From NCBI RefSeq assembly GCF_030389495.1, contig NZ_CP127832.1:1116001-1180000 (forward strand): a DNA stretch of 64,000 nucleotides, read 5' to 3'. How positions within the stretch are numbered: the first letter of the stretch is position 1; each line of letters begins with the position of its first letter. This document shows positions 1 through 64,000 of this stretch, in pieces. The translations under genes and the position numbers were made by a program. The stretch comes from Ligilactobacillus cholophilus. Lineage in GTDB: Bacteria; Bacillota; Bacilli; Lactobacillales; Lactobacillaceae. The notes under the pieces were generated by a model that had not been told where the DNA came from, searched no databases, and saw only the letters and a list, made by a program, of their open reading frames with translations.

Positions 1-784
1 TTACAATAACACGTTTTTCAAATGAAACAGTTTGATCTGGTTCAATTGTACCTTCGAAGTTATTTGCAATATATTTTTCTTCATTTTCAGATTTAGCAGC
101 ACTTAATTCTGTTTCGTGGCTCATTGCCATTTCAACAGTAAAACGAGGTGTACCAAAATTGTTTTCAACAGTTTGACCTACTAAACGTCCTGTCTTATCA
201 GCAACTTCTTTATTTAAAACGCCCCAGAATTGTTCACCATAGTTTGAATCTTCGTTGTATACATCAGCATTGATTAATGATTGAACTTCAATCTTAACTG
301 ATTCATTGCTTAAGTTAGTGAATGTTAATTTGTTAGCATATAATTCTTTAAATGCAATACTTACAAAACGTTCTGATTTTACTTCGATCTTGTGACCGTC
401 TTTTTCAACGATAAATGAACGACTTAAAATTCCACGTTTCATATCTAAGCATAATTCAAAATCGCTAAATGAATCTTTAGCTAAGTCAATTGATTCACCG
501 TTGATCTTAATATCAACACTAATAAAGTCAATTGCGTTAGGAACTTTACCAAAGTATTCTGGATATCCAATTTTCCACCAACCAACACGAGTCTTGTCAG
601 GATACCATACGCCACCTAAGTAAATTCCTTGGTGTGAGTCGCCAGAATATTTTTCTTCAAACATTCCACGCATACCCATGTATTCATTACCAATACTTGT
701 CATACTTTCTTGGAGACGTTTATCTTCAGGATTTAATTCATGAGTGATAACTTTCCAAGGATCAATTTCAAATGTTCTTTTCAT
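1..784 (-). CDS. mapA: Maltose phosphorylase (GH65), N-terminal part, cut by window edge
   Basis: Reading leftwards from ATG at 782-784 gives an open frame of 261 codons that runs off the window. The protein starts MKRTFEIDPWKVITHE and continues with GNEYMGMRGMFEE and VWYPDKTRVGWW, which is the N-terminal beta-sandwich of family GH65 maltose phosphorylases. This cytoplasmic enzyme splits maltose with phosphate into beta-glucose-1-phosphate and glucose. A good SD (GAGGTGA) precedes the ATG. It is the last visible gene of a minus-strand run after an epimerase (15-bp gap) and a transporter, which supports maltose rather than trehalose or kojibiose as substrate. The catalytic domain lies outside the window, so the substrate is inferred from N-terminal similarity and context. 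Confidence 0.9.
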   Translation of the reverse strand, partial: MKRTFEIDPWKVITHELNPEDKRLQESMTSIGNEYMGMRGMFEEKYSGDSHQGIYLGGVWYPDKTRVGWWKIGYPEYFGKVPNAIDFISVDIKINGESIDLAKDSFSDFELCLDMKRGILSRSFIVEKDGHKIEVKSERFVSIAFKELYANKLTFTNLSNESVKIEVQSLINADVYNEDSNYGEQFWGVLNKEVADKTGRLVGQTVENNFGTPRFTVEMAMSHETELSAAKSENEEKYIANNFEGTIEPDQTVSFEKRVIV

Positions 785-799
785 TTAATTCACCTCTTA

Positions 800-1792
800 T
801 TAGTATTTTTCTATTTGATACGCAATTTGCATGCGCTTATGTTCGCCAGCTGTTAACCGGACATTACCAAATTTACCATTATGTAATGAATCAGGCAAGG
901 TCTGCACTTCAGTAGCTAGCGAGTTAAACAATCCCTTTTCATCATTAGCAGCATTCTTTGGATCAGCTGTAAAGATGACAAGTCCATTGCGATCACTGAA
1001 GATTTTTATTTTAACACATTTATTGTGTTCATTGACGACTGCAACTGGTTCTTTTAAACTATCTTGAACTTTATAAGCAGTATCAAATCCCTTTAAACCT
1101 TCTTCGTTACGCAATTTTGTAACAGCTTCTGCTAAATTTTGATCATTTGTAAAATCATATGCAGTACCATTAACTTTTTGTAACTCACCTGTTGGGATTT
1201 TATCTGCTGTTGTTTCAGTAATTTCATCACCATTAATATTTAATGTTGTATCGTTTAATCCTTGATCTAAAGCCCAATAAATATGAATTGTTGGGTCATA
1301 AACTGTGTCTGTTTTTGCTACAAGATCATATGTAACATTTAAACGATCTTCATCAGTTAAAAAGTAATTGATTTGTAATGTTAAATCACCAGGAAAGCCA
1401 TCAACCGTAGGATCTAAATTTAAACTTAAAGTAACTTCATTATCAGCAACTTGATAGCCATCGAAAACTTGTGAACTAACACCATGTTCCCCTCCATGTA
1501 ATGTATTAGTTCCTTCATTTACTGGCACTTGAACTAACTTATCATTTAATTCAAAGCAACCGTTCTTAATTCGACCAGCTACCCGACCAATTTGCTTGCA
1601 AATTTGATATGGATTTTCAACATATTCTTTTGCAGAATCAAAATTTACAACTAAATTTTGACGTTGTCCTTGGTTAATAATCGAAAATTCTTGGATAATA
1701 CCTCCAAGTGATAAAATCACTACTTTAGTTTTATTTGCATTAGTTAATGTAAATCTTTGAATCTCTTTCCCCTGAATAACTTCTTTTTTCAT
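800..1792 (-). CDS. galM: Aldose 1-epimerase (probable maltose epimerase)
   Basis: A 330-residue GalM-family mutarotase. Visible family marks are the N-terminal GGIIQEF strand, NTLHGG (the catalytic-site histidine segment) and DPTIHIYWALDQG in the middle. The frame can be extended to a GTG at 1801, but the AGTAGGTG motif sits about 6 bases before the ATG at 1790-1792, so that ATG is chosen. It lies between the maltose phosphorylase and a maltose-type transporter. Maltose phosphorylase is anomer specific, so an epimerase beside it is expected to interconvert alpha- and beta-maltose or glucose. The exact sugar is inferred from position. Confidence 0.85.
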   Translation of the reverse strand: MKKEVIQGKEIQRFTLTNANKTKVVILSLGGIIQEFSIINQGQRQNLVVNFDSAKEYVENPYQICKQIGRVAGRIKNGCFELNDKLVQVPVNEGTNTLHGGEHGVSSQVFDGYQVADNEVTLSLNLDPTVDGFPGDLTLQINYFLTDEDRLNVTYDLVAKTDTVYDPTIHIYWALDQGLNDTTLNINGDEITETTADKIPTGELQKVNGTAYDFTNDQNLAEAVTKLRNEEGLKGFDTAYKVQDSLKEPVAVVNEHNKCVKIKIFSDRNGLVIFTADPKNAANDEKGLFNSLATEVQTLPDSLHNGKFGNVRLTAGEHKRMQIAYQIEKY

Positions 1793-1811
1793 AACTGACA
1801 CCTACTTTAAA

Positions 1812-3191
1812 TTAAATTTCACCATCAATTTGATCAGGTTCTGCAGGAGCTTCTGCACTTGTTTCTTTAATTAAGAATACAGATAATGCACCTAGTAACA
1901 TAATAATTCCTGAGAATAAGAACATATTTGTTTGTTCGCCACCAAATAATGGGAAGAGAACGAAACTTGCTAATGAAGCAACAATTTGTGGTAAGCAAAT
2001 TGAGCCATTAAAGAGACCTAAGTATGTTCCCATATGTTTACCAGATAATGCATTTGTAACAATTGTTAATGGATATGTATTCATAGCTGCCCATGCAATT
2101 CCAACTAATGTGAATGATACAAGTAATAACCACTTGTCATGGATGTAGAATACTGAACCAAAACCAACTGCACCTAATGCTAAACTACCAGCATAACCTA
2201 ATTTGTGGAATTTGTTAGGTAACTTAGCTAAAACATATGACCAAATTACAGCAGCAATTGATTGAACAGCAGCTAAGATTCCATACCAGTTACCAGCATC
2301 TTGGAAACCAGCTGAAGCTGTATCTGTTGTGTGCCATACGTTAGCTGCAATTGCTCCGTTTGAATATGTCCATAAGTATTGGAAAGCAAACCAGCAGAAG
2401 AATTGAACTAATGTAACTGTCCAGAATGCACGTGGTGCTTTCTTCAACAATTCAAACATTCCAACTTTTTCTTCGTTATCTTCTTCAGTAATACCGTGAT
2501 ACTTAGCATATGTTGCTGGATCATATTCATGAACACGTAATACTGTAAATAAACTTGTAATAATTAAGATAATTGCACCAACATAGAATGATAATTTAAC
2601 TGACATTGGTACATCACCCTTTTGGGCTGTATTAGCAATACCAAACATTGTTAAGATAAATGGGAAAATTGCAGCTAAAACTGCACCAGTGTTTGATAAG
2701 AAACTTTGAATCCCATATGCATAACTCTTTTGCTCATCATTAACCATATCACCAATCATCATTTTGAATGGTTGCATTGCAACATTTGATGATAAATCAA
2801 GAAAAGCAACAGTAACCGCAGCAAATGACATTGCAGCAATCGATGCATAACCTAAACCGAAACTTCCTGAGTTAGGAAGTAAGCACATTACAATTACAGC
2901 GACCAAAGTACCAAGTAATAAGTATGGTAAACGACGTCCACTTAATTTAGGTGCCCATGTTCGATCTGAAAAATAACCTACTAATGGTTGTACGATTAAG
3001 CCTGCCAATGGTGGCAAAATGAAAAACCAACCTAAATCATTAGGGTTTGCCCCAATAGTTTGAAAAATCCGACTCATTTGTGAGCTTTGTAAGGTGAAAG
3101 CCATTTGAACCCCTAAAAAGCCAAAGTTAATCATCCAGATTGTACTTGGTTTTAAATTAGGAAGCCCTGCTTTGGGCTTGTTATTATCCAT
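1812..3191 (-). CDS. MFS/GPH sugar:proton symporter, probable maltose transporter
   Basis: A 459-residue membrane protein with about 12 hydrophobic segments. It opens with an FGFLGVQMAFTLQSSQMSRIFQTIG segment followed by PPLAGLIVQPLVGYFSDRTW (shown as overlapping parts: LGVQMAFTLQSS, QPLVGYFSDRTW). That signature belongs to the sucrose/maltose carrier group related to SLC45. The frame can begin at 3230, but the AGGAGG motif points to the ATG at 3189-3191. It stands alone behind a regulated promoter (3266-3294) and reads into the epimerase and phosphorylase genes. The likely role is maltose uptake with protons. It is a paralogue of the broken transporter at 5155-6579 and is the intact copy. 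Confidence 0.88.
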   Translation of the reverse strand: MDNNKPKAGLPNLKPSTIWMINFGFLGVQMAFTLQSSQMSRIFQTIGANPNDLGWFFILPPLAGLIVQPLVGYFSDRTWAPKLSGRRLPYLLLGTLVAVIVMCLLPNSGSFGLGYASIAAMSFAAVTVAFLDLSSNVAMQPFKMMIGDMVNDEQKSYAYGIQSFLSNTGAVLAAIFPFILTMFGIANTAQKGDVPMSVKLSFYVGAIILIITSLFTVLRVHEYDPATYAKYHGITEEDNEEKVGMFELLKKAPRAFWTVTLVQFFCWFAFQYLWTYSNGAIAANVWHTTDTASAGFQDAGNWYGILAAVQSIAAVIWSYVLAKLPNKFHKLGYAGSLALGAVGFGSVFYIHDKWLLLVSFTLVGIAWAAMNTYPLTIVTNALSGKHMGTYLGLFNGSICLPQIVASLASFVLFPLFGGEQTNMFLFSGIIMLLGALSVFLIKETSAEAPAEPDQIDGEI

Positions 3192-3234
3192 AACATAAAT
3201 CCTCCTAAATTCTGAAAATCGAATACGCACTAAA

Positions 3235-3248
3235 TGTAAACGATTTCT
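3235..3248. promoter_or_regulatory. Second LacI/CcpA-type box downstream of the transcription start
   Basis: TGTAAACGATTTCT matches the cre consensus TGWAANCGNTNWCA except at the last base. It lies about 20 bp past the -10 of the same promoter, so it may be a roadblock cre or a second MalR site. Paired boxes are also found at the promoter near 6.65 kb. Confidence 0.55.
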
Positions 3249-3265
3249 TAATGTTTTATATTAAA

Positions 3266-3294
3266 AGTATACCGCTATCATTGATTTTATGCAA
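3266..3294 (-). promoter_or_regulatory. Sigma-A promoter of the maltose transporter operon
   Basis: On the minus strand the -35 is TTGCAT (3289-3294), the spacer is 17 bp and the -10 is TATACT (3266-3271). The -35 lies inside the operator at 3290-3303. The promoter at 6648-6676 has the same arrangement. Confidence 0.75.
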
Positions 3295-3303
3295 CCGATT
3301 GCA
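3290..3303. promoter_or_regulatory. LacI-family operator over the -35
   Basis: TGCAACCGATTGCA is a near-perfect 14-bp dyad around a central CG, the form bound by LacI/GalR regulators such as MalR or CcpA. It overlaps the -35, so binding would block RNA polymerase. The LacI-type gene at 6737-7744 is the obvious candidate ligand. Confidence 0.75.
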
Positions 3304-3323
3304 CAAAGCTTATTTGCTTTTAA

Positions 3324-5081
3324 TCATTTTTTAATGTAAATTGCAAAGCCTTTCGGATTTAAAATTTCATCCTGATAACCGTTTTCTATTAATATTTCTG
3401 CATTTTCGATTGGAGAATTAATTTCAGCTACTCCTGTATTAAATCTTGCCTCTAAATTGCCGTAATTTAACTTCATGAAACCAAGTTCGTCGTCAATTTC
3501 GCTCCAATTTAACTGTTGAACATCTAAATATTTCACAATCTGTTTTCTTACCTTGATCAATTTTTGCATAAATGCATAAAAATCATGATCTTGTAATTTT
3601 TCATTCCAAACCATTGGCTTACGATCATCGGGGTCATTCTCACCTGTCATTCCGTATTCAGTTCCATAATAAATGCTTGGTGTCCCTGGTTGAATAAAAG
3701 TAAAGCCAAAAATTTGTTTAACTAAATCCATATCATCATGTGCTAACGTTTTAATTCTAGCTGTATCATGTGAATCTAAAACATTAAACATCATTCTGTC
3801 AGCAGCATCATTGTATAGCATCAATTGTCGATTTAAATTATTTTTCATTTCAGTAGCTGTAGTTACATGTTCAATAAAGTGTTCTTTGATTGCTTCAATA
3901 TAAGCATAATTCATTACACCAGTAAATTGATCACCCTGTAACCATGGTTGAGCAGTATGCCAAATCTCTCCTAAAATATAAAAATCTGGTTTTAATGCGG
4001 TTGTTGCATCATGAAATTCACGCCAGAAATGATGGTCGATTTCATTAGCAACATCTAAACGCCATGCGTCTATATCGAATTCTTTGATCCAATATGTTGC
4101 AATTGATAGTAAGTAATCTTGAACCTCTTTATTTGTAGTATTTAATTTAGGCATGTGAGGTGTATAGTCAAAGGTTTCATAATTGGCATCCGCCGCAAAC
4201 TCAAAATTATCAGTTGGCGTATAATGAACAGGAAATCCATTAATATGAAACCAATCTGCATATTGGGAATCTTTACCATGTTGAAGGACATCTTGCCATT
4301 GTGGAGATTGATCACCAATATGATTGAAAACTGCATCCAGCATCACTTTGATATTTCGTTTATGTGCTTCTGAAACTAATTTTTTAAATAATTCTTTGTT
4401 TCCAAAATGAGGATCGATTTCAAAATAATCTTCTGTATCATATTTATGATTAGATGGTGCTTTAAAAATTGGATTGAAATAGATTCCATTAACTCCTAAA
4501 TCAACCAAGTGATCTAAATGATCAATTACACCTTGAAGATCACCGCCATAAAAATCTTGGCGTCCAGGATGAATAGTTGAATCCCATTCTTTTGTTCCCT
4601 TGGGATTAATAGTTGGATCTCCATTTGCAAAACGTTCTGGGAAAATTTGATACCAAACTGTATTCTTTACCCATTCTGGTGCATTAAACATATCAATTTG
4701 TTGAAAGAAAGGCATTCTAAAGTAATTATTTTCTTGCGCCAAATAATTTTCATCATAGTTAAATTGAAATCCTTGATCGTTATATAAAACTTGTTGTCCT
4801 TTTTGATCTGTAATAAAGAAGCCATATGCCAAGCGATGCTTAGGTTCAGTAATTGAAACTGTCCAGTAATCGTATAAGTCTGTACTTAATCCCTTCTTCA
4901 TTGGAATTTTTCGATTGAACCATTTGCTGTTAAGTGAACGAATTGCATATGGATCTCCTGCAACTAGTTCAACACTTTCAATATCATCTTTAACTGTACG
5001 TAACCGAATTGACATTGTATCTTTTCCTGTTATAAATGCATATTCACTTTCGGGACGATGATAAATTCCTGTCAAATCCAT
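3324..5081 (-). CDS. Neopullulanase / maltogenic amylase (GH13, intracellular)
   Basis: A 585-residue GH13 enzyme with no signal peptide. The first ~130 residues fit the CBM34-type N-terminal domain of cyclomaltodextrinase/neopullulanase. The four catalytic-barrel regions are visible: DAVFNH (near 248), AWRLDVANE with the nucleophile Asp (near 338), GEIWH with the acid/base Glu (near 369) and DSHDTAR (near 435). The length is the family norm. It would cut imported maltodextrins to maltose for the phosphorylase. An SD (AGAAGGAA) precedes the ATG. It follows the broken transporter by 73 bp, with a possible attenuating hairpin between. Confidence 0.9.
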   Translation of the reverse strand: MDLTGIYHRPESEYAFITGKDTMSIRLRTVKDDIESVELVAGDPYAIRSLNSKWFNRKIPMKKGLSTDLYDYWTVSITEPKHRLAYGFFITDQKGQQVLYNDQGFQFNYDENYLAQENNYFRMPFFQQIDMFNAPEWVKNTVWYQIFPERFANGDPTINPKGTKEWDSTIHPGRQDFYGGDLQGVIDHLDHLVDLGVNGIYFNPIFKAPSNHKYDTEDYFEIDPHFGNKELFKKLVSEAHKRNIKVMLDAVFNHIGDQSPQWQDVLQHGKDSQYADWFHINGFPVHYTPTDNFEFAADANYETFDYTPHMPKLNTTNKEVQDYLLSIATYWIKEFDIDAWRLDVANEIDHHFWREFHDATTALKPDFYILGEIWHTAQPWLQGDQFTGVMNYAYIEAIKEHFIEHVTTATEMKNNLNRQLMLYNDAADRMMFNVLDSHDTARIKTLAHDDMDLVKQIFGFTFIQPGTPSIYYGTEYGMTGENDPDDRKPMVWNEKLQDHDFYAFMQKLIKVRKQIVKYLDVQQLNWSEIDDELGFMKLNYGNLEARFNTGVAEINSPIENAEILIENGYQDEILNPKGFAIYIKK

Positions 5082-5105
5082 TTGAAATTCCTTCTTTCTT
5101 TTAAG

Positions 5106-5135
5106 AAAGAGACTGTCCTTAAGTCCAGTCTCTTT
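5106..5135 (-). terminator. Stem-loop between the two maltodextrin genes, possible weak terminator or attenuator
   Basis: AAAGAGACTG (5106-5115) pairs with CAGTCTCTTT (5126-5135) around a 10-base loop. No strong U tract follows on either strand, so partial termination or mRNA processing is as likely as full termination. Confidence 0.4.
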
Positions 5136-5154
5136 GTTTAATTTTGATATTAAA

Positions 5155-6579
5155 TTATTCGTTCGTGTCTAAGTTTTCTGCTTCTAAGGTTTCAACTTCG
5201 ACTTTCTTACCATTTGTTGGATTATTCTTAGTTTCTTTTACAATCCAAACTGTAATAGCTCCGATTACAAAGAAAATTGCACCGAATAAGATCATCATTG
5301 CTGAACCATTACCGTTGCTTAATTTTGTAAGTAATGGGTAAATACCAAAACTAGCAACTGAGGCAACGATTTGTGGCAAACAAATCCAGCAGTTGAATAA
5401 TCCAATGTAAGTACCATCATGTTTACCATCTAATGCATTAGTTAAAATAGTAAATGGAATTGAATTAATAGTTACCCAACCAATTCCAATGAAAATAAAT
5501 GCAAAGACTGAAGTAACTTTATCATGGCAAAATGCCAACATAGCAAAACCGATTGCAGCACCAATTAATCCAGCAGAATAAAATGGTTTTCTTGTCTTAT
5601 CGTTTAAATGAGATAGAACATAGCCATATAGAATTGATGCTACAGTTTGAACTGCTGACAATACCCCATACCAGTTACCGGCAGCTTGGAAACCTGCAGA
5701 TGTTGCATCTGTAGTATGCCAAATATTAGCTGACAATGCACCTGGTGCATATGTCCATAAATATTGGAATGCAAACCAGCAGAAGAATTCTACAATTCCT
5801 AATGTCCAGAATACTTTAGGTGCATTTTTTTAAATATCTACGATTGAAGTTTTTTCTTTCTTTTGTGCTTCAGCATCAATTCCATGATACTCATTATACG
5901 TCTCTGGATCATATTCGTGTACCTTAAATACTGTAAAGAATGCAGTTACGCCCAAAATAATAGCACCAATATAGAATGAATAACGAACTGAAGCAGGAAC
6001 GACACCTTTAGCAGCAACATTAGCAACTCCTAAAGCTGAAAGAATAAATGGGAATAAGTATGCAGCAAAACTACCAATGTTTGACCAAATAGTTTGCCAT
6101 GCCCATGCTTTATCCTTTTGTTTATCGTTAACCATATCACCAATCATCATTTTGAATGGTTGCATTGACATATTAGACATTAAATCCATAAATAAAATAG
6201 AAATTGCACCGAACCATAAAGCAGCCATTGAAGCATAACCAAAACCAAATGATCCTGAGTTAGGTAGTAAGAACATAACAATCATCGCAACAATTGAACC
6301 AACGATTAGGTATGGAAGTCTTCTACCAATTTTGGGAATCCATGTATGATCAGAAAACCAACCAACTAAAGGTTGTACAATCATTCCGGCTAATGGTGGC
6401 AAAATGAAGAAGAAACCTAATTTAGTTGGATCTGCTCCAATTGTTTGAAAAATACGACTCATTTGTGAACTTTGAAGTGAGAATGCCATTGATGTTCCCA
6501 AATTACCAAACGTCATTAACATTAAAACGCTCATGGCTAAATTGGGCATTGGCTTGTGTTTTTGCTTTGAATTGTCCAT
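5155..6579 (-). pseudogene. Second MFS/GPH maltose-type transporter, interrupted by an in-frame stop
   Basis: A paralogue of the 1812-3191 transporter (LGTSMAFSLQSSQMSR; QPLVGWFSDHTW; FFCWFAFQYLWTY). The reading frame is continuous except for a TAA at 5830-5832. Upstream codons end in SIVDI, and downstream codons in the same frame begin KNAPKVFW. The paralogue reads FELLKKAPRAFW at this point, so TAA replaces a leucine codon, consistent with one TTA-to-TAA change. The intact protein would be about 474 residues. The stop falls in the loop between the two six-helix halves, so a functional carrier is unlikely without readthrough. A GGGGAGGA SD precedes the ATG at 6579. It heads the neopullulanase operon. 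Confidence 0.88.
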
Positions 6580-6617
6580 GATAATTCCTCCCCAAAACTA
6601 TAATGTTGTACTCCTAT

Positions 6618-6631
6618 TGCAAACGCTTTCA
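6618..6631. promoter_or_regulatory. LacI/CcpA-type operator downstream of the start point
   Basis: TGCAAACGCTTTCA has the CG-centred LacI dyad; its reverse complement matches the cre consensus at 13 of 14 positions. It lies between the -10 at 6648-6653 and the transporter start codon. Confidence 0.65.
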
Positions 6632-6647
6632 ATTAGATTACATTTAC

Positions 6648-6676
6648 ATTATAGTTCCATTCATTTTCTTTTGCAA
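6648..6676 (-). promoter_or_regulatory. Sigma-A promoter of the second transporter-neopullulanase operon
   Basis: On the minus strand the -35 is TTGCAA (6671-6676), the spacer is 17 bp and the -10 is TATAAT (6648-6653). The -35 is part of the operator at 6672-6685. Confidence 0.78.
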
Positions 6677-6685
6677 CCGTTTTCA
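6672..6685. promoter_or_regulatory. LacI-family operator over the -35
   Basis: TGCAACCGTTTTCA differs from the operator at 3290-3303 mainly in its right half and holds the same position relative to the -35. This suggests one regulator for both promoters. Confidence 0.68.
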
Positions 6686-6690
6686 ATAAC

Positions 6691-6723
6691 TAAATTAAAA
6701 AAAGACATAACTTAAATTATGTC
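6691..6723 (-). terminator. Rho-independent terminator of the LacI-type regulator gene
   Basis: GACATAA (6704-6710) pairs with TTATGTC (6717-6723). On the minus strand the stem is followed by seven T. It separates the regulator from the transporter promoter just downstream. Confidence 0.75.
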
Positions 6724-6736
6724 CTTAAATTTCTTT

Positions 6737-7744
6737 TTATTTAGTTGAATGTCTTCTAACTATTTTATGTGGGATTGTTACATGTGGAAATCCAGCTTGT
6801 TGCTTATCAAATGAAGGTAAATCATCTGTTTTAAGAATCAGCTTAGCTGCTTGCGTCCCTAATGAATCAGGGAAAATCTCAATTGAAGTAATCGATGGAT
6901 GTGCTGCCCGAGCAAAAATCGAATTATTAAAACTGATTATTCCGTAATCAGGACTTTTTCGATTAGTAGCCAATAACATATCTTGTAAAGTAATCGCCAT
7001 AATATCATCACTTACAACAAATGAATCAATTTCAGGATGAGTTTCCAAAAAATGATTTAATTTCTCTAATAATTTTTGTGATTCCATTTTAAATTCTATA
7101 GTCTTTTTAGCATTTTTCTGCAATTCTTGTGAGTAACCAATATAACGATCATATTGAACCATTTCGGTCAGATTACTATAAACAAATACCGGTGTCTTAT
7201 ATCCACAGCTAATTAAATAACTAGTTGCATCTTGCCCGCATTTGACATTATCGTTATTTACATATAAAGTTTCATTTTCCCATTTAGTAGGTTCACCAAT
7301 CAAAACATAATTAACTTTTTCATCTCTTAAAAAATTAACTACCTGGTCACTTTTTTGTGAATATGTAACAATAAATTTATTTGTTTTTCCTTGAATAATC
7401 ATGGTCTTTATATTTTTAATTAATTCATGGTCATTTTTTCCAGTAGCAATTGAAACTAAATATGATTGTTGATTACAAACAGCTGTAATTCCCTGAATTA
7501 TTTGTGAAAAAAAGGGATTATTGGCAACTGATTGTTTATTTGGCGGTAAAATTACACCAATAATATTTGATGAACTATTTGCTAAGTTTTGAGCTGCAAA
7601 ATTAGGTTCATAATTTAACTCTTTCATCGCTGCCCAAATTTTTTCTTTTGTATCTCTACTAATCAAAGAGCTATCATGTAACGCACGTGATACCGTTGAT
7701 GGTGATACCCCTGCTCTTTGAGCTACATCCTTAATTGTAGTCAT
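6737..7744 (-). CDS. malR: LacI/GalR-family transcriptional regulator, probable MalR
   Basis: 335 residues from the ATG at 7742-7744, which has an AGAAGGGGA SD; the longer frame to 7786 lacks one. The N-terminus MTTIKDVAQRAGVSPSTVSR is the typical LacI helix-turn-helix, followed by the hinge helix region (NFAAQNLANSSS) and a periplasmic-binding-protein-like sugar-sensing domain (IIGVILPP onward). It is adjacent and upstream in orientation to the maltose/maltodextrin operons, whose two promoters carry LacI-type operators, so control of these genes in response to maltose is the simplest reading. The effector is inferred. Confidence 0.88.
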   Translation of the reverse strand: MTTIKDVAQRAGVSPSTVSRALHDSSLISRDTKEKIWAAMKELNYEPNFAAQNLANSSSNIIGVILPPNKQSVANNPFFSQIIQGITAVCNQQSYLVSIATGKNDHELIKNIKTMIIQGKTNKFIVTYSQKSDQVVNFLRDEKVNYVLIGEPTKWENETLYVNNDNVKCGQDATSYLISCGYKTPVFVYSNLTEMVQYDRYIGYSQELQKNAKKTIEFKMESQKLLEKLNHFLETHPEIDSFVVSDDIMAITLQDMLLATNRKSPDYGIISFNNSIFARAAHPSITSIEIFPDSLGTQAAKLILKTDDLPSFDKQQAGFPHVTIPHKIVRRHSTK

Positions 7745-7853
7745 AAAATTCCCCTTCTTTTGATTGATAGACTTATTATATTGCAAATTATTAAAATTAA
7801 AAAATATAAATGTTCAACAATCATAAAATTATTGTTGATAGTTTTATATAATA

Positions 7854-7890
7854 AAAAATGAGATTATGCAAATATCATAATTTCATTTTT
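7854..7890 (-). terminator. Terminator after the macrodomain gene
   Basis: A 15-bp stem (7854-7868 with 7876-7890, one G-T pair) closes on a 7-base loop. Its A/T outer ends give a T tract on the minus strand. Confidence 0.7.
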
Positions 7891-7893
7891 ATT

Positions 7894-8400
7894 CTAGTGA
7901 TTTAATTCATTTAAATATACATTTTTATCATTCTCAGAAAAACACATAAATGTAACATTGATAGAATAATCTGCATGTTCATTGATCCATTTTCTTACCG
8001 TTTCAACTGCAATTTTGGTTGCTTCATGAATTGGATAATGATAAACGCCAGTTGAAATTGCCGGAAAAGCAATTGAATGAATTTTATTTTCTTTTGCAAC
8101 TTCTAGACTATTCCAATAACAACAGGCTAATTTGGGAGCATCTATTTCACTTTTGTGATAAATTGGACCAACTGTATGAATAATATACTTGGCAGGCAAA
8201 AGGTATCCTTTTGTAATTTTAGCTTCACCAGTTTTACATCCATTTAAAGCTCGACAAGCAACATTTAATTCTTTTCCTGCTGCACGATGAATTGCACCAT
8301 CAACTCCTCCACCACCTAAAAGTGTGGAATTAGCTGCATTTACAATTGCATCTCCTTTAAATTTAGTTATATCACCTAATTTAACTGTTATTTCTGACAT
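7894..8400 (-). CDS. Macrodomain protein (ADP-ribose / O-acetyl-ADP-ribose hydrolase type)
   Basis: A 168-residue single-domain protein. It has [22 protein letters not shown] split as [12 protein letters not shown] and [10 protein letters not shown], the ADP-ribose-binding loop of macrodomains, plus [10 protein letters not shown] for the second phosphate-binding loop. The asparagine and aspartate-containing motif matches MacroD/YmdB-type deacetylases that remove ADP-ribose-derived groups. It lies 14 bp downstream of the lipoprotein gene in the same direction, so the two probably share a transcript. The physiological substrate cannot be told. Confidence 0.88.
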
Positions 8401-8414
8401 TCTAATTATTTCCT

Positions 8415-9062
8415 TTATTCATCTTTTAATTGACTAGCATCGTTATTAACTTCGGTTTGTTGATTTGAATTTTGATAATAATCTTGAAGCAAATCATTAT
8501 ACGAAATAGTTCGTGTTGCCATTCCTGCATCCGCAACGGTTTGACCTGGTTTAGGATCAACATACTTGATTGTGACAACGTCGCCATTCCGTTTGTAATA
8601 AATATAACTTTCTGGATCACCATTTGCAGAAATAAAGTTATAACCAGTAACTTCTCCTCCAGTATCATTAACAGTTCCATAATACATTTCGCCAGAACTC
8701 AAACCACCTTTAAACCAATCTGGAGATTGTAATAATCCAACCATTACACCTAATTGCTTATTAGTTACGTTTGGAACTGTTTGATTGGATTGTGCCACAT
8801 TTTCTGTACTTTGAGCATTAGCTGAAGATTCCATTTCTTCAGTGTTGTTATCTGCAACTAAACTCGACTCATTAACCGTCGAACTAATATTGGAACTTAA
8901 TTTACTACTTTCAACCATTGAAGATGAGTCAGTTTCTTCAACATTTTCTGTTTTAGGACTTGTATGATGATGGGTACTCTTACTATCATGAGTTCCACAT
9001 GCTCCTAGAATTAAAGTTGTTGCACATAAAAGTCCTCCAAATATAATCTGTTTTTTCATCAT
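8415..9062 (-). CDS. Secreted lipoprotein with Ser-rich linker, function unknown
   Basis: 215 residues: a lipobox LGAC ends the signal peptide near residue 22, followed by a His stretch and a long Ser/Glu/Asn-rich spacer (about 25-95). The C-terminal globular region contains [17 protein letters not shown] and [15 protein letters not shown]. This is the common build of small lactobacillar lipoproteins tethered to the membrane outer face. No catalytic motif was recognised. Two adjacent ATG codons follow a GAGGAG SD; the first is used. The macrodomain gene follows. Confidence 0.8.
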
Positions 9063-9294
9063 GCATATCTCCTCTTTTTCCTATACATAAATTATATACG
9101 TTTAGTCATTTAAAATGGAATTTAAAGACTTTTTAAAATTGCTGATTGTGCTAATCTTATAATTTTTAATTTTTTATTCGCGTATAGTTTATTGTCCGTA
9201 CTATTTTCTAATCTTACATATGCAACAACCGAACAAAGATAAATAATTTAATTGTATTAAATTTAATTGTTCACAATTTAAAAAATACATAAAC

Positions 9295-9322
9295 TTGAAT
9301 TGTGTCGCCTTAATGTTAGAAT
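9295..9322 (+). promoter_or_regulatory. Possible promoter before the small ORF
   Basis: TTGAAT (9295-9300), a 16-bp spacer and TAGAAT (9317-9322) on the plus strand. The start point would lie only a few bases before the SD. The rest of the 280-bp gap 9063-9342 is AT-rich and shows nothing else I can support. Confidence 0.4.
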
Positions 9323-9342
9323 ACTTTCCGAGGTGAGAGGGA

Positions 9343-9480
9343 ATGAAAAAGAACAAGCATTCAAAAATTATTAATGATGTAAATTATTATCCTATTCATT
9401 CTATTGGTGCTTTAATTTCTCAACTCAAATTAGCACCAAATAAAATGGAAAAATGGCTAACAAAACATGTAGCAAAATAG
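9343..9480 (+). CDS. Small cationic protein, 45 residues, unknown
   Basis: The frame begins with ATG at 9343 after a strong SD (GAGGTGAGAGGG) and ends at TAG 9478-9480. The peptide starts MKKNKHSKIINDV, has a central apolar stretch (SIGALISQLKLA) and ends in a basic amphipathic tail (KMEKWLTKHVAK). It is rich in Lys/His and has no Cys and no double-glycine leader. It lies alone between two minus-strand genes, with the 9531-9563 terminator 50 bp downstream. It could be a small regulatory or membrane-active peptide; the strong SD is the main support. Confidence 0.5.
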   Translation: MKKNKHSKIINDVNYYPIHSIGALISQLKLAPNKMEKWLTKHVAK

Positions 9481-9530
9481 TTTCTACTACTTCTGAAAAT
9501 TAGTTTCTATCGTTTATCTAATATCTACTA

Positions 9531-9563
9531 AAAAAGTGGCTATGTCTTACATAGCCACTTTTT
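9531..9563. terminator. Bidirectional terminator between the small ORF and yfhO-like gene
   Basis: A perfect 15-bp stem (9531-9545 with 9549-9563) with loop CTT, starting with A5 and ending with T5, so it can serve both converging transcripts. Confidence 0.85.
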
Positions 9564-9564
9564 A

Positions 9565-12210
9565 TTATTGTCTTTCTTTTCTCCAAACCATCAATAAAAT
9601 TATCCACGTCAATACTGAAACTACAATTCCAATATTTAATAATGGTGGCCAGAATGATAAGGTAACAGTATGTTTACCGCTCTTCATTGGAACAGCAACA
9701 AATGCACCTAATGCTTTCTTGATTTTAACTGACTTACCGTCAACTTGTGCATGCCATCCGCTACTATATGGAATTGTGGTCATTAATGTATCTTGATTAT
9801 TTGGTATATTAATAGTCCCTTCAAGATTTAATTTTCCCTTATATGAAAGTTTAAATTCATCTTGTTTAACCTGATATACATCTTGTTGTAACTTACTTAA
9901 ATCAAATTGATAAACTCGCAAACTTCCAAGTGAAATTGCATTACCATCAATTGGTTCAATTTCAATCTTAATTGTTGAACCGGGAACATTTGCTGCCACA
10001 TTAATTAATGCTGGATGGGCAATATTTCCTACTCCTGGCAAAGGATGATCATTGATCTTAATATTAGCATTCCACAAAATGTTTGAATCCATTTGAATAT
10101 AATATGGTTGTGCAGTTACATTACGTAAAATAACCGTATATCTAGATGGTTGTTTTTTGTTATCAGTAATTAAAGTCCCATTAGCCCCATTATCTAAATG
10201 ACAATTTATTGCTTCAATTGAATATCCAATTTCATTGAAATAATTCTCATTTTTGCCAGTAATTGCGTTCATTACTGCATTTTGATTAGCGGCAGCATTA
10301 TCTGTGCTCATTTCTGGTAAATGATAGACATTTCGATTGGCAGCAAAACCAATTCCCATCGCTAATGGATTACTATAAGTTACTGCTGATGAAGATTCAT
10401 GAATTCGTGTATAGTATGAAACATCAGGACGATAAGAAATTGCTGGAGTTACATTGCTACCATTCAAATTTTCAAATTGATTAGCTGGTGCTAAATAATA
10501 TTGAATATTAAATATAGCATCAGTTAATGGTGTCCCTTTAGTATAATTTACTTTTCCTGTATAAGTTGGTTGACCTAGGTCATCCATTAATTTTGTAACT
10601 GCCGCTCTTTGAGTGGAGCTAAAGTTAGAAATTCCATTATACGAACCTTGTAATGAATCATTTTCGGTACGTTGGTATGTTTTAGCAATGCGGTAAAATT
10701 CATCCGCTTTTACGTTTTCTTTTATCCACTTAGCATCACTATCTAATGCAGTTGTAAATGCTGCAAAATCCGTTTGTTTAGTCCATTGAAAGACTTTTAA
10801 AGTAAGATCTGCATTAGTTCCTGCTTCAACGATTGCCAAAATAAGAACTGCTAAAAGGGCAAGCGATTTTGCTCTCAAATTTCTAATCTTCTCGTGATCT
10901 AATAATAAAGTTAAACTCAAAGCAATAAACATCAAACAGAAGAAAAATGCACTTAAAATAATTTTTTGATTATTCAAGAAATCAAAATTTTTATATTGGA
11001 TTGCAATTAAAAGTAATCCGATTATAGGAATAATAAATGCAATAAACAGCTGATATTTCTGCGGTTTACCAATCATTGTGAGTCCACGAATCGCTAAGAT
11101 TACCATCCAAATTCCAATTACGAAACTAAAGCGATATGGATAAAAGACTGGATATTGAAAAATATGCCAAAATAAATCTAATGGACTGAAACATAATGAC
11201 AAAAATAGAAATCCACTAACTAGAAATGCAGCAATTTTTTCCTTTAAAGGAATACGCTTAGCAACAAAATATAAAATAAAACCAATTATAATTGCAGAAC
11301 CAATAAATAAGTTAGGTAATCCACCTTGAATTTGCTCATCATTAACTGTTCCAATCAAAAACTTACTTATCATTTTCCATGGTGCGTATTCAATTTTGAT
11401 AGGAATGTTAGCAAGCATATATTGTCCTTTACTATGTGAAATATCATAATAAGCTGGCATTAATAAGAAGCTAACTGCGGTTGCCCCTAAAATTCCACCA
11501 AGTGCGAAACGCCATGCATGCTGCCCAAAATTCTTCCAGCCATTCCATTGACGTACTGCTGTCCAAACGAAATACAAGCAAGCAAAAATACATGCCATGT
11601 ACCCCATGTAAAAATTAATCAACAAAGTTAATGCAACAAAAACTGTAAAATATAAGAATTTGTCAGTTGAGATAATTTTTTCAATTCCATATAACATAAA
11701 AGGCAATAAAATCAAAACATCAAGCCACATGATATTAAATTGATTAGCAATTGCCCATCCCATTAATGGATAGAAAACAGATACCATTGGTAGATATTTT
11801 TCTACTTTTTGATTATTAAATGTGTGTCCCAGAAAATAACAAATTGCATATCCTGCGAATCCATATTTCAAAAGAGTAATCACTAATACACCAACGGTTA
11901 TATATTTTGCAGGTACTAGCAATAATAATAAATTGAATGGACTCAAAAGATAATATGCCCATAAACCAACAGTCTCCCCGCCTAAGCCATTGGTAAATGA
12001 GTAAAAGAACTGACTGGGATGATGTAAAATTGTATCGCGATAAAACGCAAAGAAATCAACATATTGTTCATTTAGGTCATATGTAAAAAGTGTATTTTGA
12101 CCAAAAGGAAAGATATGTTGCATGATAAAAATCACTAAAATAGTCAATAATGGTAATAAGAAATAAATTCCATATTGAGCTTTTTTAGTTAATTGTTGTA
12201 TTTTTTTCAT
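9565..12210 (-). CDS. YfhO-family multi-pass membrane protein (GT-C-like glycosyltransferase)
   Basis: 881 residues. The first ~460 hold about a dozen membrane helices; the outer-loop motif FTYDLNEQYVDFF after the first helix and NQFNIMWLDVLILLPF are typical of YfhO proteins. A large extracytoplasmic domain follows (about 470-850), then a last helix and WRKERQ. In Bacillus, YfhO acts with a GT2 enzyme and a flippase to decorate lipoteichoic acid from a polyprenyl-phosphate sugar; a similar role is inferred here. It is monocistronic. A second, frameshifted copy lies at 42402-45004. Confidence 0.85.
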   Translation of the reverse strand: MKKIQQLTKKAQYGIYFLLPLLTILVIFIMQHIFPFGQNTLFTYDLNEQYVDFFAFYRDTILHHPSQFFYSFTNGLGGETVGLWAYYLLSPFNLLLLLVPAKYITVGVLVITLLKYGFAGYAICYFLGHTFNNQKVEKYLPMVSVFYPLMGWAIANQFNIMWLDVLILLPFMLYGIEKIISTDKFLYFTVFVALTLLINFYMGYMACIFACLYFVWTAVRQWNGWKNFGQHAWRFALGGILGATAVSFLLMPAYYDISHSKGQYMLANIPIKIEYAPWKMISKFLIGTVNDEQIQGGLPNLFIGSAIIIGFILYFVAKRIPLKEKIAAFLVSGFLFLSLCFSPLDLFWHIFQYPVFYPYRFSFVIGIWMVILAIRGLTMIGKPQKYQLFIAFIIPIIGLLLIAIQYKNFDFLNNQKIILSAFFFCLMFIALSLTLLLDHEKIRNLRAKSLALLAVLILAIVEAGTNADLTLKVFQWTKQTDFAAFTTALDSDAKWIKENVKADEFYRIAKTYQRTENDSLQGSYNGISNFSSTQRAAVTKLMDDLGQPTYTGKVNYTKGTPLTDAIFNIQYYLAPANQFENLNGSNVTPAISYRPDVSYYTRIHESSSAVTYSNPLAMGIGFAANRNVYHLPEMSTDNAAANQNAVMNAITGKNENYFNEIGYSIEAINCHLDNGANGTLITDNKKQPSRYTVILRNVTAQPYYIQMDSNILWNANIKINDHPLPGVGNIAHPALINVAANVPGSTIKIEIEPIDGNAISLGSLRVYQFDLSKLQQDVYQVKQDEFKLSYKGKLNLEGTINIPNNQDTLMTTIPYSSGWHAQVDGKSVKIKKALGAFVAVPMKSGKHTVTLSFWPPLLNIGIVVSVLTWIILLMVWRKERQ

Positions 12211-12330
12211 AGTCCACCTCTCACTTTTTTATCATTTGTTATTGTATCATTTGTATTAAATTTAATGAAATCACGTCCTAAAATACCATTATTTGTTTCA
12301 CAAATTTTTATTGTAATCAATCAAATTTTA

Positions 12331-12367
12331 TTAAATCAAAAAAAATTAATGCTTATATATCAGCATT
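12331..12367 (-). terminator. Hairpin with T tract on minus strand
   Basis: AATGCT (12348-12353) pairs with AGCATT (12362-12367). On the minus strand TTAATTTTTTTT follows. It is a second stop signal after the GH20 gene. Confidence 0.5.
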
Positions 12368-12381
12368 TTTGATTGAAATAT

Positions 12382-12414
12382 AAAAAAAATTATATCAATT
12401 TAAATTGATATAAT
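12382..12414 (-). terminator. 26-bp palindrome with T tract, terminator after the GH20 operon
   Basis: A perfect palindrome occupies 12389-12414 (two 13-base halves) and is followed on the minus strand by a run of T. It also ends two bases before the -35 of the plus-strand promoter at 12417, so an operator role is possible. Confidence 0.6.
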
Positions 12415-12416
12415 TG

Positions 12417-12445
12417 TTGACTATATATTTACTTAGCTTTATTAT
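12417..12445 (+). promoter_or_regulatory. Sigma-A promoter facing an intergenic hairpin cluster
   Basis: TTGACT (12417-12422), a 17-bp spacer and TATTAT (12440-12445) on the plus strand. No gene lies downstream on this strand before the terminator at 12498-12526. Confidence 0.65.
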
Positions 12446-12450
12446 TCATG

Positions 12451-12526
12451 ATAAGGGCTTTATCAATACATACCGGACGTATGTTAACGCTCTAATTTGA
12501 GGATGTCGACCGCATCCTCATTTTTA
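12451..12526 (+). ncRNA. Candidate small RNA of about 75 nt
   Basis: The segment starts about 6 bases after a good -10 and ends in an intrinsic terminator. It holds three hairpins: GATAA/TTATC (from 12450), ACATAC/GTATGT (12468-12473 with 12479-12484, loop CGGAC) and the terminator stem. The 15-codon frame from ATG 12448 has no SD and starts before the expected transcript start, so it is not called. The unit sits between two minus-strand genes and overlaps neither. No known RNA family is recognised. Confidence 0.5.
12498..12526 (+). terminator. Terminator of the candidate small RNA
   Basis: TGAGGATG (12498-12505) pairs with CATCCTCA (12513-12520), then TTTTTATTT on the plus strand. The minus side lacks a T tract, so the signal is directional. 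Confidence 0.75.
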
Positions 12527-12540
12527 TTTAGATTAAAAAT

Positions 12541-13623
12541 TTATTGATTTAGTTTTTTTACAAAGTCAATTATCTGTTCTACTTTAATTTGATCTGGATT
12601 CCCTTCCCATAAACAAACCAATTGTCCTGTAGTAGGCACTTTTGATTGCAAAGTTTGCCCATTATTCTTCATGGTTTTCGTATCAATTTCATTAAAATTC
12701 CGCGGATTATTTTGTTTAAAGTTTTGAATAAAATTAGTAACTTCAGTCTGGTTATTTAGCTGATCAACCATAATGTAATTATATATACTATTGGCATTTA
12801 TAATGGGATGATCTTTTAATTGAGTTACTGTTGTTCTTTTAGCCTTTCGTTCTTTTATATCACTCTTTTTTTCTGCATTTCCTGATTGCGACCAATAAGC
12901 AACCGTGATTTTATCGCTTAATTTATTTTCCTTACGCAAAGCATCATTCCATACAATTGTCTTAAAATCATGTTGGTTTTCATATTGATTTAACTGATTA
13001 AAATAATGCACTAATTTTTTATTATTATTAATTCCTCCGGCAACTTCATCTCCTCCCATCAAAAGATAGGATACTTGTTGCCCCTGAAAAATTGAATTGA
13101 TTTCGGCATAGATTTTTTTCATAAAACGAATTGTCGCTTTATTACTAAAATTAAGTGTTTCACTATCAGTAACGATTTTTTTTGCAAGATATGGATGATG
13201 TTTCCTGATTAACTTTATCAGTGCTTTACAGTGTCCAGGAGTATCAAAATCTGGAATTACCACAATTCCATGCTCTTTTGCATGTTTAACAATCGCCTTC
13301 AAATCACTTGCTGAAAGCGTATCTTTTGTATCTTTATTTTTTAAGTTTTTTAGTTGAATTGCAACATGCGAATTATCATTTAAATGCAATACTAAGTAAC
13401 TAAATTTATTAGGATCCATCTGATCGATTACTGTACAAATTTGCTTTTGATCCATTGGAAAGCGTGCAACATCTAATAGAATACCGTTTCGTTCACTAAT
13501 CTTATTTGTGTCTGTTTGTTTATTATCTTGCATTACTTGAGCATTTGTTGTATCTGCTTTAACTTGAATTGGAATACTTAATAATAATGATATTGTCACT
13601 AACGCCAATAAGATTTTTTTCAT
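12541..13623 (-). CDS. Secreted GH20 beta-N-acetylhexosaminidase-like protein
   Basis: 360 residues with a cleavable signal peptide (to about VKA, residue 23). The barrel core fits GH20: GILLDVARFPMD at its start, PDFDTPGH near 120 and MGGDEV near 190, in which Asp-Glu is the catalytic pair of substrate-assisted hexosaminidases. A terminal W-containing LVCLWEGNPD strand closes it. It has no anchor motif and no carbohydrate-binding module, and is small for the family, so it is a minimal secreted catalytic domain acting on host or microbial GlcNAc/GalNAc glycans. Its ATG overlaps the stop of the upstream beta-glucuronidase gene (ATGA), which suggests translational coupling. Confidence 0.8.
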   Translation of the reverse strand: MKKILLALVTISLLLSIPIQVKADTTNAQVMQDNKQTDTNKISERNGILLDVARFPMDQKQICTVIDQMDPNKFSYLVLHLNDNSHVAIQLKNLKNKDTKDTLSASDLKAIVKHAKEHGIVVIPDFDTPGHCKALIKLIRKHHPYLAKKIVTDSETLNFSNKATIRFMKKIYAEINSIFQGQQVSYLLMGGDEVAGGINNNKKLVHYFNQLNQYENQHDFKTIVWNDALRKENKLSDKITVAYWSQSGNAEKKSDIKERKAKRTTVTQLKDHPIINANSIYNYIMVDQLNNQTEVTNFIQNFKQNNPRNFNEIDTKTMKNNGQTLQSKVPTTGQLVCLWEGNPDQIKVEQIIDFVKKLNQ

Positions 13624-15415
13624 TCTTTCCCCTTCTTTGTTAATTTAAGCCAACGCTTCCGTAATTGATATGCGATTGCTTTTGGTTGCCGATCTCGTGT
13701 TAAAATTCCCTTTCGATTACCATTAACACGAATTAATCCTGCCGGTGTTTCAAAATCTGCAAAATTCCATAACAATTCTCCTGCCACATAATCTAATTCA
13801 TCAAAAACTTTAAAGTTCATCTGATAATAATCAGTTTGATATTCTTCAGAATAAGGAGTACGTTTAAACGAATGCATTCCAGCTATAGTGTCTGCACCAA
13901 ATTCTGTAAAAATGATTGGCTTATCAGGAAACTTTTGATGCCAAACAGCTAGTTCATCATGCAGATTAGCTTGTGCTGTCTTTAAGTCATCAAAGTCTAT
14001 ATACCAGCCATAATAACGATTTAAGGCAATTACATCAAACAAATCAGTTGTTAAATCTACATCAGGAGTGGCTACTGCAATTTTAGGTGCCATCAAAGGT
14101 AATTTTTGCCAATCCAATTGATGTGTATAATCTACAATTTCCTTGAAATACTCATGAGCTCCCTGTTGTTGACTGCTGGTTCATTAGCAACTGACCACAT
14201 GATTACAGCAGGATGATTTTGATCACGTTCAATCATTTCTTTCAATGCTTGTTTATGGTTAGCCATTGTGTCGAAATCTTTCCAAGTATTTTCTTGAGTT
14301 TTCATTGTAAGGGCTGCTGTAAAGTTTTTATATAGGCCTACAGCAGGAACTTCATCAATCACCAAGAAACCATCCTGATCTGCAAGTTGCATTTCTTCTT
14401 CAGAATAAGGATAATGAGAAGTTCGAAAAGCATTTGCATGCATCCATTTCATCACGTTATGATCATGATTAATTACTGCACGATTCATTCCTTTACCAAT
14501 AACTGGAAAATCTTCATGCCGTCCGAAGCCTTTTAAGTAAACTGGTTCGTCGTTAACATAAATTTGACAGTCTTTAATCTTGACGGTGCGGACACCAAAT
14601 TTTTGAGTATATGTATCGATCAGTTGCTCTTTTTCATCCCATAGGCAAATTTTTAATTCATATAAGTATGAATTTAATGGTTGCCATAAATGAGTGTCTG
14701 AGATCACTAAAGGTTTGGTATCAGCAACACTTGAACTCCGTGCGCTTTCAACCATATTACCCTCTTGGTCAAATATTTCCAGGGAAATATCGTGATATGT
14801 TCCACTAATTTCAACTAATGGATTAACAACCGTCTCCTTTAAATCTGTATCATATTTCACACAAATACTTTCAATATGTGCTTGCTTTGCTGTTGTATAC
14901 AACCGCACAGGTCGATGAATTCCAGCATAATTAAAGAAATCAAAATTAGGTGTAACTTCATATTTACCATCATGCTCACTCAATTCAGCTGCAGGAACTG
15001 TAGTTTCATCTAATAAGTTTGAAACACGCACTTTCAAATCATTTTCGCCAATTTTTAAAACATCATCTGGAAGTTCAATTTCAAATGGAGTAAACCCACC
15101 TATATGTTTTCCTAATAATTTTCCATTTACATAAATCCAGGCTTGATGTGTTACTGAACCAAAATGAAGTACATTGCGTTGTTCTTTTTGCAACATTGAA
15201 ATGTTAAATTGAGTTTCATACCAAAAATATCCATTGTGTTCACTAATTTTTGAATCAATTAATTGATCATTATATGATGCTGGCACTGCCATTTTGATTG
15301 TATCCGTTAAAGTTTTAGTAGTATCAACTTTTTCGTTAGGTTTTTCAACGTAAAAATCCCAAAAACCATCTAATGAATTGACAATGCGACAAGCGTTCGT
15401 TTGAGGATACAACAT
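13620..15415 (-). pseudogene. gusA: Beta-glucuronidase (GH2), frameshifted
   Basis: Two frames make one GH2 enzyme of about 599 residues. The first part (15415 to 14132) has the sugar-binding, sandwich and barrel start, ending soon after MWSVANEPA, where Glu is the acid/base (near 410). The second (to 13620) begins GAHEYFKEIVDYTHQ in the other frame and carries the nucleophile motif TEFGAD and WNFADFETP. The break is a missing base near 14163-14172, since adding one base joins NEPAVN to QQGAHEYF. TEFGAD and WNFADF favour glucuronidase over galactosidase. The break separates the two catalytic glutamates, so the product should be dead. The GH20 gene overlaps its stop. Confidence 0.88.
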
Positions 15416-15532
15416 AATAAAACTTCTTTCTACTAAGTAATTTATTTTTTATTTTAATGAAGATTAGATAAAATGTTAAATAAAAGGTATAAGTGTTTTT
15501 ATTAATGATCAGACTAATTGGAGGTGCTTTTT

Positions 15533-16099
15533 ATGTCGAATAAAAGATTAACTATTTTGGCAGGAATTAATGGTGCAGGTAAAACAACTTTACGCAATGA
15601 ACATCCAGAATTATTTCATCGAATGCAAGTCATTGATTCAGATAATTATCTTCGTGCTTTTAATGGTAATTGGCGACGCACTTCAGATCGTCTCAAGGCA
15701 ATCTCACAAGCAAATCAAGCACTTGAGGGAGCTCTTGGTCAGGGGATATCAATTGTGTGGGAAGTTGAAATGGCTGGAAGTGCTAAAAGTGAAACAGAAA
15801 TGATCACCCTTGCACGTGAAGCTGGCTACAATGTGAATTTAATCTATGTTACTGTTAAAGATGCTGAAATTTCATTAGAACGTGTTCTTCATCGTTTCCG
15901 TAATGGCGGATTTGGTGGTACACAACTAAACTTACCGGAAAGGTATGCACGAGTTAAAGAAAATATGACTAAACTAAAATCATTATTTGATTGTGTGATG
16001 ATTTTTGATAATACAGAACAATTAACTTGTGTATATGATGAATGTGATGGCGAAGTTACTGTTAACAAGTTATCAGAAACTCCATGGGCTAAAATCTAA
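15533..16099 (+). CDS. Zeta-toxin-like P-loop kinase, solitary
   Basis: 188 residues from the ATG at 15533, which has a GGAGGTG SD; the frame extends to a TTG at 15518 without support. A Walker A motif (AGINGAGKTT) lies at about 9-18, DSDNYLRAFN follows, then VWEVEMAG and the Arg-rich RVLHRFRNGGFGG, an order seen in zeta toxins/UDP-GlcNAc kinases and related orphan kinases. No epsilon-type antitoxin is found on either side: the neighbours are gusA, divergent, and a terminator. It may be a harmless metabolic kinase derived from zeta rather than a toxin. Confidence 0.75.
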   Translation: MSNKRLTILAGINGAGKTTLRNEHPELFHRMQVIDSDNYLRAFNGNWRRTSDRLKAISQANQALEGALGQGISIVWEVEMAGSAKSETEMITLAREAGYNVNLIYVTVKDAEISLERVLHRFRNGGFGGTQLNLPERYARVKENMTKLKSLFDCVMIFDNTEQLTCVYDECDGEVTVNKLSETPWAKI

Positions 16100-16110
16100 T
16101 ATTCTTGAAT

Positions 16111-16141
16111 AAGGTTGTGATTGATAAAATCACAACCTTTT
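16111..16141 (+). terminator. Terminator after the zeta-like gene
   Basis: A 12-bp stem (16111-16122 with 16128-16139) encloses GATAA and ends in a T run on the plus strand. Confidence 0.85.
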
Positions 16142-16211
16142 ATTTAAAAACGAACTATATCATCAAACAACCAACTATCTTTCAACATAAAGCGTGATAT
16201 TATTTCTAATA

Positions 16212-16240
16212 TTGCGATTATAGTTAACTTTTGATAATAT
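16212..16240 (+). promoter_or_regulatory. Promoter of the ABC exporter-folate operon
   Basis: TTGCGA (16212-16217), a 17-bp spacer and TAATAT (16235-16240) lie 56 bp before the ATPase ATG. No terminator was seen from here to the end of folC at 21565. Confidence 0.6.
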
Positions 16241-16296
16241 AAAAGCATAGAATCACAAAAATATTTAAGGTTTTTACGAGGTTAACCAACAGCATC

Positions 16297-17287
16297 ATGA
16301 ATATTATCGAGTTTCAAAATATTACCAAAATCTACAAATTAAAGAAAAGAAGTGGCAATTCATTTATCGACTTTATCAAGCCAGGTTATGTCGATAAAGT
16401 TGCTCTTAATAATATGAATTTTTCTATTCCCGCTGGCCAAATTGTTGGCTATATTGGTCCTAATGGTGCAGGAAAATCAACTACTATCAAAATCATGACC
16501 GGAATTCTAAAACCCACTACTGGTAAGTGCCGCGTTTTAGCAATGGATCCTCTTAAAAATCGTAAGCAATTCGTGCGTCAGATCGGCGTTGTTTTTGGTA
16601 ATCGTTCTAATCTGATTTGGGATTTACCTGCAATTGATTCTTTTAAAATGATGAAAGATATCTATGATATTCCAGAAAATGATTTTCAAGAACGCTTGCA
16701 TGATTTAGCAGAAGCTATTGGTATTCAAGATATTTTAAATGTCCCTGTACGCCAAATGAGTTTGGGACAACGAATGCGTTGTGAGTTAGTCGTTTCTCTC
16801 CTTCACTCACCTAAAATTTTATTTTTAGATGAACCTACTTTAGGTTTAGATGCTGTATCTAAGATTGCGATGCATCGATTTATCAAGAAAATCAATAGTG
16901 AACAAAAATTAACTGTAATTTTAACTACTCATGATATGAATGATATTAAGGAATTAGCACAGCGTATCATTGTCATTGGAAATGGAAACAAATTATATGA
17001 TGGTCATCCTGAAAATATTATTAATAAATTCAATGATATTCGAAAAGTAGTATTACCCATTAAATCTAGTGATCAAATTATCAGTGCAATCCAACAAAAA
17101 AAATATTCCATTTAGTATTATTCAACAAATCGAAGGTGAGTTGACTCTCGAAATTAAAGAAGGTCAACCTCTTGAAAATTTAATGCAAATTATTAACCAA
17201 TTTGAAATCGAAAATTATTCCGTTCAACCGCTTAATACTGAAGAAGTAATTGCACATTTCTATGAACAAAATAGCAAAACTATGTGA
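16297..17287 (+). pseudogene. ABC-2 exporter ATP-binding protein, frameshifted in its C-terminus
   Basis: The N-terminal 270 codons give a complete nucleotide-binding domain: Walker A GPNGAGKST (near 54), signature MSLGQRMR, Walker B ILFLDEPTLGLD and the H-loop TTHD. The frame then ends at ...QQKKYSI. The next frame continues with NIPFSIIQQIEGELTLEI... to the TGA at 17285-17287. The switch lies in an A8 run (17096-17103); an A7 run would give one protein of about 329 residues, the usual length. Since only the C-terminal regulatory part is lost, the ATPase may still work, or slippage in the A run may restore it. The SD is weak. It is cotranscribed with two permeases. Confidence 0.8.
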
Positions 17288-17306
17288 ATGAATTCAGGTG
17301 ATGTTT

Positions 17307-18101
17307 ATGTTAAAAGGTTATCTAAGTGTATTGACTGCTGAAATGAAAAAAAGTTGGCTATATCGTTCGGCTGCATTTGCTAGTATTCCACTGTTTTTCT
17401 TCCGTGGGCTACTTTCAATTGCAATTGTTTTTGCGTTCACGCGTACAAATAGCGATAATCCCCAACAACTTGTTAATTATTTTTGGCTAATTAATCTTTT
17501 CTATCCTATCATCTCTGCCTGGGTCGTTGACTATGATTTAAATACAATGATCAAATCAGGAAACATCGCATATGAATATATTAAGCCATTAGATATTTAC
17601 TCATCATGGTTCATGCGTTTAATTGGTCAACGTTTAGCTCAATTGGCATTGTCTAGTTTACCAATTTTAGTTGTGATTTGCTTTTTACCAGCTCCATTCA
17701 GTTTTACAGTTTCATTTTCTTTTGAAAAAATAATAATGTTTACGATTACCATCATGCTTGCACTTTGCTTAAATGTGGTACTTTCGTTATTAGTATATAT
17801 TTCTGTTTTTTATACCTATTCAATTACAGGGTCATTATTAGTTTTTGGTTCCATTATGGAGTTTACCGGTGGATCAGTAATTCCATTTAGTTTATTTCCT
17901 AGTGGCCTCCAACATGTTTTTAAACTCTTTCCTTTCTGGTATGGCTCAGCTTTTCCTTTTCAATATTTAACAAATCAGTTAAATAATAATCAATTATTAA
18001 GTGGAATTGTGTTACAGATCATTTGGATTATTGTGGCATTACTAGTTGGAAGATGCTGGTTAAGTCATCAATTACATAAAATTGAAATTCAGGGGGGTTA
18101 A
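17307..18101 (+). CDS. ABC-2 type permease subunit
   Basis: 264 residues with six membrane helices, of the ABC-2 group that pairs with NatA-like ATPases. AGGTG six bases before the ATG at 17307 selects this start over ATG 17301 and GTG 17298. A cytoplasmic loop after helix 2 includes DYDLNTMIKSGNIAYEYIKP, split here as DYDLNTMIKSG and YEYIKPLDIY, the NBD-contact region shared with the next gene (LVRNGTLDIYFIRP). It probably forms a heterodimeric channel with that gene. The substrate is unknown. Confidence 0.82.
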   Translation: MLKGYLSVLTAEMKKSWLYRSAAFASIPLFFFRGLLSIAIVFAFTRTNSDNPQQLVNYFWLINLFYPIISAWVVDYDLNTMIKSGNIAYEYIKPLDIYSSWFMRLIGQRLAQLALSSLPILVVICFLPAPFSFTVSFSFEKIIMFTITIMLALCLNVVLSLLVYISVFYTYSITGSLLVFGSIMEFTGGSVIPFSLFPSGLQHVFKLFPFWYGSAFPFQYLTNQLNNNQLLSGIVLQIIWIIVALLVGRCWLSHQLHKIEIQGG

Positions 18102-18103
18102 TT

Positions 18104-18880
18104 TTGAAAAAATATTTGTTACTCTTAAATAAGAATATTAAATCTCAACTTGAATATAATAAATCAATGTATCTGCTAATAATTGGTGAATTTATTGCAC
18201 AATTTACTTTTATTTTAAGTTTTTTGATACTTTTTAAGTCATTGGGCAATGTAAAAGGTTATACTGTTAATCAGGCAATCTTTATTTACGCAACGGTTAA
18301 CATTTGTTATACATTAGCAGAAATGTTAGGCAAAGGAATCAATGATCTGGCAAAATTAGTACGTAATGGCACTTTAGATATTTATTTCATTCGTCCAATG
18401 TCAATTTTGTTACAGGTTATGGGAAATGATTTTGAAGTATCATGGATTGGAAGATTGGTTCAATCCTTATTGATTTTCGGAATCACCCTTTTTACAAGTA
18501 ATATTAAATGGAATTTGATAAAGATTAGTGATGTAGTATTAATCATTATTGCTGGGATTGCACTATTTTTATCAATATATTTGTTCTTCGGAACATTATC
18601 ATTTTTTACAACCAAACAAGTCAGTATCTCGGTCTTGCTGATGGGAAGTGGCTCTGATATACTACACTATCCGGCTAATGCCTTACCACGTGGAATTCGT
18701 TTTATTCTACTTTATATTCTTCCATTTGGATGTATTAATTATCTTCCATTTAAGTATATTCTTGGATTTACAAATAATTGGCTGTATTGCTTAACACCAT
18801 GCATTTGTTTTATATTCTTTGGGTTAGTGTTGCTATTCTGGAGATATGCATTATCTGAATATTCTTCAACCGGATCATAA
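18104..18880 (+). CDS. ABC-2 type permease subunit
   Basis: 258 residues, six membrane helices. It starts at TTG 18104, two bases after the previous stop, behind an AGGGGGG SD. The loop LAKLVRNGTLDIYFIRPMS corresponds to the matching loop of the upstream permease, marking the pair as paralogues. It ends 17 bp before folB with only an SD between, so the exporter and folate genes look like one transcript. Confidence 0.82.
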   Translation: MKKYLLLLNKNIKSQLEYNKSMYLLIIGEFIAQFTFILSFLILFKSLGNVKGYTVNQAIFIYATVNICYTLAEMLGKGINDLAKLVRNGTLDIYFIRPMSILLQVMGNDFEVSWIGRLVQSLLIFGITLFTSNIKWNLIKISDVVLIIIAGIALFLSIYLFFGTLSFFTTKQVSISVLLMGSGSDILHYPANALPRGIRFILLYILPFGCINYLPFKYILGFTNNWLYCLTPCICFIFFGLVLLFWRYALSEYSSTGS

Positions 18881-18897
18881 TACTAGGAGGGTCAAAC

Positions 18898-19251
18898 ATG
18901 TACCAAGTTGAATTGAAGAAGATGAAATTTCATTCTCATATTGGAGTTCATCCAGAAGAAAAAGTTGTAGGTCAGGATTTAGAAGTTGATTTAAAGGTAA
19001 CTTTAAATATTGTTCCTGATTTAAGCGATGACCTTGAACACTATATTAGTTATGCTAAATTCTATGGCATTATCCGTGATATAGTTGCAGAAAGTCGAGA
19101 TGATTTAATCGAAACTTTAGCTAAAAAAATCATCGTTCAAATTAAAGAAAAATATGCTGCTGAAATAGCTCATATTAAAGTCTACGTTAAAAAGAAGACT
19201 CTTCCAATGGATGGAATTCTTGAAAGTGCAAATGTAATTTTAGAGGAGTAA
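18898..19251 (+). CDS. folB: Dihydroneopterin aldolase
   Basis: 117 residues, the typical FolB length. It has MKFHSHIGVHPEEKVVGQDLEV, shown in part as FHSHIGVHPEE, the substrate-binding start of the family, and ends with the VYVKKKTLPMDGILE strand (KKKTLPMDG). It cleaves 7,8-dihydroneopterin to 6-hydroxymethyl-7,8-dihydropterin and glycolaldehyde. An AGGAGGG SD precedes ATG. It is the first of four folate genes in a tight run (gap of 3 bp to folK). Confidence 0.92.
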   Translation: MYQVELKKMKFHSHIGVHPEEKVVGQDLEVDLKVTLNIVPDLSDDLEHYISYAKFYGIIRDIVAESRDDLIETLAKKIIVQIKEKYAAEIAHIKVYVKKKTLPMDGILESANVILEE

Positions 19252-19254
19252 TAC

Positions 19255-19755
19255 ATGGAAAAGTTAAATATTGTTTATCTTGGATTAGGTACTAACTTAG
19301 GTAATAAACAACAAAATTTAGAACAAATCATTGCATTGTTGCAAAAGCATGACGAAATCAAACTTCTCAAGCAATCATCAGTTTATGAAACTTCTCCGGT
19401 TGGCGGTGTTGAACAAGATAATTTTTACAATATGGTAATTAAAATCGGTACAACATTTTCAGCCGAACAGCTATTAGAAATCATTCATGAAGTTGAGAAG
19501 AAACTCAAAAGAATCAGGATTATTCATTGGGGACCACGAACTGCAGATGTTGACATCTTGTACTTTAATGAACAACAAATGAATACAGAACATCTAAAAG
19601 TTCCCCATCCTGAAATTTTGAACCGTTTATTTGTATTAGTTCCACTATTAGAAATCTGTGGCACTGATTTTTACGACTATGATCGTTTAGTCAATGCAAG
19701 ACAAGCATTAGAAGATACAAGTGATCAAAAATTAATAAATAGAGGACAGTTATAA
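19255..19755 (+). CDS. folK: 2-amino-4-hydroxy-6-hydroxymethyldihydropteridine diphosphokinase
   Basis: 166 residues. The GLGTNLGNKQQNL start, YETSPVGGVEQDNFYN and GPRTADVDILYFN (the Mg-binding DxD motif) are the three HPPK signatures. It transfers pyrophosphate from ATP to the product of FolB. Its TAA shares one base with the ATG of folE. Confidence 0.93.
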   Translation: MEKLNIVYLGLGTNLGNKQQNLEQIIALLQKHDEIKLLKQSSVYETSPVGGVEQDNFYNMVIKIGTTFSAEQLLEIIHEVEKKLKRIRIIHWGPRTADVDILYFNEQQMNTEHLKVPHPEILNRLFVLVPLLEICGTDFYDYDRLVNARQALEDTSDQKLINRGQL

Positions 19756-20342
19756 TGAGTAATAATAAAAATTCTGATAATATCGAAACAATCATCACAA
19801 ACCTATTAGAAAGTGTTGGTGATGATCCACAACGACCTGGATTAATTGAAACTCCTCATCGTGTTGAAAAAATGTATCAAGAAATTTTAGGATCAATCAA
19901 TCAAACTGAATTCACTGATTACAAATTATTTGATAACGAATCTGTGGGTGCTGATCAAGATGTTATGGTTACAAATATTCCATTTTATTCAATGTGTGAA
20001 CACCATATGCTCCCCTTCTTTGGTGTTGCAAATGTAGCTTATGTTCCTAATGATAAAATTATTGGTTTGAGCAAAATTCCTCGTTTAATTGATTTTGTTT
20101 CTCACCGCCTAACACTACAAGAAAAGCTAACACATGATATTGCACTTGAACTCAACCGCATTTTAAAGCCAAAAGGAATTGTAGTACAAACAGAAGCACG
20201 CCACATGTGCGTTGAAATGCGTGGTGTAAAGAAATTAAATTCTGTTACTAAGTCAAAATACTATGATGGTATCTACAAAGAACAACCTGATATGCTAAAC
20301 AACTTTATTATGACAGTAAATAGTAATCGAGGATCATTATGA
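19755..20342 (+). CDS. folE: GTP cyclohydrolase I
   Basis: 195 residues. It has the zinc/active-site CEHHMLPFFG segment, KIPRLIDFVSHR and TEARHMCVEMRG, in which Cys and His complete zinc binding. It makes dihydroneopterin triphosphate from GTP, the first step of the pterin branch. The start overlaps the folK stop (TAATG). The folC ATG overlaps its own TGA, so translation is coupled across the operon. Confidence 0.95.
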   Translation: MSNNKNSDNIETIITNLLESVGDDPQRPGLIETPHRVEKMYQEILGSINQTEFTDYKLFDNESVGADQDVMVTNIPFYSMCEHHMLPFFGVANVAYVPNDKIIGLSKIPRLIDFVSHRLTLQEKLTHDIALELNRILKPKGIVVQTEARHMCVEMRGVKKLNSVTKSKYYDGIYKEQPDMLNNFIMTVNSNRGSL

Positions 20343-21565
20343 TAACATTCAATGATTTAAAATATTCACTTTACGATAGTGATGATCGTATTCCTTTTTT
20401 ACAAAAACTATTACATCAATTAGGAAATCCTGATTGTGATTACAAAATCATTCATACAGCAGGAACAAATGGAAAAACTTCAACTTCAACCATGATTGCA
20501 GAAATTTTATCTCATAATGGTTATAATGTTGGACTTTTTACCAGTCCATTTGTTATTGATCAAGGTGAAGCAATTCGCATTAATGGAAAAAAAATTTCTT
20601 CAACAGAAATTGACCACTATTATTCTCAAGTTGCTACCTTAATTACTGATACGCTACATTTGGATTTGTTAAAGAGTATTTCAAAATTTGAAATGATTTT
20701 ATTGATTGCCCTACTATATTTTAGCGATCATAAAGTTGATTATGTTGTATTGGAATGTGGTTTAGGTGGTAAGACTGACGCAACAAATGCAATTTTGACT
20801 AGCGAATATGAGATTTTCACACATATTGCATTGGATCATACAGATGAATTAGGTAATACACTTGAACAAATTGCTACTAATAAGGCAGCGATTATCCGTG
20901 AAAATTCTCAAGTAATTGTCGCACCTAAACAAAATGCTTGCGTAAAAACGATATTGTCAAAGCAAGCACAAGCCAAAAATGCTTCAATTTATTTTGCAGA
21001 AACTCATGCAAATCAAACTAAAATTGACTTTACTGCGGAATATCAGTATGACAATTTAGCAACTGTTTTACAGTTTTTCACTGTTTTTGATAACGGTAAA
21101 ATCAAAGTTGATGATTGTCTAGCAGTCATTCGCAACTTTGATTTGATTGGTCGTTTTCAACAAGTGCATCAAGCACCACCAATCATTATCGATTGTGCAC
21201 ATAATTTAGATGGAATTAGTCAGTTTGTTAAAACTGTTCAAGATAAATATCAAGATTATCACAAAATCATTATCACCGGCTTTTTAAAGGACAAAAAGCC
21301 TCTTCAATGTAGTGATTGTTTAGCACAATTAAAGGCTGACTTCATTGTTACTCAACCAGATAATGATGATCGTAAATATAATCTTGAGACTCTTTATCAA
21401 CATATGCAGGCAAACTCAAAAATTGCAAATGTAAGTCTACAACAAGATTCTGTAATGGCTTTTCAAACTGCCTTGCAAAGAAGTAATTCACAAACTGTAA
21501 TCTTTGTTGTTGGTTCATTCTATTTAGCAAGACCCATTTTAAGATATATCAAAACTAATTTATAA
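20339..21565 (+). CDS. folC: Folylpolyglutamate synthase / dihydrofolate synthase
   Basis: 408 residues, Mur-ligase fold. It has the P-loop HTAGTNGKTSTSTM, the omega-loop region after FTSPFV and CGLGGKTDATNA for ATP/Mg, plus the C-terminal GSFYLARP. It adds glutamate to dihydropteroate and to folates. It overlaps folE by 4 bases and is followed by a strong bidirectional terminator. Confidence 0.93.
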   Translation: MITFNDLKYSLYDSDDRIPFLQKLLHQLGNPDCDYKIIHTAGTNGKTSTSTMIAEILSHNGYNVGLFTSPFVIDQGEAIRINGKKISSTEIDHYYSQVATLITDTLHLDLLKSISKFEMILLIALLYFSDHKVDYVVLECGLGGKTDATNAILTSEYEIFTHIALDHTDELGNTLEQIATNKAAIIRENSQVIVAPKQNACVKTILSKQAQAKNASIYFAETHANQTKIDFTAEYQYDNLATVLQFFTVFDNGKIKVDDCLAVIRNFDLIGRFQQVHQAPPIIIDCAHNLDGISQFVKTVQDKYQDYHKIIITGFLKDKKPLQCSDCLAQLKADFIVTQPDNDDRKYNLETLYQHMQANSKIANVSLQQDSVMAFQTALQRSNSQTVIFVVGSFYLARPILRYIKTNL

Positions 21566-21574
21566 CTGTACAAA

Positions 21575-21605
21575 AAAATGGAGCTCACATGATGTGAGCT
21601 CCATT
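21575..21605. terminator. Bidirectional terminator between folC and folP
   Basis: ATGGAGCTCACAT (21577-21589) pairs with its complement ending at 21603, flanked by A and T runs, so it serves both converging genes. Confidence 0.88.
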
Positions 21606-21616
21606 TATTTTTTATA

Positions 21617-22663
21617 TTAGTCAATCACGATTGCTTTAAGTAAATTCAAGAGATATTGAGTTTCTTTAACATCATGAACTCTTAAAATCCGACCATTATT
21701 TAATGTCATTAAAAGTTCAACAAACAAACTGATAGTTACGCGATCAGCTTCACTATCTAAGATTTTTTGGATGAAACTCTTTCTTGAAATTGCAATCATT
21801 AATGGAACGTTTAATTTTGATAATTGAGAATATGCGTTAATCTTAACTAAATCATCTGCAAGTGATGAGTTTTCAGAGAAACCAACTCCCAAATCAAATG
21901 AGAAACGATTCCGTGGAATATTTTTATCGTCAATTTGTGTTAATAATTCTTTAAAATGATTTTCAATCAACGTACTATCAATATCGGTTTCGTGTTTAAG
22001 TCGGTTGTTTAACATCGCAACTGCCCCAACGTCATATTGTTTTAGTAAGTCGATTTTTTCTTCAGTTTCGAAGCCATTAATATCGTTTATAATATCTGCA
22101 CCGTTTTCCAAACTTCTTCTCATAACTTCCACATTATATGTGTCTACTGAGATTGGAACATTTGGAAATTCTTTTTTCAAAATTTTAAGAGGTTTTTCAA
22201 TTCGTTCCCACTCTTCATCAACTGTAATTTCTGTGAAACCAGGACGAGTTGATTTCCCTCCAATTTCTAATACTTTAGCTCCGTTTTGCAAATCATCTTC
22301 TGCTTTGCGTAAAAATGCTGAAGTTTCATTAGAAACATGGGTAGAGAAAGAGTCTGGTGAGAAATTAAAGATTGAATAAATCAAAGGATCTACTGTTAAA
22401 TCAAATTTGAAGTTTGGCCCTTCCCAAATAATTCTTTCATCTTCATAAATTTGATCGAGATTTAAATCTTCTGCTTTAAGCAAGTCCTTGAGACGAGCTA
22501 ATTGGAAAATGTTAACTGTGATAATCAAATCATTGTCTGACATCAAGATACTTTCCGTGTTGCCTTTCAAGGTATTTAATATTTTACCATCATCTTTGAA
22601 ATTGTGAGCGACTAAAGTTATTGTATTTTGATTACTTAAATTGTTTGTCTTTTCAAATTTCAT
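21617..22663 (-). CDS. folP: Dihydropteroate synthase
   Basis: 348 residues. The barrel carries FSPDSFS (normally TPDSFSDGG), EIGGKSTRPG, PISVDTYN, ADIINDINGF and RKSF, the DHPS pterin- and pABA-site motifs. An N-terminal extension of about 120 residues comes before the barrel. It condenses pABA with the HPPK product. It lies convergent to folBKEC instead of within that operon. An AGGAGAG SD precedes ATG. The change of the usual Asn-x-Thr to FNFS next to PDSFS is a family variant and not a sign of loss. Confidence 0.9.
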   Translation of the reverse strand: MKFEKTNNLSNQNTITLVAHNFKDDGKILNTLKGNTESILMSDNDLIITVNIFQLARLKDLLKAEDLNLDQIYEDERIIWEGPNFKFDLTVDPLIYSIFNFSPDSFSTHVSNETSAFLRKAEDDLQNGAKVLEIGGKSTRPGFTEITVDEEWERIEKPLKILKKEFPNVPISVDTYNVEVMRRSLENGADIINDINGFETEEKIDLLKQYDVGAVAMLNNRLKHETDIDSTLIENHFKELLTQIDDKNIPRNRFSFDLGVGFSENSSLADDLVKINAYSQLSKLNVPLMIAISRKSFIQKILDSEADRVTISLFVELLMTLNNGRILRVHDVKETQYLLNLLKAIVID

Positions 22664-22708
22664 TTCTCTCTCCTATATATCCGTTAAACTATTAACACCT
22701 ATATCAAA

Positions 22709-23947
22709 TTACATTTCTTCTTGCATGTTACGAATTTCTGCTACAAAGTCCTTGCGGATGTAGTATGAAACGAGTAAAGCAAGCAAATCAATAATTACGA
22801 ATACAGTGATTGTAACTATATATGTATGTAAGATTTGGTGTGTAACTGATAACAAGACTGGTCCAACTAATCCAGCTACTGCCCATGCTGTTAAAGCATA
22901 TCCGTGAATTGCACCTAATTCTTTTGTACCAAATACATCACTTAAGTATGCAGGGATAACTGAGAAACCAGCACCATAGCATGAAAGCAATAAGCAAAGG
23001 GCAACAGTAAAGACCATTGGTAATTTAAAAATAAGCATTAAGATTAACATAACAATATCAGTAATGAAAATCAATGAGAATGTGTTTGGACGACCGATGT
23101 AATCTGACAAAGTTGCCCATGCAAGACGACCAAATCCATTGAATAAACCGATAATACCAACCATGATAGTTGCTTTAGCAACACTCATTCCTGTCATTGA
23201 TTGAGCCATTGGTGATGCAGCTGAAACTAAACCAATTCCGCAAGTAATGTTGATAAAGAACATTAACCAGAGTAATCGGAATGAACGTGTTTTTACTGCT
23301 TCGTTAGCAGTAAATTGTTTCCCGTTAAGATATGTTGAACGGATAACCATCTTTTCGTTCATTGTCTTAGGTAATTCATTTTCCTTAGGTTTCTTAATGA
23401 AGAATGATGCTGTGATCATTACAACAAAGTATGCAAGACCTAAAATGTAAAATGTATTAACTAAACCAACAGTATCCATTAAGTATTGAGCAATTGGACT
23501 TGTTACTAATGAAGCAAAACCAAAGCCCATGATTGCTAAACCAGCAGCTAAACCACGACGATCTGGGAACCATTTAACAATTGTTGAAACTGGAGTAACG
23601 TATCCAGCACCTAAACCAATTCCTCCAATAATTCCGTATCCAAGATAAAGTAGTGGTAATGAGTGCAAGTGAATTGACAATCCAGTAAGAGCAATCCCAG
23701 CACCAAAGAAAATACTTGAGAAGACTCCAGTAGCTGTAGGACCAAATTTTTCAACTGCCTTCCCCATAAATGCAGCTGACATTCCTAAACAAAAGATTGC
23801 TAAACTGAATGCAAATGAAACGGCAGATTCACTCCAATGAGTTGCAGCAACGATTGGCTTAGAGAAAACACTCCAAGCATAAACTGAACCGATCATTAAG
23901 TGAAAGACAACTCCCGCAAAGGCGACAACATTTCTCTTCTTAAACAT
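22709..23947 (-). CDS. OxlT-like (OFA family) MFS transporter
   Basis: 412 residues, 12 helices. The start VVAFAGVVFHLMIGSVYAWSVF (partly GSVYAWSVFSKP) and the helix-4/5 region GIIGGIGLGAGYVTP with RRGLAAGLAIMGFG are typical of the oxalate/formate antiporter group, which also includes monocarboxylate carriers. The substrate cannot be set; lactate, pyruvate or formate are possible in this type of organism. An AAGGAGG SD precedes the ATG. Confidence 0.82.
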   Translation of the reverse strand: MFKKRNVVAFAGVVFHLMIGSVYAWSVFSKPIVAATHWSESAVSFAFSLAIFCLGMSAAFMGKAVEKFGPTATGVFSSIFFGAGIALTGLSIHLHSLPLLYLGYGIIGGIGLGAGYVTPVSTIVKWFPDRRGLAAGLAIMGFGFASLVTSPIAQYLMDTVGLVNTFYILGLAYFVVMITASFFIKKPKENELPKTMNEKMVIRSTYLNGKQFTANEAVKTRSFRLLWLMFFINITCGIGLVSAASPMAQSMTGMSVAKATIMVGIIGLFNGFGRLAWATLSDYIGRPNTFSLIFITDIVMLILMLIFKLPMVFTVALCLLLSCYGAGFSVIPAYLSDVFGTKELGAIHGYALTAWAVAGLVGPVLLSVTHQILHTYIVTITVFVIIDLLALLVSYYIRKDFVAEIRNMQEEM

Positions 23948-24070
23948 TAAGCAAATTCCTCCTTAGTTATATTGCAGATATTAATAACTACACTTAATAG
24001 TATATCATGAACTTTTATAAGTTCAATACCATATATAGTATGTTAATAAATATTAAACAGCTTATATATG

Positions 24071-24190
24071 GGCTTATTTTTTAATAAAAACACGACAAAT
24101 AACGAACTTTATTGTATAAAACCAAGGTTCGTTGCGTTTTTTGATTCAATTGTCGTTAAGTTATTCTTAATAATTGCTAAAAAATAAGCC
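24071..24190. repeat. 120-bp nested inverted repeat, possible MITE-like or structured RNA element
   Basis: The ends GGCTTATTTTTTA (24071-24083) and TAAAAAATAAGCC (24178-24190) are perfect 13-bp inverted repeats. Inside lie two more: ACGACAA/TTGTCGT (24092-24098, 24150-24156) and AACGAAC/GTTCGTT (24101-24107, 24127-24133), the last followed by GCG and six T. It fills most of the gap 23948-24242. No target duplication is evident. An additional ATGTTGA/TCAACAT hairpin (24194-24216) follows. Confidence 0.55.
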
Positions 24191-24242
24191 TTCATGTTGA
24201 GTAATCAGATCAACATAAAAGCTTAACGTTCTAACTGGCTAA

Positions 24243-24809
24243 TTAATTTTTAACATGTGAGAAATATGGTTTTAAAAAATGAATCATCACAAGAAATGCA
24301 ATTCCAACAACTAACCCTTTGATTAAATTAAATGGAACAACACCTAGCAATACAATTTTAGTAATTGAAAATCCTAATTTCATTCCCAATACATTAATAT
24401 ATAGCGGTGTAATAACAAAGAAGTTAGCTAAACTCATTACACTTGTTAAAACTAGCATTTCTAGTCCTACTGCGCAAACAGCTTGTTTAACTGTAACAAT
24501 AAAATCTGTCTTTTTTAAAGTTAGATACAGTGGCAAGCATAAGCAAAACATTGCTATGAAATTACTACCCACACCAATTAAATGTCCAACCGATGGACCG
24601 GTAACGATTAAATAAATTAATTCTTCAATAACCGCAATCAAAATTCCATCTTTAACTCCAAGCATGATCATTCCAAATAGAATTACAATATCTGAAAAAT
24701 CTATCTTTAACCATGGAACAATCGGAATGATTGGAAATGATATGTACATTAAAATATATGCCATTGCAGCTAAAACTGCTATAAATGTCATGCGTCTGTA
24801 TTTACTCAT
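24243..24809 (-). CDS. ribU: Riboflavin ECF transporter substrate-binding subunit
   Basis: 188 residues, six helices. The LKIDFSDIVILFGMIMLG segment (key part KIDFSDIV) and the following EELIYLIVTG are the RibU marks. It captures riboflavin and works with the shared EcfAA'T energy unit, not encoded here. The FMN riboswitch at 24902-25010 directly upstream fixes the identity and the control: high FMN shuts it off. An AGGAGGTCA SD precedes the ATG. Confidence 0.92.
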   Translation of the reverse strand: MSKYRRMTFIAVLAAMAYILMYISFPIIPIVPWLKIDFSDIVILFGMIMLGVKDGILIAVIEELIYLIVTGPSVGHLIGVGSNFIAMFCLCLPLYLTLKKTDFIVTVKQAVCAVGLEMLVLTSVMSLANFFVITPLYINVLGMKLGFSITKIVLLGVVPFNLIKGLVVGIAFLVMIHFLKPYFSHVKN

Positions 24810-24853
24810 AAAGTGACCTCCTGAAGAGATTCACCTTCAAGTGAAGATAAAAA

Positions 24854-24884
24854 AGTCTGCAAAATTAAGATAAATTTGCAGACT
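24854..24884 (-). terminator. Expression-platform terminator of the FMN riboswitch
   Basis: AGTCTGCAAA pairs with TTTGCAGACT and is followed by six T on the minus strand, between the aptamer and the ribU SD. A second hairpin (TTCAC/GTGAA) lies just before the SD. Confidence 0.85.
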
Positions 24885-24901
24885 AATAGCAATGCTATAT
24901 A

Positions 24902-25010
24902 ATCTTCTTCCATCCAGACTATACTGTCGGTATTGGAATTTCACCAATTCAATCCTTTCGGAGTAGCGGACTATCACCGCCGGTCGGGAATCACACCCTG
25001 CCCTGAAGAT
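24902..25010 (-). promoter_or_regulatory. FMN riboswitch (RFN element)
   Basis: The minus strand reads ATCTTCAGGGCAGGGTG, then CCGGCGGTGATAGTCC, GGTGAAATTCC, CCGACAGTATAGTC and GGATGGAAGAAGAT: all conserved boxes of the six-helix RFN aptamer in order. The outer stem pairs ATCTTC with GAAGAT. A TAGAAT -10 (25037-25042) precedes it. Confidence 0.96.
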
Positions 25011-25081
25011 TTATCTCAATAATACTTAACAAAAGTATTCTAACATTTTATTTTTATAATTAAAAGTATTTTATTAAACGA

Positions 25082-25116
25082 TTAGAAAAAATCAATAATT
25101 GATTATATTTTTCTAA
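25082..25116 (-). terminator. Stem-loop downstream of ribB
   Basis: TTAGAAAAA pairs with TTTTTCTAA and ATCAAT with ATTGAT. The free T tract is short, so termination strength is uncertain. Confidence 0.4.
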
Positions 25117-25146
25117 AACTATAATGCTATATAGAATAGAAAAATC

Positions 25147-25791
25147 TTATTCAGCTAATTTTGCTGCGTATTCGATTTGATTTTCATCAAGATATTTTTC
25201 TAGTTGTGGAATTGTAATCATTGGAACTTGATACTTTTCTGAAAGTTTTGCTAAATCATCGCGCCGTGCCATCTTACCGTTTTCTTTTAAAATTTCGATG
25301 ATTACTGTAACTGGTTCTTCATGTGCTAGATATGCTAGATCTACAGTTGCTTCTGTATGTCCTGTTCGTTCACGAATTCCTTTATCCTGTGCAATTAATG
25401 GTTGGATGTGTCCAGGATGATTAAAGTGTTCAGGTTTAGCTGTTGGATCAGCAATCTTTTTAATTGTTGCTGCACGATCATATGCAGACACCCCTGTTGT
25501 TACCCCTGTTTCTTCATATGTTGCATCAGTCGTTACCATAAATGGTGTTTCATTAGGATCTGTACTATTTTCGACCATCAATTTGAAACCTAATCGTTCA
25601 GCAATTTTACGACTTACTGGAACACACATTAAACCATTTGCAATTTTCAACATTTGGTAAATTGTTTCTGGACTAACACGTGAACCTAGAGCAACTAAAT
25701 CTCCTTCATTCTCCCTTGATTCATTATCAGCAAGAATAATGAATTTTCCTTCTTTCAAAAACTTAATGGCAGTCTCTACATCATTCATCAT
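25147..25791 (-). CDS. ribB: 3,4-dihydroxy-2-butanone 4-phosphate synthase
   Basis: 214 residues. The start DVETAIKFLKEGKFIILADNE contains the DNESRENEGDL acidic metal site, then GLMCVPVS, the substrate loop TTGVSAYDRA and RTGHTEATVDL: complete RibB motifs. It makes the four-carbon unit of riboflavin from ribulose-5-phosphate. There is no GTP cyclohydrolase II half and no ribD/E/H here, and it is not under the riboswitch. It may be a relic of a lost pathway or the pathway may lie elsewhere. An inverted repeat flanks its probable -10. Confidence 0.93.
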   Translation of the reverse strand: MMNDVETAIKFLKEGKFIILADNESRENEGDLVALGSRVSPETIYQMLKIANGLMCVPVSRKIAERLGFKLMVENSTDPNETPFMVTTDATYEETGVTTGVSAYDRAATIKKIADPTAKPEHFNHPGHIQPLIAQDKGIRERTGHTEATVDLAYLAHEEPVTVIIEILKENGKMARRDDLAKLSEKYQVPMITIPQLEKYLDENQIEYAAKLAE

Positions 25792-25828
25792 TGTTCGGAT
25801 TCCCCTTATTAATTTTATTTACAACTTA

Positions 25829-25854
25829 ATGTATGTTCATATTATAGCATACAT
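25829..25854. promoter_or_regulatory. Inverted repeat around the ribB -10, possible operator
   Basis: ATGTATG (25829-25835) and CATACAT (25848-25854) flank the minus-strand TATAAT (25841-25846). A dimeric regulator binding here would cover the -10. The regulator is unknown. Confidence 0.4.
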
Positions 25855-25971
25855 TCCGAACTTCAATAAATAAATAGTTTGTATTTATAAATTAATAATC
25901 ATAAAATTTACTAATACCATAAGATTATCAACTGAATCCCGAACTATGTATTATTTTTTTCTTAGACAAAT

Positions 25972-25999
25972 AAAAAGGATCTAGTTATAGATCCTTTTT
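25972..25999 (-). terminator. Terminator after the lipoprotein gene
   Basis: A 12-bp stem AAAAAGGATCTA with TAGATCCTTTTT and loop GTTA, with T tract in both senses. Confidence 0.85.
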
Positions 26000-26021
26000 A
26001 TCCATTAAATTTGATATTTTA

Positions 26022-26621
26022 TTAATTTTCTGAATATGGTATATTGGTATTTTGCCAATCATCACCTGAGCCATTTCCTTTTTGTAATTGGCCTTGTTCA
26101 TTAATCCGATACCAACCAACAGTTGGGTTTGTATCAGCATTTCCATTATGTTCTTTCATCCATTCACTTTGATGATTTTCTTGAACTTGAATCGTCAAGC
26201 AACCTGAATCATCTGTAATATCACTAAAAGTAAAAGCTTCCATTGGTGGTGTACTTCCATCTTTGCTATAGTTTTGAATTACTGCTTTATATGCCCAACT
26301 ATATGCTTGTTCTGTTGTTAAGTTCTTTGTATCTACGCTATTACTTTTTGATGCTGTAGAATTTTCTGTTGCTGAACTTTCACTTGTATTTGATCCTTCT
26401 TGGCTAGCAGAATTTTCACTAACTGCTTGTGATGATTCAGTTACTTCATTGTCTTTTTGGCTACTTACTTCTTTTGTTTTCTTAGCTTTTGAACTTACTT
26501 CTTCTGTTTTAGTCTTTGAATCACTATTATCTGAACTCTTTTGTGTTTGACTACTACCGCATCCCCCTAAAACTAATGCTGTACCCATCAACAATACAAA
26601 TAATTTATTATTTAATTTCAT
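26022..26621 (-). CDS. Secreted lipoprotein with Ser/Lys/Glu-rich spacer, unknown
   Basis: 199 residues from the ATG at 26619-26621 (GGAGTG SD). The lipobox LGGC follows a short hydrophobic signal. A spacer of about 75 low-complexity residues (Ser, Lys, Glu, Thr) leads to a C-terminal domain of about 100 residues with QAYSWAYKAVIQNY, FSDITDDSGC and TVGWYRINEQGQL. The closing WYRINxxGxL strand recalls small lactobacillar lipoproteins of unknown function. It resembles the 8415-9062 lipoprotein in build but not in the folded domain. It is monocistronic. Confidence 0.78.
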   Translation of the reverse strand: MKLNNKLFVLLMGTALVLGGCGSSQTQKSSDNSDSKTKTEEVSSKAKKTKEVSSQKDNEVTESSQAVSENSASQEGSNTSESSATENSTASKSNSVDTKNLTTEQAYSWAYKAVIQNYSKDGSTPPMEAFTFSDITDDSGCLTIQVQENHQSEWMKEHNGNADTNPTVGWYRINEQGQLQKGNGSGDDWQNTNIPYSEN

Positions 26622-26710
26622 TCTAAACACTCCATCTAATAATTGTTATGTATCATCTTTGTATCTATATTATATTAAAATCTCAGACTAGTTACTATAC
26701 TTTTAAACAA

Positions 26711-26738
26711 AAAAAGAGCCTATTACTAGACTCTTTTT
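26711..26738 (-). terminator. Terminator after the serine-rich adhesin gene
   Basis: AAAAAGAG (26711-26718) pairs with CTCTTTTT (26731-26738), with a 12-base loop that can pair further. T-rich on the minus strand. Confidence 0.75.
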
Positions 26739-26748
26739 ACCGTTTTAA

Positions 26749-29049
26749 TTAATGGCGTTTAAAGATAATAGCTGATCCTGCCAAAGCTAAAAGAACCATT
26801 CCAATAACTACAATTGAACTTGTATTCATTTCACCTGTTTGTGGAAGGACTTGATTCTTACCTTTATTTTGACTTGTACCATTTTTAGCTTCACTTGTTG
26901 AACTTGAACCATTTGCTACACCAATAGCACCATGTTCATTTGAACTTACAGTCGTTTCACTAACTGAATTTTCACTATTATTTGTTGCAACTGATGCCTT
27001 TTCACCATTTACATCATTTACTTTTGATTCATTCTTAGAGTTCATCTTATTTGATGAAATTTCACTTGTTACACTCTTAGCATTAACTTCACTTGATGAT
27101 GTTTCTTCAACTGTTTTTGCTGAACTTGAGCTACTTGTTGTTACTACAGCAGGTACTCTATCTATGCTTGAACTACTTGATGAAACTTTACTTGCTGAGC
27201 TTTCTGAACTTGCATTACTTGATGAAAGTTCAATTGATAAACTTGAACTTTCTGAATTCAAGCTACTTGATACATGTTTTACACTTGTATTGCTTGATGA
27301 AATTTCACTTGATGCATTATTGCTTTCGCTTGAGCTGCTTGATACTTCACTTGATGTGCTATTGCTTTCACTTGAGCTGCTTGGCACTTCACTTGATATA
27401 CTACTGCTTTCGCTTGAGCTACTTGGTACTTCACTTGATGTGCTATTGCTTTCGCTTGAGCTGCTTGACACTTCACTTGATGTGCTATTGCTTTCACTTG
27501 AGCTGCTTGGCACTTCACTTGATATACTACTGCTTTCGCTTGAGCTACTTGGTACTTCACTTGATGCGCTACTGCTTTCACTTGAGCTGCTTGGTACTTC
27601 GCTTGATGCGCTACTGCTTTCACTTGAGCTGCTTGGTACTTCGCTTGATGTGCTATTGCTTTCGCTTGAACTGCTTGATGAACTTACTGGGATTTTCACA
27701 TTTGAAACTATATTATCTGTTGGAAGATCTGAATCAATCATCTTACCTTGTTGAATTGTAAATTGATATTGTTTATCACTCAATTCATATCCATCTGGTG
27801 CTTGAACTTCCTTTAATACATACTTACCATCTAATAAATTATCAAATGCAATCTTTCCTTCAGCATCACTAGTTGCCGTCATTGTCTTACCAGAAGTTGT
27901 ATTTGTTAATTCAAATTTTGCTCCTGCTAATAAAGTATGTGAATCTGCATCTTCTTTTAATAAAGTTAATTTTCCACTACTATATCCAATGATTTCACCT
28001 TGTCCATGTTGTTGGATTGTAATATTTGCCTTATCTGTGAAATTCTCATTACCATATGCCATTTCTGCACCGTTATCATATGAAGCTCCTGTTTCAGGAT
28101 TTTCTAACATACAACGATATGAAATAGCCCATTTTGTTCCAGCTAATGTACCATTAGGATCAGTTACCGTAAATCCACCTGTTGGTTGATTCTTATCAAC
28201 GTTAATTCCATGTTGTTCCAATTCATTAACTGTGTACACAAATTTATTTCCTTGTGCATCCGTTAAATAAAAACGCCAACTATTCCAATCAATTGGTACA
28301 CTTGGTGAAGGAGTATCTGTAATCACAATTGGTCCTTGTGCATTTGCTGACACAGTTCCATAAACTGACCAATTTAGATTTCCATCTGTTCCTTGATATC
28401 CACCTTTTGTTAATCCAGCAACTGTTGTATCAGGAGGTGTTACAGGTTGTGAACTTTGATTTCCACTATTAACACCACTATTAGACGATGAAGAATTATT
28501 TGTTGAGGTAGTAATTACAATACTTGGGCCTTGAACGTTAGTTCCCCAATCCTTACTAATGTCAACTTTTCCATCTATTCCACTAATTGTAGAACCTTTT
28601 TCTGCGATAGCTTGAAATGTAAATGTTCCACTAAATCCATTTGTTAGTTGTGTTATTCCATCATTAAAAGTAATAGTCACTGTATAACCATTAACTTCTG
28701 CTGTGGCAGCATCCGCGATAGTTGAACCATCCGGTGCTGTTGCTGAAATTGGAATCGTTGTCCGAATTCCATGTAGTCCTCCTGAAGATGAACTTGGTTG
28801 TGGCAACGAAATTGTAAGCTTATCTCCCGGTTTTACATTTCCGTTTCCACTAAATCCAACCGTTATGGCAACCTTCTCTCCATCCTTAACTTCAGAACTA
28901 CTTGTACTGATGTTAGTAATTTTGACATTCTCATTTGTCGTTGAAGCAAATGATGAAGTAGTGCCAATAAAAATTGAACTAAATAAAATTATAATTGCAA
29001 AAATTATATTATTTTTGCTCATTAAGATTCGCTTAAACCTTTTTTCCAT
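26749..29049 (-). CDS. Serine-rich LPQTG cell-wall adhesin with SpaA-type domain
   Basis: 766 residues from the ATG at 29047-29049 (GGTGA six bases before); a TTG at 29067 is also possible. Order: signal peptide ending near SSFAS; a collagen/fibrinogen-binding-like region in which KLTISLPQP and FNDGITQLTNGFSGTFTF (part: NGFSGTFTF) recall Agg/SdrC-type adhesion domains; a second beta domain; a SpaA/Cna-B domain (GAKFELTNTTSG...LKEVQAPDGYEL); nine 14-residue Ser repeats; a Ser/Asn-rich stalk; and LPQTGE, membrane helix and KRH. Sortase would link it to peptidoglycan. A LacI-type box lies 220 bp upstream but belongs to the opposite strand. Confidence 0.87.
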   Translation of the reverse strand: MEKRFKRILMSKNNIIFAIIILFSSIFIGTTSSFASTTNENVKITNISTSSSEVKDGEKVAITVGFSGNGNVKPGDKLTISLPQPSSSSGGLHGIRTTIPISATAPDGSTIADAATAEVNGYTVTITFNDGITQLTNGFSGTFTFQAIAEKGSTISGIDGKVDISKDWGTNVQGPSIVITTSTNNSSSSNSGVNSGNQSSQPVTPPDTTVAGLTKGGYQGTDGNLNWSVYGTVSANAQGPIVITDTPSPSVPIDWNSWRFYLTDAQGNKFVYTVNELEQHGINVDKNQPTGGFTVTDPNGTLAGTKWAISYRCMLENPETGASYDNGAEMAYGNENFTDKANITIQQHGQGEIIGYSSGKLTLLKEDADSHTLLAGAKFELTNTTSGKTMTATSDAEGKIAFDNLLDGKYVLKEVQAPDGYELSDKQYQFTIQQGKMIDSDLPTDNIVSNVKIPVSSSSSSSESNSTSSEVPSSSSESSSASSEVPSSSSESSSASSEVPSSSSESSSISSEVPSSSSESNSTSSEVSSSSSESNSTSSEVPSSSSESSSISSEVPSSSSESNSTSSEVSSSSSESNNASSEISSSNTSVKHVSSSLNSESSSLSIELSSSNASSESSASKVSSSSSSIDRVPAVVTTSSSSSAKTVEETSSSEVNAKSVTSEISSNKMNSKNESKVNDVNGEKASVATNNSENSVSETTVSSNEHGAIGVANGSSSTSEAKNGTSQNKGKNQVLPQTGEMNTSSIVVIGMVLLALAGSAIIFKRH
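27298..27675 (-). repeat. Nine 42-bp tandem repeats in the adhesin gene
   Basis: The nine units encode SSSSES-x-x-x-SSEVP-type 14-mers. Positions 7-9 vary (NST, SSA, SSI, NNA) and the last residue is P or S. Units 4-5 and 7-8 are the same pair, so multi-unit duplication has occurred. Such coding repeats change stalk length by slippage or recombination. Confidence 0.85.
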
Positions 29050-29269
29050 TTTTTTCACCGCTTTCAATATTCCATAAATTATTCGAAAAAACGTTTTAAT
29101 TTTTAGTCATAATTTATTTCACATTTCAACGCTATCAGTGAGTGATTATAAATAGATTGGTTTTCAATTTCAATTTTTCGATCACAATCCTATAAAACTT
29201 AATAGAATCTAAAATAATATTTGAATACCTTAAATCACAAATACAAAGAAAATGATCATTTTTATTTTA

Positions 29270-29307
29270 TGTAAACGATTGCAAAAGGCGGTATTATTTA
29301 ATATAAT
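29270..29307 (+). promoter_or_regulatory. Promoter with LacI/CcpA operator facing a short transcript
   Basis: The box TGTAAACGATTGCA (29270-29283) fits the cre/MalR dyad at 13 of 14 positions and overlaps the -35 TTGCAA (29279-29284). A 17-bp spacer and TATAAT (29302-29307) follow. The layout is the same as at the two maltose promoters. Confidence 0.65.
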
Positions 29308-29313
29308 TAACTT

Positions 29314-29444
29314 GTTGATATTTATAAAACTGCAATCTAGTTTTTGATAATATCATCACTCAAAAAAGTAAACATACTATTCCAAATAATTCATTTACGT
29401 ATAATCTGTTAGATTTTTGTGGGCAAATCTAGCAGATTTTTTTA
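29314..29444 (+). ncRNA. Candidate small RNA or leader attenuator of about 130 nt
   Basis: It starts just after the regulated promoter and ends in the terminator at 29403-29443. No start codon with an SD lies inside. It could be a sugar-regulated small RNA, or an attenuated leader of the marR operon, although marR has its own promoter downstream. With the adhesin promoter region it fills the gap 29050-29548. Confidence 0.48.
29403..29443 (+). terminator. Terminator of the candidate small RNA
   Basis: AATCTGTTAGATTT (29403-29416) pairs with AAATCTAGCAGATT (29425-29438), one G-T pair, followed by T7 on the plus strand only. Confidence 0.8.
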
Positions 29445-29475
29445 TACTAAATTCCTGATTTTATTAGTTAAAACA

Positions 29476-29529
29476 TTGATTTTTCCAAAAAATTCGACTA
29501 AAATAATCGATTGTTAGTTATCTAACAAT
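29476..29529 (+). promoter_or_regulatory. marR promoter with palindromic MarR operator
   Basis: TTGATT (29476-29481), a 17-bp spacer and TAAAAT (29499-29504). Over the start point lies ATTGTTAG-TTAT-CTAACAAT (29510-29529), a perfect dyad of the TAG/CTA-centred form bound by MarR proteins, so autorepression is expected. Confidence 0.7.
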
Positions 29530-29548
29530 TTTATGAAGGAGAGGCAGA

Positions 29549-29989
29549 TTGAAAAATACCGGAAGATTGTTAAGAATGGCAAGTAATCATCTAACTAAAC
29601 AATTAGATGATTTTGCACAAAACTTTAATCTTACATGGAATCAAATGACTTTGATTGATTATTTATCCAGATGTCAACCATGTACTCAAAAAGAGATTGA
29701 AACTGAATTTACCATCCAACGTTCGACAGCAACCGTCATGATTCAACGCATGGAGAAAAAAGGTCTCATCGAGCGTCAAGTCAGTCCTACTGATTCACGT
29801 CAACGAGTTGTTTTACTAACTGATAAAGCAACTCCACTCATTAGTGAAGTTCACAAATTCATGATTAATCAACAAAAACAAATGGAAAAATATTTCTCAG
29901 AGTCAGAAATCGATAATTTTGAAAAAATGTTACGTTTTTTCATTAATGATTCGTATAGATATGAAAATAAAGAGAAAGAGGTCAAATAA
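29549..29989 (+). CDS. MarR-family transcriptional regulator
   Basis: 146 residues, winged-helix fold: QKEIETEFTIQRSTATVMIQRMEKKGLIER (core: QRSTATVMIQRMEKKG) is the recognition helix and wing start, followed by SPTDSRQRVVLLT. The TTG start at 29549 follows AAGGAGAGG. It lies 2 bp before an MFS multidrug-type exporter gene. The operator at 29510-29529 suggests that it represses both genes until an inducer binds. Confidence 0.88.
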   Translation: MKNTGRLLRMASNHLTKQLDDFAQNFNLTWNQMTLIDYLSRCQPCTQKEIETEFTIQRSTATVMIQRMEKKGLIERQVSPTDSRQRVVLLTDKATPLISEVHKFMINQQKQMEKYFSESEIDNFEKMLRFFINDSYRYENKEKEVK

Positions 29990-29991
29990 AT

Positions 29992-31395
29992 TTGAGTGAA
30001 AAGAAACAAAAAAATTTATGGTTAGTTATGTTAGGGCCAATGATTGGTGCATTTGTCGGAATGTTTTCCGAAACTTCCTTAAACATCGCTCTTCCACAAC
30101 TTTCACAAAGTCTACATATTGGTAATGCAACCCTCCAATGGTTAGTTACTGGCTACATGTTAGTTATCGGAATTGTGTTACCATTATCAAGTTTACTTAC
30201 TAAATGGTTTTCAACACGAAAACTTATTACATTTGGTTTAGGATGTTTCCTATCTGGAGCAATTATTTCTGCCTGCGCTCCTTCCTTTGTTCCTTTATTA
30301 ATTGGTCGTTTGATCCAAGGAATCGGAACTGGAATTATCTTGCCATTAATGTTTACTGTCGCAATGAGCATCTTCCCTCCTCAAAAATTAGGAACAGCTA
30401 TGGGTGTCTGTGCACTTGTTATCATGTTTGCTCCAGCAATTGGACCTACACTAACTGGGTTTATCCTTGCTAAACTTTCATGGCACTGGATTTTCTGGAT
30501 GTTCGTTCCAATTCTATTAATTGCTCTTTTCTTCGACTTAAAATATTTAGTTAATATTAGTGAAATTACCAAACCAAAAGTTGATTTCATCTCAATTGTA
30601 GAATCTGCTGTTGGTTTCAGTTTAATCGTTATGGGTTCAAGTCTTGCTGCTGAAATTGGTTGGCTATCACCAATCGTGCTTGGCTGTTTAATCGGTGGCG
30701 CGATCATCTTATTCTTTTATGCTAAACGCCAACTTAAAATCGATAATCCAATTTTAAATTTACGCGTTTTCAAAAAAGAAGCATTTAGCAAAGGCTCATT
30801 CCTAGTAATGTTAGACTTCGCAACAATTCTTGCTGCAATGTATATTCTTCCACAATTTATCCAAAGAAGTATGATGATCCCTGTTGCTTTAACCGGAATC
30901 ATTATGTTACCTGGTGGAATTGTGAATGCATTAGTTTCAGCAATTGCTGGGAAATTATATGATAACTATGGTGTAAAAACAATTGCTATTATTGGTTTTA
31001 TAATCGCAACAATTGGTGCAATCTTACTTTCATTAGTTTCACCAAAAACTTCAATTGCTTACGTTATTATGTCACACGTTATCTTGATGATTGGATGTCC
31101 ACTTGCAATGTCACCATCACAAACACATGCGTTGAATTCATTAGACGTTACAGAAAATGCTGATGGAAGTACCATTATTAATACACTTCAACAAATCGTT
31201 GGAGCAATTTCAACTGCCGTTGCAACCAGTCTTCTTGGTTTAGGTGCTGCTTCATACCATGGACACAGCACTGCAGCTGCATTTGCAAATGGTTCACACT
31301 ACGGTTTCTACTTCACAATCATTTTAATCTTGATCGGTTTAGTAGTTTCCTTAACTCTTAAAAAAGAACCTAAGTCAAAAGATATCAATTTATAA
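29992..31395 (+). CDS. MFS drug exporter, DHA2 (14-helix) type
   Basis: 467 residues. ETSLNIALPQL in helix 1, WLVTGYMLVIGIVLPLSS in helix 2, GRLIQGIGTGIILPL and GPTLTGFI (motif C) mark the EmrB/LmrB-like proton antiporters. It starts with TTG 29992 after AAAGAGGT. It is coupled to marR, so efflux of a toxic organic compound is likely; the substrate is not visible. Confidence 0.87.
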   Translation: MSEKKQKNLWLVMLGPMIGAFVGMFSETSLNIALPQLSQSLHIGNATLQWLVTGYMLVIGIVLPLSSLLTKWFSTRKLITFGLGCFLSGAIISACAPSFVPLLIGRLIQGIGTGIILPLMFTVAMSIFPPQKLGTAMGVCALVIMFAPAIGPTLTGFILAKLSWHWIFWMFVPILLIALFFDLKYLVNISEITKPKVDFISIVESAVGFSLIVMGSSLAAEIGWLSPIVLGCLIGGAIILFFYAKRQLKIDNPILNLRVFKKEAFSKGSFLVMLDFATILAAMYILPQFIQRSMMIPVALTGIIMLPGGIVNALVSAIAGKLYDNYGVKTIAIIGFIIATIGAILLSLVSPKTSIAYVIMSHVILMIGCPLAMSPSQTHALNSLDVTENADGSTIINTLQQIVGAISTAVATSLLGLGAASYHGHSTAAAFANGSHYGFYFTIILILIGLVVSLTLKKEPKSKDINL

Positions 31396-31404
31396 AATAA
31401 AAAA

Positions 31405-31437
31405 GTCCCGGTTGCTTAATTGCAACCGGGCTTTTTT
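31405..31437. terminator. Bidirectional terminator
   Basis: CCCGGTTGC (31407-31415) pairs with GCAACCGGG (31422-31430), with A and T runs outside. It serves the MFS exporter and the converging hydrolase gene. Confidence 0.9.
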
Positions 31438-31439
31438 TA

Positions 31440-32390
31440 TTAATCAACAGTTATAATTTCTGTCCCTTTTGAATTATTTTCATCCAATTTAGCCTTGTGA
31501 ATATTTACATCATTAAATCTATTGTAATAGTATGTCTGTGTTTTTTGTGAATAACATGCTGTATACATTGTATACTCTTTTTGGTTTTCTCCATTAACAA
31601 CACTTCCTAAAGGCATTGCAACAGCTTTTAAGATATTAAACATCCGCGAAACACCTTCAATTTCAGTATCAGTTGTTGGATAAACTGCATTTAGGTATGC
31701 TGCCTTAACAAATCTTGATTGAGGTGTACTATCTCCTGGCAATCCAAATGAGCCTGTCCCCACACCTTGTGGAACAACCTTTCTTCTATTCCATTCTGAT
31801 GAAGTCCGATCATTAGGGGTTAGGCCAACATAATTATCCAAATTTTGTAAGTGCCAAGGGAATTGTGGATTGTTAGTCAAAGTACATACTTCATCATCAT
31901 ATACATTCATTCCATCTTTAGTTTGTTCCACTACAATTGTGTCATTTTTGTCTGAAATCAACCAATGTGTTGGAGATGGTTGCAACTGTTCACTAAAAGC
32001 CGTATTTACAATATTAACCTTGTCTTTAATTACTTCCTTTGCTTCTTTAACGGTCTTAAAGTTCTCCAAGACCCAAACAATAAATTCAAATGAAGTAATA
32101 TTATATTTACCTTCTACTTTTTCTGGTGAGTAATAAGCATTATTAGGAAACATCAAACCAGCCATACACAAATCAGAAGTATTCCCCTCAAAGAATAGCG
32201 GATAATTACCAATATTTAAACCCATTCCAATGATTGGTTTAGATAAAGTTTGAGCTGGCAAATTACGATATTCCATTTTATATCCTGCAGGAGCAATGAT
32301 TGGTTTCTCCCCAAAATCTATACCATAATCCAAATTACGACCAAAAAACATTTGATCATTAGAATCATTAAACTTAATACCTGTACACAT
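31440..32390 (-). CDS. bsh: Choloylglycine hydrolase (bile salt hydrolase)
   Basis: 316 residues, Ntn-hydrolase. Cys2 becomes the N-terminal nucleophile after Met removal. Arg18 and Asp21 (FGRNLDY), the TNNPQFPW segment (Asn near 172) and PQSRFV (Arg near 225) complete the active site. The GLMFPNNAYY and THWLISDK segments match lactobacillar BSH proteins. It cuts glycine or taurine from bile salts in the cytoplasm. Penicillin V acylase is the close alternative and cannot be excluded. It has its own promoter with a cre-like box, so carbon control is likely. Confidence 0.85.
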   Translation of the reverse strand: MCTGIKFNDSNDQMFFGRNLDYGIDFGEKPIIAPAGYKMEYRNLPAQTLSKPIIGMGLNIGNYPLFFEGNTSDLCMAGLMFPNNAYYSPEKVEGKYNITSFEFIVWVLENFKTVKEAKEVIKDKVNIVNTAFSEQLQPSPTHWLISDKNDTIVVEQTKDGMNVYDDEVCTLTNNPQFPWHLQNLDNYVGLTPNDRTSSEWNRRKVVPQGVGTGSFGLPGDSTPQSRFVKAAYLNAVYPTTDTEIEGVSRMFNILKAVAMPLGSVVNGENQKEYTMYTACYSQKTQTYYYNRFNDVNIHKAKLDENNSKGTEIITVD

Positions 32391-32453
32391 ATAAATTCAC
32401 CTTTTTCTGTTCAATTGATCTTGGAATGCAAATAATTCCTGTCACGTCGAACC

Positions 32454-32482
32454 ATTATATCATTCGTGGTTAGCGCTTTCAA
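32454..32482 (-). promoter_or_regulatory. bsh promoter with overlapping cre-like box
   Basis: On the minus strand: TTGAAA (32477-32482), a 17-bp spacer and TATAAT (32454-32459). TGAAAGCGCTAACC (32468-32481) fits the cre consensus at 13 of 14 positions and covers the -35. Confidence 0.72.
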
Positions 32483-32506
32483 AAAAGATGCTTTATTGCA
32501 CAAAAA

Positions 32507-32536
32507 AAGTTTTAGTTAATCATTTAACTAAAACTT
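32507..32536 (-). terminator. Terminator of the mntH-usp operon
   Basis: A 13-bp stem (32507-32519 with 32524-32536), loop TCAT, followed by T7 on the minus strand. Confidence 0.85.
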
Positions 32537-32577
32537 CAACGTTATAATTTATATTTTGTACAAATATTAATAGTATA

Positions 32578-33021
32578 TTAGCGTACAACTAACACAGAAA
32601 CTGGTGAATATTTTGCCATATAAGCAGCTTGTGAACCAAAATATTTACCTAATCCGTCTTTAGCTAAAGCACCAACGACAAGTAAATCTGGATTTACTTC
32701 AGGAATAACTTTTTTGATAATTGTTTCCCCTGCATCACCTTGTGCAGTGATTGTCTTTACCTTCTTGATTCCTGATTCTAATGCAATTTTTTTATAACCC
32801 TTAATGTGCTCATTAAGTTCGTCAATCGATTTATGAATATAGTCAACATCTAAAACTTGATAAACGTTCATTTCATCTGTTTCTATAATTGATGTTATAT
32901 ATAAAGTTGCATCTAATTCTTTAGCTCTTTGCATTGCTACACGAAAAGCTAATTGTGCATCTTCGGAATCGTCTACACCTACTAGAATTTTTCTAATGTT
33001 TTTAATCTTTTCTATACTCAT
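32578..33021 (-). CDS. Universal stress protein (UspA family)
   Basis: 147 residues. ILVGVDDSEDAQLAF at the start and VVGALAKDGLGKYFGSQAAYMAKYSPVSVLVV, with the ATP-site pattern G-x2-G-x9-G partly kept (GALAKDGLGKYFGS), place it in the UspA family. It lies 8 bp after mntH in the same operon, a pairing often seen in lactobacilli. It probably binds ATP and serves stress signalling. Confidence 0.87.
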   Translation of the reverse strand: MSIEKIKNIRKILVGVDDSEDAQLAFRVAMQRAKELDATLYITSIIETDEMNVYQVLDVDYIHKSIDELNEHIKGYKKIALESGIKKVKTITAQGDAGETIIKKVIPEVNPDLLVVGALAKDGLGKYFGSQAAYMAKYSPVSVLVVR

Positions 33022-33029
33022 ATCGATTT

Positions 33030-34580
33030 CTATTCTCCTTGTTCTTTACCTATCTTTTGGTTGTTCTTATACATATCTATAATTACCCAAACTAATAACA
33101 TAATAATCATTACACTAATTACATATGCAACATTCTTCCCAATTACAACTTGTTCAGGTGTTGGATTAGAACTGAAGAAAGCTGTCATTTGATCAGGTAA
33201 ACCAGTTAAGTTCAAGTAAATCAATGCAATAACTGAGATCCAACCTAAAATCTTAACCCATAAACTATTTTTGAATTCACCCATTTCATTCTTACTATCT
33301 GTAAGCATCAATAGTGGAACCATTGAGAATGGCAATGCGAGTGATAAAAATACCTGAGAGTTAATCATTAAGTTATTAATGGCAATATGTTGTCTTGTAA
33401 CTGATTCCCCACTAGTTGTTAAGACACATAAAATAACTGGAATAACTGATAACAAACGAGTAACTAATCTACGAGCCCATAATGGCATTCGTAAATGAAT
33501 GAAACCTTCCATAATAACTTGACCAGTCAATGTTCCTGTAATTGTTGAATTTTGACCTGATGCAAGTAAAGCAACAGCAAACAAGATTGATAAAATACCT
33601 GTTTGAGCAACACTAGCTAAAATATGGTTATGTAATAATGTTGGTTCATTTAAAGCTTCAAACAAACCAAAGAATGAAGTGTCTTTAACAGCACCTGACT
33701 TGAAAACTGCAACACCCATAATCAAAAGTAATGCATTAACAAAGAAAGCACCTGTTAATTGAATGTTTGAATCCCATGTTGCAAACTTAACTGTTCTTTT
33801 AATATCGTCATGATTACGATGATCAAGTTCACGTGTTTGTGAAATTGATGAGTGCAAGTACAAGTTATGTGGCATAACTGTTGCCCCGATAATTCCTAAT
33901 GCACCTGTTAATGGAGTTTCACCATTAATTGATGGATGACTTGCTAACACATCTGCACTAGGCATTAAACCTCTAATTGCAGCACCCCAATCGGGATCTG
34001 ATAACAAGACTTCGTAAATAAATACAAATAAGATTACACAGATTAAACATACAACAATTGCTTCAATCTTACGGAATCCAATCTTGGCAAGTAATAATAA
34101 TAGCAAAACATCAAATACAGTAATGAAAACTGCAAGAATTAATGGAATATGGAATAATAAGTTCAACGCAATTGCAGCCCCAATTACTTCGGCAATATCT
34201 GTCGCCATAATCGCCATTTCCGTAAGTATCCATAAAATGATACCTAATGTTTTTCCTGTTCTAGCACGAATTGCTTGTGCTAAGTCCATTTGTGTTACAA
34301 TCCCTAATTTAGCAGCCATGTATTGTAGTAACATTGCAATCAAACTAGACATTAAGATAACTGACATCAGCAAGTACTGGAAGTTTTGACCTCCAGTAAT
34401 TGATGTTGCCCAATTACCTGGATCCATGTATCCAACAGCAACAAGTGCTCCTGGACCTGAATATGCTAATAATGTTTTCCAAAAGCCTGCGTCTTTTGGA
34501 GGAACATGTACAGTCCCGTTGATTTCTTCTAATGATTTACCATTAGCATACTCAACGAGATTTAAAGTGTTTTTTGACAT
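33030..34580 (-). CDS. mntH: Nramp-type Mn2+/H+ symporter
   Basis: 516 residues, 11 helices. The helix-1 motif YMDPGNWATS (DPGN; metal-binding Asp and Asn) and the helix-6 motif GATVMPHNLYLHSS (MPH, metal Met) are the Nramp metal site. Residue usage is typical of manganese import in lactobacilli, which use Mn against oxidative stress. Promoter: TTGCCT (34626-34631), a 16-bp spacer and TATACT (34604-34609). The AT-rich segment around the -35 could hold an MntR site, but I cannot define one. Confidence 0.92.
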   Translation of the reverse strand: MSKNTLNLVEYANGKSLEEINGTVHVPPKDAGFWKTLLAYSGPGALVAVGYMDPGNWATSITGGQNFQYLLMSVILMSSLIAMLLQYMAAKLGIVTQMDLAQAIRARTGKTLGIILWILTEMAIMATDIAEVIGAAIALNLLFHIPLILAVFITVFDVLLLLLLAKIGFRKIEAIVVCLICVILFVFIYEVLLSDPDWGAAIRGLMPSADVLASHPSINGETPLTGALGIIGATVMPHNLYLHSSISQTRELDHRNHDDIKRTVKFATWDSNIQLTGAFFVNALLLIMGVAVFKSGAVKDTSFFGLFEALNEPTLLHNHILASVAQTGILSILFAVALLASGQNSTITGTLTGQVIMEGFIHLRMPLWARRLVTRLLSVIPVILCVLTTSGESVTRQHIAINNLMINSQVFLSLALPFSMVPLLMLTDSKNEMGEFKNSLWVKILGWISVIALIYLNLTGLPDQMTAFFSSNPTPEQVVIGKNVAYVISVMIIMLLVWVIIDMYKNNQKIGKEQGE

Positions 34581-34770
34581 AATTTATCCTCCTATCCTTT
34601 TTTAGTATACCAAAGATAAATTTTTAGGCAAGGTTAACTTTTTAAAAAAATTAATTAATTTATTTTTTGTATGTTACTAACCTTTTACAAATCCTTTATT
34701 TACAACGTTTTTCTATCTTTAAAATTCTTTTAAAAAAATTTATTTTTTTAATTATTAAGCATCTAAACAA

Positions 34771-34803
34771 AAAAAGACTTAGGCATTTCGCCTAAGTCTT
34801 TTT
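34771..34803 (-). terminator. Terminator after the permease pair
   Basis: A perfect 14-bp stem (34771-34784 with 34790-34803), loop ATTTC, with A5 and T5 outer ends. Confidence 0.88.
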
Positions 34804-34811
34804 ATATCAAA

Positions 34812-36230
34812 TTAATCCCGATTGGCATTTCTAATACCATATACAAAATAAATTGCTATTCCTAAAATAAACCAAACTAACGTATAAAGCTTAGCAGCCT
34901 TATCCAATCCAATAAACACAAGTAAACTAGCTACAAATGCAAGAATTGGTAATAATGGATATGCTGGAACCTTGAAAGCAGGTTGTTGAATATCTTTTCC
35001 TTCTCGTTTTCTTAAGAAGAATAACCCTACCGAAACGAACATGAATGCAATAATTGTTCCTGCAGAAATTAATTGTGATAAGAAACTAAATGGTAATACT
35101 GAACTAATTACCATAGAAACAACAGAAATTAAAATTACTGCATTCTTAGGTTGTTTGTTTTTATCAAGTTTGCTGAATACTTTTGGTAACATTCCATCTC
35201 GACTAAATGAATAAATTAATCTTGAGCCAGATAACATTAAACCAATAGCTGCGGTAATCATTCCCAAGACCGCAATTAATTGAACAATCGTTGCTACTAT
35301 TGGATGATTAATTGCTCTCAAAGCGATTCCAATTGGTTCGGCACTAGCTGCATAATGTTGATATGGTAATACACCAATTAATACTAAACTTACTAAAATA
35401 AAGAATACAGATGCAATTCCTAAAGATCCAACAATTCCAAGAGGCATTGTTTTTTGTGGTTCAATAGCTTCAGCTGAATTTGCGGCAATTGCATCAAATC
35501 CAATATATGATACAAAAATCATAGATACTCCGGCATAAATACCTTGCCAACCACCAAAAGCCCCATTTGCTGTCACATGATATTCTGGAATAAACGGATG
35601 GAAATTAGCCATATGAATTGAAGTAGCACCCACTACTACAAATAACAAAATTGCAAAAATTTTCAAAACTACAAAAAGATTTTCAACTAATGTAATTTTT
35701 GAAAGGTTTCTTGAAACAAGAAACATAACTAACAACAATAGTGCAATTGCTAAAATATCAACAATTCCCCCATCTTTACCTAATGGATTCGCCAAAAATG
35801 CAGGGAATTTAATTCCAATAGATGCCAAAATTGGTTTTAAGTTAGAAGAAATACCAGAAATTACAAAGGATAATCCAATAAAATATTCAGCCAATAATGC
35901 CCAGCCAACAACCCAGCCAGGTAATTCACCGAAAATAACATTAATCCAAGTGTATGCTGAACCAGCAAATGGCATCGCACCAGCCATTTCGGCATATACT
36001 AAAGCTACCATTCCAGCAACAACAGCTGCAATTATAAATGAAATAATAACTGCCGGCCCCGTATGCATCGCTGCTACTTCACCAGGCAAAGTGAAAATTG
36101 AAGTTGAAACAATAATCCCTAAACCTAATGCTAATAAATCTCTTACTCTAAGAGACCGCTCTAAGTGATCATCTTTCAATTCATATTTTTGAGGATTTTG
36201 CCTATAAAAAATTTTATTCCAAAGTTTCAT
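34812..36230 (-). CDS. APC-family amino acid permease, cationic amino acid transporter type
   Basis: 472 residues, 12 helices. The LGLGIIVSTSIFTLPGEVAA start (unwound helix-1 GxGxI/STS motif) and YAEMAGAMPFAGSAYTW are typical of the CAT/YfnA branch. Its first 17 bases overlap the end of the upstream permease gene, and its SD (AAAGGAAA) lies in that gene, so the two are coupled. The substrate is not certain. Confidence 0.83.
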   Translation of the reverse strand: MKLWNKIFYRQNPQKYELKDDHLERSLRVRDLLALGLGIIVSTSIFTLPGEVAAMHTGPAVIISFIIAAVVAGMVALVYAEMAGAMPFAGSAYTWINVIFGELPGWVVGWALLAEYFIGLSFVISGISSNLKPILASIGIKFPAFLANPLGKDGGIVDILAIALLLLVMFLVSRNLSKITLVENLFVVLKIFAILLFVVVGATSIHMANFHPFIPEYHVTANGAFGGWQGIYAGVSMIFVSYIGFDAIAANSAEAIEPQKTMPLGIVGSLGIASVFFILVSLVLIGVLPYQHYAASAEPIGIALRAINHPIVATIVQLIAVLGMITAAIGLMLSGSRLIYSFSRDGMLPKVFSKLDKNKQPKNAVILISVVSMVISSVLPFSFLSQLISAGTIIAFMFVSVGLFFLRKREGKDIQQPAFKVPAYPLLPILAFVASLLVFIGLDKAAKLYTLVWFILGIAIYFVYGIRNANRD

Positions 36231-37566
36231 TTCTCAATTTCCTTTCTCTCAATGTGACAAATACATAAAGTAACATCAACCATCCTAAAGATAATATAGT
36301 AGCATATCTTGTCGATGAAATTGCTAGAAAAATAATAATCATTCCAGCAAAAAATAGAATTGATATGATATCCGTAATTGGATAACCAGGTACGGAGAGG
36401 ACATTATTTTCTTTATGAGTTTTCTTATATTTTAAGTGACATACAATTATTGCAATCCAAACAAAAATAAAATTAATTGAAGCAATACTTGTGATAATTG
36501 TAAAAATTTTACCTGGCATTAAATAGTTTAAAATTACAATAACAAATAGGATTAACGACGAAGCATGTAAAGCATTGTTAGGGATTGCCTTAGAACTTAA
36601 TTTAGTAAAACAACGTGGTGCATTTTTCAATTTTGCAAGTGAATATAGTGAACGACTCATACTAAATAACGCACTATTAGTTGCTGAGATTGTCGCAATA
36701 ATCACCACAATATTCAAAATCGAAGCAGCATTAGGAATTCCAATTGCTTCAAACACTTGTACAAAAGGACTTGATTTAGTCGAAATCTGATTCCAAGGAC
36801 ATACAACCATTAACGCAATCATTGATCCAATATAGAAAAGACCAATTCTTAAAGGCAAACTATTAATTGCCTTTGGAATATCTTTTTTAGGATTCTTAGT
36901 TTCACCAGCTGTTAAACCAACCATTTCAATTCCTGTATATGCAAGAATTACCATTTGAAAACTTCTAATAAATCCTTCCATTTTCTTAGGAAAAAAGCCA
37001 CCATAATCAAATAAATTATTAAAAGAAACTTGTGTTCCAGCAACTGTTTTATGACCTAATAATAAAAATAAACTAATAAATATCAACGCAATAATTGCAA
37101 GAATCTTAATTAATGATAATTCACTTTCTAGTTCCCCAAATGCCCCAACATTAATCATGTTAATAACAATTAATATAATCAATATAATCAAAGGCGGTAT
37201 CCACTGTGGAAAATTCGGAAACCAGTATTTTATATAAATTCCAGAAGCCGTCAAATCAGTCATTGCTTGTGCAATAAAACACAGCCAATACGTCCATCCA
37301 ATTACAAAGGAAACTTTCTTACCTAAATATTCTTCAATAAATTCAATAAAAGAGTGCTTATTAAGATCAGACATTAAGACTTCTCCTAATGCTCTCATCA
37401 TGAAGAAAATAAAAATACCAGCAATTGTATAGGTTAAAATAACCGCAGGTCCAGTACTTTTAATCGAGTCTCCAGATCCTAAAAACAATCCGGTTCCGAT
37501 TGCGCCACCAATCGCAATCATCATGATATGTCGACTCTTTAAATTTCTTGAAAGTTTCTCATCCAT
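36214..37566 (-). CDS. APC/AAT-family amino acid permease
   Basis: 450 residues, 12 helices. IAIGGAIGTGLFLGSG in helix 1 and GPAVILTYTIAG with MRALGEVL mark the AAT group (LysP, GabP, AroP). A long TM6-8 region carries SFQMVILAYTGIEMVGLTAGE (part: AYTGIEMVGLTAGE). The substrate is unknown. It is the first gene of a two-permease operon and is divergent from a third permease at 37840, so the locus is devoted to amino acid uptake or exchange. Confidence 0.83.
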   Translation of the reverse strand: MDEKLSRNLKSRHIMMIAIGGAIGTGLFLGSGDSIKSTGPAVILTYTIAGIFIFFMMRALGEVLMSDLNKHSFIEFIEEYLGKKVSFVIGWTYWLCFIAQAMTDLTASGIYIKYWFPNFPQWIPPLIILIILIVINMINVGAFGELESELSLIKILAIIALIFISLFLLLGHKTVAGTQVSFNNLFDYGGFFPKKMEGFIRSFQMVILAYTGIEMVGLTAGETKNPKKDIPKAINSLPLRIGLFYIGSMIALMVVCPWNQISTKSSPFVQVFEAIGIPNAASILNIVVIIATISATNSALFSMSRSLYSLAKLKNAPRCFTKLSSKAIPNNALHASSLILFVIVILNYLMPGKIFTIITSIASINFIFVWIAIIVCHLKYKKTHKENNVLSVPGYPITDIISILFFAGMIIIFLAISSTRYATILSLGWLMLLYVFVTLRERKLRNETLE

Positions 37567-37787
37567 ATAAATATATCCCTCCTATAAATTTAACCTCAAT
37601 TCGTTGATTAAATTTAAATAAGAAAATTTTAACATATTATTAATAAACTATCAATGTTCGAAAAGAAGATATTTAAAAAGATTTTTACTAATTCAAATAA
37701 TTATCTTATAAAAGAGTAAATTATATTATTTACATTATTTATTTTATATGTTAACTTATTAAAAATAAGTAAAAGAGGTGAACTATT

Positions 37788-37814
37788 ATGACAATGTGTT
37801 GTTACCCATTATGA
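37788..37814 (+). CDS. Eight-codon leader peptide MTMCCYPL
   Basis: ATG 37788 follows AGAGGTG with 7-base spacing, a better SD than many full genes here. The peptide reads M-T-M-C-C-Y-P-L and stops at TGA 37812. Its last codons form the 5' arm of a hairpin whose 3' arm includes the SD of the permease gene, so its translation should open that SD. The two consecutive Cys codons may act as the sensing point. The reading is structural inference. Confidence 0.5.
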   Translation: MTMCCYPL

Positions 37815-37833
37815 ATTATCAATAATGGGAGGG
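37805..37833 (+). promoter_or_regulatory. SD-masking hairpin before the permease
   Basis: CCCATTAT (37805-37812) pairs with ATAATGGG (37822-37829) over a 9-base loop. The SD GGGAGGG spans 37827-37833, so its first three G are in the stem. Confidence 0.6.
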
Positions 37834-37839
37834 TTTAAT

Positions 37840-39255
37840 TTGAGAAAAGAAAACAAAAATTTAAATTGGTATAACATTTCACTAATTGCATTCACTTCAA
37901 TGTGGAGCATCAGCAATATTTTTAATAACTATTCACAACAAGGAACACAAGCAATTTTTTCTTGGGTTCTCATTATCTTTTTATATTTTATTCCATATAT
38001 CTGGATTGTAAGCAAATTAGGTGCAACATTTCCAAATAGTTCAGGCGGTGTAAGTATTTGGGTTGAAGAAACAATCAATTCAAAAATGGGATATTTAGCT
38101 GCTTGGACATATTGGATTGTTAACATCTCCTACCTAGCACAAAAACCACAAAATATTATCGTAGCAATTTCATGGCTATTTACAATGCAAGCTAACACCT
38201 TAAACCATCTTGCTTCATGGAAAATTGCAATTATTTCCCTGGTAATATTAATATTCTTCATGTGGCTTTCTGCACGAGGAATCAATACATTAAAAATCAT
38301 TGGTAGTATTGCTGGAGGAGCAATGTTAATTATTTCAATGCTTTTGATAGTTCTTTCATTAGCAACTTTCTTTATTTTCCATGCAAAACCAGCAACTTCA
38401 AATTTAACTAATGTTAGTTCATTTATTCCTCGCTTTAACACAACTTACTTCACAACATTATCAATGTTTGTGTTTGCTGTTGGCGGGAGTGAAAAGATTT
38501 CACCATATATTAATTATTTAAAAAATGGGAAAAATGAGTTTCCTAAAAGCATGTTATTTTTAGCTATACTTGTTGGAGCATCTGCTATTTTAGGAACATA
38601 TTCACTAGGAATATTATTCAACAGTCATGCTATCCCCAAAGATTTAATTATGAATGGTGCCTATGTTGCATTTCAGATATTAGGAGAAAAATTTCATATT
38701 GGCAACTCATTAATGATCCTTTATGCCTTTTCCAACCTACTAGCTCAAATTGCTGCTTTAATAATTTCAATTGATGCACCTTTAAAAATTTTATTATCCG
38801 AGAATAACAAAAAATATATTCCACATAGTTTAATGAAGAAAAACAAGCATAATATATCCATTAATGGTTACATTTTAACAGGAATTTTAACCAGCATTTT
38901 AATTATTATTCCAACCATAAAAATTAAAAATGCCACAAATTTTTATTACTGGCTATTAAATTTAAATTCTGTTGTCATTCCATTTAAGTTTCTCTTCATC
39001 TTTCTAGCTTTTATCTTTTTAATAAAACATCAAAAAATATCATTTACTAAAAAGTTCCCACAAATTATGCTAGGTACATGGATTTTTATAATTACACTTA
39101 TCATAAGTATATTAGGAATGATTCCAAAAAATAATATTCCATATCATTCATCACAATGGTGGTTTCAATTGAGTATTAATATAAGTACACCAATTATCTT
39201 CGCAATTTTAGGAATCATTTTACCAATAATTAAAAAGTTAAAAAATCACCAATAA
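37840..39255 (+). CDS. APC-family amino acid permease / antiporter
   Basis: 471 residues, 12 helices. A TTG at 37840, six bases after GGGAGGG, is preferred over the ATG at 37825, which would cover the SD. SLIAFTSMWSISNI opens helix 1, and FPNSSGGVSIWVEE and YWIVNISYLAQKPQNI follow the glutamate:GABA-antiporter-like (GadC/YjeM) branch. The substrate is not fixed. It is divergent from the two-permease operon and has its own leader peptide. Confidence 0.78.
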   Translation: MRKENKNLNWYNISLIAFTSMWSISNIFNNYSQQGTQAIFSWVLIIFLYFIPYIWIVSKLGATFPNSSGGVSIWVEETINSKMGYLAAWTYWIVNISYLAQKPQNIIVAISWLFTMQANTLNHLASWKIAIISLVILIFFMWLSARGINTLKIIGSIAGGAMLIISMLLIVLSLATFFIFHAKPATSNLTNVSSFIPRFNTTYFTTLSMFVFAVGGSEKISPYINYLKNGKNEFPKSMLFLAILVGASAILGTYSLGILFNSHAIPKDLIMNGAYVAFQILGEKFHIGNSLMILYAFSNLLAQIAALIISIDAPLKILLSENNKKYIPHSLMKKNKHNISINGYILTGILTSILIIIPTIKIKNATNFYYWLLNLNSVVIPFKFLFIFLAFIFLIKHQKISFTKKFPQIMLGTWIFIITLIISILGMIPKNNIPYHSSQWWFQLSINISTPIIFAILGIILPIIKKLKNHQ

Positions 39256-39256
39256 T

Positions 39257-39292
39257 AAATAGCGTGTATGTAAAATTACATACACGCTATTT
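39257..39292. terminator. Bidirectional terminator
   Basis: A 17-bp perfect inverted repeat (39257-39273 with 39276-39292) between converging genes. Confidence 0.85.
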
Positions 39293-39304
39293 AAATGAAA
39301 AGTT

Positions 39305-40192
39305 TTATTCTAAATTTTTAATCAATAATTCACGCAAAATGTAAATGATAAATATAGTTATAAAGAAAGAAAAAGTTACATCTGATAGAAAGTGAGCACC
39401 AATTATCACTCGACTCACCGCAACTAAAATTCCATAAATAACACTTATTCCAAACCAAAATTGACGTTTCTTTTTATTTTCAATAAACCAAGTAAAAACA
39501 ATTGCTAATGTTGCTGCCATTGTATGACCTGATGGAAATGATTTATGTCCATTAGGACCATTAATTGTTAGCCAATTAGTAAAATGATTTGTTTTTGATA
39601 ATTCATATGGCCGTACTCTTCCCCAAAGTTCTTTTAGTGTCTCATTTACTTTTAACGCACACCATACGGTTAATGCTGCAAAAACTGCAATTATCATCAA
39701 TCTTTTAATCTGTAAATCTGTTTTGCTTTTTAACCATAATTGACAAATTATTATAAAAATAATCAAAAAAATTGCCCACGTAATCCAATTTACAGAAGAT
39801 GAAAAACTTATTTTTGCTCCATCGCTATTAGCAATACCTATTGCTTGATGTTTATCTATGTTATGTTGGATTGATGCTATATATCCTAAAAATTCATTAG
39901 TATACCTTTTTATTTGCCATGCAGTTAAAGTTATCCCACCTAAAAATAAAGTACTTGAAAATAAATAATTAGATGTGAATCGTAACGCATAATTCATTGC
40001 GATTTGTCCCACAAAAGCAAGTACTAAATAGACAGGAAACTCTCCAAATGTTTGGAAAAATGTTCCAAACCAACTATGATAGTTTATTACATGCTGACTT
40101 ACCTTTAAATCTTCAAAATATGCAAAAGTAAGAATTGAAACTGCTGAAACTATTGCCACTATAAAAAGGCGTTTTTGTGTTTTTACTGACAT
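39305..40192 (-). CDS. PAP2-family membrane phosphatase
   Basis: 295 residues, about six helices. The three phosphatase signatures are in order: KELWGRVRPYE (C1), FPSGHT (C2) and SRVIIGAHFLSDV (C3), with catalytic His in C2 and C3 and the helper Asp. Likely substrates are lipid phosphates such as undecaprenyl pyrophosphate or phosphatidic acid. It is monocistronic. Confidence 0.88.
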   Translation of the reverse strand: MSVKTQKRLFIVAIVSAVSILTFAYFEDLKVSQHVINYHSWFGTFFQTFGEFPVYLVLAFVGQIAMNYALRFTSNYLFSSTLFLGGITLTAWQIKRYTNEFLGYIASIQHNIDKHQAIGIANSDGAKISFSSSVNWITWAIFLIIFIIICQLWLKSKTDLQIKRLMIIAVFAALTVWCALKVNETLKELWGRVRPYELSKTNHFTNWLTINGPNGHKSFPSGHTMAATLAIVFTWFIENKKKRQFWFGISVIYGILVAVSRVIIGAHFLSDVTFSFFITIFIIYILRELLIKNLE

Positions 40193-40303
40193 AATATTGC
40201 TTCCTTTTATACATTTAGTATAAAAAGGTCTCGTAAATTTTTATTATATCGAAGGTAAACTTTTTGTATTTTTTATGTATACTTGGCTTTAATTTATCAA
40301 AAA

Positions 40304-40331
40304 AACTCTAGTTGAATTATCAACTAGAGTT
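40304..40331 (-). terminator. Terminator after the LPXTG gene
   Basis: AACTCTAGTTGA pairs with TCAACTAGAGTT, loop ATTA, with T7 on the minus strand. The same stem sequence recurs at 42368-42396. Confidence 0.85.
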
Positions 40332-40354
40332 AAATAAAAACAATTAATTACATA

Positions 40355-41464
40355 TTAGTGATGTTTACGCATTAATAATGCACCAGCTGCAGCAATTGCA
40401 ATTGTACCAACAGCTACTAAAATGCTAGCATCTTTTGTTTGTTCACCAGTTTGTGGCATTGTACTTTTACTTCTTGATGTAGCTTTTGTTGCCTTTTTCG
40501 ATGATACATTATTTGTCTTTACTGTTGTTGCAATCTTACTATTTGATGTCTTTTGAGTAGCAACTTTAGCTACTACCTTATTGTTTGTATTTGTTGATGA
40601 AGTAGCCTTTGTACTTGTTGCTTTCATTTCATCTTTTTTACCTGCAACATTATTATCATTTGATGAAGATACTGATGTTGCTGGACGTGTTGATGAAGTT
40701 TGTGGTTTAGATGATTGACTTGATTGCTTGTTATTAATATTATTCAATGCATTTTGCAAAAATGCCAAAGCATCTTGATCACGAGTTAATTGGGCTTGAA
40801 TGATTTCTCTAGCATGTGCATTAGTTTCTAAATCTAATGACTTCTTATCATCATTTACAAAGCCTTGAAGCTTTTCAATATCATGTTGTAAATCATTTAC
40901 AGTATCCAAACCATTTACATAGCCATTTAATATATCTACAACAAGATTCCCGCTTACATCTGAACTTGCTATTTGAACAGGTAATAATGTATCATCTTTA
41001 TATTTGTCAATTACACTATTTACATTATTAATCTCGTTTTGTAACTTGTCATGTTCTTGATCAGATATTGATGGAGTAACCTTAGTATTTCCATCCACAG
41101 AACGAGGTTGAACACTTTGTTCTTTTGTTGTATTTGCTGTAGATTTAGTAGTTGATGATTTGGTTGAAGCTGATGTTGTAGCTTTTGAACTAGATGAGGC
41201 AACTGTTGATGTAGATGATTTTACAGTTTGATTTGTTGATTTTGTTGATTGAGATGCTTTAGATGATTGAGATGATCTTAAAGCAACTGCATTACTTGAT
41301 TTTGCAGTTTGTGATTCTGATGAAACACTAGCAACGCTACTTGTTTGTGATGATACTGATGATGGTTGAACATTATCAGCATTTACTAACATACTTGCCC
41401 CCATTGTTGCAGCTGCCATTGTTGAAACTGTTAATACCTTTTTTAAATTTTTGTGATTTGTCAT
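40355..41464 (-). CDS. LPXTG-anchored Ser/Thr-rich surface protein
   Basis: 369 residues from the ATG at 41462-41464 (AAGGAG upstream; a GTG at 41476 would lie inside the SD). Order: signal peptide ending near LVNA; a ~100-residue Ser/Thr/Lys-rich stretch; a helical domain of about 100 residues (ISDQEHDKLQNEINNV, split: DQEHDKLQNEI; LQHDIEKLQGFVNDD) likely forming a small coiled coil; a second Ser/Thr/Lys stalk; and MPQTGE, helix and RKHH. It would be sortase-linked to the wall. The function is unknown. Both stalks are Lys/Thr/Ser biased, unlike the acidic Ser repeats of the 26749 adhesin. Confidence 0.83.
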   Translation of the reverse strand: MTNHKNLKKVLTVSTMAAATMGASMLVNADNVQPSSVSSQTSSVASVSSESQTAKSSNAVALRSSQSSKASQSTKSTNQTVKSSTSTVASSSSKATTSASTKSSTTKSTANTTKEQSVQPRSVDGNTKVTPSISDQEHDKLQNEINNVNSVIDKYKDDTLLPVQIASSDVSGNLVVDILNGYVNGLDTVNDLQHDIEKLQGFVNDDKKSLDLETNAHAREIIQAQLTRDQDALAFLQNALNNINNKQSSQSSKPQTSSTRPATSVSSSNDNNVAGKKDEMKATSTKATSSTNTNNKVVAKVATQKTSNSKIATTVKTNNVSSKKATKATSRSKSTMPQTGEQTKDASILVAVGTIAIAAAGALLMRKHH

Positions 41465-41695
41465 TTTATCACTCACTCCTTAATACTTTACAAAATGATT
41501 GTTAAATCACTACGCCCACAGTATATCAAAGCAATTTTTAACTGTCGACAATTTGTGAATTATCATTGAAGATTTTATGAATTTTTAACTGAATTCCCCC
41601 AAATTAATTTGTATTTAATTTTTACATAATTAAAATCACTAGTATAATTAATCTATAAAATTTAATAATGATTAGTCATAAAAGGAGTAAATATT

Positions 41696-42364
41696 ATGAG
41701 GATCAACATTTTACAACATACCCCAAACGAAAAACCGGGTTCTATCCTTAACTGGGCACATAATCATAACCATCAAACATTCATTTATCATCCATATCAA
41801 TTTGGAAAACTTCCAGAAGCTAAAAATACGGATTTATTAATCATTTTAGGTGGCCCAATGAGCCCTAATGATAACCTTCCTTGGATAAAAAAGGAAATTG
41901 AATTAGTTCAACAATTGATTCAATTAGATATTCCTATTTTAGGTATCTGTTATGGGGCACAGTTAATTTCTAAAATTTATGGTGGAAAAATTACATCTGC
42001 TCCTGTCAAAGAAGTAGGCTGGGGACCAATTTATCGGAAAAGTTCAATTATCCCAGGAATCCCTTCAAAATTAAACGTTCTTCACTGGCATGGTGATACT
42101 TTTGAAATTCCACATGAAGGAAAACTTCTATTTTCCAGTGATCAGGTTAAAAATCAAGGCTTTATTATTGGTCATCATATTGTTGGACTTCAATTTCACT
42201 TTGAACCACTTGCAGATAATGTTAGAGAAATTGTGATAAATGACTCCGATTACATTCATGGTTCTGTTTTTAATCAAGATGCAAATGATATCTTACAAAC
42301 GCCAATACCAAATGAAAATAAAAAAATTATGTTTAAAATTTTGGATTATATTACTGAGCATTAA
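41696..42364 (+). CDS. Class I glutamine amidotransferase-like protein
   Basis: 222 residues. LGGPMSPND (oxyanion), LGICYGAQL with the nucleophile Cys, WHGDTFEIP and LQFHFEP with the catalytic His-x-Glu form a complete GATase1 triad. It is the stand-alone type related to the GMP synthase amidotransferase domain (YfeJ-like). In related proteins the substrate is often unknown or a gamma-glutamyl compound. It is monocistronic between two LPXTG/glycosylation genes. Confidence 0.85.
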   Translation: MRINILQHTPNEKPGSILNWAHNHNHQTFIYHPYQFGKLPEAKNTDLLIILGGPMSPNDNLPWIKKEIELVQQLIQLDIPILGICYGAQLISKIYGGKITSAPVKEVGWGPIYRKSSIIPGIPSKLNVLHWHGDTFEIPHEGKLLFSSDQVKNQGFIIGHHIVGLQFHFEPLADNVREIVINDSDYIHGSVFNQDANDILQTPIPNENKKIMFKILDYITEH

Positions 42365-42367
42365 AAA

Positions 42368-42396
42368 AACTCTAGTTGAAAGACTCAACTAGAGTT
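42368..42396. terminator. Bidirectional terminator
   Basis: AACTCTAGTTGA (42368-42379) pairs with TCAACTAGAGTT (42385-42396), loop AAGAC, with A and T runs outside. Confidence 0.87.
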
Positions 42397-42401
42397 TTTT
42401 A

Positions 42402-45004
42402 TTAACGACGTTTTACTTTTTTTACTAATTCAAGAGCTATTAAAATAATTAATGAAATTCCACTAATTATCATTCCTAATTTTAGCCCTGGAGTTACATA
42501 TGTTAATTCAACATGATGTTTTCCTTTTTTTAAGTTAATAGCAGTCAAATCTCCAAGTGCTTTCTGGAGTTTAATTTGCTTACCATCTACTTTAGCTTTC
42601 CATCCTTTTTCATATGGAATTGATAATGCTAATATTCCCCCATCAAATCCTTTGTTTGTATTAAAATTAATTTTATTTCCATTCACATGAATATTTTTAA
42701 TATTTTTCTTAACAGCTTCTTGCTGAAGTTGTTTAACAGCATTTACATCCTCAACACTAACAAATAATTGATTAGGCTGATTTATCATTTTTGCATTTTT
42801 TATTTCAATCTTAATTTGATCATTTTTATTATATCTTCCTAAATATAGGACCCCATTTTCTCCCCAAGCATTATTACCACCATAAGTCCCTAAATTTTTC
42901 CCATTAACTATAATCGTTAAATCTACTAATTCTTGAGCTTGTAAATGTCCTAAATACAAATATACATTTCCAGTTTTTGACACAATTGTATTATATACAT
43001 AATCATTTTCTTTAATTTCAGGAGTATTTATCGTTAAATTCTTATAATATTCTCGCTTAGTCTTTGATATGCTATTTAATAGTTGATTATAATACTCAAA
43101 CGGATTACTTTCTGGATTATATACATAATTTATATCCGTCGCTTTACGATTAATATTGAAAACTAAAGGAAAAGCACTTTGATTTTCAAAAATCTTTATA
43201 TTGCTTGTCTTTCCAATTTTTTTAATATTTGGAACATCTAATTTTGTATTGGATGTTGGCATTGAATTAATTTTCTGAGTATTATTAAGTAAATTTTTAT
43301 TAGCTTCAAAATAATATTTGATTCCCAATAAGCTATTAATAGCAAAAGTTGAACCATTATTAAATGTATTCCAACGAATCCATGAATGCTTTTGATAATA
43401 TCCTAATGCTGAAATATAATCAGTTAACGATGTTGGTTGTTGTGAAATATACGCTTGTACACCATTATAATTAAATAATAATGGATCATTAGGAGTTATT
43501 TCTGCACTTGATCCCATTCGATAAAAAGTTGAATCTTTATCTTTTACCTTTTTTATTGCTTTATCAAATGAACTTACCGAATATTGATATGCATCCATTG
43601 GTACTTGCGAAAATTCATTTTTTTCAATTTTATAATTATAAGCAAAAATATCAATTACACATACACAACTTAATAAAATATAAATTATTAAATTCTTTTT
43701 AGATATGAATAAGCATAATAAGGTTATTGTAACAAGAACTATCAATTCAAATATTAAAGTTGAAATATCAAAATTATGATAATGATAATTACTAAACATC
43801 ATTACTGCAGCAATTAATATGCTTGCTAAAACAATAAATATTGATTTATTTTTATTTGATAAAATTGCTGCTCCTTGATATGCAAAACAAATAAATACAA
43901 ATGTTATTAAAAACGATTCACGATGAACAAAACCATTAGGCATTGAAAATGCATGCCACATCATATAGAAAAATTTTACATTAGTCGTTAATATTAAAAA
44001 TAAAATATAGACTAATGAAATTAATCTTGACTTTAAACTATATTGGTTACTAAAAAAGTAAAGAATTGTAAATAAAACTACTCCAACCCCACAAAAAATC
44101 AGTGGAGCTTGAGGATCTACATTTCCATTTAATAACGCTGAAAAGAAGGAATGGATATGATAAATTTGTTCAAATGATATTTGAAATTTCTCTTGATTTA
44201 CACTTTCTTGAGCTAGATAACTAGGCAACATTGCAATTGTACCTATACCTACTGAAAAAATCGAATAAATTAGTACTTTTGTTCCTTTTTTTATTGTTTC
44301 ATTTATTCTTTTACTTAAAATTTGCTTGATTACCCATGTTAATGTGGAAATAAATAAAAATATAGTAACTATAATTCCAATATACCAATTTATTAATAAT
44401 AAACATCCTAAAGAAATCCAATACAATAAAGTTTTTCCATTACCATACAGAATTCTATCTAACCCTAATAAAACTATTGGTAATAAAATGATTGCATTGA
44501 CCCACATTGTACATTGTTGGTAATTTGCAAAGAAAGAACTAAAAGCAAAACATGTACCTAAAATTATAGCTATTAAATTTTTATGGTTTATTTTTTCTGA
44601 TTCAAATATTCAGAATTTGTTAAAAATGTATACGTTGTCAATCCAATTAATCCAATGTTAACTAGAAGGTTAATCATAAAAAATATTGGCATATAACTTG
44701 ATGGAATAAATAAAGTTACTATATTTAACGGATTAATCAAATAATATGCTAAAACTGCAAAAAATCCACTTCCTAATCCAATTTGATATGAATATAAAAA
44801 ATTACGAGGATGAAATATATTTTCTTTAAAATATGTCATAAGAGATATATATTGATGTTTCATATCACCTGTAACCACTGTATTATTACCAAATGGATAT
44901 ACATGTGTTAAAAATAAAATGCATATAAATAATAATATAGGGAAAATAAAACTAATAATGTAATTAAGTTTCTTTTGGTTTTTAAATGAATTCATTCCGT
45001 TCAA
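42402..45004 (-). pseudogene. Second YfhO-family membrane protein, frameshifted
   Basis: The N-terminal 138 codons (45004 to 44588) give helix 1, VTGDMKHQYISL and YSYQIGLGSGFFAVLAYY, matching the intact YfhO at 9565-12210, then stop after EYLNQKK. The next frame reads INHKNLIAIILGTCFAFSSF (continuing to YQQCTMWVNAIILLP) on to the normal C-terminus VKKVKRR at 42402. The switch is in an A6 run (44591-44596, minus strand); A7 would join the frames into about 866 residues. It is divergent from the first GT2 gene, so they may once have formed a glycosylation set. Confidence 0.87.
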
Positions 45005-45084
45005 TTCCTTTAATTAAATTTAATCATATGGTACTAACATAGCATTATTACTTTAATATGTAAATTTTAATTTATACGATATCA

Positions 45085-45130
45085 CCTATTTAAAAAACAA
45101 AAAAAATATAGTAAAATTTTTTTAAATAGG
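45085..45130 (+). promoter_or_regulatory. Promoter and leader hairpin of the first GT2 gene
   Basis: CCTATTTAAAAAA (45085-45097) and TTTTTTAAATAGG (45118-45130) are inverted and enclose the -10 TATAGT (45107-45112). The region after the -10, including TAGGCGAGATT and TTGGAGTATT, is repeated before the second GT2 gene. Confidence 0.5.
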
Positions 45131-45155
45131 CGAGATTCATTGGAGTATTATATTT

Positions 45156-46427
45156 ATGGATATTTTTATTAAAATTACGCTATTGATATCTTATATAGGC
45201 ATTATATATTACTCAATTTGGGTAGCAATTTTAGTATGCGGATCAATTAAAGAGTCTCATATTAAAGTTAATAACTTAAAAATTCCTAAGGATATCAAAT
45301 TATTTATCTTAATGCCCATGCTGAATGAAGCTGGGGTTGTAAATTCTACATTATCTCAATTTTTAAAAAACACAGCAAAATTATCACAAGTCCAACTTGG
45401 GGTAATTGATGACGGTTCAATTGATGGAACTGGAAAATTGATTCAAGAATTTATCACTTCACATCACTGTTCAAATAAAATTCATCTTATTCGCAGAATT
45501 TCTCCGAATGCACAAACAGGAAAAGGCGATGCCTTAAATTATGGCTTAAATTTTATTCGAAAACACTTTGATTACAATATGAATCATGTAATTGTCGGCG
45601 TTTTAGATGCTGATGCTATTATGCATCAAAATGATTTTCAAAAAGTATTGATTGAATTTGCTGAAAATCCTGAACTTGCATTGTTACAAATTAAGGTTAG
45701 AATGACCCAAACAAATAATTGGCTACAAAAAATGCAAGATGTTGAATTTGCTACACTTAATGACTGGATTCAACGGATTCGAAATCACATTCACAATGCT
45801 GCTGCATCTGGAAATGGTCAATTCATCAGAATGACCGCTATTAAAAATAATCCTAAGCCATGGGGAAATGCCTTACTTGAAGATTTTGAATTTAGCACTA
45901 AATTTTTATTAAGTGGGAAAAAAACACTCTATTCTTCTGACATTATTGTCTATCAAGAAGCGGTTAATAAAATTAGTCCCTTTATCCGTCAGCGTTCTCG
46001 TTGGGTTCAAGGAGGCTTAGATTGCATTGGAAAATATATAAAAGAAATTTTGATGAGTCATGAACTTAATTTCTGGGCAAAATTTGAAATGGTTTTCTTT
46101 ATGCTGTTACCTTCTATTACTCTATTTGTAGGACTATCTAACCTTTTTGCCTTAATATTCTCTCTTTTTCACTTTAAAATTTTCATTTATTTGTTTATTT
46201 TTTTGATTGGCATTAATTTGCTATTAGCCTTTTATATGGGATCAAAATATTGTGAAGATCCCACAAAAGTTCGTTTTGTAACTGTTTTAGATTGTGTTGG
46301 AATGGTTATTTATAATATCATCTTATTTCCAGCTATTTTAATCGCATTTTATCGTAAATTCACAGGTAAACATAAATGGATTAAAACCTCTCACGGTCAA
46401 GACAAATCAAATATTGCTAAATCATAA
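45156..46427 (+). CDS. Membrane GT2 glycosyltransferase, copy 1
   Basis: 423 residues: one N-terminal helix (about 5-30), a cytosolic GT2 domain and two to three C-terminal helices (about 300-395). Motifs: VIDDGSIDGTG (85-93 region), DADA (151-154) as the metal-binding DxD, EDFE (242-245) and QRSRW (279-283). QxxRW is the mark of processive synthases such as HasA, PgaC and CesA-like enzymes, so a polysaccharide or glycolipid product is expected. The next gene is a close copy. Its SD is TTGGAG. A terminator at 46499-46526 separates the two copies. Confidence 0.85.
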   Translation: MDIFIKITLLISYIGIIYYSIWVAILVCGSIKESHIKVNNLKIPKDIKLFILMPMLNEAGVVNSTLSQFLKNTAKLSQVQLGVIDDGSIDGTGKLIQEFITSHHCSNKIHLIRRISPNAQTGKGDALNYGLNFIRKHFDYNMNHVIVGVLDADAIMHQNDFQKVLIEFAENPELALLQIKVRMTQTNNWLQKMQDVEFATLNDWIQRIRNHIHNAAASGNGQFIRMTAIKNNPKPWGNALLEDFEFSTKFLLSGKKTLYSSDIIVYQEAVNKISPFIRQRSRWVQGGLDCIGKYIKEILMSHELNFWAKFEMVFFMLLPSITLFVGLSNLFALIFSLFHFKIFIYLFIFLIGINLLLAFYMGSKYCEDPTKVRFVTVLDCVGMVIYNIILFPAILIAFYRKFTGKHKWIKTSHGQDKSNIAKS

Positions 46428-46498
46428 ACTAGTCTATTATACTTTTTCACTATCTATCACTATTCACAGTTATAACTAAATTTTATATCTCGTCTTTG

Positions 46499-46526
46499 AA
46501 AAGCTGTAACTTAAGTTCAGCTTTTT
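46499..46526 (+). terminator. Terminator between the two GT2 genes
   Basis: AAGCTG pairs with CAGCTT and AACTT with AAGTT (one bulge), followed by six T on the plus strand. Confidence 0.75.
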
Positions 46527-46573
46527 TATTTCAATAATTTTATTTTAAATTTAAAATAAATTACTCAAATAAT

Positions 46574-46601
46574 TTGCTTAACAAATTATTAGTTTTATAG
46601 T
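46574..46601 (+). promoter_or_regulatory. Promoter of the second GT2 gene
   Basis: TTGCTT (46574-46579), a 16-bp spacer and TATAGT (46596-46601). The following leader matches that of copy 1. Confidence 0.55.
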
Positions 46602-46642
46602 AGAATTTCCTATCGTAGGCGAGATTACTTGGAGTATTTTTC

Positions 46643-47914
46643 ATGAATATTTTTATCAAAATTGTACTTTTGATATCTTTCGTGGGAATTTTATATTATT
46701 CAATCTGGGTTGCTGTCTTAGTATGTGGATCGATTAAAGAGCCACATATTGAATTTGACAGTTCTAAAATTCCACAAGATATTAAATTATTCATCTTAAT
46801 GCCCATGCTGAATGAAGCTGGAGTTGTAGATTCTACTTTATCTCAATTTTTGGCAAATACTCAAGCACTATCTCAAGTCCAACTAGGAGTAATTGATGAT
46901 GGTTCGATAGATGGAACTGGGGATCTAATTGAAGAATTCATCACTTCACATCACTGTGCAAATAAAATTCACCTTATTCGCAGAATCCCTCCCAATGCAC
47001 AAACTGGAAAGGGGGACGCCTTAAACTTTGGATTACAATTTATTCGTAATCAAGTCAATGATGACGTAGAGAATGTCATTGTTGGAGTTTTAGACGCTGA
47101 TGCAATCATGTACGAGGAGGACTTTCAAAAAGTACTTGCGCAATTCGCTGAAAATCCTGAACTTGCACTACTGCAAATCAAAGTAAGAATGATTAAAACA
47201 AAAAACTGGCTTCAAAAAATGCAAGATATTGAATTTGCCACGATCAATGACTGGATTCAACGTATACGGAATCGTATCCATAATGCCGCTGCATCTGGAA
47301 ATGGTCAATTTGTTAGAATGACGGCAATTAAAGACAATCCTACTCCGTGGGGAAATGCTTTGCTTGAAGATTTTGAATTTAGCACCAAATTCTTACTTAG
47401 TGGTAAAAAGACTCTTTATCGTCCTGATATTATTGTTTATCAAGAAGCGGTTAATAAAATCAGTCCTTTCATTCGCCAACGTTCTCGTTGGGTTCAAGGA
47501 GGACTTGATTGTACCGGAAAATACATGAGAGATATTTTCACAAGTCAAGAGCTTGGTTTTTGGGCAAAATTCGAAATGATTTTCTTCATGCTATTGCCAT
47601 TCATAACGATGTTTGTAGGATTATCAAATTTCATCACTCTAATCTTTGCACTTCTCCATATACATATTTTTTTCCATTTGTTTATTTTTTTAATCAGTAT
47701 TAATTTGCTATTAGCCTTTTATATGGGAGTCAAGTACTGTCAAGATCCAACCAAAGTGCGTTTAGCAACATTATTAAATTGTGCTGGAATGATTATTTAT
47801 AACATCATTCTATTTCCAGCTATTTTAATTGCTTTTTATCGTAAAATTACTGGTAAACAAAAATGGATTAAAACAGCTCATGGTCAAGACAATTCAAATA
47901 CTGCTAAATCATAA
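46643..47914 (+). CDS. Membrane GT2 glycosyltransferase, copy 2
   Basis: 423 residues, the same length as copy 1 and alignable without gaps, with the same DxD, EDFE and QRSRW motifs. Differences cluster in the segment after residue 31, around residue 135-145 and in the C-terminal helices. The duplication took the promoter and leader too. Copy 2 is followed after 19 bp by a Cys-rich secreted protein gene on the same transcript, which suggests specialisation of this copy. Divergence is enough that this is not a recent duplication. Confidence 0.86.
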   Translation: MNIFIKIVLLISFVGILYYSIWVAVLVCGSIKEPHIEFDSSKIPQDIKLFILMPMLNEAGVVDSTLSQFLANTQALSQVQLGVIDDGSIDGTGDLIEEFITSHHCANKIHLIRRIPPNAQTGKGDALNFGLQFIRNQVNDDVENVIVGVLDADAIMYEEDFQKVLAQFAENPELALLQIKVRMIKTKNWLQKMQDIEFATINDWIQRIRNRIHNAAASGNGQFVRMTAIKDNPTPWGNALLEDFEFSTKFLLSGKKTLYRPDIIVYQEAVNKISPFIRQRSRWVQGGLDCTGKYMRDIFTSQELGFWAKFEMIFFMLLPFITMFVGLSNFITLIFALLHIHIFFHLFIFLISINLLLAFYMGVKYCQDPTKVRLATLLNCAGMIIYNIILFPAILIAFYRKITGKQKWIKTAHGQDNSNTAKS

Positions 47915-47933
47915 AAAGAAAGGATTTTTTATA

Positions 47934-48608
47934 ATGAAAAGAACAAATAAATTAGCATTAGCTACTGCTGTTCTTGGTTTTAGTTTATTTATGACATCAG
48001 GAACAACTCACGCTGATCAAGTTAACGCCACATCATCAAATACAACTACAAGTCAAGTTGCTTCACAAAAGCAATCATCTGTAGTTTCATCAGATGCAAA
48101 CTCAGCAACTTCAACATCAGTTGCTTCTTCAAAATCACAATCAACACAAACATCATCTGTGGCAGTTTCATCCACTCCTTGTGTTTCTTCAGAATCAACA
48201 TCTAATAGTACATCAACAGCTTGCAATAGCAGCGTAGCTCATTCTGCTGGCACTGCCGGTACTGCTGGCACTGCTGGTACTGCTCCAACGGCTCCTACTG
48301 CCCCTACTGCTCCTACTGCCCCAACAGCTCCTACTGCTCCATCAAAACCTGATACACCTAATGTACCAAGTAAACCTTCATGCCCAGATAACAAACCATC
48401 ATGTCCAGACAATCCATGTCCATGTCCTAATGATCCATGTCATCCACATCAAACAGTTGTTATTGTTCACAAATATGTAGAATGCACATGGACAACAGTA
48501 GAAACTCACTACTGCGTAACATCATGTGGTCAAGTTATTGCTAAACGCTGTGTAGTCGTACATCATGGATATCGTGTTGTAGACGTACCAGTTGTAATTA
48601 ATGACTAA
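47934..48608 (+). CDS. Cysteine-rich, mucin-like secreted protein, unknown
   Basis: 224 residues from the ATG at 47934 (AAAGGA SD); the frame runs back into the GT2 gene but the SD decides. Order: signal peptide ending near THADQ; a Ser/Thr-rich stretch; AGT (x4) and APT (x6) triplet repeats; a Pro/Cys segment with SCPD, PCPCPNDPC and HPH; and a beta-rich C-terminal domain (VVIVHKYVECTW, HYCVTSCGQ, KRCVVVHH, VVDVPVV). Eleven Cys residues are rare in secreted lactobacillar proteins. No LPXTG is seen. The Thr/Pro repeats are plausible glycosylation targets for the cotranscribed GT2. I do not recognise a family. Confidence 0.75.
   Translation: MKRTNKLALATAVLGFSLFMTSGTTHADQVNATSSNTTTSQVASQKQSSVVSSDANSATSTSVASSKSQSTQTSSVAVSSTPCVSSESTSNSTSTACNSSVAHSAGTAGTAGTAGTAPTAPTAPTAPTAPTAPTAPSKPDTPNVPSKPSCPDNKPSCPDNPCPCPNDPCHPHQTVVIVHKYVECTWTTVETHYCVTSCGQVIAKRCVVVHHGYRVVDVPVVIND
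48246..48335 (+). repeat. Ten 9-bp coding repeats (AGT/APT)
   Basis: Four Ala-Gly-Thr units then six Ala-Pro-Thr units in frame, each 9 bp, with third-base variation. Prone to length change. Confidence 0.8.
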
Positions 48609-48634
48609 CATTTAACTTGTAATCCCGTCTAATA

Positions 48635-48670
48635 AAAAAAGGACTGTAACATAAGTTACAGTCCTTTTTT
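48635..48670 (+). terminator. Terminator after the Cys-rich protein gene
   Basis: A 16-bp perfect stem (48635-48650 with 48655-48670), loop ATAA, ending in T6. Confidence 0.9.
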
Positions 48671-48690
48671 CTTTTATCAATTTATTAATG

Positions 48691-48724
48691 AACAAGAACT
48701 TTTTAATATTATTCATATTCAACT
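48691..48724. repeat. Direct repeat of the guaA 3' end (putative attR)
   Basis: 34 bases match 53447-53480 at 32 positions in the same orientation. The copy includes the last codons and stop of guaA and one arm of its terminator. The other arm is missing here, so this is a displaced fragment. The gap 48671-49009 also holds three TTGGCAT repeats and a hairpin (48902-48927); no gene is seen. Confidence 0.65.
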
Positions 48725-48769
48725 ATATAGATTTTTTTAGATATAATAACGACCTAGATTTGAACTTTC

Positions 48770-48866
48770 TTGGCATCATTTTGGCATTTTATTATCTCTA
48801 AATCTTTTTGCCTTGCCTTAACAAGTCTTTATTTATCATACTTTTATCACTTAATATTTTTGGCAT
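48770..48866 (+). repeat. Three TTGGCAT direct repeats, possible integrase arm sites
   Basis: Copies lie at 48770-48776, 48781-48787 and 48860-48866, the last two within similar T-rich contexts. They lie just inside the putative attR in gene-free DNA, where arm-type binding sites of tyrosine integrases are expected. Confidence 0.35.
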
Positions 48867-48901
48867 TATTTTAGAATTTTTAAAACAAAAAATGCAAATA
48901 A

Positions 48902-48927
48902 AAAAGCAAGGTTAATTCCCTGCTTTT
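48902..48927 (-). terminator. Terminator after the AAA ATPase gene
   Basis: AAAAGCA-GG pairs with CC-TGCTTTT with one mismatch, and the minus strand continues in T-rich sequence. Confidence 0.55.
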
Positions 48928-49009
48928 AATAAAATTAACTTACTAATTATTTCAAATACGAAATAATCTTATATCTCTTCGCTGCACAAACCACTCCATA
49001 TTCACTTGC

Positions 49010-50452
49010 TTATTCTTCATTTACTTCGCTCTTTAAATCTTTATAAATTTGCACTAATGACTCAATTGATGATTTTAATTCTTCCTCTGAGTAAGAATTT
49101 CTTTCTTTTACTTCTGGATGATCTTGACAATTACGAATAATATATGGCATAGATCGATCCTCCTCATCTTTCCATTGTCCCCATTTTTTTGGAATATATT
49201 TTTTGGTAGGAAGATTATATTTTCCTACAAATAATTCCTCATCTATTGTAGTAAGCCGATATTTATTAACTTTTTCAGTCCACAATCCATAAATATCAGA
49301 GAATAACCTATGATGAAATTCTACATTAGGTATTTTAAACGCTTTATATGTAATTTCTCCCACTGTTACGTCAGGCAATACCAAATCTTCCATTGATTCA
49401 TAATGAATTTTTTCGCTATCTTTATCTAAAATATATACTTTGCTATTATTCATATTATAATTTTTTAAAATGTATGGTGAATGAGTTGTGATAAATACCT
49501 GACTATTATCGTTACAGGCAAGTTTATTTAAAGATTTAAGTAATTTGTCTTGTGCCCTTGGATGTAAAAATAATTCAGGTTCATCTAAAAAATAAAGTAT
49601 ATTTTCATTGGCTTCATTATCGTCATACTCTGCACTTATTTGAATAAGAGCCAATAAAACTGCACGTTGTAAACCATTACCCTTTTCACTAATATCAGTA
49701 TTTATTCCCTGCTCTTTAACTTGAATATTCCCTTTTTTTAGTAAATCTTTAATTTTTGGAAAGTCAAAATTAATTTTAATTTCAGATTCTCCAAACTGGG
49801 CTTTTACAGTATCAGACAACTTTTGTTCAATTTCAGTTAATTGTTGACCTATTCCCTTTTCCCCAAAAACTTCTTTGTGTTTTTGCTCAAGTTCTTTGAA
49901 CTCATCTGTTTGTTGAAAATCAGCAGTTACTTTTGAAACTAATTTTCCCATTAATTTTGTACTAGAAAAATCTTGTATATCTTCATTATGTCTATTAGCA
50001 TCTATAAACAAACAATCTAACAATGCCGTAATTGTATTAGGTACACCTGTAGGATTCTCATATTCATTTGTTTCCTGATTAAGTACCAACACATTTTGAA
50101 TACTTGTTTTTTTCCCATTAACCTCTAATACTTCTGAGGTCTTTTTTATTATTAGACTATTATCTTCATCACAATTAATATAATTTTCATATTTTTTAGC
50201 TTTTGAAGGAAGAATTGTACAATCACCTAATACTAAAGTCACACTAACATCTTTACTTATATCTTGGATATATTTTTGATATATATATTGATCACGAGAT
50301 ACTTTCTTCGTTAAAAATTTTACTGCATCGAATACTGTAGTTTTCCCAGAATTATTTTCTCCTACAAGATAATTAACACCTTTAGAAAAGGTAAATTCAT
50401 TCGTTCCTTCAAAAATTTTAAAATTTTCTAATATTAATTTTTTAATGTACAT
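49010..50452 (-). CDS. AAA (SMC/OLD-like) ATPase, candidate defence protein
   Basis: 480 residues. Walker A GENNSGKTT (near 31-39), signature-like SEKGNGLQRAVLLAL (near 256), Walker B LYFLDEPELFLHP (near 287) and the H-loop FITTHSPYIL make a complete AAA15/21-type ATPase with a central coiled-coil insert. The last ~90 residues replace the usual TOPRIM nuclease of OLD proteins with a small domain (KKWGQWKDEEDRSMPYIIRN, then DHPEVKERNSYSEEEL) that I have seen associated with phage-defence ATPases such as PtuA-like proteins. No partner nuclease is adjacent. It lies inside the putative guaA island. An AAAGGAGAAA SD precedes the ATG. Confidence 0.75.
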   Translation of the reverse strand: MYIKKLILENFKIFEGTNEFTFSKGVNYLVGENNSGKTTVFDAVKFLTKKVSRDQYIYQKYIQDISKDVSVTLVLGDCTILPSKAKKYENYINCDEDNSLIIKKTSEVLEVNGKKTSIQNVLVLNQETNEYENPTGVPNTITALLDCLFIDANRHNEDIQDFSSTKLMGKLVSKVTADFQQTDEFKELEQKHKEVFGEKGIGQQLTEIEQKLSDTVKAQFGESEIKINFDFPKIKDLLKKGNIQVKEQGINTDISEKGNGLQRAVLLALIQISAEYDDNEANENILYFLDEPELFLHPRAQDKLLKSLNKLACNDNSQVFITTHSPYILKNYNMNNSKVYILDKDSEKIHYESMEDLVLPDVTVGEITYKAFKIPNVEFHHRLFSDIYGLWTEKVNKYRLTTIDEELFVGKYNLPTKKYIPKKWGQWKDEEDRSMPYIIRNCQDHPEVKERNSYSEEELKSSIESLVQIYKDLKSEVNEE

Positions 50453-50470
50453 TTTTTCTCCTTTAACCTA

Positions 50471-50498
50471 AAAAAGCCTTAATAAATTAAGGCTTTTT
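50471..50498 (-). terminator. Terminator after the PgrA-type surface gene
   Basis: AAAAAGCCTTAA pairs with TTAAGGCTTTTT, loop TAAA, with T tract on the minus strand. Confidence 0.87.
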
Positions 50499-50522
50499 AT
50501 TCTTTTATTATTATACCATTTT

Positions 50523-53219
50523 TTATTCGTGACGTTTACGTTTTGCTAAACCTAACATTCCTAAAATACCTGCCATAGCTAATGAGATCTCTCCCCAAAG
50601 TGTTGCCTTTGAGTTATTATCACCCATTTGTGGCAATGTGTTTTCCTTAGCTTCTTGTTTGGCAATGCTTGTTGGTGCTGGTGTTGTAAAGTGAATTACG
50701 TCAGCTTCTTTTACGGTTGCTTCTTCCGCTTGTGCTTCTTTAACTGCACTTACTGTATCAGCGTGAACAGTGTTTGCTTCATCTACTGATGAGCTTTCAC
50801 TATTAACGGCTGGCATTGTTACAGCAGTAGAAGTGTTTTGTTTTGAACTACCAAGCACAACTTCATTACCCATTTCAGCTGTTGTATGTGGATGTTTAAT
50901 CCATTGTACATCTACTGTCGTAATTGTCTTTTCATCATTCTTCAAAATTGTTTCAAGTTCGTTCAACTTGTTTTGTGCATCAATGTATGCTTGTTGTGCC
51001 TTAGCTAATGTATCACTATCAGCGTTCATTTGACTTTGTGCATCATTCAAATCTTTCACTGCGTTGTTATATGCATCTTGTGCTTCTTGCAAAGCCTTGT
51101 CTGCATTAGCGTAGTCATTGCCAGTTTGTTGTAATTGTTTCAACTTAGCTTGATCATTGGCTAATTGTTGTTTCAATTGATTCAACTTATCTACTGAATC
51201 ATTGTAAGTCTTTGTTGCTTGATCAAGTGTTGCTTGCTTATCTGATAGATCTTTGTTGGCGTTATCTAAAGTTGTCTTTGTTGAGTTAACTTTATCTTGT
51301 GCCTTTTGTAAGTAAGCTTGAGGATCACTTAATGCTTCTTGTAAGTCCTTAAGTTTTGCTTGATCTTGTGAAAGTTTTGTTTGATCATTATTCAAAGTAT
51401 TTTGTAATTGACTTAACTTAGCTTGATCATCAGCCAATTTCTTTTGGTCTTGTTCAAGTTTTTGTTGTAATGCTGTTGGAGTATCATTCTTGATTTGTTC
51501 CTTATCAGCATTTACTTGATTTTGTAAGTCTTGAACTGTTTGCTTATCTTGTTCAACTTGTTGTTTTTGTTGTGAAAGTTGATTTTCCAACTCACTCTTT
51601 TGGTTTTGCAAATCACTATCTGATGGAATTGAAACATTTGTTTTGTTCATTGCATCTTTTACAGATTGTTCAACATTATCGTCAGAAAATTCAAAATGGA
51701 CATTACCATATTTATCAATTGATGTTCCAACATACGTTCCACCTGAAAGACCAGCAATAGCTTTAGCATGATTCAAGTTAGGATCAGTATCATTATAGAA
51801 ATCACCAACAATACCCAACAAAATTTGATGTTTAAGATCATTCATTGTGCAATTATTATAGTCAAAAGTATTTGATGCATTTCCAATACATTCGAAGAAT
51901 TCTTTGTCTTGACTTCCACGTGTCCAAGTAATTCCGTAAGGATTGTCATTAAGGTTTTGATTTCCTAATGCATTAGCATCATGACCAGCACCAATGCCAT
52001 TATCCTCCATCTTTTGTGAATTAAAGTTATCTGAATTATAATTCTTAGCAACTTGATCAGCTAAATCAATAATTGCTTCATTGGTCTTAACAGGTGTTGT
52101 ACCAAATTGTTGACGAATACCATTGATGATTTGTGCTGCATAGATATTTAATTCGTTCTTTTGATCTTGAGTTAAGTTACTTGGATCAACATGATAATCA
52201 TCAGATGATGAAGGAACAAATGAATCTTTGAATGCTGGTCCTACATTATCCATGATATTATCAGCAGTATCCCAATCCATTTGTTTCTTTCCTTCAAGAA
52301 CATCAATATAATCTTGAGGTACTTGAGTAGTAGGCACACTTCCACCTTGATTATTGATTTGAGAGTTGACCTTATCTAATTGTTTTTGAGTATCATTAAC
52401 TTTATTTTGGTCATTTTGTTGTGTTTGTTGAGCCTGATTTAACTTAGCTTGGTCTTGGTCAAGTTTTGCTTGGTCATCTTTAACCTTTTGGCTATTATTA
52501 TCGATATTTTGTTTATCTTGATCAACGTTTGCTTGATCTTGTTTAACTTCATTTTGTGTGTTATTGATATTAGTTTGGTCTTGTGAGACTTGATTCTTGT
52601 CATTAGAGATTTGGTGTTGTTGATTATCAATTGCTTGTTGAGCATTATTGACATCACTTTGGGCTTATTGTTGATCTTTTACTGCTTGGTCATAGTTATT
52701 TTGTGCAGTTTGTTGATTTTGTTTGGCTTGATCAACACTTGATTGGGCTTGATTTACAGTATTCTTGTTTTGATCAACGATTTGTTGTTGAGAATTGACT
52801 GCAGACTGATCTTGGTTGATCTTGTCTTGAGTTGCTTGTTGATCTTGCTTATTTTGTTCAATATTGTCAGATGTTGCTTGATTTTTATCACTTTGAGCTT
52901 TATCTAAAGCGTCTTTGGCACTATCAACATTGTTTTGTGCATCATTAACTTTATCCTTGTCAGCATTAACAATACTTTGTGCATGATCCATTTCATTTTT
53001 TGTTTGGTCGACAACTTTTTGTTGGTCTGAAACAGCTTGCTTGTCTTGATTGATTTTATCTTGACTTACTTCTGTTTTAGTTGTTGTCGTAGTGATCTTT
53101 GTTTGATCACCAATTTCTTCTTTAGTTACGGTTACAGTATCCGCATGTACGTTACTTGCCATTCCAGTTGCTACTGTTGCAGCACCTAAGGCAATTGCTG
53201 TTAAAGCTTTTTTCTTCAT
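50523..53219 (-). pseudogene. PgrA/SEC10-type coiled-coil surface protein, interrupted by one stop codon
   Basis: A single frame of 899 codons is open apart from TAA at 52665-52667. Upstream ends ...NYDQAVKDQQ and downstream goes on AQSDVNNAQQ in phase; CAA-to-TAA (Gln) is the likely event. Order: signal peptide to SNVHADT; a Gln/Asp/Lys heptad coiled coil (about 50-295); a globular PgrA/SEC10 surface-exclusion-like domain (YAAQIINGIRQQFG, GAGHDANALG, YGITWTRGSQ); a second long coiled coil; and the sorting signal LPQMGD, helix and KRKRHE. The sortase motif has Met where Thr is expected. With the stop, only a 184-residue secreted fragment is made. Its promoter carries a G9 tract. Confidence 0.87.
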
Positions 53220-53277
53220 TTTTCACCTAACTCCTTTAGTAAATCCTAAAATATAAATATTTAAGTTTACAAGGTTG

Positions 53278-53308
53278 ATTTTACCCCCCCCCACTAAAAT
53301 TTTGTCAA
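53278..53308 (-). promoter_or_regulatory. Promoter with a G9 tract in the spacer, probable phase-variable switch
   Basis: On the minus strand the consensus -35 TTGACA (53303-53308) is followed by 10 bases, then nine G (53284-53292), then the -10 TAAAAT (53278-53283). The spacer is now 19 bp; loss of two G would give the optimal 17. An SD (AAAGGAG) and the surface-protein ATG lie about 60 bp downstream. Mononucleotide tracts in this position switch surface genes on and off in other bacteria. Confidence 0.75.
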
Positions 53309-53426
53309 TTTTCTTTAGCTAAATAATGTCCTAGATTTAACAAATCATAATCATTTTTCCCATTTTGAAACCAAAAAGATACACATTTAAATTATTTGTT
53401 GCATTTATTTAAATCAATTTAATAAA

Positions 53427-53458
53427 AAAGTTCTTGTTGGCTTTCCAACAAGAACTTT
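53427..53458 (-). terminator. guaA terminator
   Basis: AAAGTTCTTGTTGG (53427-53440) pairs with CCAACAAGAACTTT (53445-53458), followed by TTTATT on the minus strand. Its right arm is part of the 34-bp direct repeat. Confidence 0.88.
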
Positions 53459-53480
53459 CTAATATTATTCATATTCAATT
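53447..53480. repeat. Direct repeat at the guaA 3' end (putative attL)
   Basis: Copy of 48691-48724 with two mismatches. It covers the last codons of guaA, its stop and one terminator arm. The 3' end of guaA is a known integration site for genomic islands. Confidence 0.65.
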
Positions 53481-55021
53481 GTTGCAGGTGGCTTAGAAGT
53501 AATATCATACATTACACGGTTAACATGTTGAACTTCATTAACGATTCGTACTGAGATTTTTTGTAAAATATCCCATGGAATTTTTGCAAAGTCCGCAGTC
53601 ATTCCATCAATTGAAGTTACGGCACGAATTGCAACTGCATAATCATATGTTCGTCCATCACCCATTACACCAACAGAACGAATTCCAGGTAAAGCTACAA
53701 AGTATTGCCAAATTTCCTTGTCTAAACCGGCATTAGCAATTTCTTCACGCAAAATTGCATCTGCATCACGGACAATTTGTAATTTTTCTTCAGTTACTTC
53801 ACCAATTACACGAATTGCCAAACCTGGGCCTGGGAATGGTTGACGCCATACTAAATTATGAGGCATTCCTAATTTTTCGCCTAATTCACGAACTTCATCT
53901 TTAAATAATGTACGTAATGGTTCGATTAATTCAAAATCCATGTCTTCTGGAAGTCCGCCAACATTATGGTGAGACTTAATTGTTTGTGCTGTATCCGTTC
54001 CTGATTCAATCACATCCGTATAAAGCGTTCCTTGAGCTAAAAACTTAATTCCATCTAACTTCTTAGCTTCATCATTAAAGACTTGAATAAATTCATTTCC
54101 GATAATCTTCCGTTTCTTTTCAGGATCTGAAACGCCCTTTAACTTATCCAAGAAACGTTGTTGTGCATCAACTTTAATGATATTCAAGCCGAACTTACCA
54201 GCTAGACTATCCATTACTTGTTGTGCTTCATTTTTCCGCAATAAACCATGATCAACAAAAATACTTGTTAATTGATTACCAATTGCCTTATGTAACAATA
54301 CACCTACAACTGATGAATCAACCCCACCAGATAAAGCTAAAAGCACTTTCTTATCGCCAACAGTTTCACGAATCTTCTTGACTTGCATGTCAATGAAATC
54401 GTCCATTGTCCAATTATCTTTTGCTTGGCAAACATCAAATGCAAATCTTCTTAAAATATCATTACCATATTCTGTATTACGCACTTCTGGGTGGAATTGT
54501 AATCCATAAAATTTCTTTTCATCATTTGCAATTGCTGAAATAGGACAGTTTTGACTTGTAGCCACAACTTTAAATCCATCCGGTGCTTGAGTTACTAAAT
54601 CACCATGACTCATCCAAACTGTTTGTTCTGTTGGTAAACCTTTAAACATAACTGCATTATCATCAGTCACCTTAATATCTGCTTTACCATATTCTTTATT
54701 ATCAGCAGTTTCTACTTTTCCCCCAGGAAGAGTGTGTGCCATTAATTGCATCCCATAGCAAATTCCTAAAACAGGAATTCCTAAATTAAAGATTTCAGGA
54801 TCGACCTTAAAAGCACCATCATCATATACACTATTAGGTCCACCAGAAAAGATAATTCCCTTAGGGGCGATTTGCTTGATTTCTTCAGCCGTGATTTTAT
54901 GTGATAAGAGTTCTGAATACACACCAAATTCACGAATACGTCGTGTAATCAATTGATTATATTGACTACCAAAATCAAGCACGATAATCTTATCGAAATT
55001 TTGCATTTCATCCTTTACCAT
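53465..55021 (-). CDS. guaA: GMP synthase (glutamine-hydrolysing)
   Basis: 518 residues from the ATG at 55019-55021 (GAGGTG SD); the upstream frame to 55081 lacks an SD. The amidotransferase half has GICYGMQLM (Cys) and LQFHPEV (His-x-Glu), the ATP-PPase half [12 protein letters not shown], and the dimer domain ends KPPATIEYE. It converts XMP to GMP. Length and motifs are complete, so the putative insertion at its 3' end left the coding sequence whole. Confidence 0.96.
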
Positions 55022-55118
55022 GCTTTTCACCTCATCATTGATATTATTATCCATTTTACAAAGACACCCGAATGATGTCAATTAAAATTTAATTATTATC
55101 AGTAAATAAACGCACTTT

Positions 55119-56042
55119 TCAGTATTTGCGCAACAAAAGTTCGTTTACTAAGTGATTACTTCCTTTTGCCATAATTAAATCTGCTCGATTCTTAGTTGGT
55201 AAAATATATTCATGTAAATTTACATGATTGACTGTTTCCCATGTATTCTTAGCAATTTGAAACGCCTTTTCGCGATTCTCTTTTTGTGCTAAAGAATAAT
55301 AATAATTATGCGGATCATTGAATGCTCCATTTAAAAGCATTTCAAACCGTTCCAAATACCAGCGACGAATGTCTTTTTCTTCTGCATCCACATAGATTGA
55401 AAAGTCAAAGTAATCACTTACATAAATTTGTTGATTGCTTGGTAACTGTAAGACATTAATCCCCTCTACAATCAAAATATCTGGATTATTAACAACATCA
55501 ACTCGATTTGGTATAATATCGTAACTTTGATGTGAATAAACTGGTGCTTGTGCAAGCTTTCCACTTTTAACTTCATCAATAAAGTGAATCAACTTCTCCA
55601 TATCATAACTTTCCGGAAATCCTTTACGATTAAGTAATTGATGTTCCTTTAAATATGCATTTGGATATAAAAATCCATCTGTTGTGATTAGTTGTACCTT
55701 TTTCCCCGGAAACGCTTCTTTTAATAACAACTTTAATAAACGTGCAGTTGTACTCTTCCCCACAGCAACCGATCCCGCAATCCCAATAATGAACGGAATA
55801 TTTTGTAGTGGTTTCCCTAAAAAACGAGCTGTTTGTTCTTGCTTATATTTTTGTACATTCAATTGCATTTCAATGTAATAAACAAGTGGCATATATATTT
55901 CTTGAACATCCTTAATTGAAATCCGATCGTTCAATGATTTAATATGCTCTAACTCTTTTTCTGTCAATGGCACAATATTCTTTTCATAGTATTCACGCCA
56001 TTTTTTTCGCGGGATTCTAAAATAATTTAATGATTCTTCCAT
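55119..56042 (-). CDS. coaA: Pantothenate kinase type I
   Basis: 307 residues. The P-loop GIAGSVAVGKSTTAR, LITTDGFLYPN, RKGFPESYD and VEGINVLQ are the CoaA marks. It phosphorylates pantothenate as the first step of CoA synthesis. It starts one base after the helD stop and precedes guaA, a frequent lactobacillar order. Confidence 0.95.
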   Translation of the reverse strand: MEESLNYFRIPRKKWREYYEKNIVPLTEKELEHIKSLNDRISIKDVQEIYMPLVYYIEMQLNVQKYKQEQTARFLGKPLQNIPFIIGIAGSVAVGKSTTARLLKLLLKEAFPGKKVQLITTDGFLYPNAYLKEHQLLNRKGFPESYDMEKLIHFIDEVKSGKLAQAPVYSHQSYDIIPNRVDVVNNPDILIVEGINVLQLPSNQQIYVSDYFDFSIYVDAEEKDIRRWYLERFEMLLNGAFNDPHNYYYSLAQKENREKAFQIAKNTWETVNHVNLHEYILPTKNRADLIMAKGSNHLVNELLLRKY

Positions 56043-56043
56043 T

Positions 56044-58362
56044 TTATTTATCAGCGATGCGATTGTGCATCACATATGTCTCCTTTTTCACATTATTAAA
56101 TAGTGGTGATAATTCTTTTTCAGCAAATATATCTAATCGATGCATTGCACGTGAACAAATTGTATATACTAATTGACGTTCATCTTCATCATGATAGTTT
56201 GCCTTATTAGCATTCCACATAATAATTGCATCAAATTCCAAACCTTTAGCTAAATATGCTGGAACAACCAAAGTTCCTTCAACTAAACGTTGATTTTCGG
56301 TTTTAATTAAACTTACATTCTCACCCTGTTGTTTTAATTCATCTGTCAACGTTGCACACTCTGCCAATGTCTTACCAATAATTGCTGTTGTCATTTTTTT
56401 GCTTCTATTGTATTGCAATTGACGTACTACATCTGCAACCATTTTTTGATTTGAATCATCAATAGTAATGGTTGGTAAATCTCCTGTTCGGTTAAAGGCT
56501 GTTACCTTCTCACCGTTTACGAGGACACCCTTTGTAAAGTCTGTAATTTGTTTAGTTGAACGATAAGATTGTGTTAGCTGCACTACTTTAGTCTTATCAG
56601 GATCAAACATTGTTGATAATTCTTCCAATAAACTATGACTATTTTCTTTTGTAAAAATTGCTTGGTTCAAATCGCCGAGCATTGTAAACTTAGCACGTGG
56701 AAAATCATTCTTTAAATAAGCTAATTGATAAGCTGTATAGTCTTGAATTTCATCAATAAAGACTTCTCGAATATCAGTATTCTCACGTTTCCCAGTAATT
56801 AAATCGTATAGAAAGAGATATGCTGTAACATCTGTCATTGATAAATGTTTATCAATCAAATTTTGCTTAATTGTTGCGACATGTTGTTCCCATTGTTCAG
56901 TCGTAATATCGTGGGCAGTTAAATTAATTAACTGTGGCGTCGCACGCAAGAAATCATAATATTGCTTGTTAATATTTAAGAATCTGTTGTGAATAATTGT
57001 TTGTCTAATTTGTTGAAAATGTTTCATTACATAGTTTTTAGCTAAGTAGAACATTTCATCTGCACCATTTTCAAAACTATCACGATTCTTATTACCATAT
57101 AAACTATTCAATTCCTCATGACTTAGATCTTGAACTGCTTTTTGTACTTTATCAGTTTTTGCAATTCGATTTAACTTTCGATGTAATAACTTAAGCAGTT
57201 CTTCTTTAGTTGCACTAATTCGATTTCTTAAATGATAATTTTCATTGAAACTGTAATAAATATCTCTTATTTTTTCACGCGTAAAAACAATTTTTCCATG
57301 ATATTTAATATCTTTAAAATCAATTCCATCTTTTTCCAAATAATTAGCATACTTTTGAGTAGCCTTGAAAAAGGCAAGACTATCTTTTAACGCTTTAATT
57401 TTTTTATTATTTCCCGTATTTGTTTCTTCAAATCTTTCTTGCAATGTTTCAACATGAATGCGAGGAACCCGACGTTGTGTATATTGATAGAATGTCATTT
57501 GAACCATATTTTGTTCACCTAACTCTGGCAAAACACGATCAATATAATCATTAAATAATTGGTTAGGTGAGAATAAAATAATTTGACTGGAATTTAAATT
57601 ACCACGATAACGATATAATAGATAAGCAACACGTTGTAATACTGCCGATGTTTTTCCTGAACCTGCTGCCCCTTGAACAAACAATAAATCTGACTTTGTA
57701 TCACGAATAATTTTATTCTGTTCTTTTTGGATAGTGGTTACAATGCTTTTCATTTTAATATCAGAAGATTCATCAAGAACCTCTAAAAGCATTTGATCAC
57801 CCACAGTTTCGTCTGTATCAAATAAGGTAATGATTTTGCCATCTTCTACCATAAATTGACGTTTCAATGTCAAATTAACGGTTTGAGTACCGTCCGGTGT
57901 TTCATATGAAACTTTTCCTAAACCACCGTCGTAGTATACACTCGAAATTGGCGCACGCCAGTCATACACCAAAAAATGGTCTGGAGTATCTGAGAAACTT
58001 GCTAATCCAATATATGCTGTTTCCGTTTTATTAGAACCAGTTTCTTGAAAATCAATTCGTGCAAAATATGGCTTCTTTTCTAATTTTTGTAATACTTCTA
58101 ATTCTTTTGTAGCTTGTTGCCAACTATTTTGCCGTTCTTGTAATAGTTGCTGCTGTTGACGTACAGATAAAGCTGTATCCATCATTCCAGAATAAGTTGA
58201 AGTCTTTATACGGACATTATTTTTAAAATCTGCCTGTATTGCTCGCTCATCCTTTTCAGCATTTTCAATATTTTTTTGGTCCTTTTTTTCGGCAGTCTTG
58301 ATTTTGTCAACTACCATATCCATTCTTGCTTGTTCTTGTTTTTTTATTTGATCAGCACTCAT
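56044..58362 (-). CDS. helD: UvrD/Rep-like helicase HelD (RNA polymerase recycling factor)
   Basis: 772 residues. An N-terminal coiled coil (RQQQQLLQERQNSW region) precedes the helicase core: Walker A GAAGSGKTS (near 231), Walker B FIDEIQDYTAYQLAYL (part: DEIQDYTAYQ), LGDLNQAIF and the C-terminal QLTQSYRST and AKGLEFDAIIMW. This is the HelD architecture, which removes stalled RNA polymerase from DNA. It heads the helD-coaA run. Confidence 0.9.
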   Translation of the reverse strand: MSADQIKKQEQARMDMVVDKIKTAEKKDQKNIENAEKDERAIQADFKNNVRIKTSTYSGMMDTALSVRQQQQLLQERQNSWQQATKELEVLQKLEKKPYFARIDFQETGSNKTETAYIGLASFSDTPDHFLVYDWRAPISSVYYDGGLGKVSYETPDGTQTVNLTLKRQFMVEDGKIITLFDTDETVGDQMLLEVLDESSDIKMKSIVTTIQKEQNKIIRDTKSDLLFVQGAAGSGKTSAVLQRVAYLLYRYRGNLNSSQIILFSPNQLFNDYIDRVLPELGEQNMVQMTFYQYTQRRVPRIHVETLQERFEETNTGNNKKIKALKDSLAFFKATQKYANYLEKDGIDFKDIKYHGKIVFTREKIRDIYYSFNENYHLRNRISATKEELLKLLHRKLNRIAKTDKVQKAVQDLSHEELNSLYGNKNRDSFENGADEMFYLAKNYVMKHFQQIRQTIIHNRFLNINKQYYDFLRATPQLINLTAHDITTEQWEQHVATIKQNLIDKHLSMTDVTAYLFLYDLITGKRENTDIREVFIDEIQDYTAYQLAYLKNDFPRAKFTMLGDLNQAIFTKENSHSLLEELSTMFDPDKTKVVQLTQSYRSTKQITDFTKGVLVNGEKVTAFNRTGDLPTITIDDSNQKMVADVVRQLQYNRSKKMTTAIIGKTLAECATLTDELKQQGENVSLIKTENQRLVEGTLVVPAYLAKGLEFDAIIMWNANKANYHDEDERQLVYTICSRAMHRLDIFAEKELSPLFNNVKKETYVMHNRIADK

Positions 58363-58565
58363 CGAAACTATTCCCTTCCCTTTTAAAATACAAGTTATAA
58401 TATTTTAGCATAATCAGCAGATTTAATTCAAAAGATGCGCTATAATCTCGCATTCACATAAAATTATTGATTATATTAAATTTACGCCAATTCAAGTAAT
58501 AAAATTTTGTCAAAACACCATTGCGCGGTATTATATTTAATAACTAAATTTAAGTAGGTGAGGCA

Positions 58566-59213
58566 ATGCTCAGTCAAATTATTTACGGTATTCTTCATTT
58601 TAAAGAATATCTTTTCCCATTAATTGAAGGATTAGGAAACTGGTCTTATATATTAATTTTCATTTTAATTTTTATGGAAACTGGGTTAGTTATTTTCCCA
58701 TTTCTTCCAGGCGAATCATTGATTTTCTTTACTAGTGCAATTGCATCCGTAAAAAATTCAATTCTCGATATTCGCATTTTATTCTTAGTTTATTTCTTTG
58801 CTGCTTTGATCGGTGATACAGTAAACTTTGAAATTGGAAAACATCTGAAGCGACTTCCATTTTTCAAAAAACATTTAACAGAAGCTCGTTTGCAAGCTGG
58901 CATCCGTTTTTACCATCGTCATGGCGGTAAAACCGTAATATTTGGTCGTTTTATTCCACTTATCCGGACTTTTGTTCCTTTAATTTCAGGAACAATTGGG
59001 ATGTCAACTAAAAAATTTGCTTTTTATAATTTATTAGGAGTATTGCTTTGGGTTTCAGCTGGCAGTTTCTTAGGTTATTTCTTTGGTCAAGTACCTTTTG
59101 TTCAACAACACTTCTCCGAAATCTTTGTTGGGATTGCAATTTGTGCAATTATCCCTGCTATATTTGCCGGCATCTCCAATTTCTTAAAACGAAGAAAAGA
59201 AAAAATGATGTAA
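58566..59213 (+). CDS. DedA-family membrane protein
   Basis: 215 residues. FLPGESLIFFTSAIA, GDTVNFEIGK and GRFIPLIRTFVPLISG (with the conserved Arg residues) define DedA/SNARE-associated proteins, which include polyprenyl-phosphate flippases. Start at ATG 58566 after GTAGGTGAGG. It is divergent from helD and monocistronic. Confidence 0.9.
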   Translation: MLSQIIYGILHFKEYLFPLIEGLGNWSYILIFILIFMETGLVIFPFLPGESLIFFTSAIASVKNSILDIRILFLVYFFAALIGDTVNFEIGKHLKRLPFFKKHLTEARLQAGIRFYHRHGGKTVIFGRFIPLIRTFVPLISGTIGMSTKKFAFYNLLGVLLWVSAGSFLGYFFGQVPFVQQHFSEIFVGIAICAIIPAIFAGISNFLKRRKEKMM

Positions 59214-59403
59214 TAATAACCTAATCATTATTTGATTTACTTATTATTAAAATTAAAAGAATTATATTAGATTGAAAAATTTAATTCAAAATGCCTCAAC
59301 CTCCTAATTTATAAATTAATCATATGATTTATCAGAGATTGGACTTATATAACAATCTCTTATTATAATAGTGATAGTAATTTTTAACGAAAGAGGATTT
59401 TAT

Positions 59404-61272
59404 ATGACACTTTCTTTAGTAATCGTTACAGTTGCAATGTTTGCAACACCAATGATTTTATCCCGTTTCAAGGTTTCAGTTGTTCCAACATCTGTTGCTG
59501 AGGTAATTGTCGGGATTATTCTAGGCCAAAGTTGCCTTCATTTAGTAAAAATGAATAGCGTTTTAAGTTATTTATCAACTCTTGGGGTTATCTTTTTGAT
59601 GTTCTTGAGTGGTATGGAAATTGATTTTTCTTTATTTAAAAAGAATAGCAAAAAACGAATGACGCCGCTTGAATTAAAAAAAGCAAATGCACAACCTCAA
59701 ACTTCGCCATTAAAAACGGCAATTTTAGCTTATGGTCTTAGTGTAGTAACAGCCGTGATTCTAGCAATTCTATTTAAAGTTTCTGGTCTCTTCACTAACT
59801 TTATGCTTGCTACTATTTTATTTGCAACCGTCTCTTTAGGCGTTGTAATTTCATTACTTAAAGAAAATGAATTATTAAGCAAGCCGTTTGGTCAAGCTAT
59901 ACTTCTATTTGCCGTATTAGGTGAAGTTGTTCCTTTATTGACACTAACAGTGTATTCATCCCTATATTCAGGTAAGGGAGAAACTTTATGGTTAATTTCA
60001 CTAATCTTCATTGTAGCTGCCTTATTTTTCCGTCATTTTCGTAAGTTCTTTACATTTTTTGACACGATCAATAAATCAACTACTCAATTAGATATGCGTT
60101 TAGCTTTCTTAATCATCATTACATTAGTGGTATTAGCGGAAGAAGTTGGTGCCGAAAATATCTTAGGGGCATTCGTTGCCGGAATTGTAGTTAAATTACT
60201 TCAACCAGAAGAAGAAACTCAACGCAAACTTGATTCAATTGGATATGGAATTTTTATTCCTTACTTCTTCATTATAACTGGAGTGAAGCTAAACATTCCT
60301 TCATTATTAGCTTCTCCTAAGACATTAATATTAATACCATTATTCTTTATCGCATTTATTGTAGCTAAACTTCCTGCATACTTTGGCTACCGTACGCGTT
60401 TTTCAAAGGGAAATTCACGTGCTGCTGCCATTCTTTCAACAACAACAATTACATTAGTATTAGCTACTTTAACTGTCGCTGAAGAATTAAATGCAATTAC
60501 TCCACAACAATCTGGGGCATTCATTTTAGCTGGTATTTTAACATGTATATTTGCTCCAATTTTATTCAACAAGTTATATAAACCAGAACCAGAAGATGTT
60601 CAAAAAACTAAAGTTACTATTATTGGCGCAAACTTCCTTACAATCCCTGCAGCTCAACAAGTTTCTAAAGACTGGTATGATGTGAAAATTTATACTGATA
60701 AACAAGCAGATTATACAACATATAAATCTCGTTCAAACGTTCAGTTAGTTAAGTCTCTAAATCCAGATGACCTAATTGAACAGGAAATTTTCGACACTGA
60801 TATATTAGTGTTAGCATATAATACCTTAGTAAACTATAACTTGGCGATGAACGCTAAAAAGTATGGAGTAAAAGAAGTCATTGCTTATATTGAAAGTCGT
60901 GACCCTAATGATACAATGGAAAAAGAATTAGATGAAGCTGGCGTTGATACAATCAACAAGTTTAGTATGGATGTTAACATCTTACGGACTGCAATTGAAT
61001 CACCATCAATGCTTCAAGTCCTTTCTGATGGTGGCGATGCTCACATTTACGAAGTTACTGTTCGAAATGCACGCTTTGCTGGTTTGGAAATTCACAAATT
61101 GCCATTTATTAAGGACATTACAATCAGTCGAATTTTCCGTAATCGACATGCTATTGCTCCTCACGGTGAAACACGAATTCAATTAAATGATCATATCATC
61201 TTCTCTGGTGAACGTGATGTTGTTCAAAAAATTCGTAAATCATTAGGCCGTCTAAATGAGGAAAATTACTAA
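59404..61272 (+). CDS. CPA2-type cation/H+ antiporter with RCK (TrkA) domains
   Basis: 622 residues from the ATG at 59404 (AAAGAGGA SD; the frame opens at 59371). About 12 helices (1-390) carry the Kef-type EVIVGIILGQ start and GAENILGAFVAGIVVKL (ion-binding region). A TrkA-N-like segment (VTIIGANFLTIPAAQQV, part: IIGANFLTIP) and a TrkA-C domain (VRNARFAGLEIHKLP) follow. It probably exchanges K+ or Na+ for protons under nucleotide control. It is 26 bp before hflX. Confidence 0.87.
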   Translation: MTLSLVIVTVAMFATPMILSRFKVSVVPTSVAEVIVGIILGQSCLHLVKMNSVLSYLSTLGVIFLMFLSGMEIDFSLFKKNSKKRMTPLELKKANAQPQTSPLKTAILAYGLSVVTAVILAILFKVSGLFTNFMLATILFATVSLGVVISLLKENELLSKPFGQAILLFAVLGEVVPLLTLTVYSSLYSGKGETLWLISLIFIVAALFFRHFRKFFTFFDTINKSTTQLDMRLAFLIIITLVVLAEEVGAENILGAFVAGIVVKLLQPEEETQRKLDSIGYGIFIPYFFIITGVKLNIPSLLASPKTLILIPLFFIAFIVAKLPAYFGYRTRFSKGNSRAAAILSTTTITLVLATLTVAEELNAITPQQSGAFILAGILTCIFAPILFNKLYKPEPEDVQKTKVTIIGANFLTIPAAQQVSKDWYDVKIYTDKQADYTTYKSRSNVQLVKSLNPDDLIEQEIFDTDILVLAYNTLVNYNLAMNAKKYGVKEVIAYIESRDPNDTMEKELDEAGVDTINKFSMDVNILRTAIESPSMLQVLSDGGDAHIYEVTVRNARFAGLEIHKLPFIKDITISRIFRNRHAIAPHGETRIQLNDHIIFSGERDVVQKIRKSLGRLNEENY

Positions 61273-61298
61273 AATTTTAAATAGATTGGGATAATAAT

Positions 61299-62570
61299 AT
61301 GAAATCAGTTATAATTGGTGGAATCGAAAACGAACAGCTTAATTTTGACTATACAATGGAAGAATTAGCGAATTTAGCCAATGCAGACAACATGGAAGTC
61401 GTTGGCGAGATCCGCCAAAATATTGAAAAACCTGTTTCTGCAACCTATTTTGGTAAAGGAAAAGTTGAAGAAATTCGTGAACAAGCAATTGCTTTAGACG
61501 CTGAAGCTTTAATTGTTAATGATGAACTTTTACCAACTCAAATTCGTAATCTTGAGGAAGAAACAGGACTAGATATTATTGATCGCACTGCTTTAATTTT
61601 AGATATTTTTGCTTCACGAGCACATACAAAAGTTGCAAAATTACAAGTAAAAATCGCACAACTACAATATCAGCTACCTCGAATCAGAACCGCAAGCATT
61701 AATAAAATGGATCAACAAACTGCTGGTGGTAATACAGGTGGTGGATTCACTAACCGTGGTACTGGTGAAACTCAAATTGAATTAAACCGGCGTACAATTC
61801 AAAAACAAATTTCTGCATTACGTAAGGAACTAAAAGAAGTCCAACGTGATACAGCCACACAACGTAAAAAGCGTCAAAAATCTGACTTAAAATCAGTTGC
61901 TTTAGTTGGGTATACTAATGCTGGTAAATCAACAACTATGAATAATATTCTTGATTATTTGGAAATTAATGATAGCAAACGCGTTTTTGAAAAAGACATG
62001 CTCTTTGCTACGTTAGATACATATGTCCGTAAAATCACTTTACCTGATAAAAAAGCATTTATCTTAAGTGATACCGTTGGATTTGTATCTAAATTACCTC
62101 ACCAATTAGTTGAGGCCTTTAAATCAACATTATTAGAAGCTGCTGAAGCAGACCTCTTAATTCAAGTAGTCGATATCTCTGATCCAAATTATCGTCAAAT
62201 GATTCAGACAACGGAAGATACATTACGCGATATTGGAGTTGATAACATTCCAATGATTTATGCTTTTAATAAAGCTGACAAAGCAAATATTCCTTATCCA
62301 ACATTAGAAAGTAACCAGTTTACTTACTGTGCTAAAGACCAAAAATCAATTACTATGTTACTTGATTTATTGCATAAAGAATTATTTAAGGACTATCAAA
62401 CTAAGAAGTTTCTTATTCCGTTTAACCAAGGCAAATACATTGATATTTTAAATCAACAAGCAAACATTAAAGAAACTGAATACCAAAATGATGGTACTTT
62501 AATTACCGCTGATGTTTCGCCTAAATTAAAACAACAATTAGCATCTTTCATAGTTGATGAAGATAAATAA
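61299..62570 (+). CDS. hflX: Ribosome-associated GTPase HflX
   Basis: 423 residues. N-terminal GTP_bdg domain (ATYFGKGKVEEI), linker helix with GGGFTNRGTGETQIELNRR (part: GTGETQIELNRR), G domain: G1 GYTNAGKST, G3 DTVGF, G4 NKAD. HflX splits stalled or hibernating ribosomes. Followed at once by a strong terminator. Confidence 0.95.
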   Translation: MKSVIIGGIENEQLNFDYTMEELANLANADNMEVVGEIRQNIEKPVSATYFGKGKVEEIREQAIALDAEALIVNDELLPTQIRNLEEETGLDIIDRTALILDIFASRAHTKVAKLQVKIAQLQYQLPRIRTASINKMDQQTAGGNTGGGFTNRGTGETQIELNRRTIQKQISALRKELKEVQRDTATQRKKRQKSDLKSVALVGYTNAGKSTTMNNILDYLEINDSKRVFEKDMLFATLDTYVRKITLPDKKAFILSDTVGFVSKLPHQLVEAFKSTLLEAAEADLLIQVVDISDPNYRQMIQTTEDTLRDIGVDNIPMIYAFNKADKANIPYPTLESNQFTYCAKDQKSITMLLDLLHKELFKDYQTKKFLIPFNQGKYIDILNQQANIKETEYQNDGTLITADVSPKLKQQLASFIVDEDK

Positions 62571-62603
62571 AAAAGAAGTTGCAATATTGCAACTTCTTTT
62601 TTT
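62571..62603. terminator. Bidirectional terminator after hflX
   Basis: A perfect 30-bp palindrome 62571-62600 (15-base halves), then T run. It serves hflX and the converging gene. Confidence 0.9.
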
Positions 62604-63567
62604 ATCTTCGACTTCTCCAATGTTTGTTAGGAACTTTAGTTTCCACAGTTTCATGTTGAGACCGTGACATTGTGGAAGTTTCTTCTACTGTTTCAGAAAA
62701 GCCTGAGTTAGTGCCTCCCACACGACTTTGTTGTGATGAGCTGTCAGCAGTTTCTTTTTTACGATATGCAATTTGTACATCTAAAGTAAATGGATTATTC
62801 TTTTCAATTAAACCACTTCGACCTAAAATTTTTTCAGGACCGCCTGTAATTACTGCTGTTGCTAAATATAATTGATACTTTTTCATTGCTTCTCTTGCAC
62901 TCAATAATCCTACTTCACGGATGGTTGCAAGTTCTTTTCGCTCAATTTGGTTTAAACCACCATATATTACTAATGAATTTCCCTTTTGTGCTAATTCAAA
63001 ATAAGGTAATGCAACTGGAGCACTTAATGCTTTTTGTGGTTTATTAAGCTTTTCCAATTTTTCGTAAATTTCAGCTTCACTTAATCCACCATAATCTAAT
63101 TTTAAGTATCCCATTCGTGTTAATTGCTGTGCCAATTCTTGAATATTATGATGTTGTGTTCCTGAATGCACAACTGCTGCTGGTAAAAAGTTTTCATTTT
63201 TAAAAATCCCATTAGTTTGTACATATCCAGGCATTAACTCTCGTTTTTCTGCTTCTGCAGCTGACATTGGATCTTGTCCTTGCAAATGTAATTTTTTCTC
63301 TATCCAAGGAGAAACATCAATTTTAGATTTTTTTGTTTTTGTAAAATAATAAAGTAAATTCAAATATGAAAAATATAAAATTCCAATAAACGCTAACAAA
63401 AATAAAGTACCACGAAGAAAATACCCATTAATATAAAATTTTATTGCAACATATAGTAAATAAAAATTACCAATAGTAGCTAAAATAGTATAAATTCGAT
63501 TCTTTAAAACTGTACTTAAATTGACATAATTTAAAGAAGCTCGAATCATATCAAGAAATGTAAACAT
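62602..63567 (-). CDS. Two-helix membrane protein with Ser-rich tail, unknown
   Basis: 321 residues. Two close helices (about 25-45 and 52-75) are followed by a cytosolic or outer domain with LMPGYVQTNGIF, LPAAVVHSGTQHH, LPYFELAQKGNSLVIYGG and YQLYLATAVITGGPEKILG (part: TAVITGGPEKILG). The tail (about 275-321) is Ser/Thr/Glu-rich and ends in basic residues. This looks like a conserved lactobacillar membrane protein of unknown function. An AAGGAGT SD precedes the ATG, 17 bp after the next gene's stop, so they share a transcript. Confidence 0.72.
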   Translation of the reverse strand: MFTFLDMIRASLNYVNLSTVLKNRIYTILATIGNFYLLYVAIKFYINGYFLRGTLFLLAFIGILYFSYLNLLYYFTKTKKSKIDVSPWIEKKLHLQGQDPMSAAEAEKRELMPGYVQTNGIFKNENFLPAAVVHSGTQHHNIQELAQQLTRMGYLKLDYGGLSEAEIYEKLEKLNKPQKALSAPVALPYFELAQKGNSLVIYGGLNQIERKELATIREVGLLSAREAMKKYQLYLATAVITGGPEKILGRSGLIEKNNPFTLDVQIAYRKKETADSSSQQSRVGGTNSGFSETVEETSTMSRSQHETVETKVPNKHWRSRR

Positions 63568-63583
63568 CTATTATTCGACTCCT

Positions 63584-64000
63584 TTATTCTTGATTATTTG
63601 TATTAGTTTGATTATTTCCAGTTCCGCCAGTTGCATCGCGTGTTTGTTTTTGTTGTGTTTGCGATGTTTGGTTAGTCTGTTCATTAGTTTGATTATTTGT
63701 ATCCGTATTATTATCTGTATTTGTATCTGTATTATTATTGTCTGCCTTTTGATCATTACCTGTTGTATTTGTCTTTTGACTAGTTTGGTTTTGATCATTA
63801 TTAGTTTGTTCTTGTTTATTCGTTACACTTTGATTATCTGCTTTAACCGAAGTTTGATCTGCTGGCTTACTTGGAACATCCTCTTGCTTACTTTCATCGT
63901 TAGGCATCGAATGCACAATACTTGATTTTAAGCTAATCGATTTCTTTGCTACACTTGATGAAACTACGCTTGATTTAGGCTTTCCCTCTGATGTATGCGT
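63584..64000 (-). CDS. Low-complexity C-terminal tail of a larger protein, cut by window edge
   Basis: 139 codons remain open to the window end in this frame, so the start lies to the right. The visible part begins with a Ser/Val/Lys-rich stretch (KSSVVSSSVAKKS) and then about 100 residues of Asn/Gln/Thr/Asp (TNTTGNDQKADNNN) with no fold. Such tails end several wall-synthesis or secreted proteins of lactobacilli, penicillin-binding proteins among them, but nothing here identifies the protein. Confidence 0.6.
   Translation of the reverse strand, partial: THTSEGKPKSSVVSSSVAKKSISLKSSIVHSMPNDESKQEDVPSKPADQTSVKADNQSVTNKQEQTNNDQNQTSQKTNTTGNDQKADNNNTDTNTDNNTDTNNQTNEQTNQTSQTQQKQTRDATGGTGNNQTNTNNQE

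What the first reader, a model, noticed from the sequence alone, without database searches (positions are those of the whole stretch)
53278..53308. Poly-G tract between -35 and -10 of a surface protein gene: slipped-strand promoter switch
On the minus strand a consensus TTGACA and a TAAAAT are separated by 10 bases plus nine G, a 19-bp spacer. One or two G fewer would give 18 or 17 bp, so tract length should set transcription. In an AT-rich genome a G9 run is striking, and it sits exactly where Neisseria and other pathogens place such switches; I know of few examples in lactobacilli. The gene encodes a large coiled-coil wall protein, the usual type of phase-variable target.
Basis: partly seen in the sequence, partly recalled or inferred. 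Interest (0 to 1): 0.85.

Follow-up and report, generated by a model that had tools for sequence, protein, structure and literature searches.

The report
Poly-G promoter switch, lactobacillus surface gene
In a bacterium that appears to be a lactobacillus, a run of nine Gs sits inside the promoter of a cell-wall protein gene, and the same arrangement with runs of different length stands before surface-protein genes in relatives, so these bacteria probably vary their surface by copying slips; in this genome the protein itself is cut short by a stop codon.

Summary
On the minus strand TTGACA, 10 bases, G9 and TAAAAT lie at 53308-53278, and G9 is the only run of 8 or more G/C in the 1.59-Mb genome. 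The promoter-switch reading is partly supported. The same layout precedes wall-protein genes in at least four of 26 own-genus genomes, with a fifth cut at the tract by a contig edge. It occurs at 17 sites in 11 of 75 genomes of a second genus, 13 of them before signal-peptide ORFs. Orthologous promoters differ in tract length: one pair shares 375 of 375 other bases and differs only as G8 versus G9; another reads G8 versus G11. None of 25 distinct sites has a 17-bp spacer: either these clones are off-optimum or the G-run shifts the optimum. No reads, transcripts or within-strain variation could be examined. New member of a known kind (porA/fetA/opc type).

The parts
53303..53308 (-). -35 hexamer TTGACA
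   Evidence: sequence; invariant in the 9 aligned sites, which were chosen by a pattern that demands it; other sites have TTGACT, TTGACG, TTGATT or TTGAAA
53284..53292 (-). G9 tract filling the -10-proximal part of the spacer (10 nt + 9 G = 19 bp)
   Evidence: orthologous and analogous tracts of 7-11 G
53278..53283 (-). -10 hexamer TAAAAT, directly abutting the tract
   Evidence: sequence; same position in related sites
53268..53273 (-). CTTGTA block 4 nt after the -10; the same or a similar block lies 3-5 nt after the -10 in several related promoters with and without poly-G
   Evidence: read by eye; variants include CTTGAA (G012) and CCTGTA (L046); the spacing pattern alone is not rare in the window (3 found, mean 1.07 expected)
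52665..53219 (-). 5' part of the surface-protein ORF: signal peptide and coiled coil (by eye), ends at an in-frame TAA at codon 185
50523..52664 (-). remainder of the same reading frame: SEC10/PgrA domain (TIGR04320) and C-terminal LPQMG anchor-like end
   Evidence: 180.2 bits against a cut-off of 70 for 50523-52337; frame continuity
49010..50452 (-). OLD-family AAA ATPase, cargo of the same segment
   Evidence: PADLOC Old 194.6 bits
48691..48722 (.). left 32-bp direct repeat (copy of the guaA 3' end)
   Evidence: empty site in L022
53447..53478 (.). right 32-bp direct repeat, overlapping the 3' end of guaA
53465..55081 (-). guaA, upstream neighbour; a hairpin-plus-T-run (terminator-like) sequence follows it before the promoter
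   Evidence: ORF; identified by guaA matches; hairpin read by eye, the terminator scan of 53150-53520 did not report it

Best explanation
The site is a promoter-spacer homopolymer switch. [quoted passage not shown] That changes the distance and angle between the two boxes and so how well RNA polymerase starts the wall-protein gene, giving cell-to-cell differences in a surface protein. It belongs to a recurring set of such promoters in this bacterial family, before PgrA-type, YSIRK, SH3-type and other wall or secreted proteins. Shown: the layout, its recurrence, and tract-length differences between orthologous promoters of relatives. Inferred: that slippage occurs within a strain, that length sets transcription, and which lengths are on. 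In this genome the target ORF carries a stop at codon 185, so the switch now drives at most a short secreted fragment; it sits on a guaA-3'-end island that the one other genome of the species held lacks.
For: Exact layout; only G8+ run in the genome. Recurrence: 13 places in 10 of 397 family genomes against 2 control matches. A sequence-only model finds 17 sites at E<1e-5 in 11 of 75 genomes of genus g37, 10 of them not used to build it; 13 of the 17 precede an ORF with a signal peptide judged by eye, one of these at 295 nt and itself frame-broken. Own genus: 3 of 26 genomes by pattern with 0 control matches, plus G007 (G11) and a PgrA gene in G016 whose contig begins inside a G8 tract. Length variation in orthologs: G061 G8 / G437 G9 with 0 substitutions in 375 aligned bases, and 1 mismatch plus 1 gap in 3,085 bp; G210 G7 / G271 G8; G190 G9 / G093 G8; G145 and G447 G8 / G061 G9; own genus G006 G8 / G007 G11. 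Named collection (truncated scan): 87 of 122 sites lie outside long ORFs and 15-200 nt before an ORF, against 6.5% of random points in the same loci; 61 of the 87 ORFs look secreted by a crude rule.
Against: No within-strain data. Orthologs of one group (G061/G447 'orphan', no ORF found) both have G8. In the G210/G271 pair the flanks also carry other 1-nt indels, so the tract is not uniquely variable there. G271 keeps an interrupted GGGAGGGG tract of the same total spacer, compatible with a fixed-spacing role. Homopolymer lengths are error-prone in assemblies, and G437 is a 60-contig draft. PgrA-type genes mostly have no tract in what I could read: 2 of 20 upstream regions in the own genus have one (contig-edge L083, interrupted and 5'-open loci left out) and 6 of 29 among the 30 best loci returned for g37 (one of the six is the interrupted tract, two of the 29 have doubtful starts). 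PgrA relatives that look closest by N-terminal sequence, G005 and G007 (L090, L089), have ordinary promoters. The window's ORF is broken. In the phylum-wide sample only 4 of 398 genomes matched, the own one included. G009 of the same species has no such site.
Confidence: 0.7

Rival explanations
1. Fixed structural spacer: the G-run is conserved because stiff, A-form-like G-tract DNA tunes a spacer of about 19 bp (making it act like 17-18 bp or giving supercoiling response), and length changes are rare by-products rather than a switch.
For: Spacers cluster at 19 in the fetched family sites (11 of 25 distinct) and in the named sample (52 of 122 at 19; uniform over 17-20 rejected, p 1.4e-5), although that pattern allowed only 17-20. 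G271 keeps an interrupted tract of the same length.
Against: Orthologs differ by 1 to 3 G, including G8 against G11; four weaker sites have 15-16 bp; tract-bearing promoters mostly precede surface genes, and most readable PgrA promoters do without a tract. The A-form argument is recalled, not tested.
Confidence: 0.17
2. Neutral relic (not exclusive of the main reading): the tract once switched the gene, but the gene is now dead (stop at codon 185) on a decaying island; the G9 in this genome has no present role.
For: In-frame stop; segment absent from the only other genome of the species held; no integrase-like ORF of 80 aa or more is listed within it.
Against: The rest of the 898-codon frame is open and the promoter layout is intact; the tract is not interrupted as in G271. 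One genome cannot tell a recent stop from a sequencing error.
Confidence: 0.3
3. The tract is a binding site of a regulator or a G-rich structure, not a length-dependent spacer.
For: Flanking positions also show conservation (CTTGTA-like block after the -10); the site selection itself is biased towards G-runs.
Against: L. salivarius plasmid PgrA promoters (L045, L046) have a similar -10 and a CTTGTA or CCTGTA block with a 17-bp spacer and no tract, so the tract is dispensable for the promoter type; a single G-run cannot form an intramolecular quadruplex (general knowledge).
Confidence: 0.08
4. Chance or assembly artefact: a random G9 next to chance hexamers.
For: G9 expectation of 0.06-0.74 positions per genome; TTGACA-19-TANNNT is expected about twice in the window.
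Against: Recurrence of the full layout before surface genes in other genomes, with control patterns at 2 and 0 matches, and model hits not used in building it.
Confidence: 0.04

Closest known systems
porA / fetA / opc of Neisseria meningitidis (homopolymer between -10 and -35; passages of PMC2791445 seen)
   Same: unstable homopolymeric run inside the promoter spacer of a surface-protein gene; length thought to alter sigma-factor binding
   Different: those rest on experiments in a Gram-negative pathogen; here a Gram-positive lactobacillus-type bacterium, comparative evidence only, spacers mostly 18-21 bp
HPT_37 upstream of PPA1943 in Cutibacterium (Propionibacterium) acnes (passages of PMC4746626 seen)
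   Same: Gram-positive commensal; C tract placed by those authors between -10 and -35, length differs between two strains with different expression
   Different: 5 and 7 C, shorter; different gene; transcript data exist there, none here
Bifidobacterium breve pilus G-tract switch (passages of PMC9187656 seen)
   Same: gut commensal, G-tract slippage, sortase-dependent surface structure
   Different: the tract separates two ORFs of the pilin gene and switches reading frame, not the promoter
Spy1336/R28 homopolymeric tract of Streptococcus pyogenes (passages of PMC7098570 seen)
   Same: tract upstream of an LPXTG surface protein; single-base indels change transcript level
   Different: T tract, suggested by those authors to affect a regulator's binding sites, not the core spacer
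Gardnerella homopolymer tracts (passages of PMC11287997 seen)
   Same: many tracts of 8 bp or more upstream of ORFs in a Gram-positive bacterium, surface proteins among the targets
   Different: position relative to -35/-10 not given in the passages I saw; other phylum

Membership tests
Promoter-spacer homopolymer phase variation (porA/fetA/opc type) | homopolymeric tract of about 8 or more between -35 and -10 | tested here: met
   G9 in a 19-bp spacer
Promoter-spacer homopolymer phase variation (porA/fetA/opc type) | tract length differs between otherwise near-identical DNA | tested here: inconclusive
   met for a related locus (375 of 375 other bases identical, G8 against G9); own-genus orthologs G8 against G11 but with diverged flanks; not testable for the window locus because the second genome of the species lacks the segment
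Promoter-spacer homopolymer phase variation (porA/fetA/opc type) | tract length sets transcription | not testable with these tools
   no transcript data
Promoter-spacer homopolymer phase variation (porA/fetA/opc type) | reversible, high-frequency switching within a clone | not testable with these tools
   no reads or colonies
Promoter-spacer homopolymer phase variation (porA/fetA/opc type) | target is a surface-exposed product | tested here: inconclusive
   signal peptide and LPQMG-like end by eye, PgrA domain 180.2 bits, but the ORF is interrupted at codon 185; open surface-type ORFs follow the tract in relatives
TIGR04320 SEC10/PgrA surface exclusion domain proteins | domain score above the curated cut-off of 70 bits | tested here: met
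   180.2 bits
TIGR04320 SEC10/PgrA surface exclusion domain proteins | cell-wall anchor (Pfam Gram_pos_anchor) | tested here: inconclusive
   LPQMG plus hydrophobic and charged tail by eye, but PF00746 not reported at E<=0.01
TIGR04320 SEC10/PgrA surface exclusion domain proteins | surface exclusion function in conjugation | not tested
   no assay possible; no conjugation genes looked for
guaA-3'-end integrative island | direct repeats containing the guaA 3' end, with an empty site in a relative | tested here: met
   32-bp repeats, 31 of 32 identical, single copy in G009; guaA 3' end reported as a target of streptococcal ICEs with direct repeats (passages of PMC4701971)
guaA-3'-end integrative island | site-specific integrase in the element | tested here: not met
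   ORFs of 80 aa or more within 48691-53446 are only the two pieces of the surface frame, the ATPase and an 87-aa ORF overlapping the surface frame; so described only as a repeat-flanked island remnant

The most novel reading that the evidence does not exclude
Lactobacilli carry an unrecorded phasome: a standard switchable promoter, TTGACA, 10-11 nt, G7-11, TAAAAT or TAAACT, CTTGTA, placed before PgrA-type, YSIRK and other wall proteins, and with a different spacing before an LCP (LytR-CpsA-Psr-like) gene. The absence of any 17-bp spacer among 25 sites would mean either that sequenced clones sit in the off states or that the G-run shifts the spacer optimum to about 19 bp; in both cases commensal and food lactobacilli would vary their surface at random as mucosal pathogens do.
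Probability: 0.55. Interest if true: 0.75.

Novelty: new member of a known kind. Interest (0 to 1): 0.6.

Why it matters
Surface proteins decide how lactobacilli adhere and meet the immune system, and differences between strains or batches of probiotics are often unexplained (general knowledge). A G-run whose length changes on copying, inside the promoters of such genes in two genera, would be a simple cause, testable by counting Gs in existing read sets. It would also extend promoter-spacer phase variation, best known from mucosal pathogens, to a large commensal and food family, and the missing 17-bp class raises a physical question about how G-tract DNA sets promoter spacing.

Tried and rejected
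Rejected: that the G9 is remarkable by its mere existence (Markov expectation up to 0.74). Left open: that one or two Gs fewer must be the ON state. The levansucrase-type gene (name by eye) downstream of guaA in G006, and a like match in G007, share only signal-peptide DNA with the window gene. Plasmid searches with the promoter regions of the window and of L290 found nothing, so no named strains with a variable tract were found there. Of the five L. salivarius plasmid PgrA matches (26-29% identical) I fetched three: L045 has TTGACA-17-TACACT and CTTGTA, L046 TTGATA-17-TACACT and CCTGTA (read upstream of the L045-equivalent start, not of the annotated one), L044 shows no such promoter in the stretch read. 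The protein scan of genome contigs found no relative. The phylum-wide pattern search gave only 4 of 398 genomes. G-runs in coding sequence, before murC-like and before LCP-like genes were set apart and not counted as spacer sites of the main type. Four weaker family sites with G7 and 15-16-bp spacers (L030, L058, L075, L076) were missing from my first table and are counted; the first scan for that recount had a faulty regular expression and was redone. The last run (G016 contig edge) crashed the script and was read by hand. The G8+ survey covered 19 genomes, 17 of them picked because of hits or own-genus membership, so its proportions are not unbiased, and own-genus genomes outside it may hold sites that the pattern misses. 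Genus and species names of the G handles are not given by the tools; 'lactobacillus' rests on the L. salivarius plasmid relatives, the guaA match to Latilactobacillus (72%) and gene content, and I could not name the species.

Full report
OBSERVATION. The minus strand reads TTGACA (53308-53303), AAATTTTAGT, nine G (53292-53284), TAAAAT (53283-53278), and an ATG at 53219. The run is the only one of 8 or more G/C in the 1,587,935-base genome; in the window the next is a single G6. Markov models from the window expect 0.06-0.74 G9 positions per genome, and three TTGACA-19-TANNNT arrangements occur in the window where 1.94 are expected. The ingredients taken singly are therefore not improbable; their combination and recurrence are what count.

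THE GENE. The frame from 53219 to 50523 has 898 codons. It begins with a signal peptide and is largely coiled coil (both by eye), contains a SEC10/PgrA domain (TIGR04320, 180.2 bits against a cut-off of 70) and ends in LPQMG with a hydrophobic, charged tail. It has one internal stop, at codon 185. A second start at 52337 (GTG) gives a 604-residue ORF without a signal peptide.

THE SEGMENT. The gene and an OLD-family ATPase (49010-50452; PADLOC Old 194.6 bits) lie on a segment of 4,756 bp bounded by two 32-bp direct repeats, 48691-48722 and 53447-53478, 31 of 32 identical. The right copy overlaps the 3' end of guaA. The only other genome of the species held, G009, has a single copy and joins the two flanks directly. 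The 3' end of guaA is a known target of integrating elements in streptococci, with direct repeats made of the gene end (passages of PMC4701971). No integrase-like ORF of 80 aa or more is listed in the segment, so I call it an island remnant.

RECURRENCE IN RELATIVES. The pattern TTGACA-N4-13-G7+-N0-5-TANNNT matched 10 of 397 family genomes at 13 distinct places (15 matches); the reversed control pattern matched twice. Of the 13, one (G113) lies in a 423-codon stop-free frame, one (G311) overlaps the start of an ABC-transporter-like ORF, and one (G315) lies just before a glycosyltransferase-like ORF that looks broken at the tract; most of the other ten precede ORFs for secreted or membrane proteins (by eye). 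A sequence-only model from nine sites was run over 75 genomes of genus g37: 23 genomes at E<=0.05, and 17 sites in 11 genomes at E<1e-5, of which 7 had built the model and 10 are new. Thirteen of the 17 precede an ORF whose start looks like a signal peptide by eye: PgrA-type, SH3-type, YSIRK and others. Two have no ORF found (G061 and G447, the same promoter) and two precede other membrane proteins (G339, G424). In the own genus a looser pattern hit 3 of 26 genomes (G000, G006, G012) with no control match. G007 has an 11-G tract with a 21-bp spacer before a wall-anchored protein. In G016 a contig begins inside a G8 tract about 40 bases before a PgrA gene. In G093 a stretch of N starts right after a G8 in such a promoter; this may be a scaffold gap or a masked stretch. 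Neither proves anything about variability.

LENGTH VARIATION. Orthologous promoters were aligned. G061 against G437: 375 aligned bases, no substitution, one difference, G8 against G9; over 3,085 bp BLAST counts 1 mismatch and 1 gap. G210 G7 against G271 G8, with other 1-nt indels nearby. G190 G9 against G093 G8. G145 and G447 G8 against G061 G9. G061 and G447 at another locus both G8. In G271 one tract reads GGGAGGGG, and its gene is shorter (622 against about 1,000 residues). In the own genus G006 has G8 and G007 G11 before orthologous FPQTG-ending proteins. These are different species or drafts, and homopolymer lengths can be misread, so this is evidence for slippage over short evolutionary times, not for switching in a culture.

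MECHANISM. Slippage in the run changes the -35/-10 distance; that altered spacing affects sigma-factor binding is the accepted reading of porA, fetA and opc in the meningococcus (passages of PMC2791445). Which length is ON is open. A recount over the 231 family loci fetched (loci overlap and were chosen by earlier searches) gives 25 distinct sites with the tract abutting the -10 or one base from it: spacers 15 (3), 16 (1), 18 (3), 19 (11), 20 (6), 21 (1), none 17. The four short ones have G7 and are weak model matches or pattern hits. In a truncated all-bacteria sample of 122 sites, where the pattern allowed only 17-20, the counts are 21, 33, 52 and 16 (p 1.4e-5 against uniform). The promoter type does not need the tract: two L. 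salivarius plasmid PgrA promoters have a 17-bp spacer, TACACT and a CTTGTA or CCTGTA block with no G-run, and most PgrA upstream regions that I could read lack it (2 of 20 with a tract in the own genus; 6 of 29 among the best loci of g37).

BREADTH. The same layout occurs widely. Of the 122 sites 87 lie outside long ORFs and 15-200 nt before an ORF of 80 or more residues, against 293 of 4,520 random points (6.5%), and 61 of the 87 look secreted by a crude rule. In an even phylum sample only 4 of 398 genomes matched, so the feature is scattered, not general.

NOVELTY. The kind is known. I found no paper on such a promoter tract in lactobacilli in searches (listings; passages of a few papers), which cover only the open PMC library. 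I rate it a new member of a known kind, made more interesting by its recurrence in two genera and by the missing 17-bp class.

WHAT THIS MEANS FOR THE FINDING. Observation confirmed; switch probable as a class; function at this very locus doubtful because of the stop codon; ON length unknown.

Noticed in passing
window 48691-53478: A 4.76-kb segment with the surface gene and an OLD-family ATPase is bounded by 32-bp direct repeats of the guaA 3' end; G009 of the same species has the empty site.
   Followed up: yes
window 42402-45004: A YfhO-like membrane protein gene (name recalled, not searched) is split in this genome and intact (867 aa) in G009; the difference at the break is one A in an A-run, so here too a homopolymer length change alters a gene.
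   Followed up: partly
window 45156-47914: Two tandem, very similar 423-aa glycosyltransferase-type genes; G009 has a single copy that begins like the first and ends like the second, as if the pair had collapsed by recombination.
   Followed up: no
L264 (G190:C1:1496500-1500100): A YSIRK-type gene has both a G9 promoter tract and a G10 run in its coding sequence where the reading frame breaks: possible double switch.
   Followed up: partly
L037 (G315:C113): A G8 run lies where a glycosyltransferase-like reading frame appears to break: coding-tract switch or sequencing error.
   Followed up: no
L257, L260, L286, L291, L302 (G145, G190, G437, G061, G093): A G8/G9 run about 170 nt before an LCP (LytR-CpsA-Psr-like, by eye) gene sits between a TTGATT/TTGACT-like -35 and a TATACT/TACACT-like -10 with different spacing; length differs between species.
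   Followed up: partly
L261, L272, L285, L293, L299: G8-G10 run with conserved flanks about 300 nt before a murC-like gene (by eye) in five genomes, length varying; nature unknown.
   Followed up: no
L312 (G012:C48) and L309 (G016:C13): Two more PgrA genes of the own genus with poly-G promoters, one with G7 and an 18-bp spacer, one cut by a contig edge within the tract.
   Followed up: yes
L187, L184, L225 and others: The same spacer layout stands before secreted or wall-type proteins in named Streptococcus records and many MAGs; spacer mode 19 bp within the 17-20 allowed by the pattern.
   Followed up: partly
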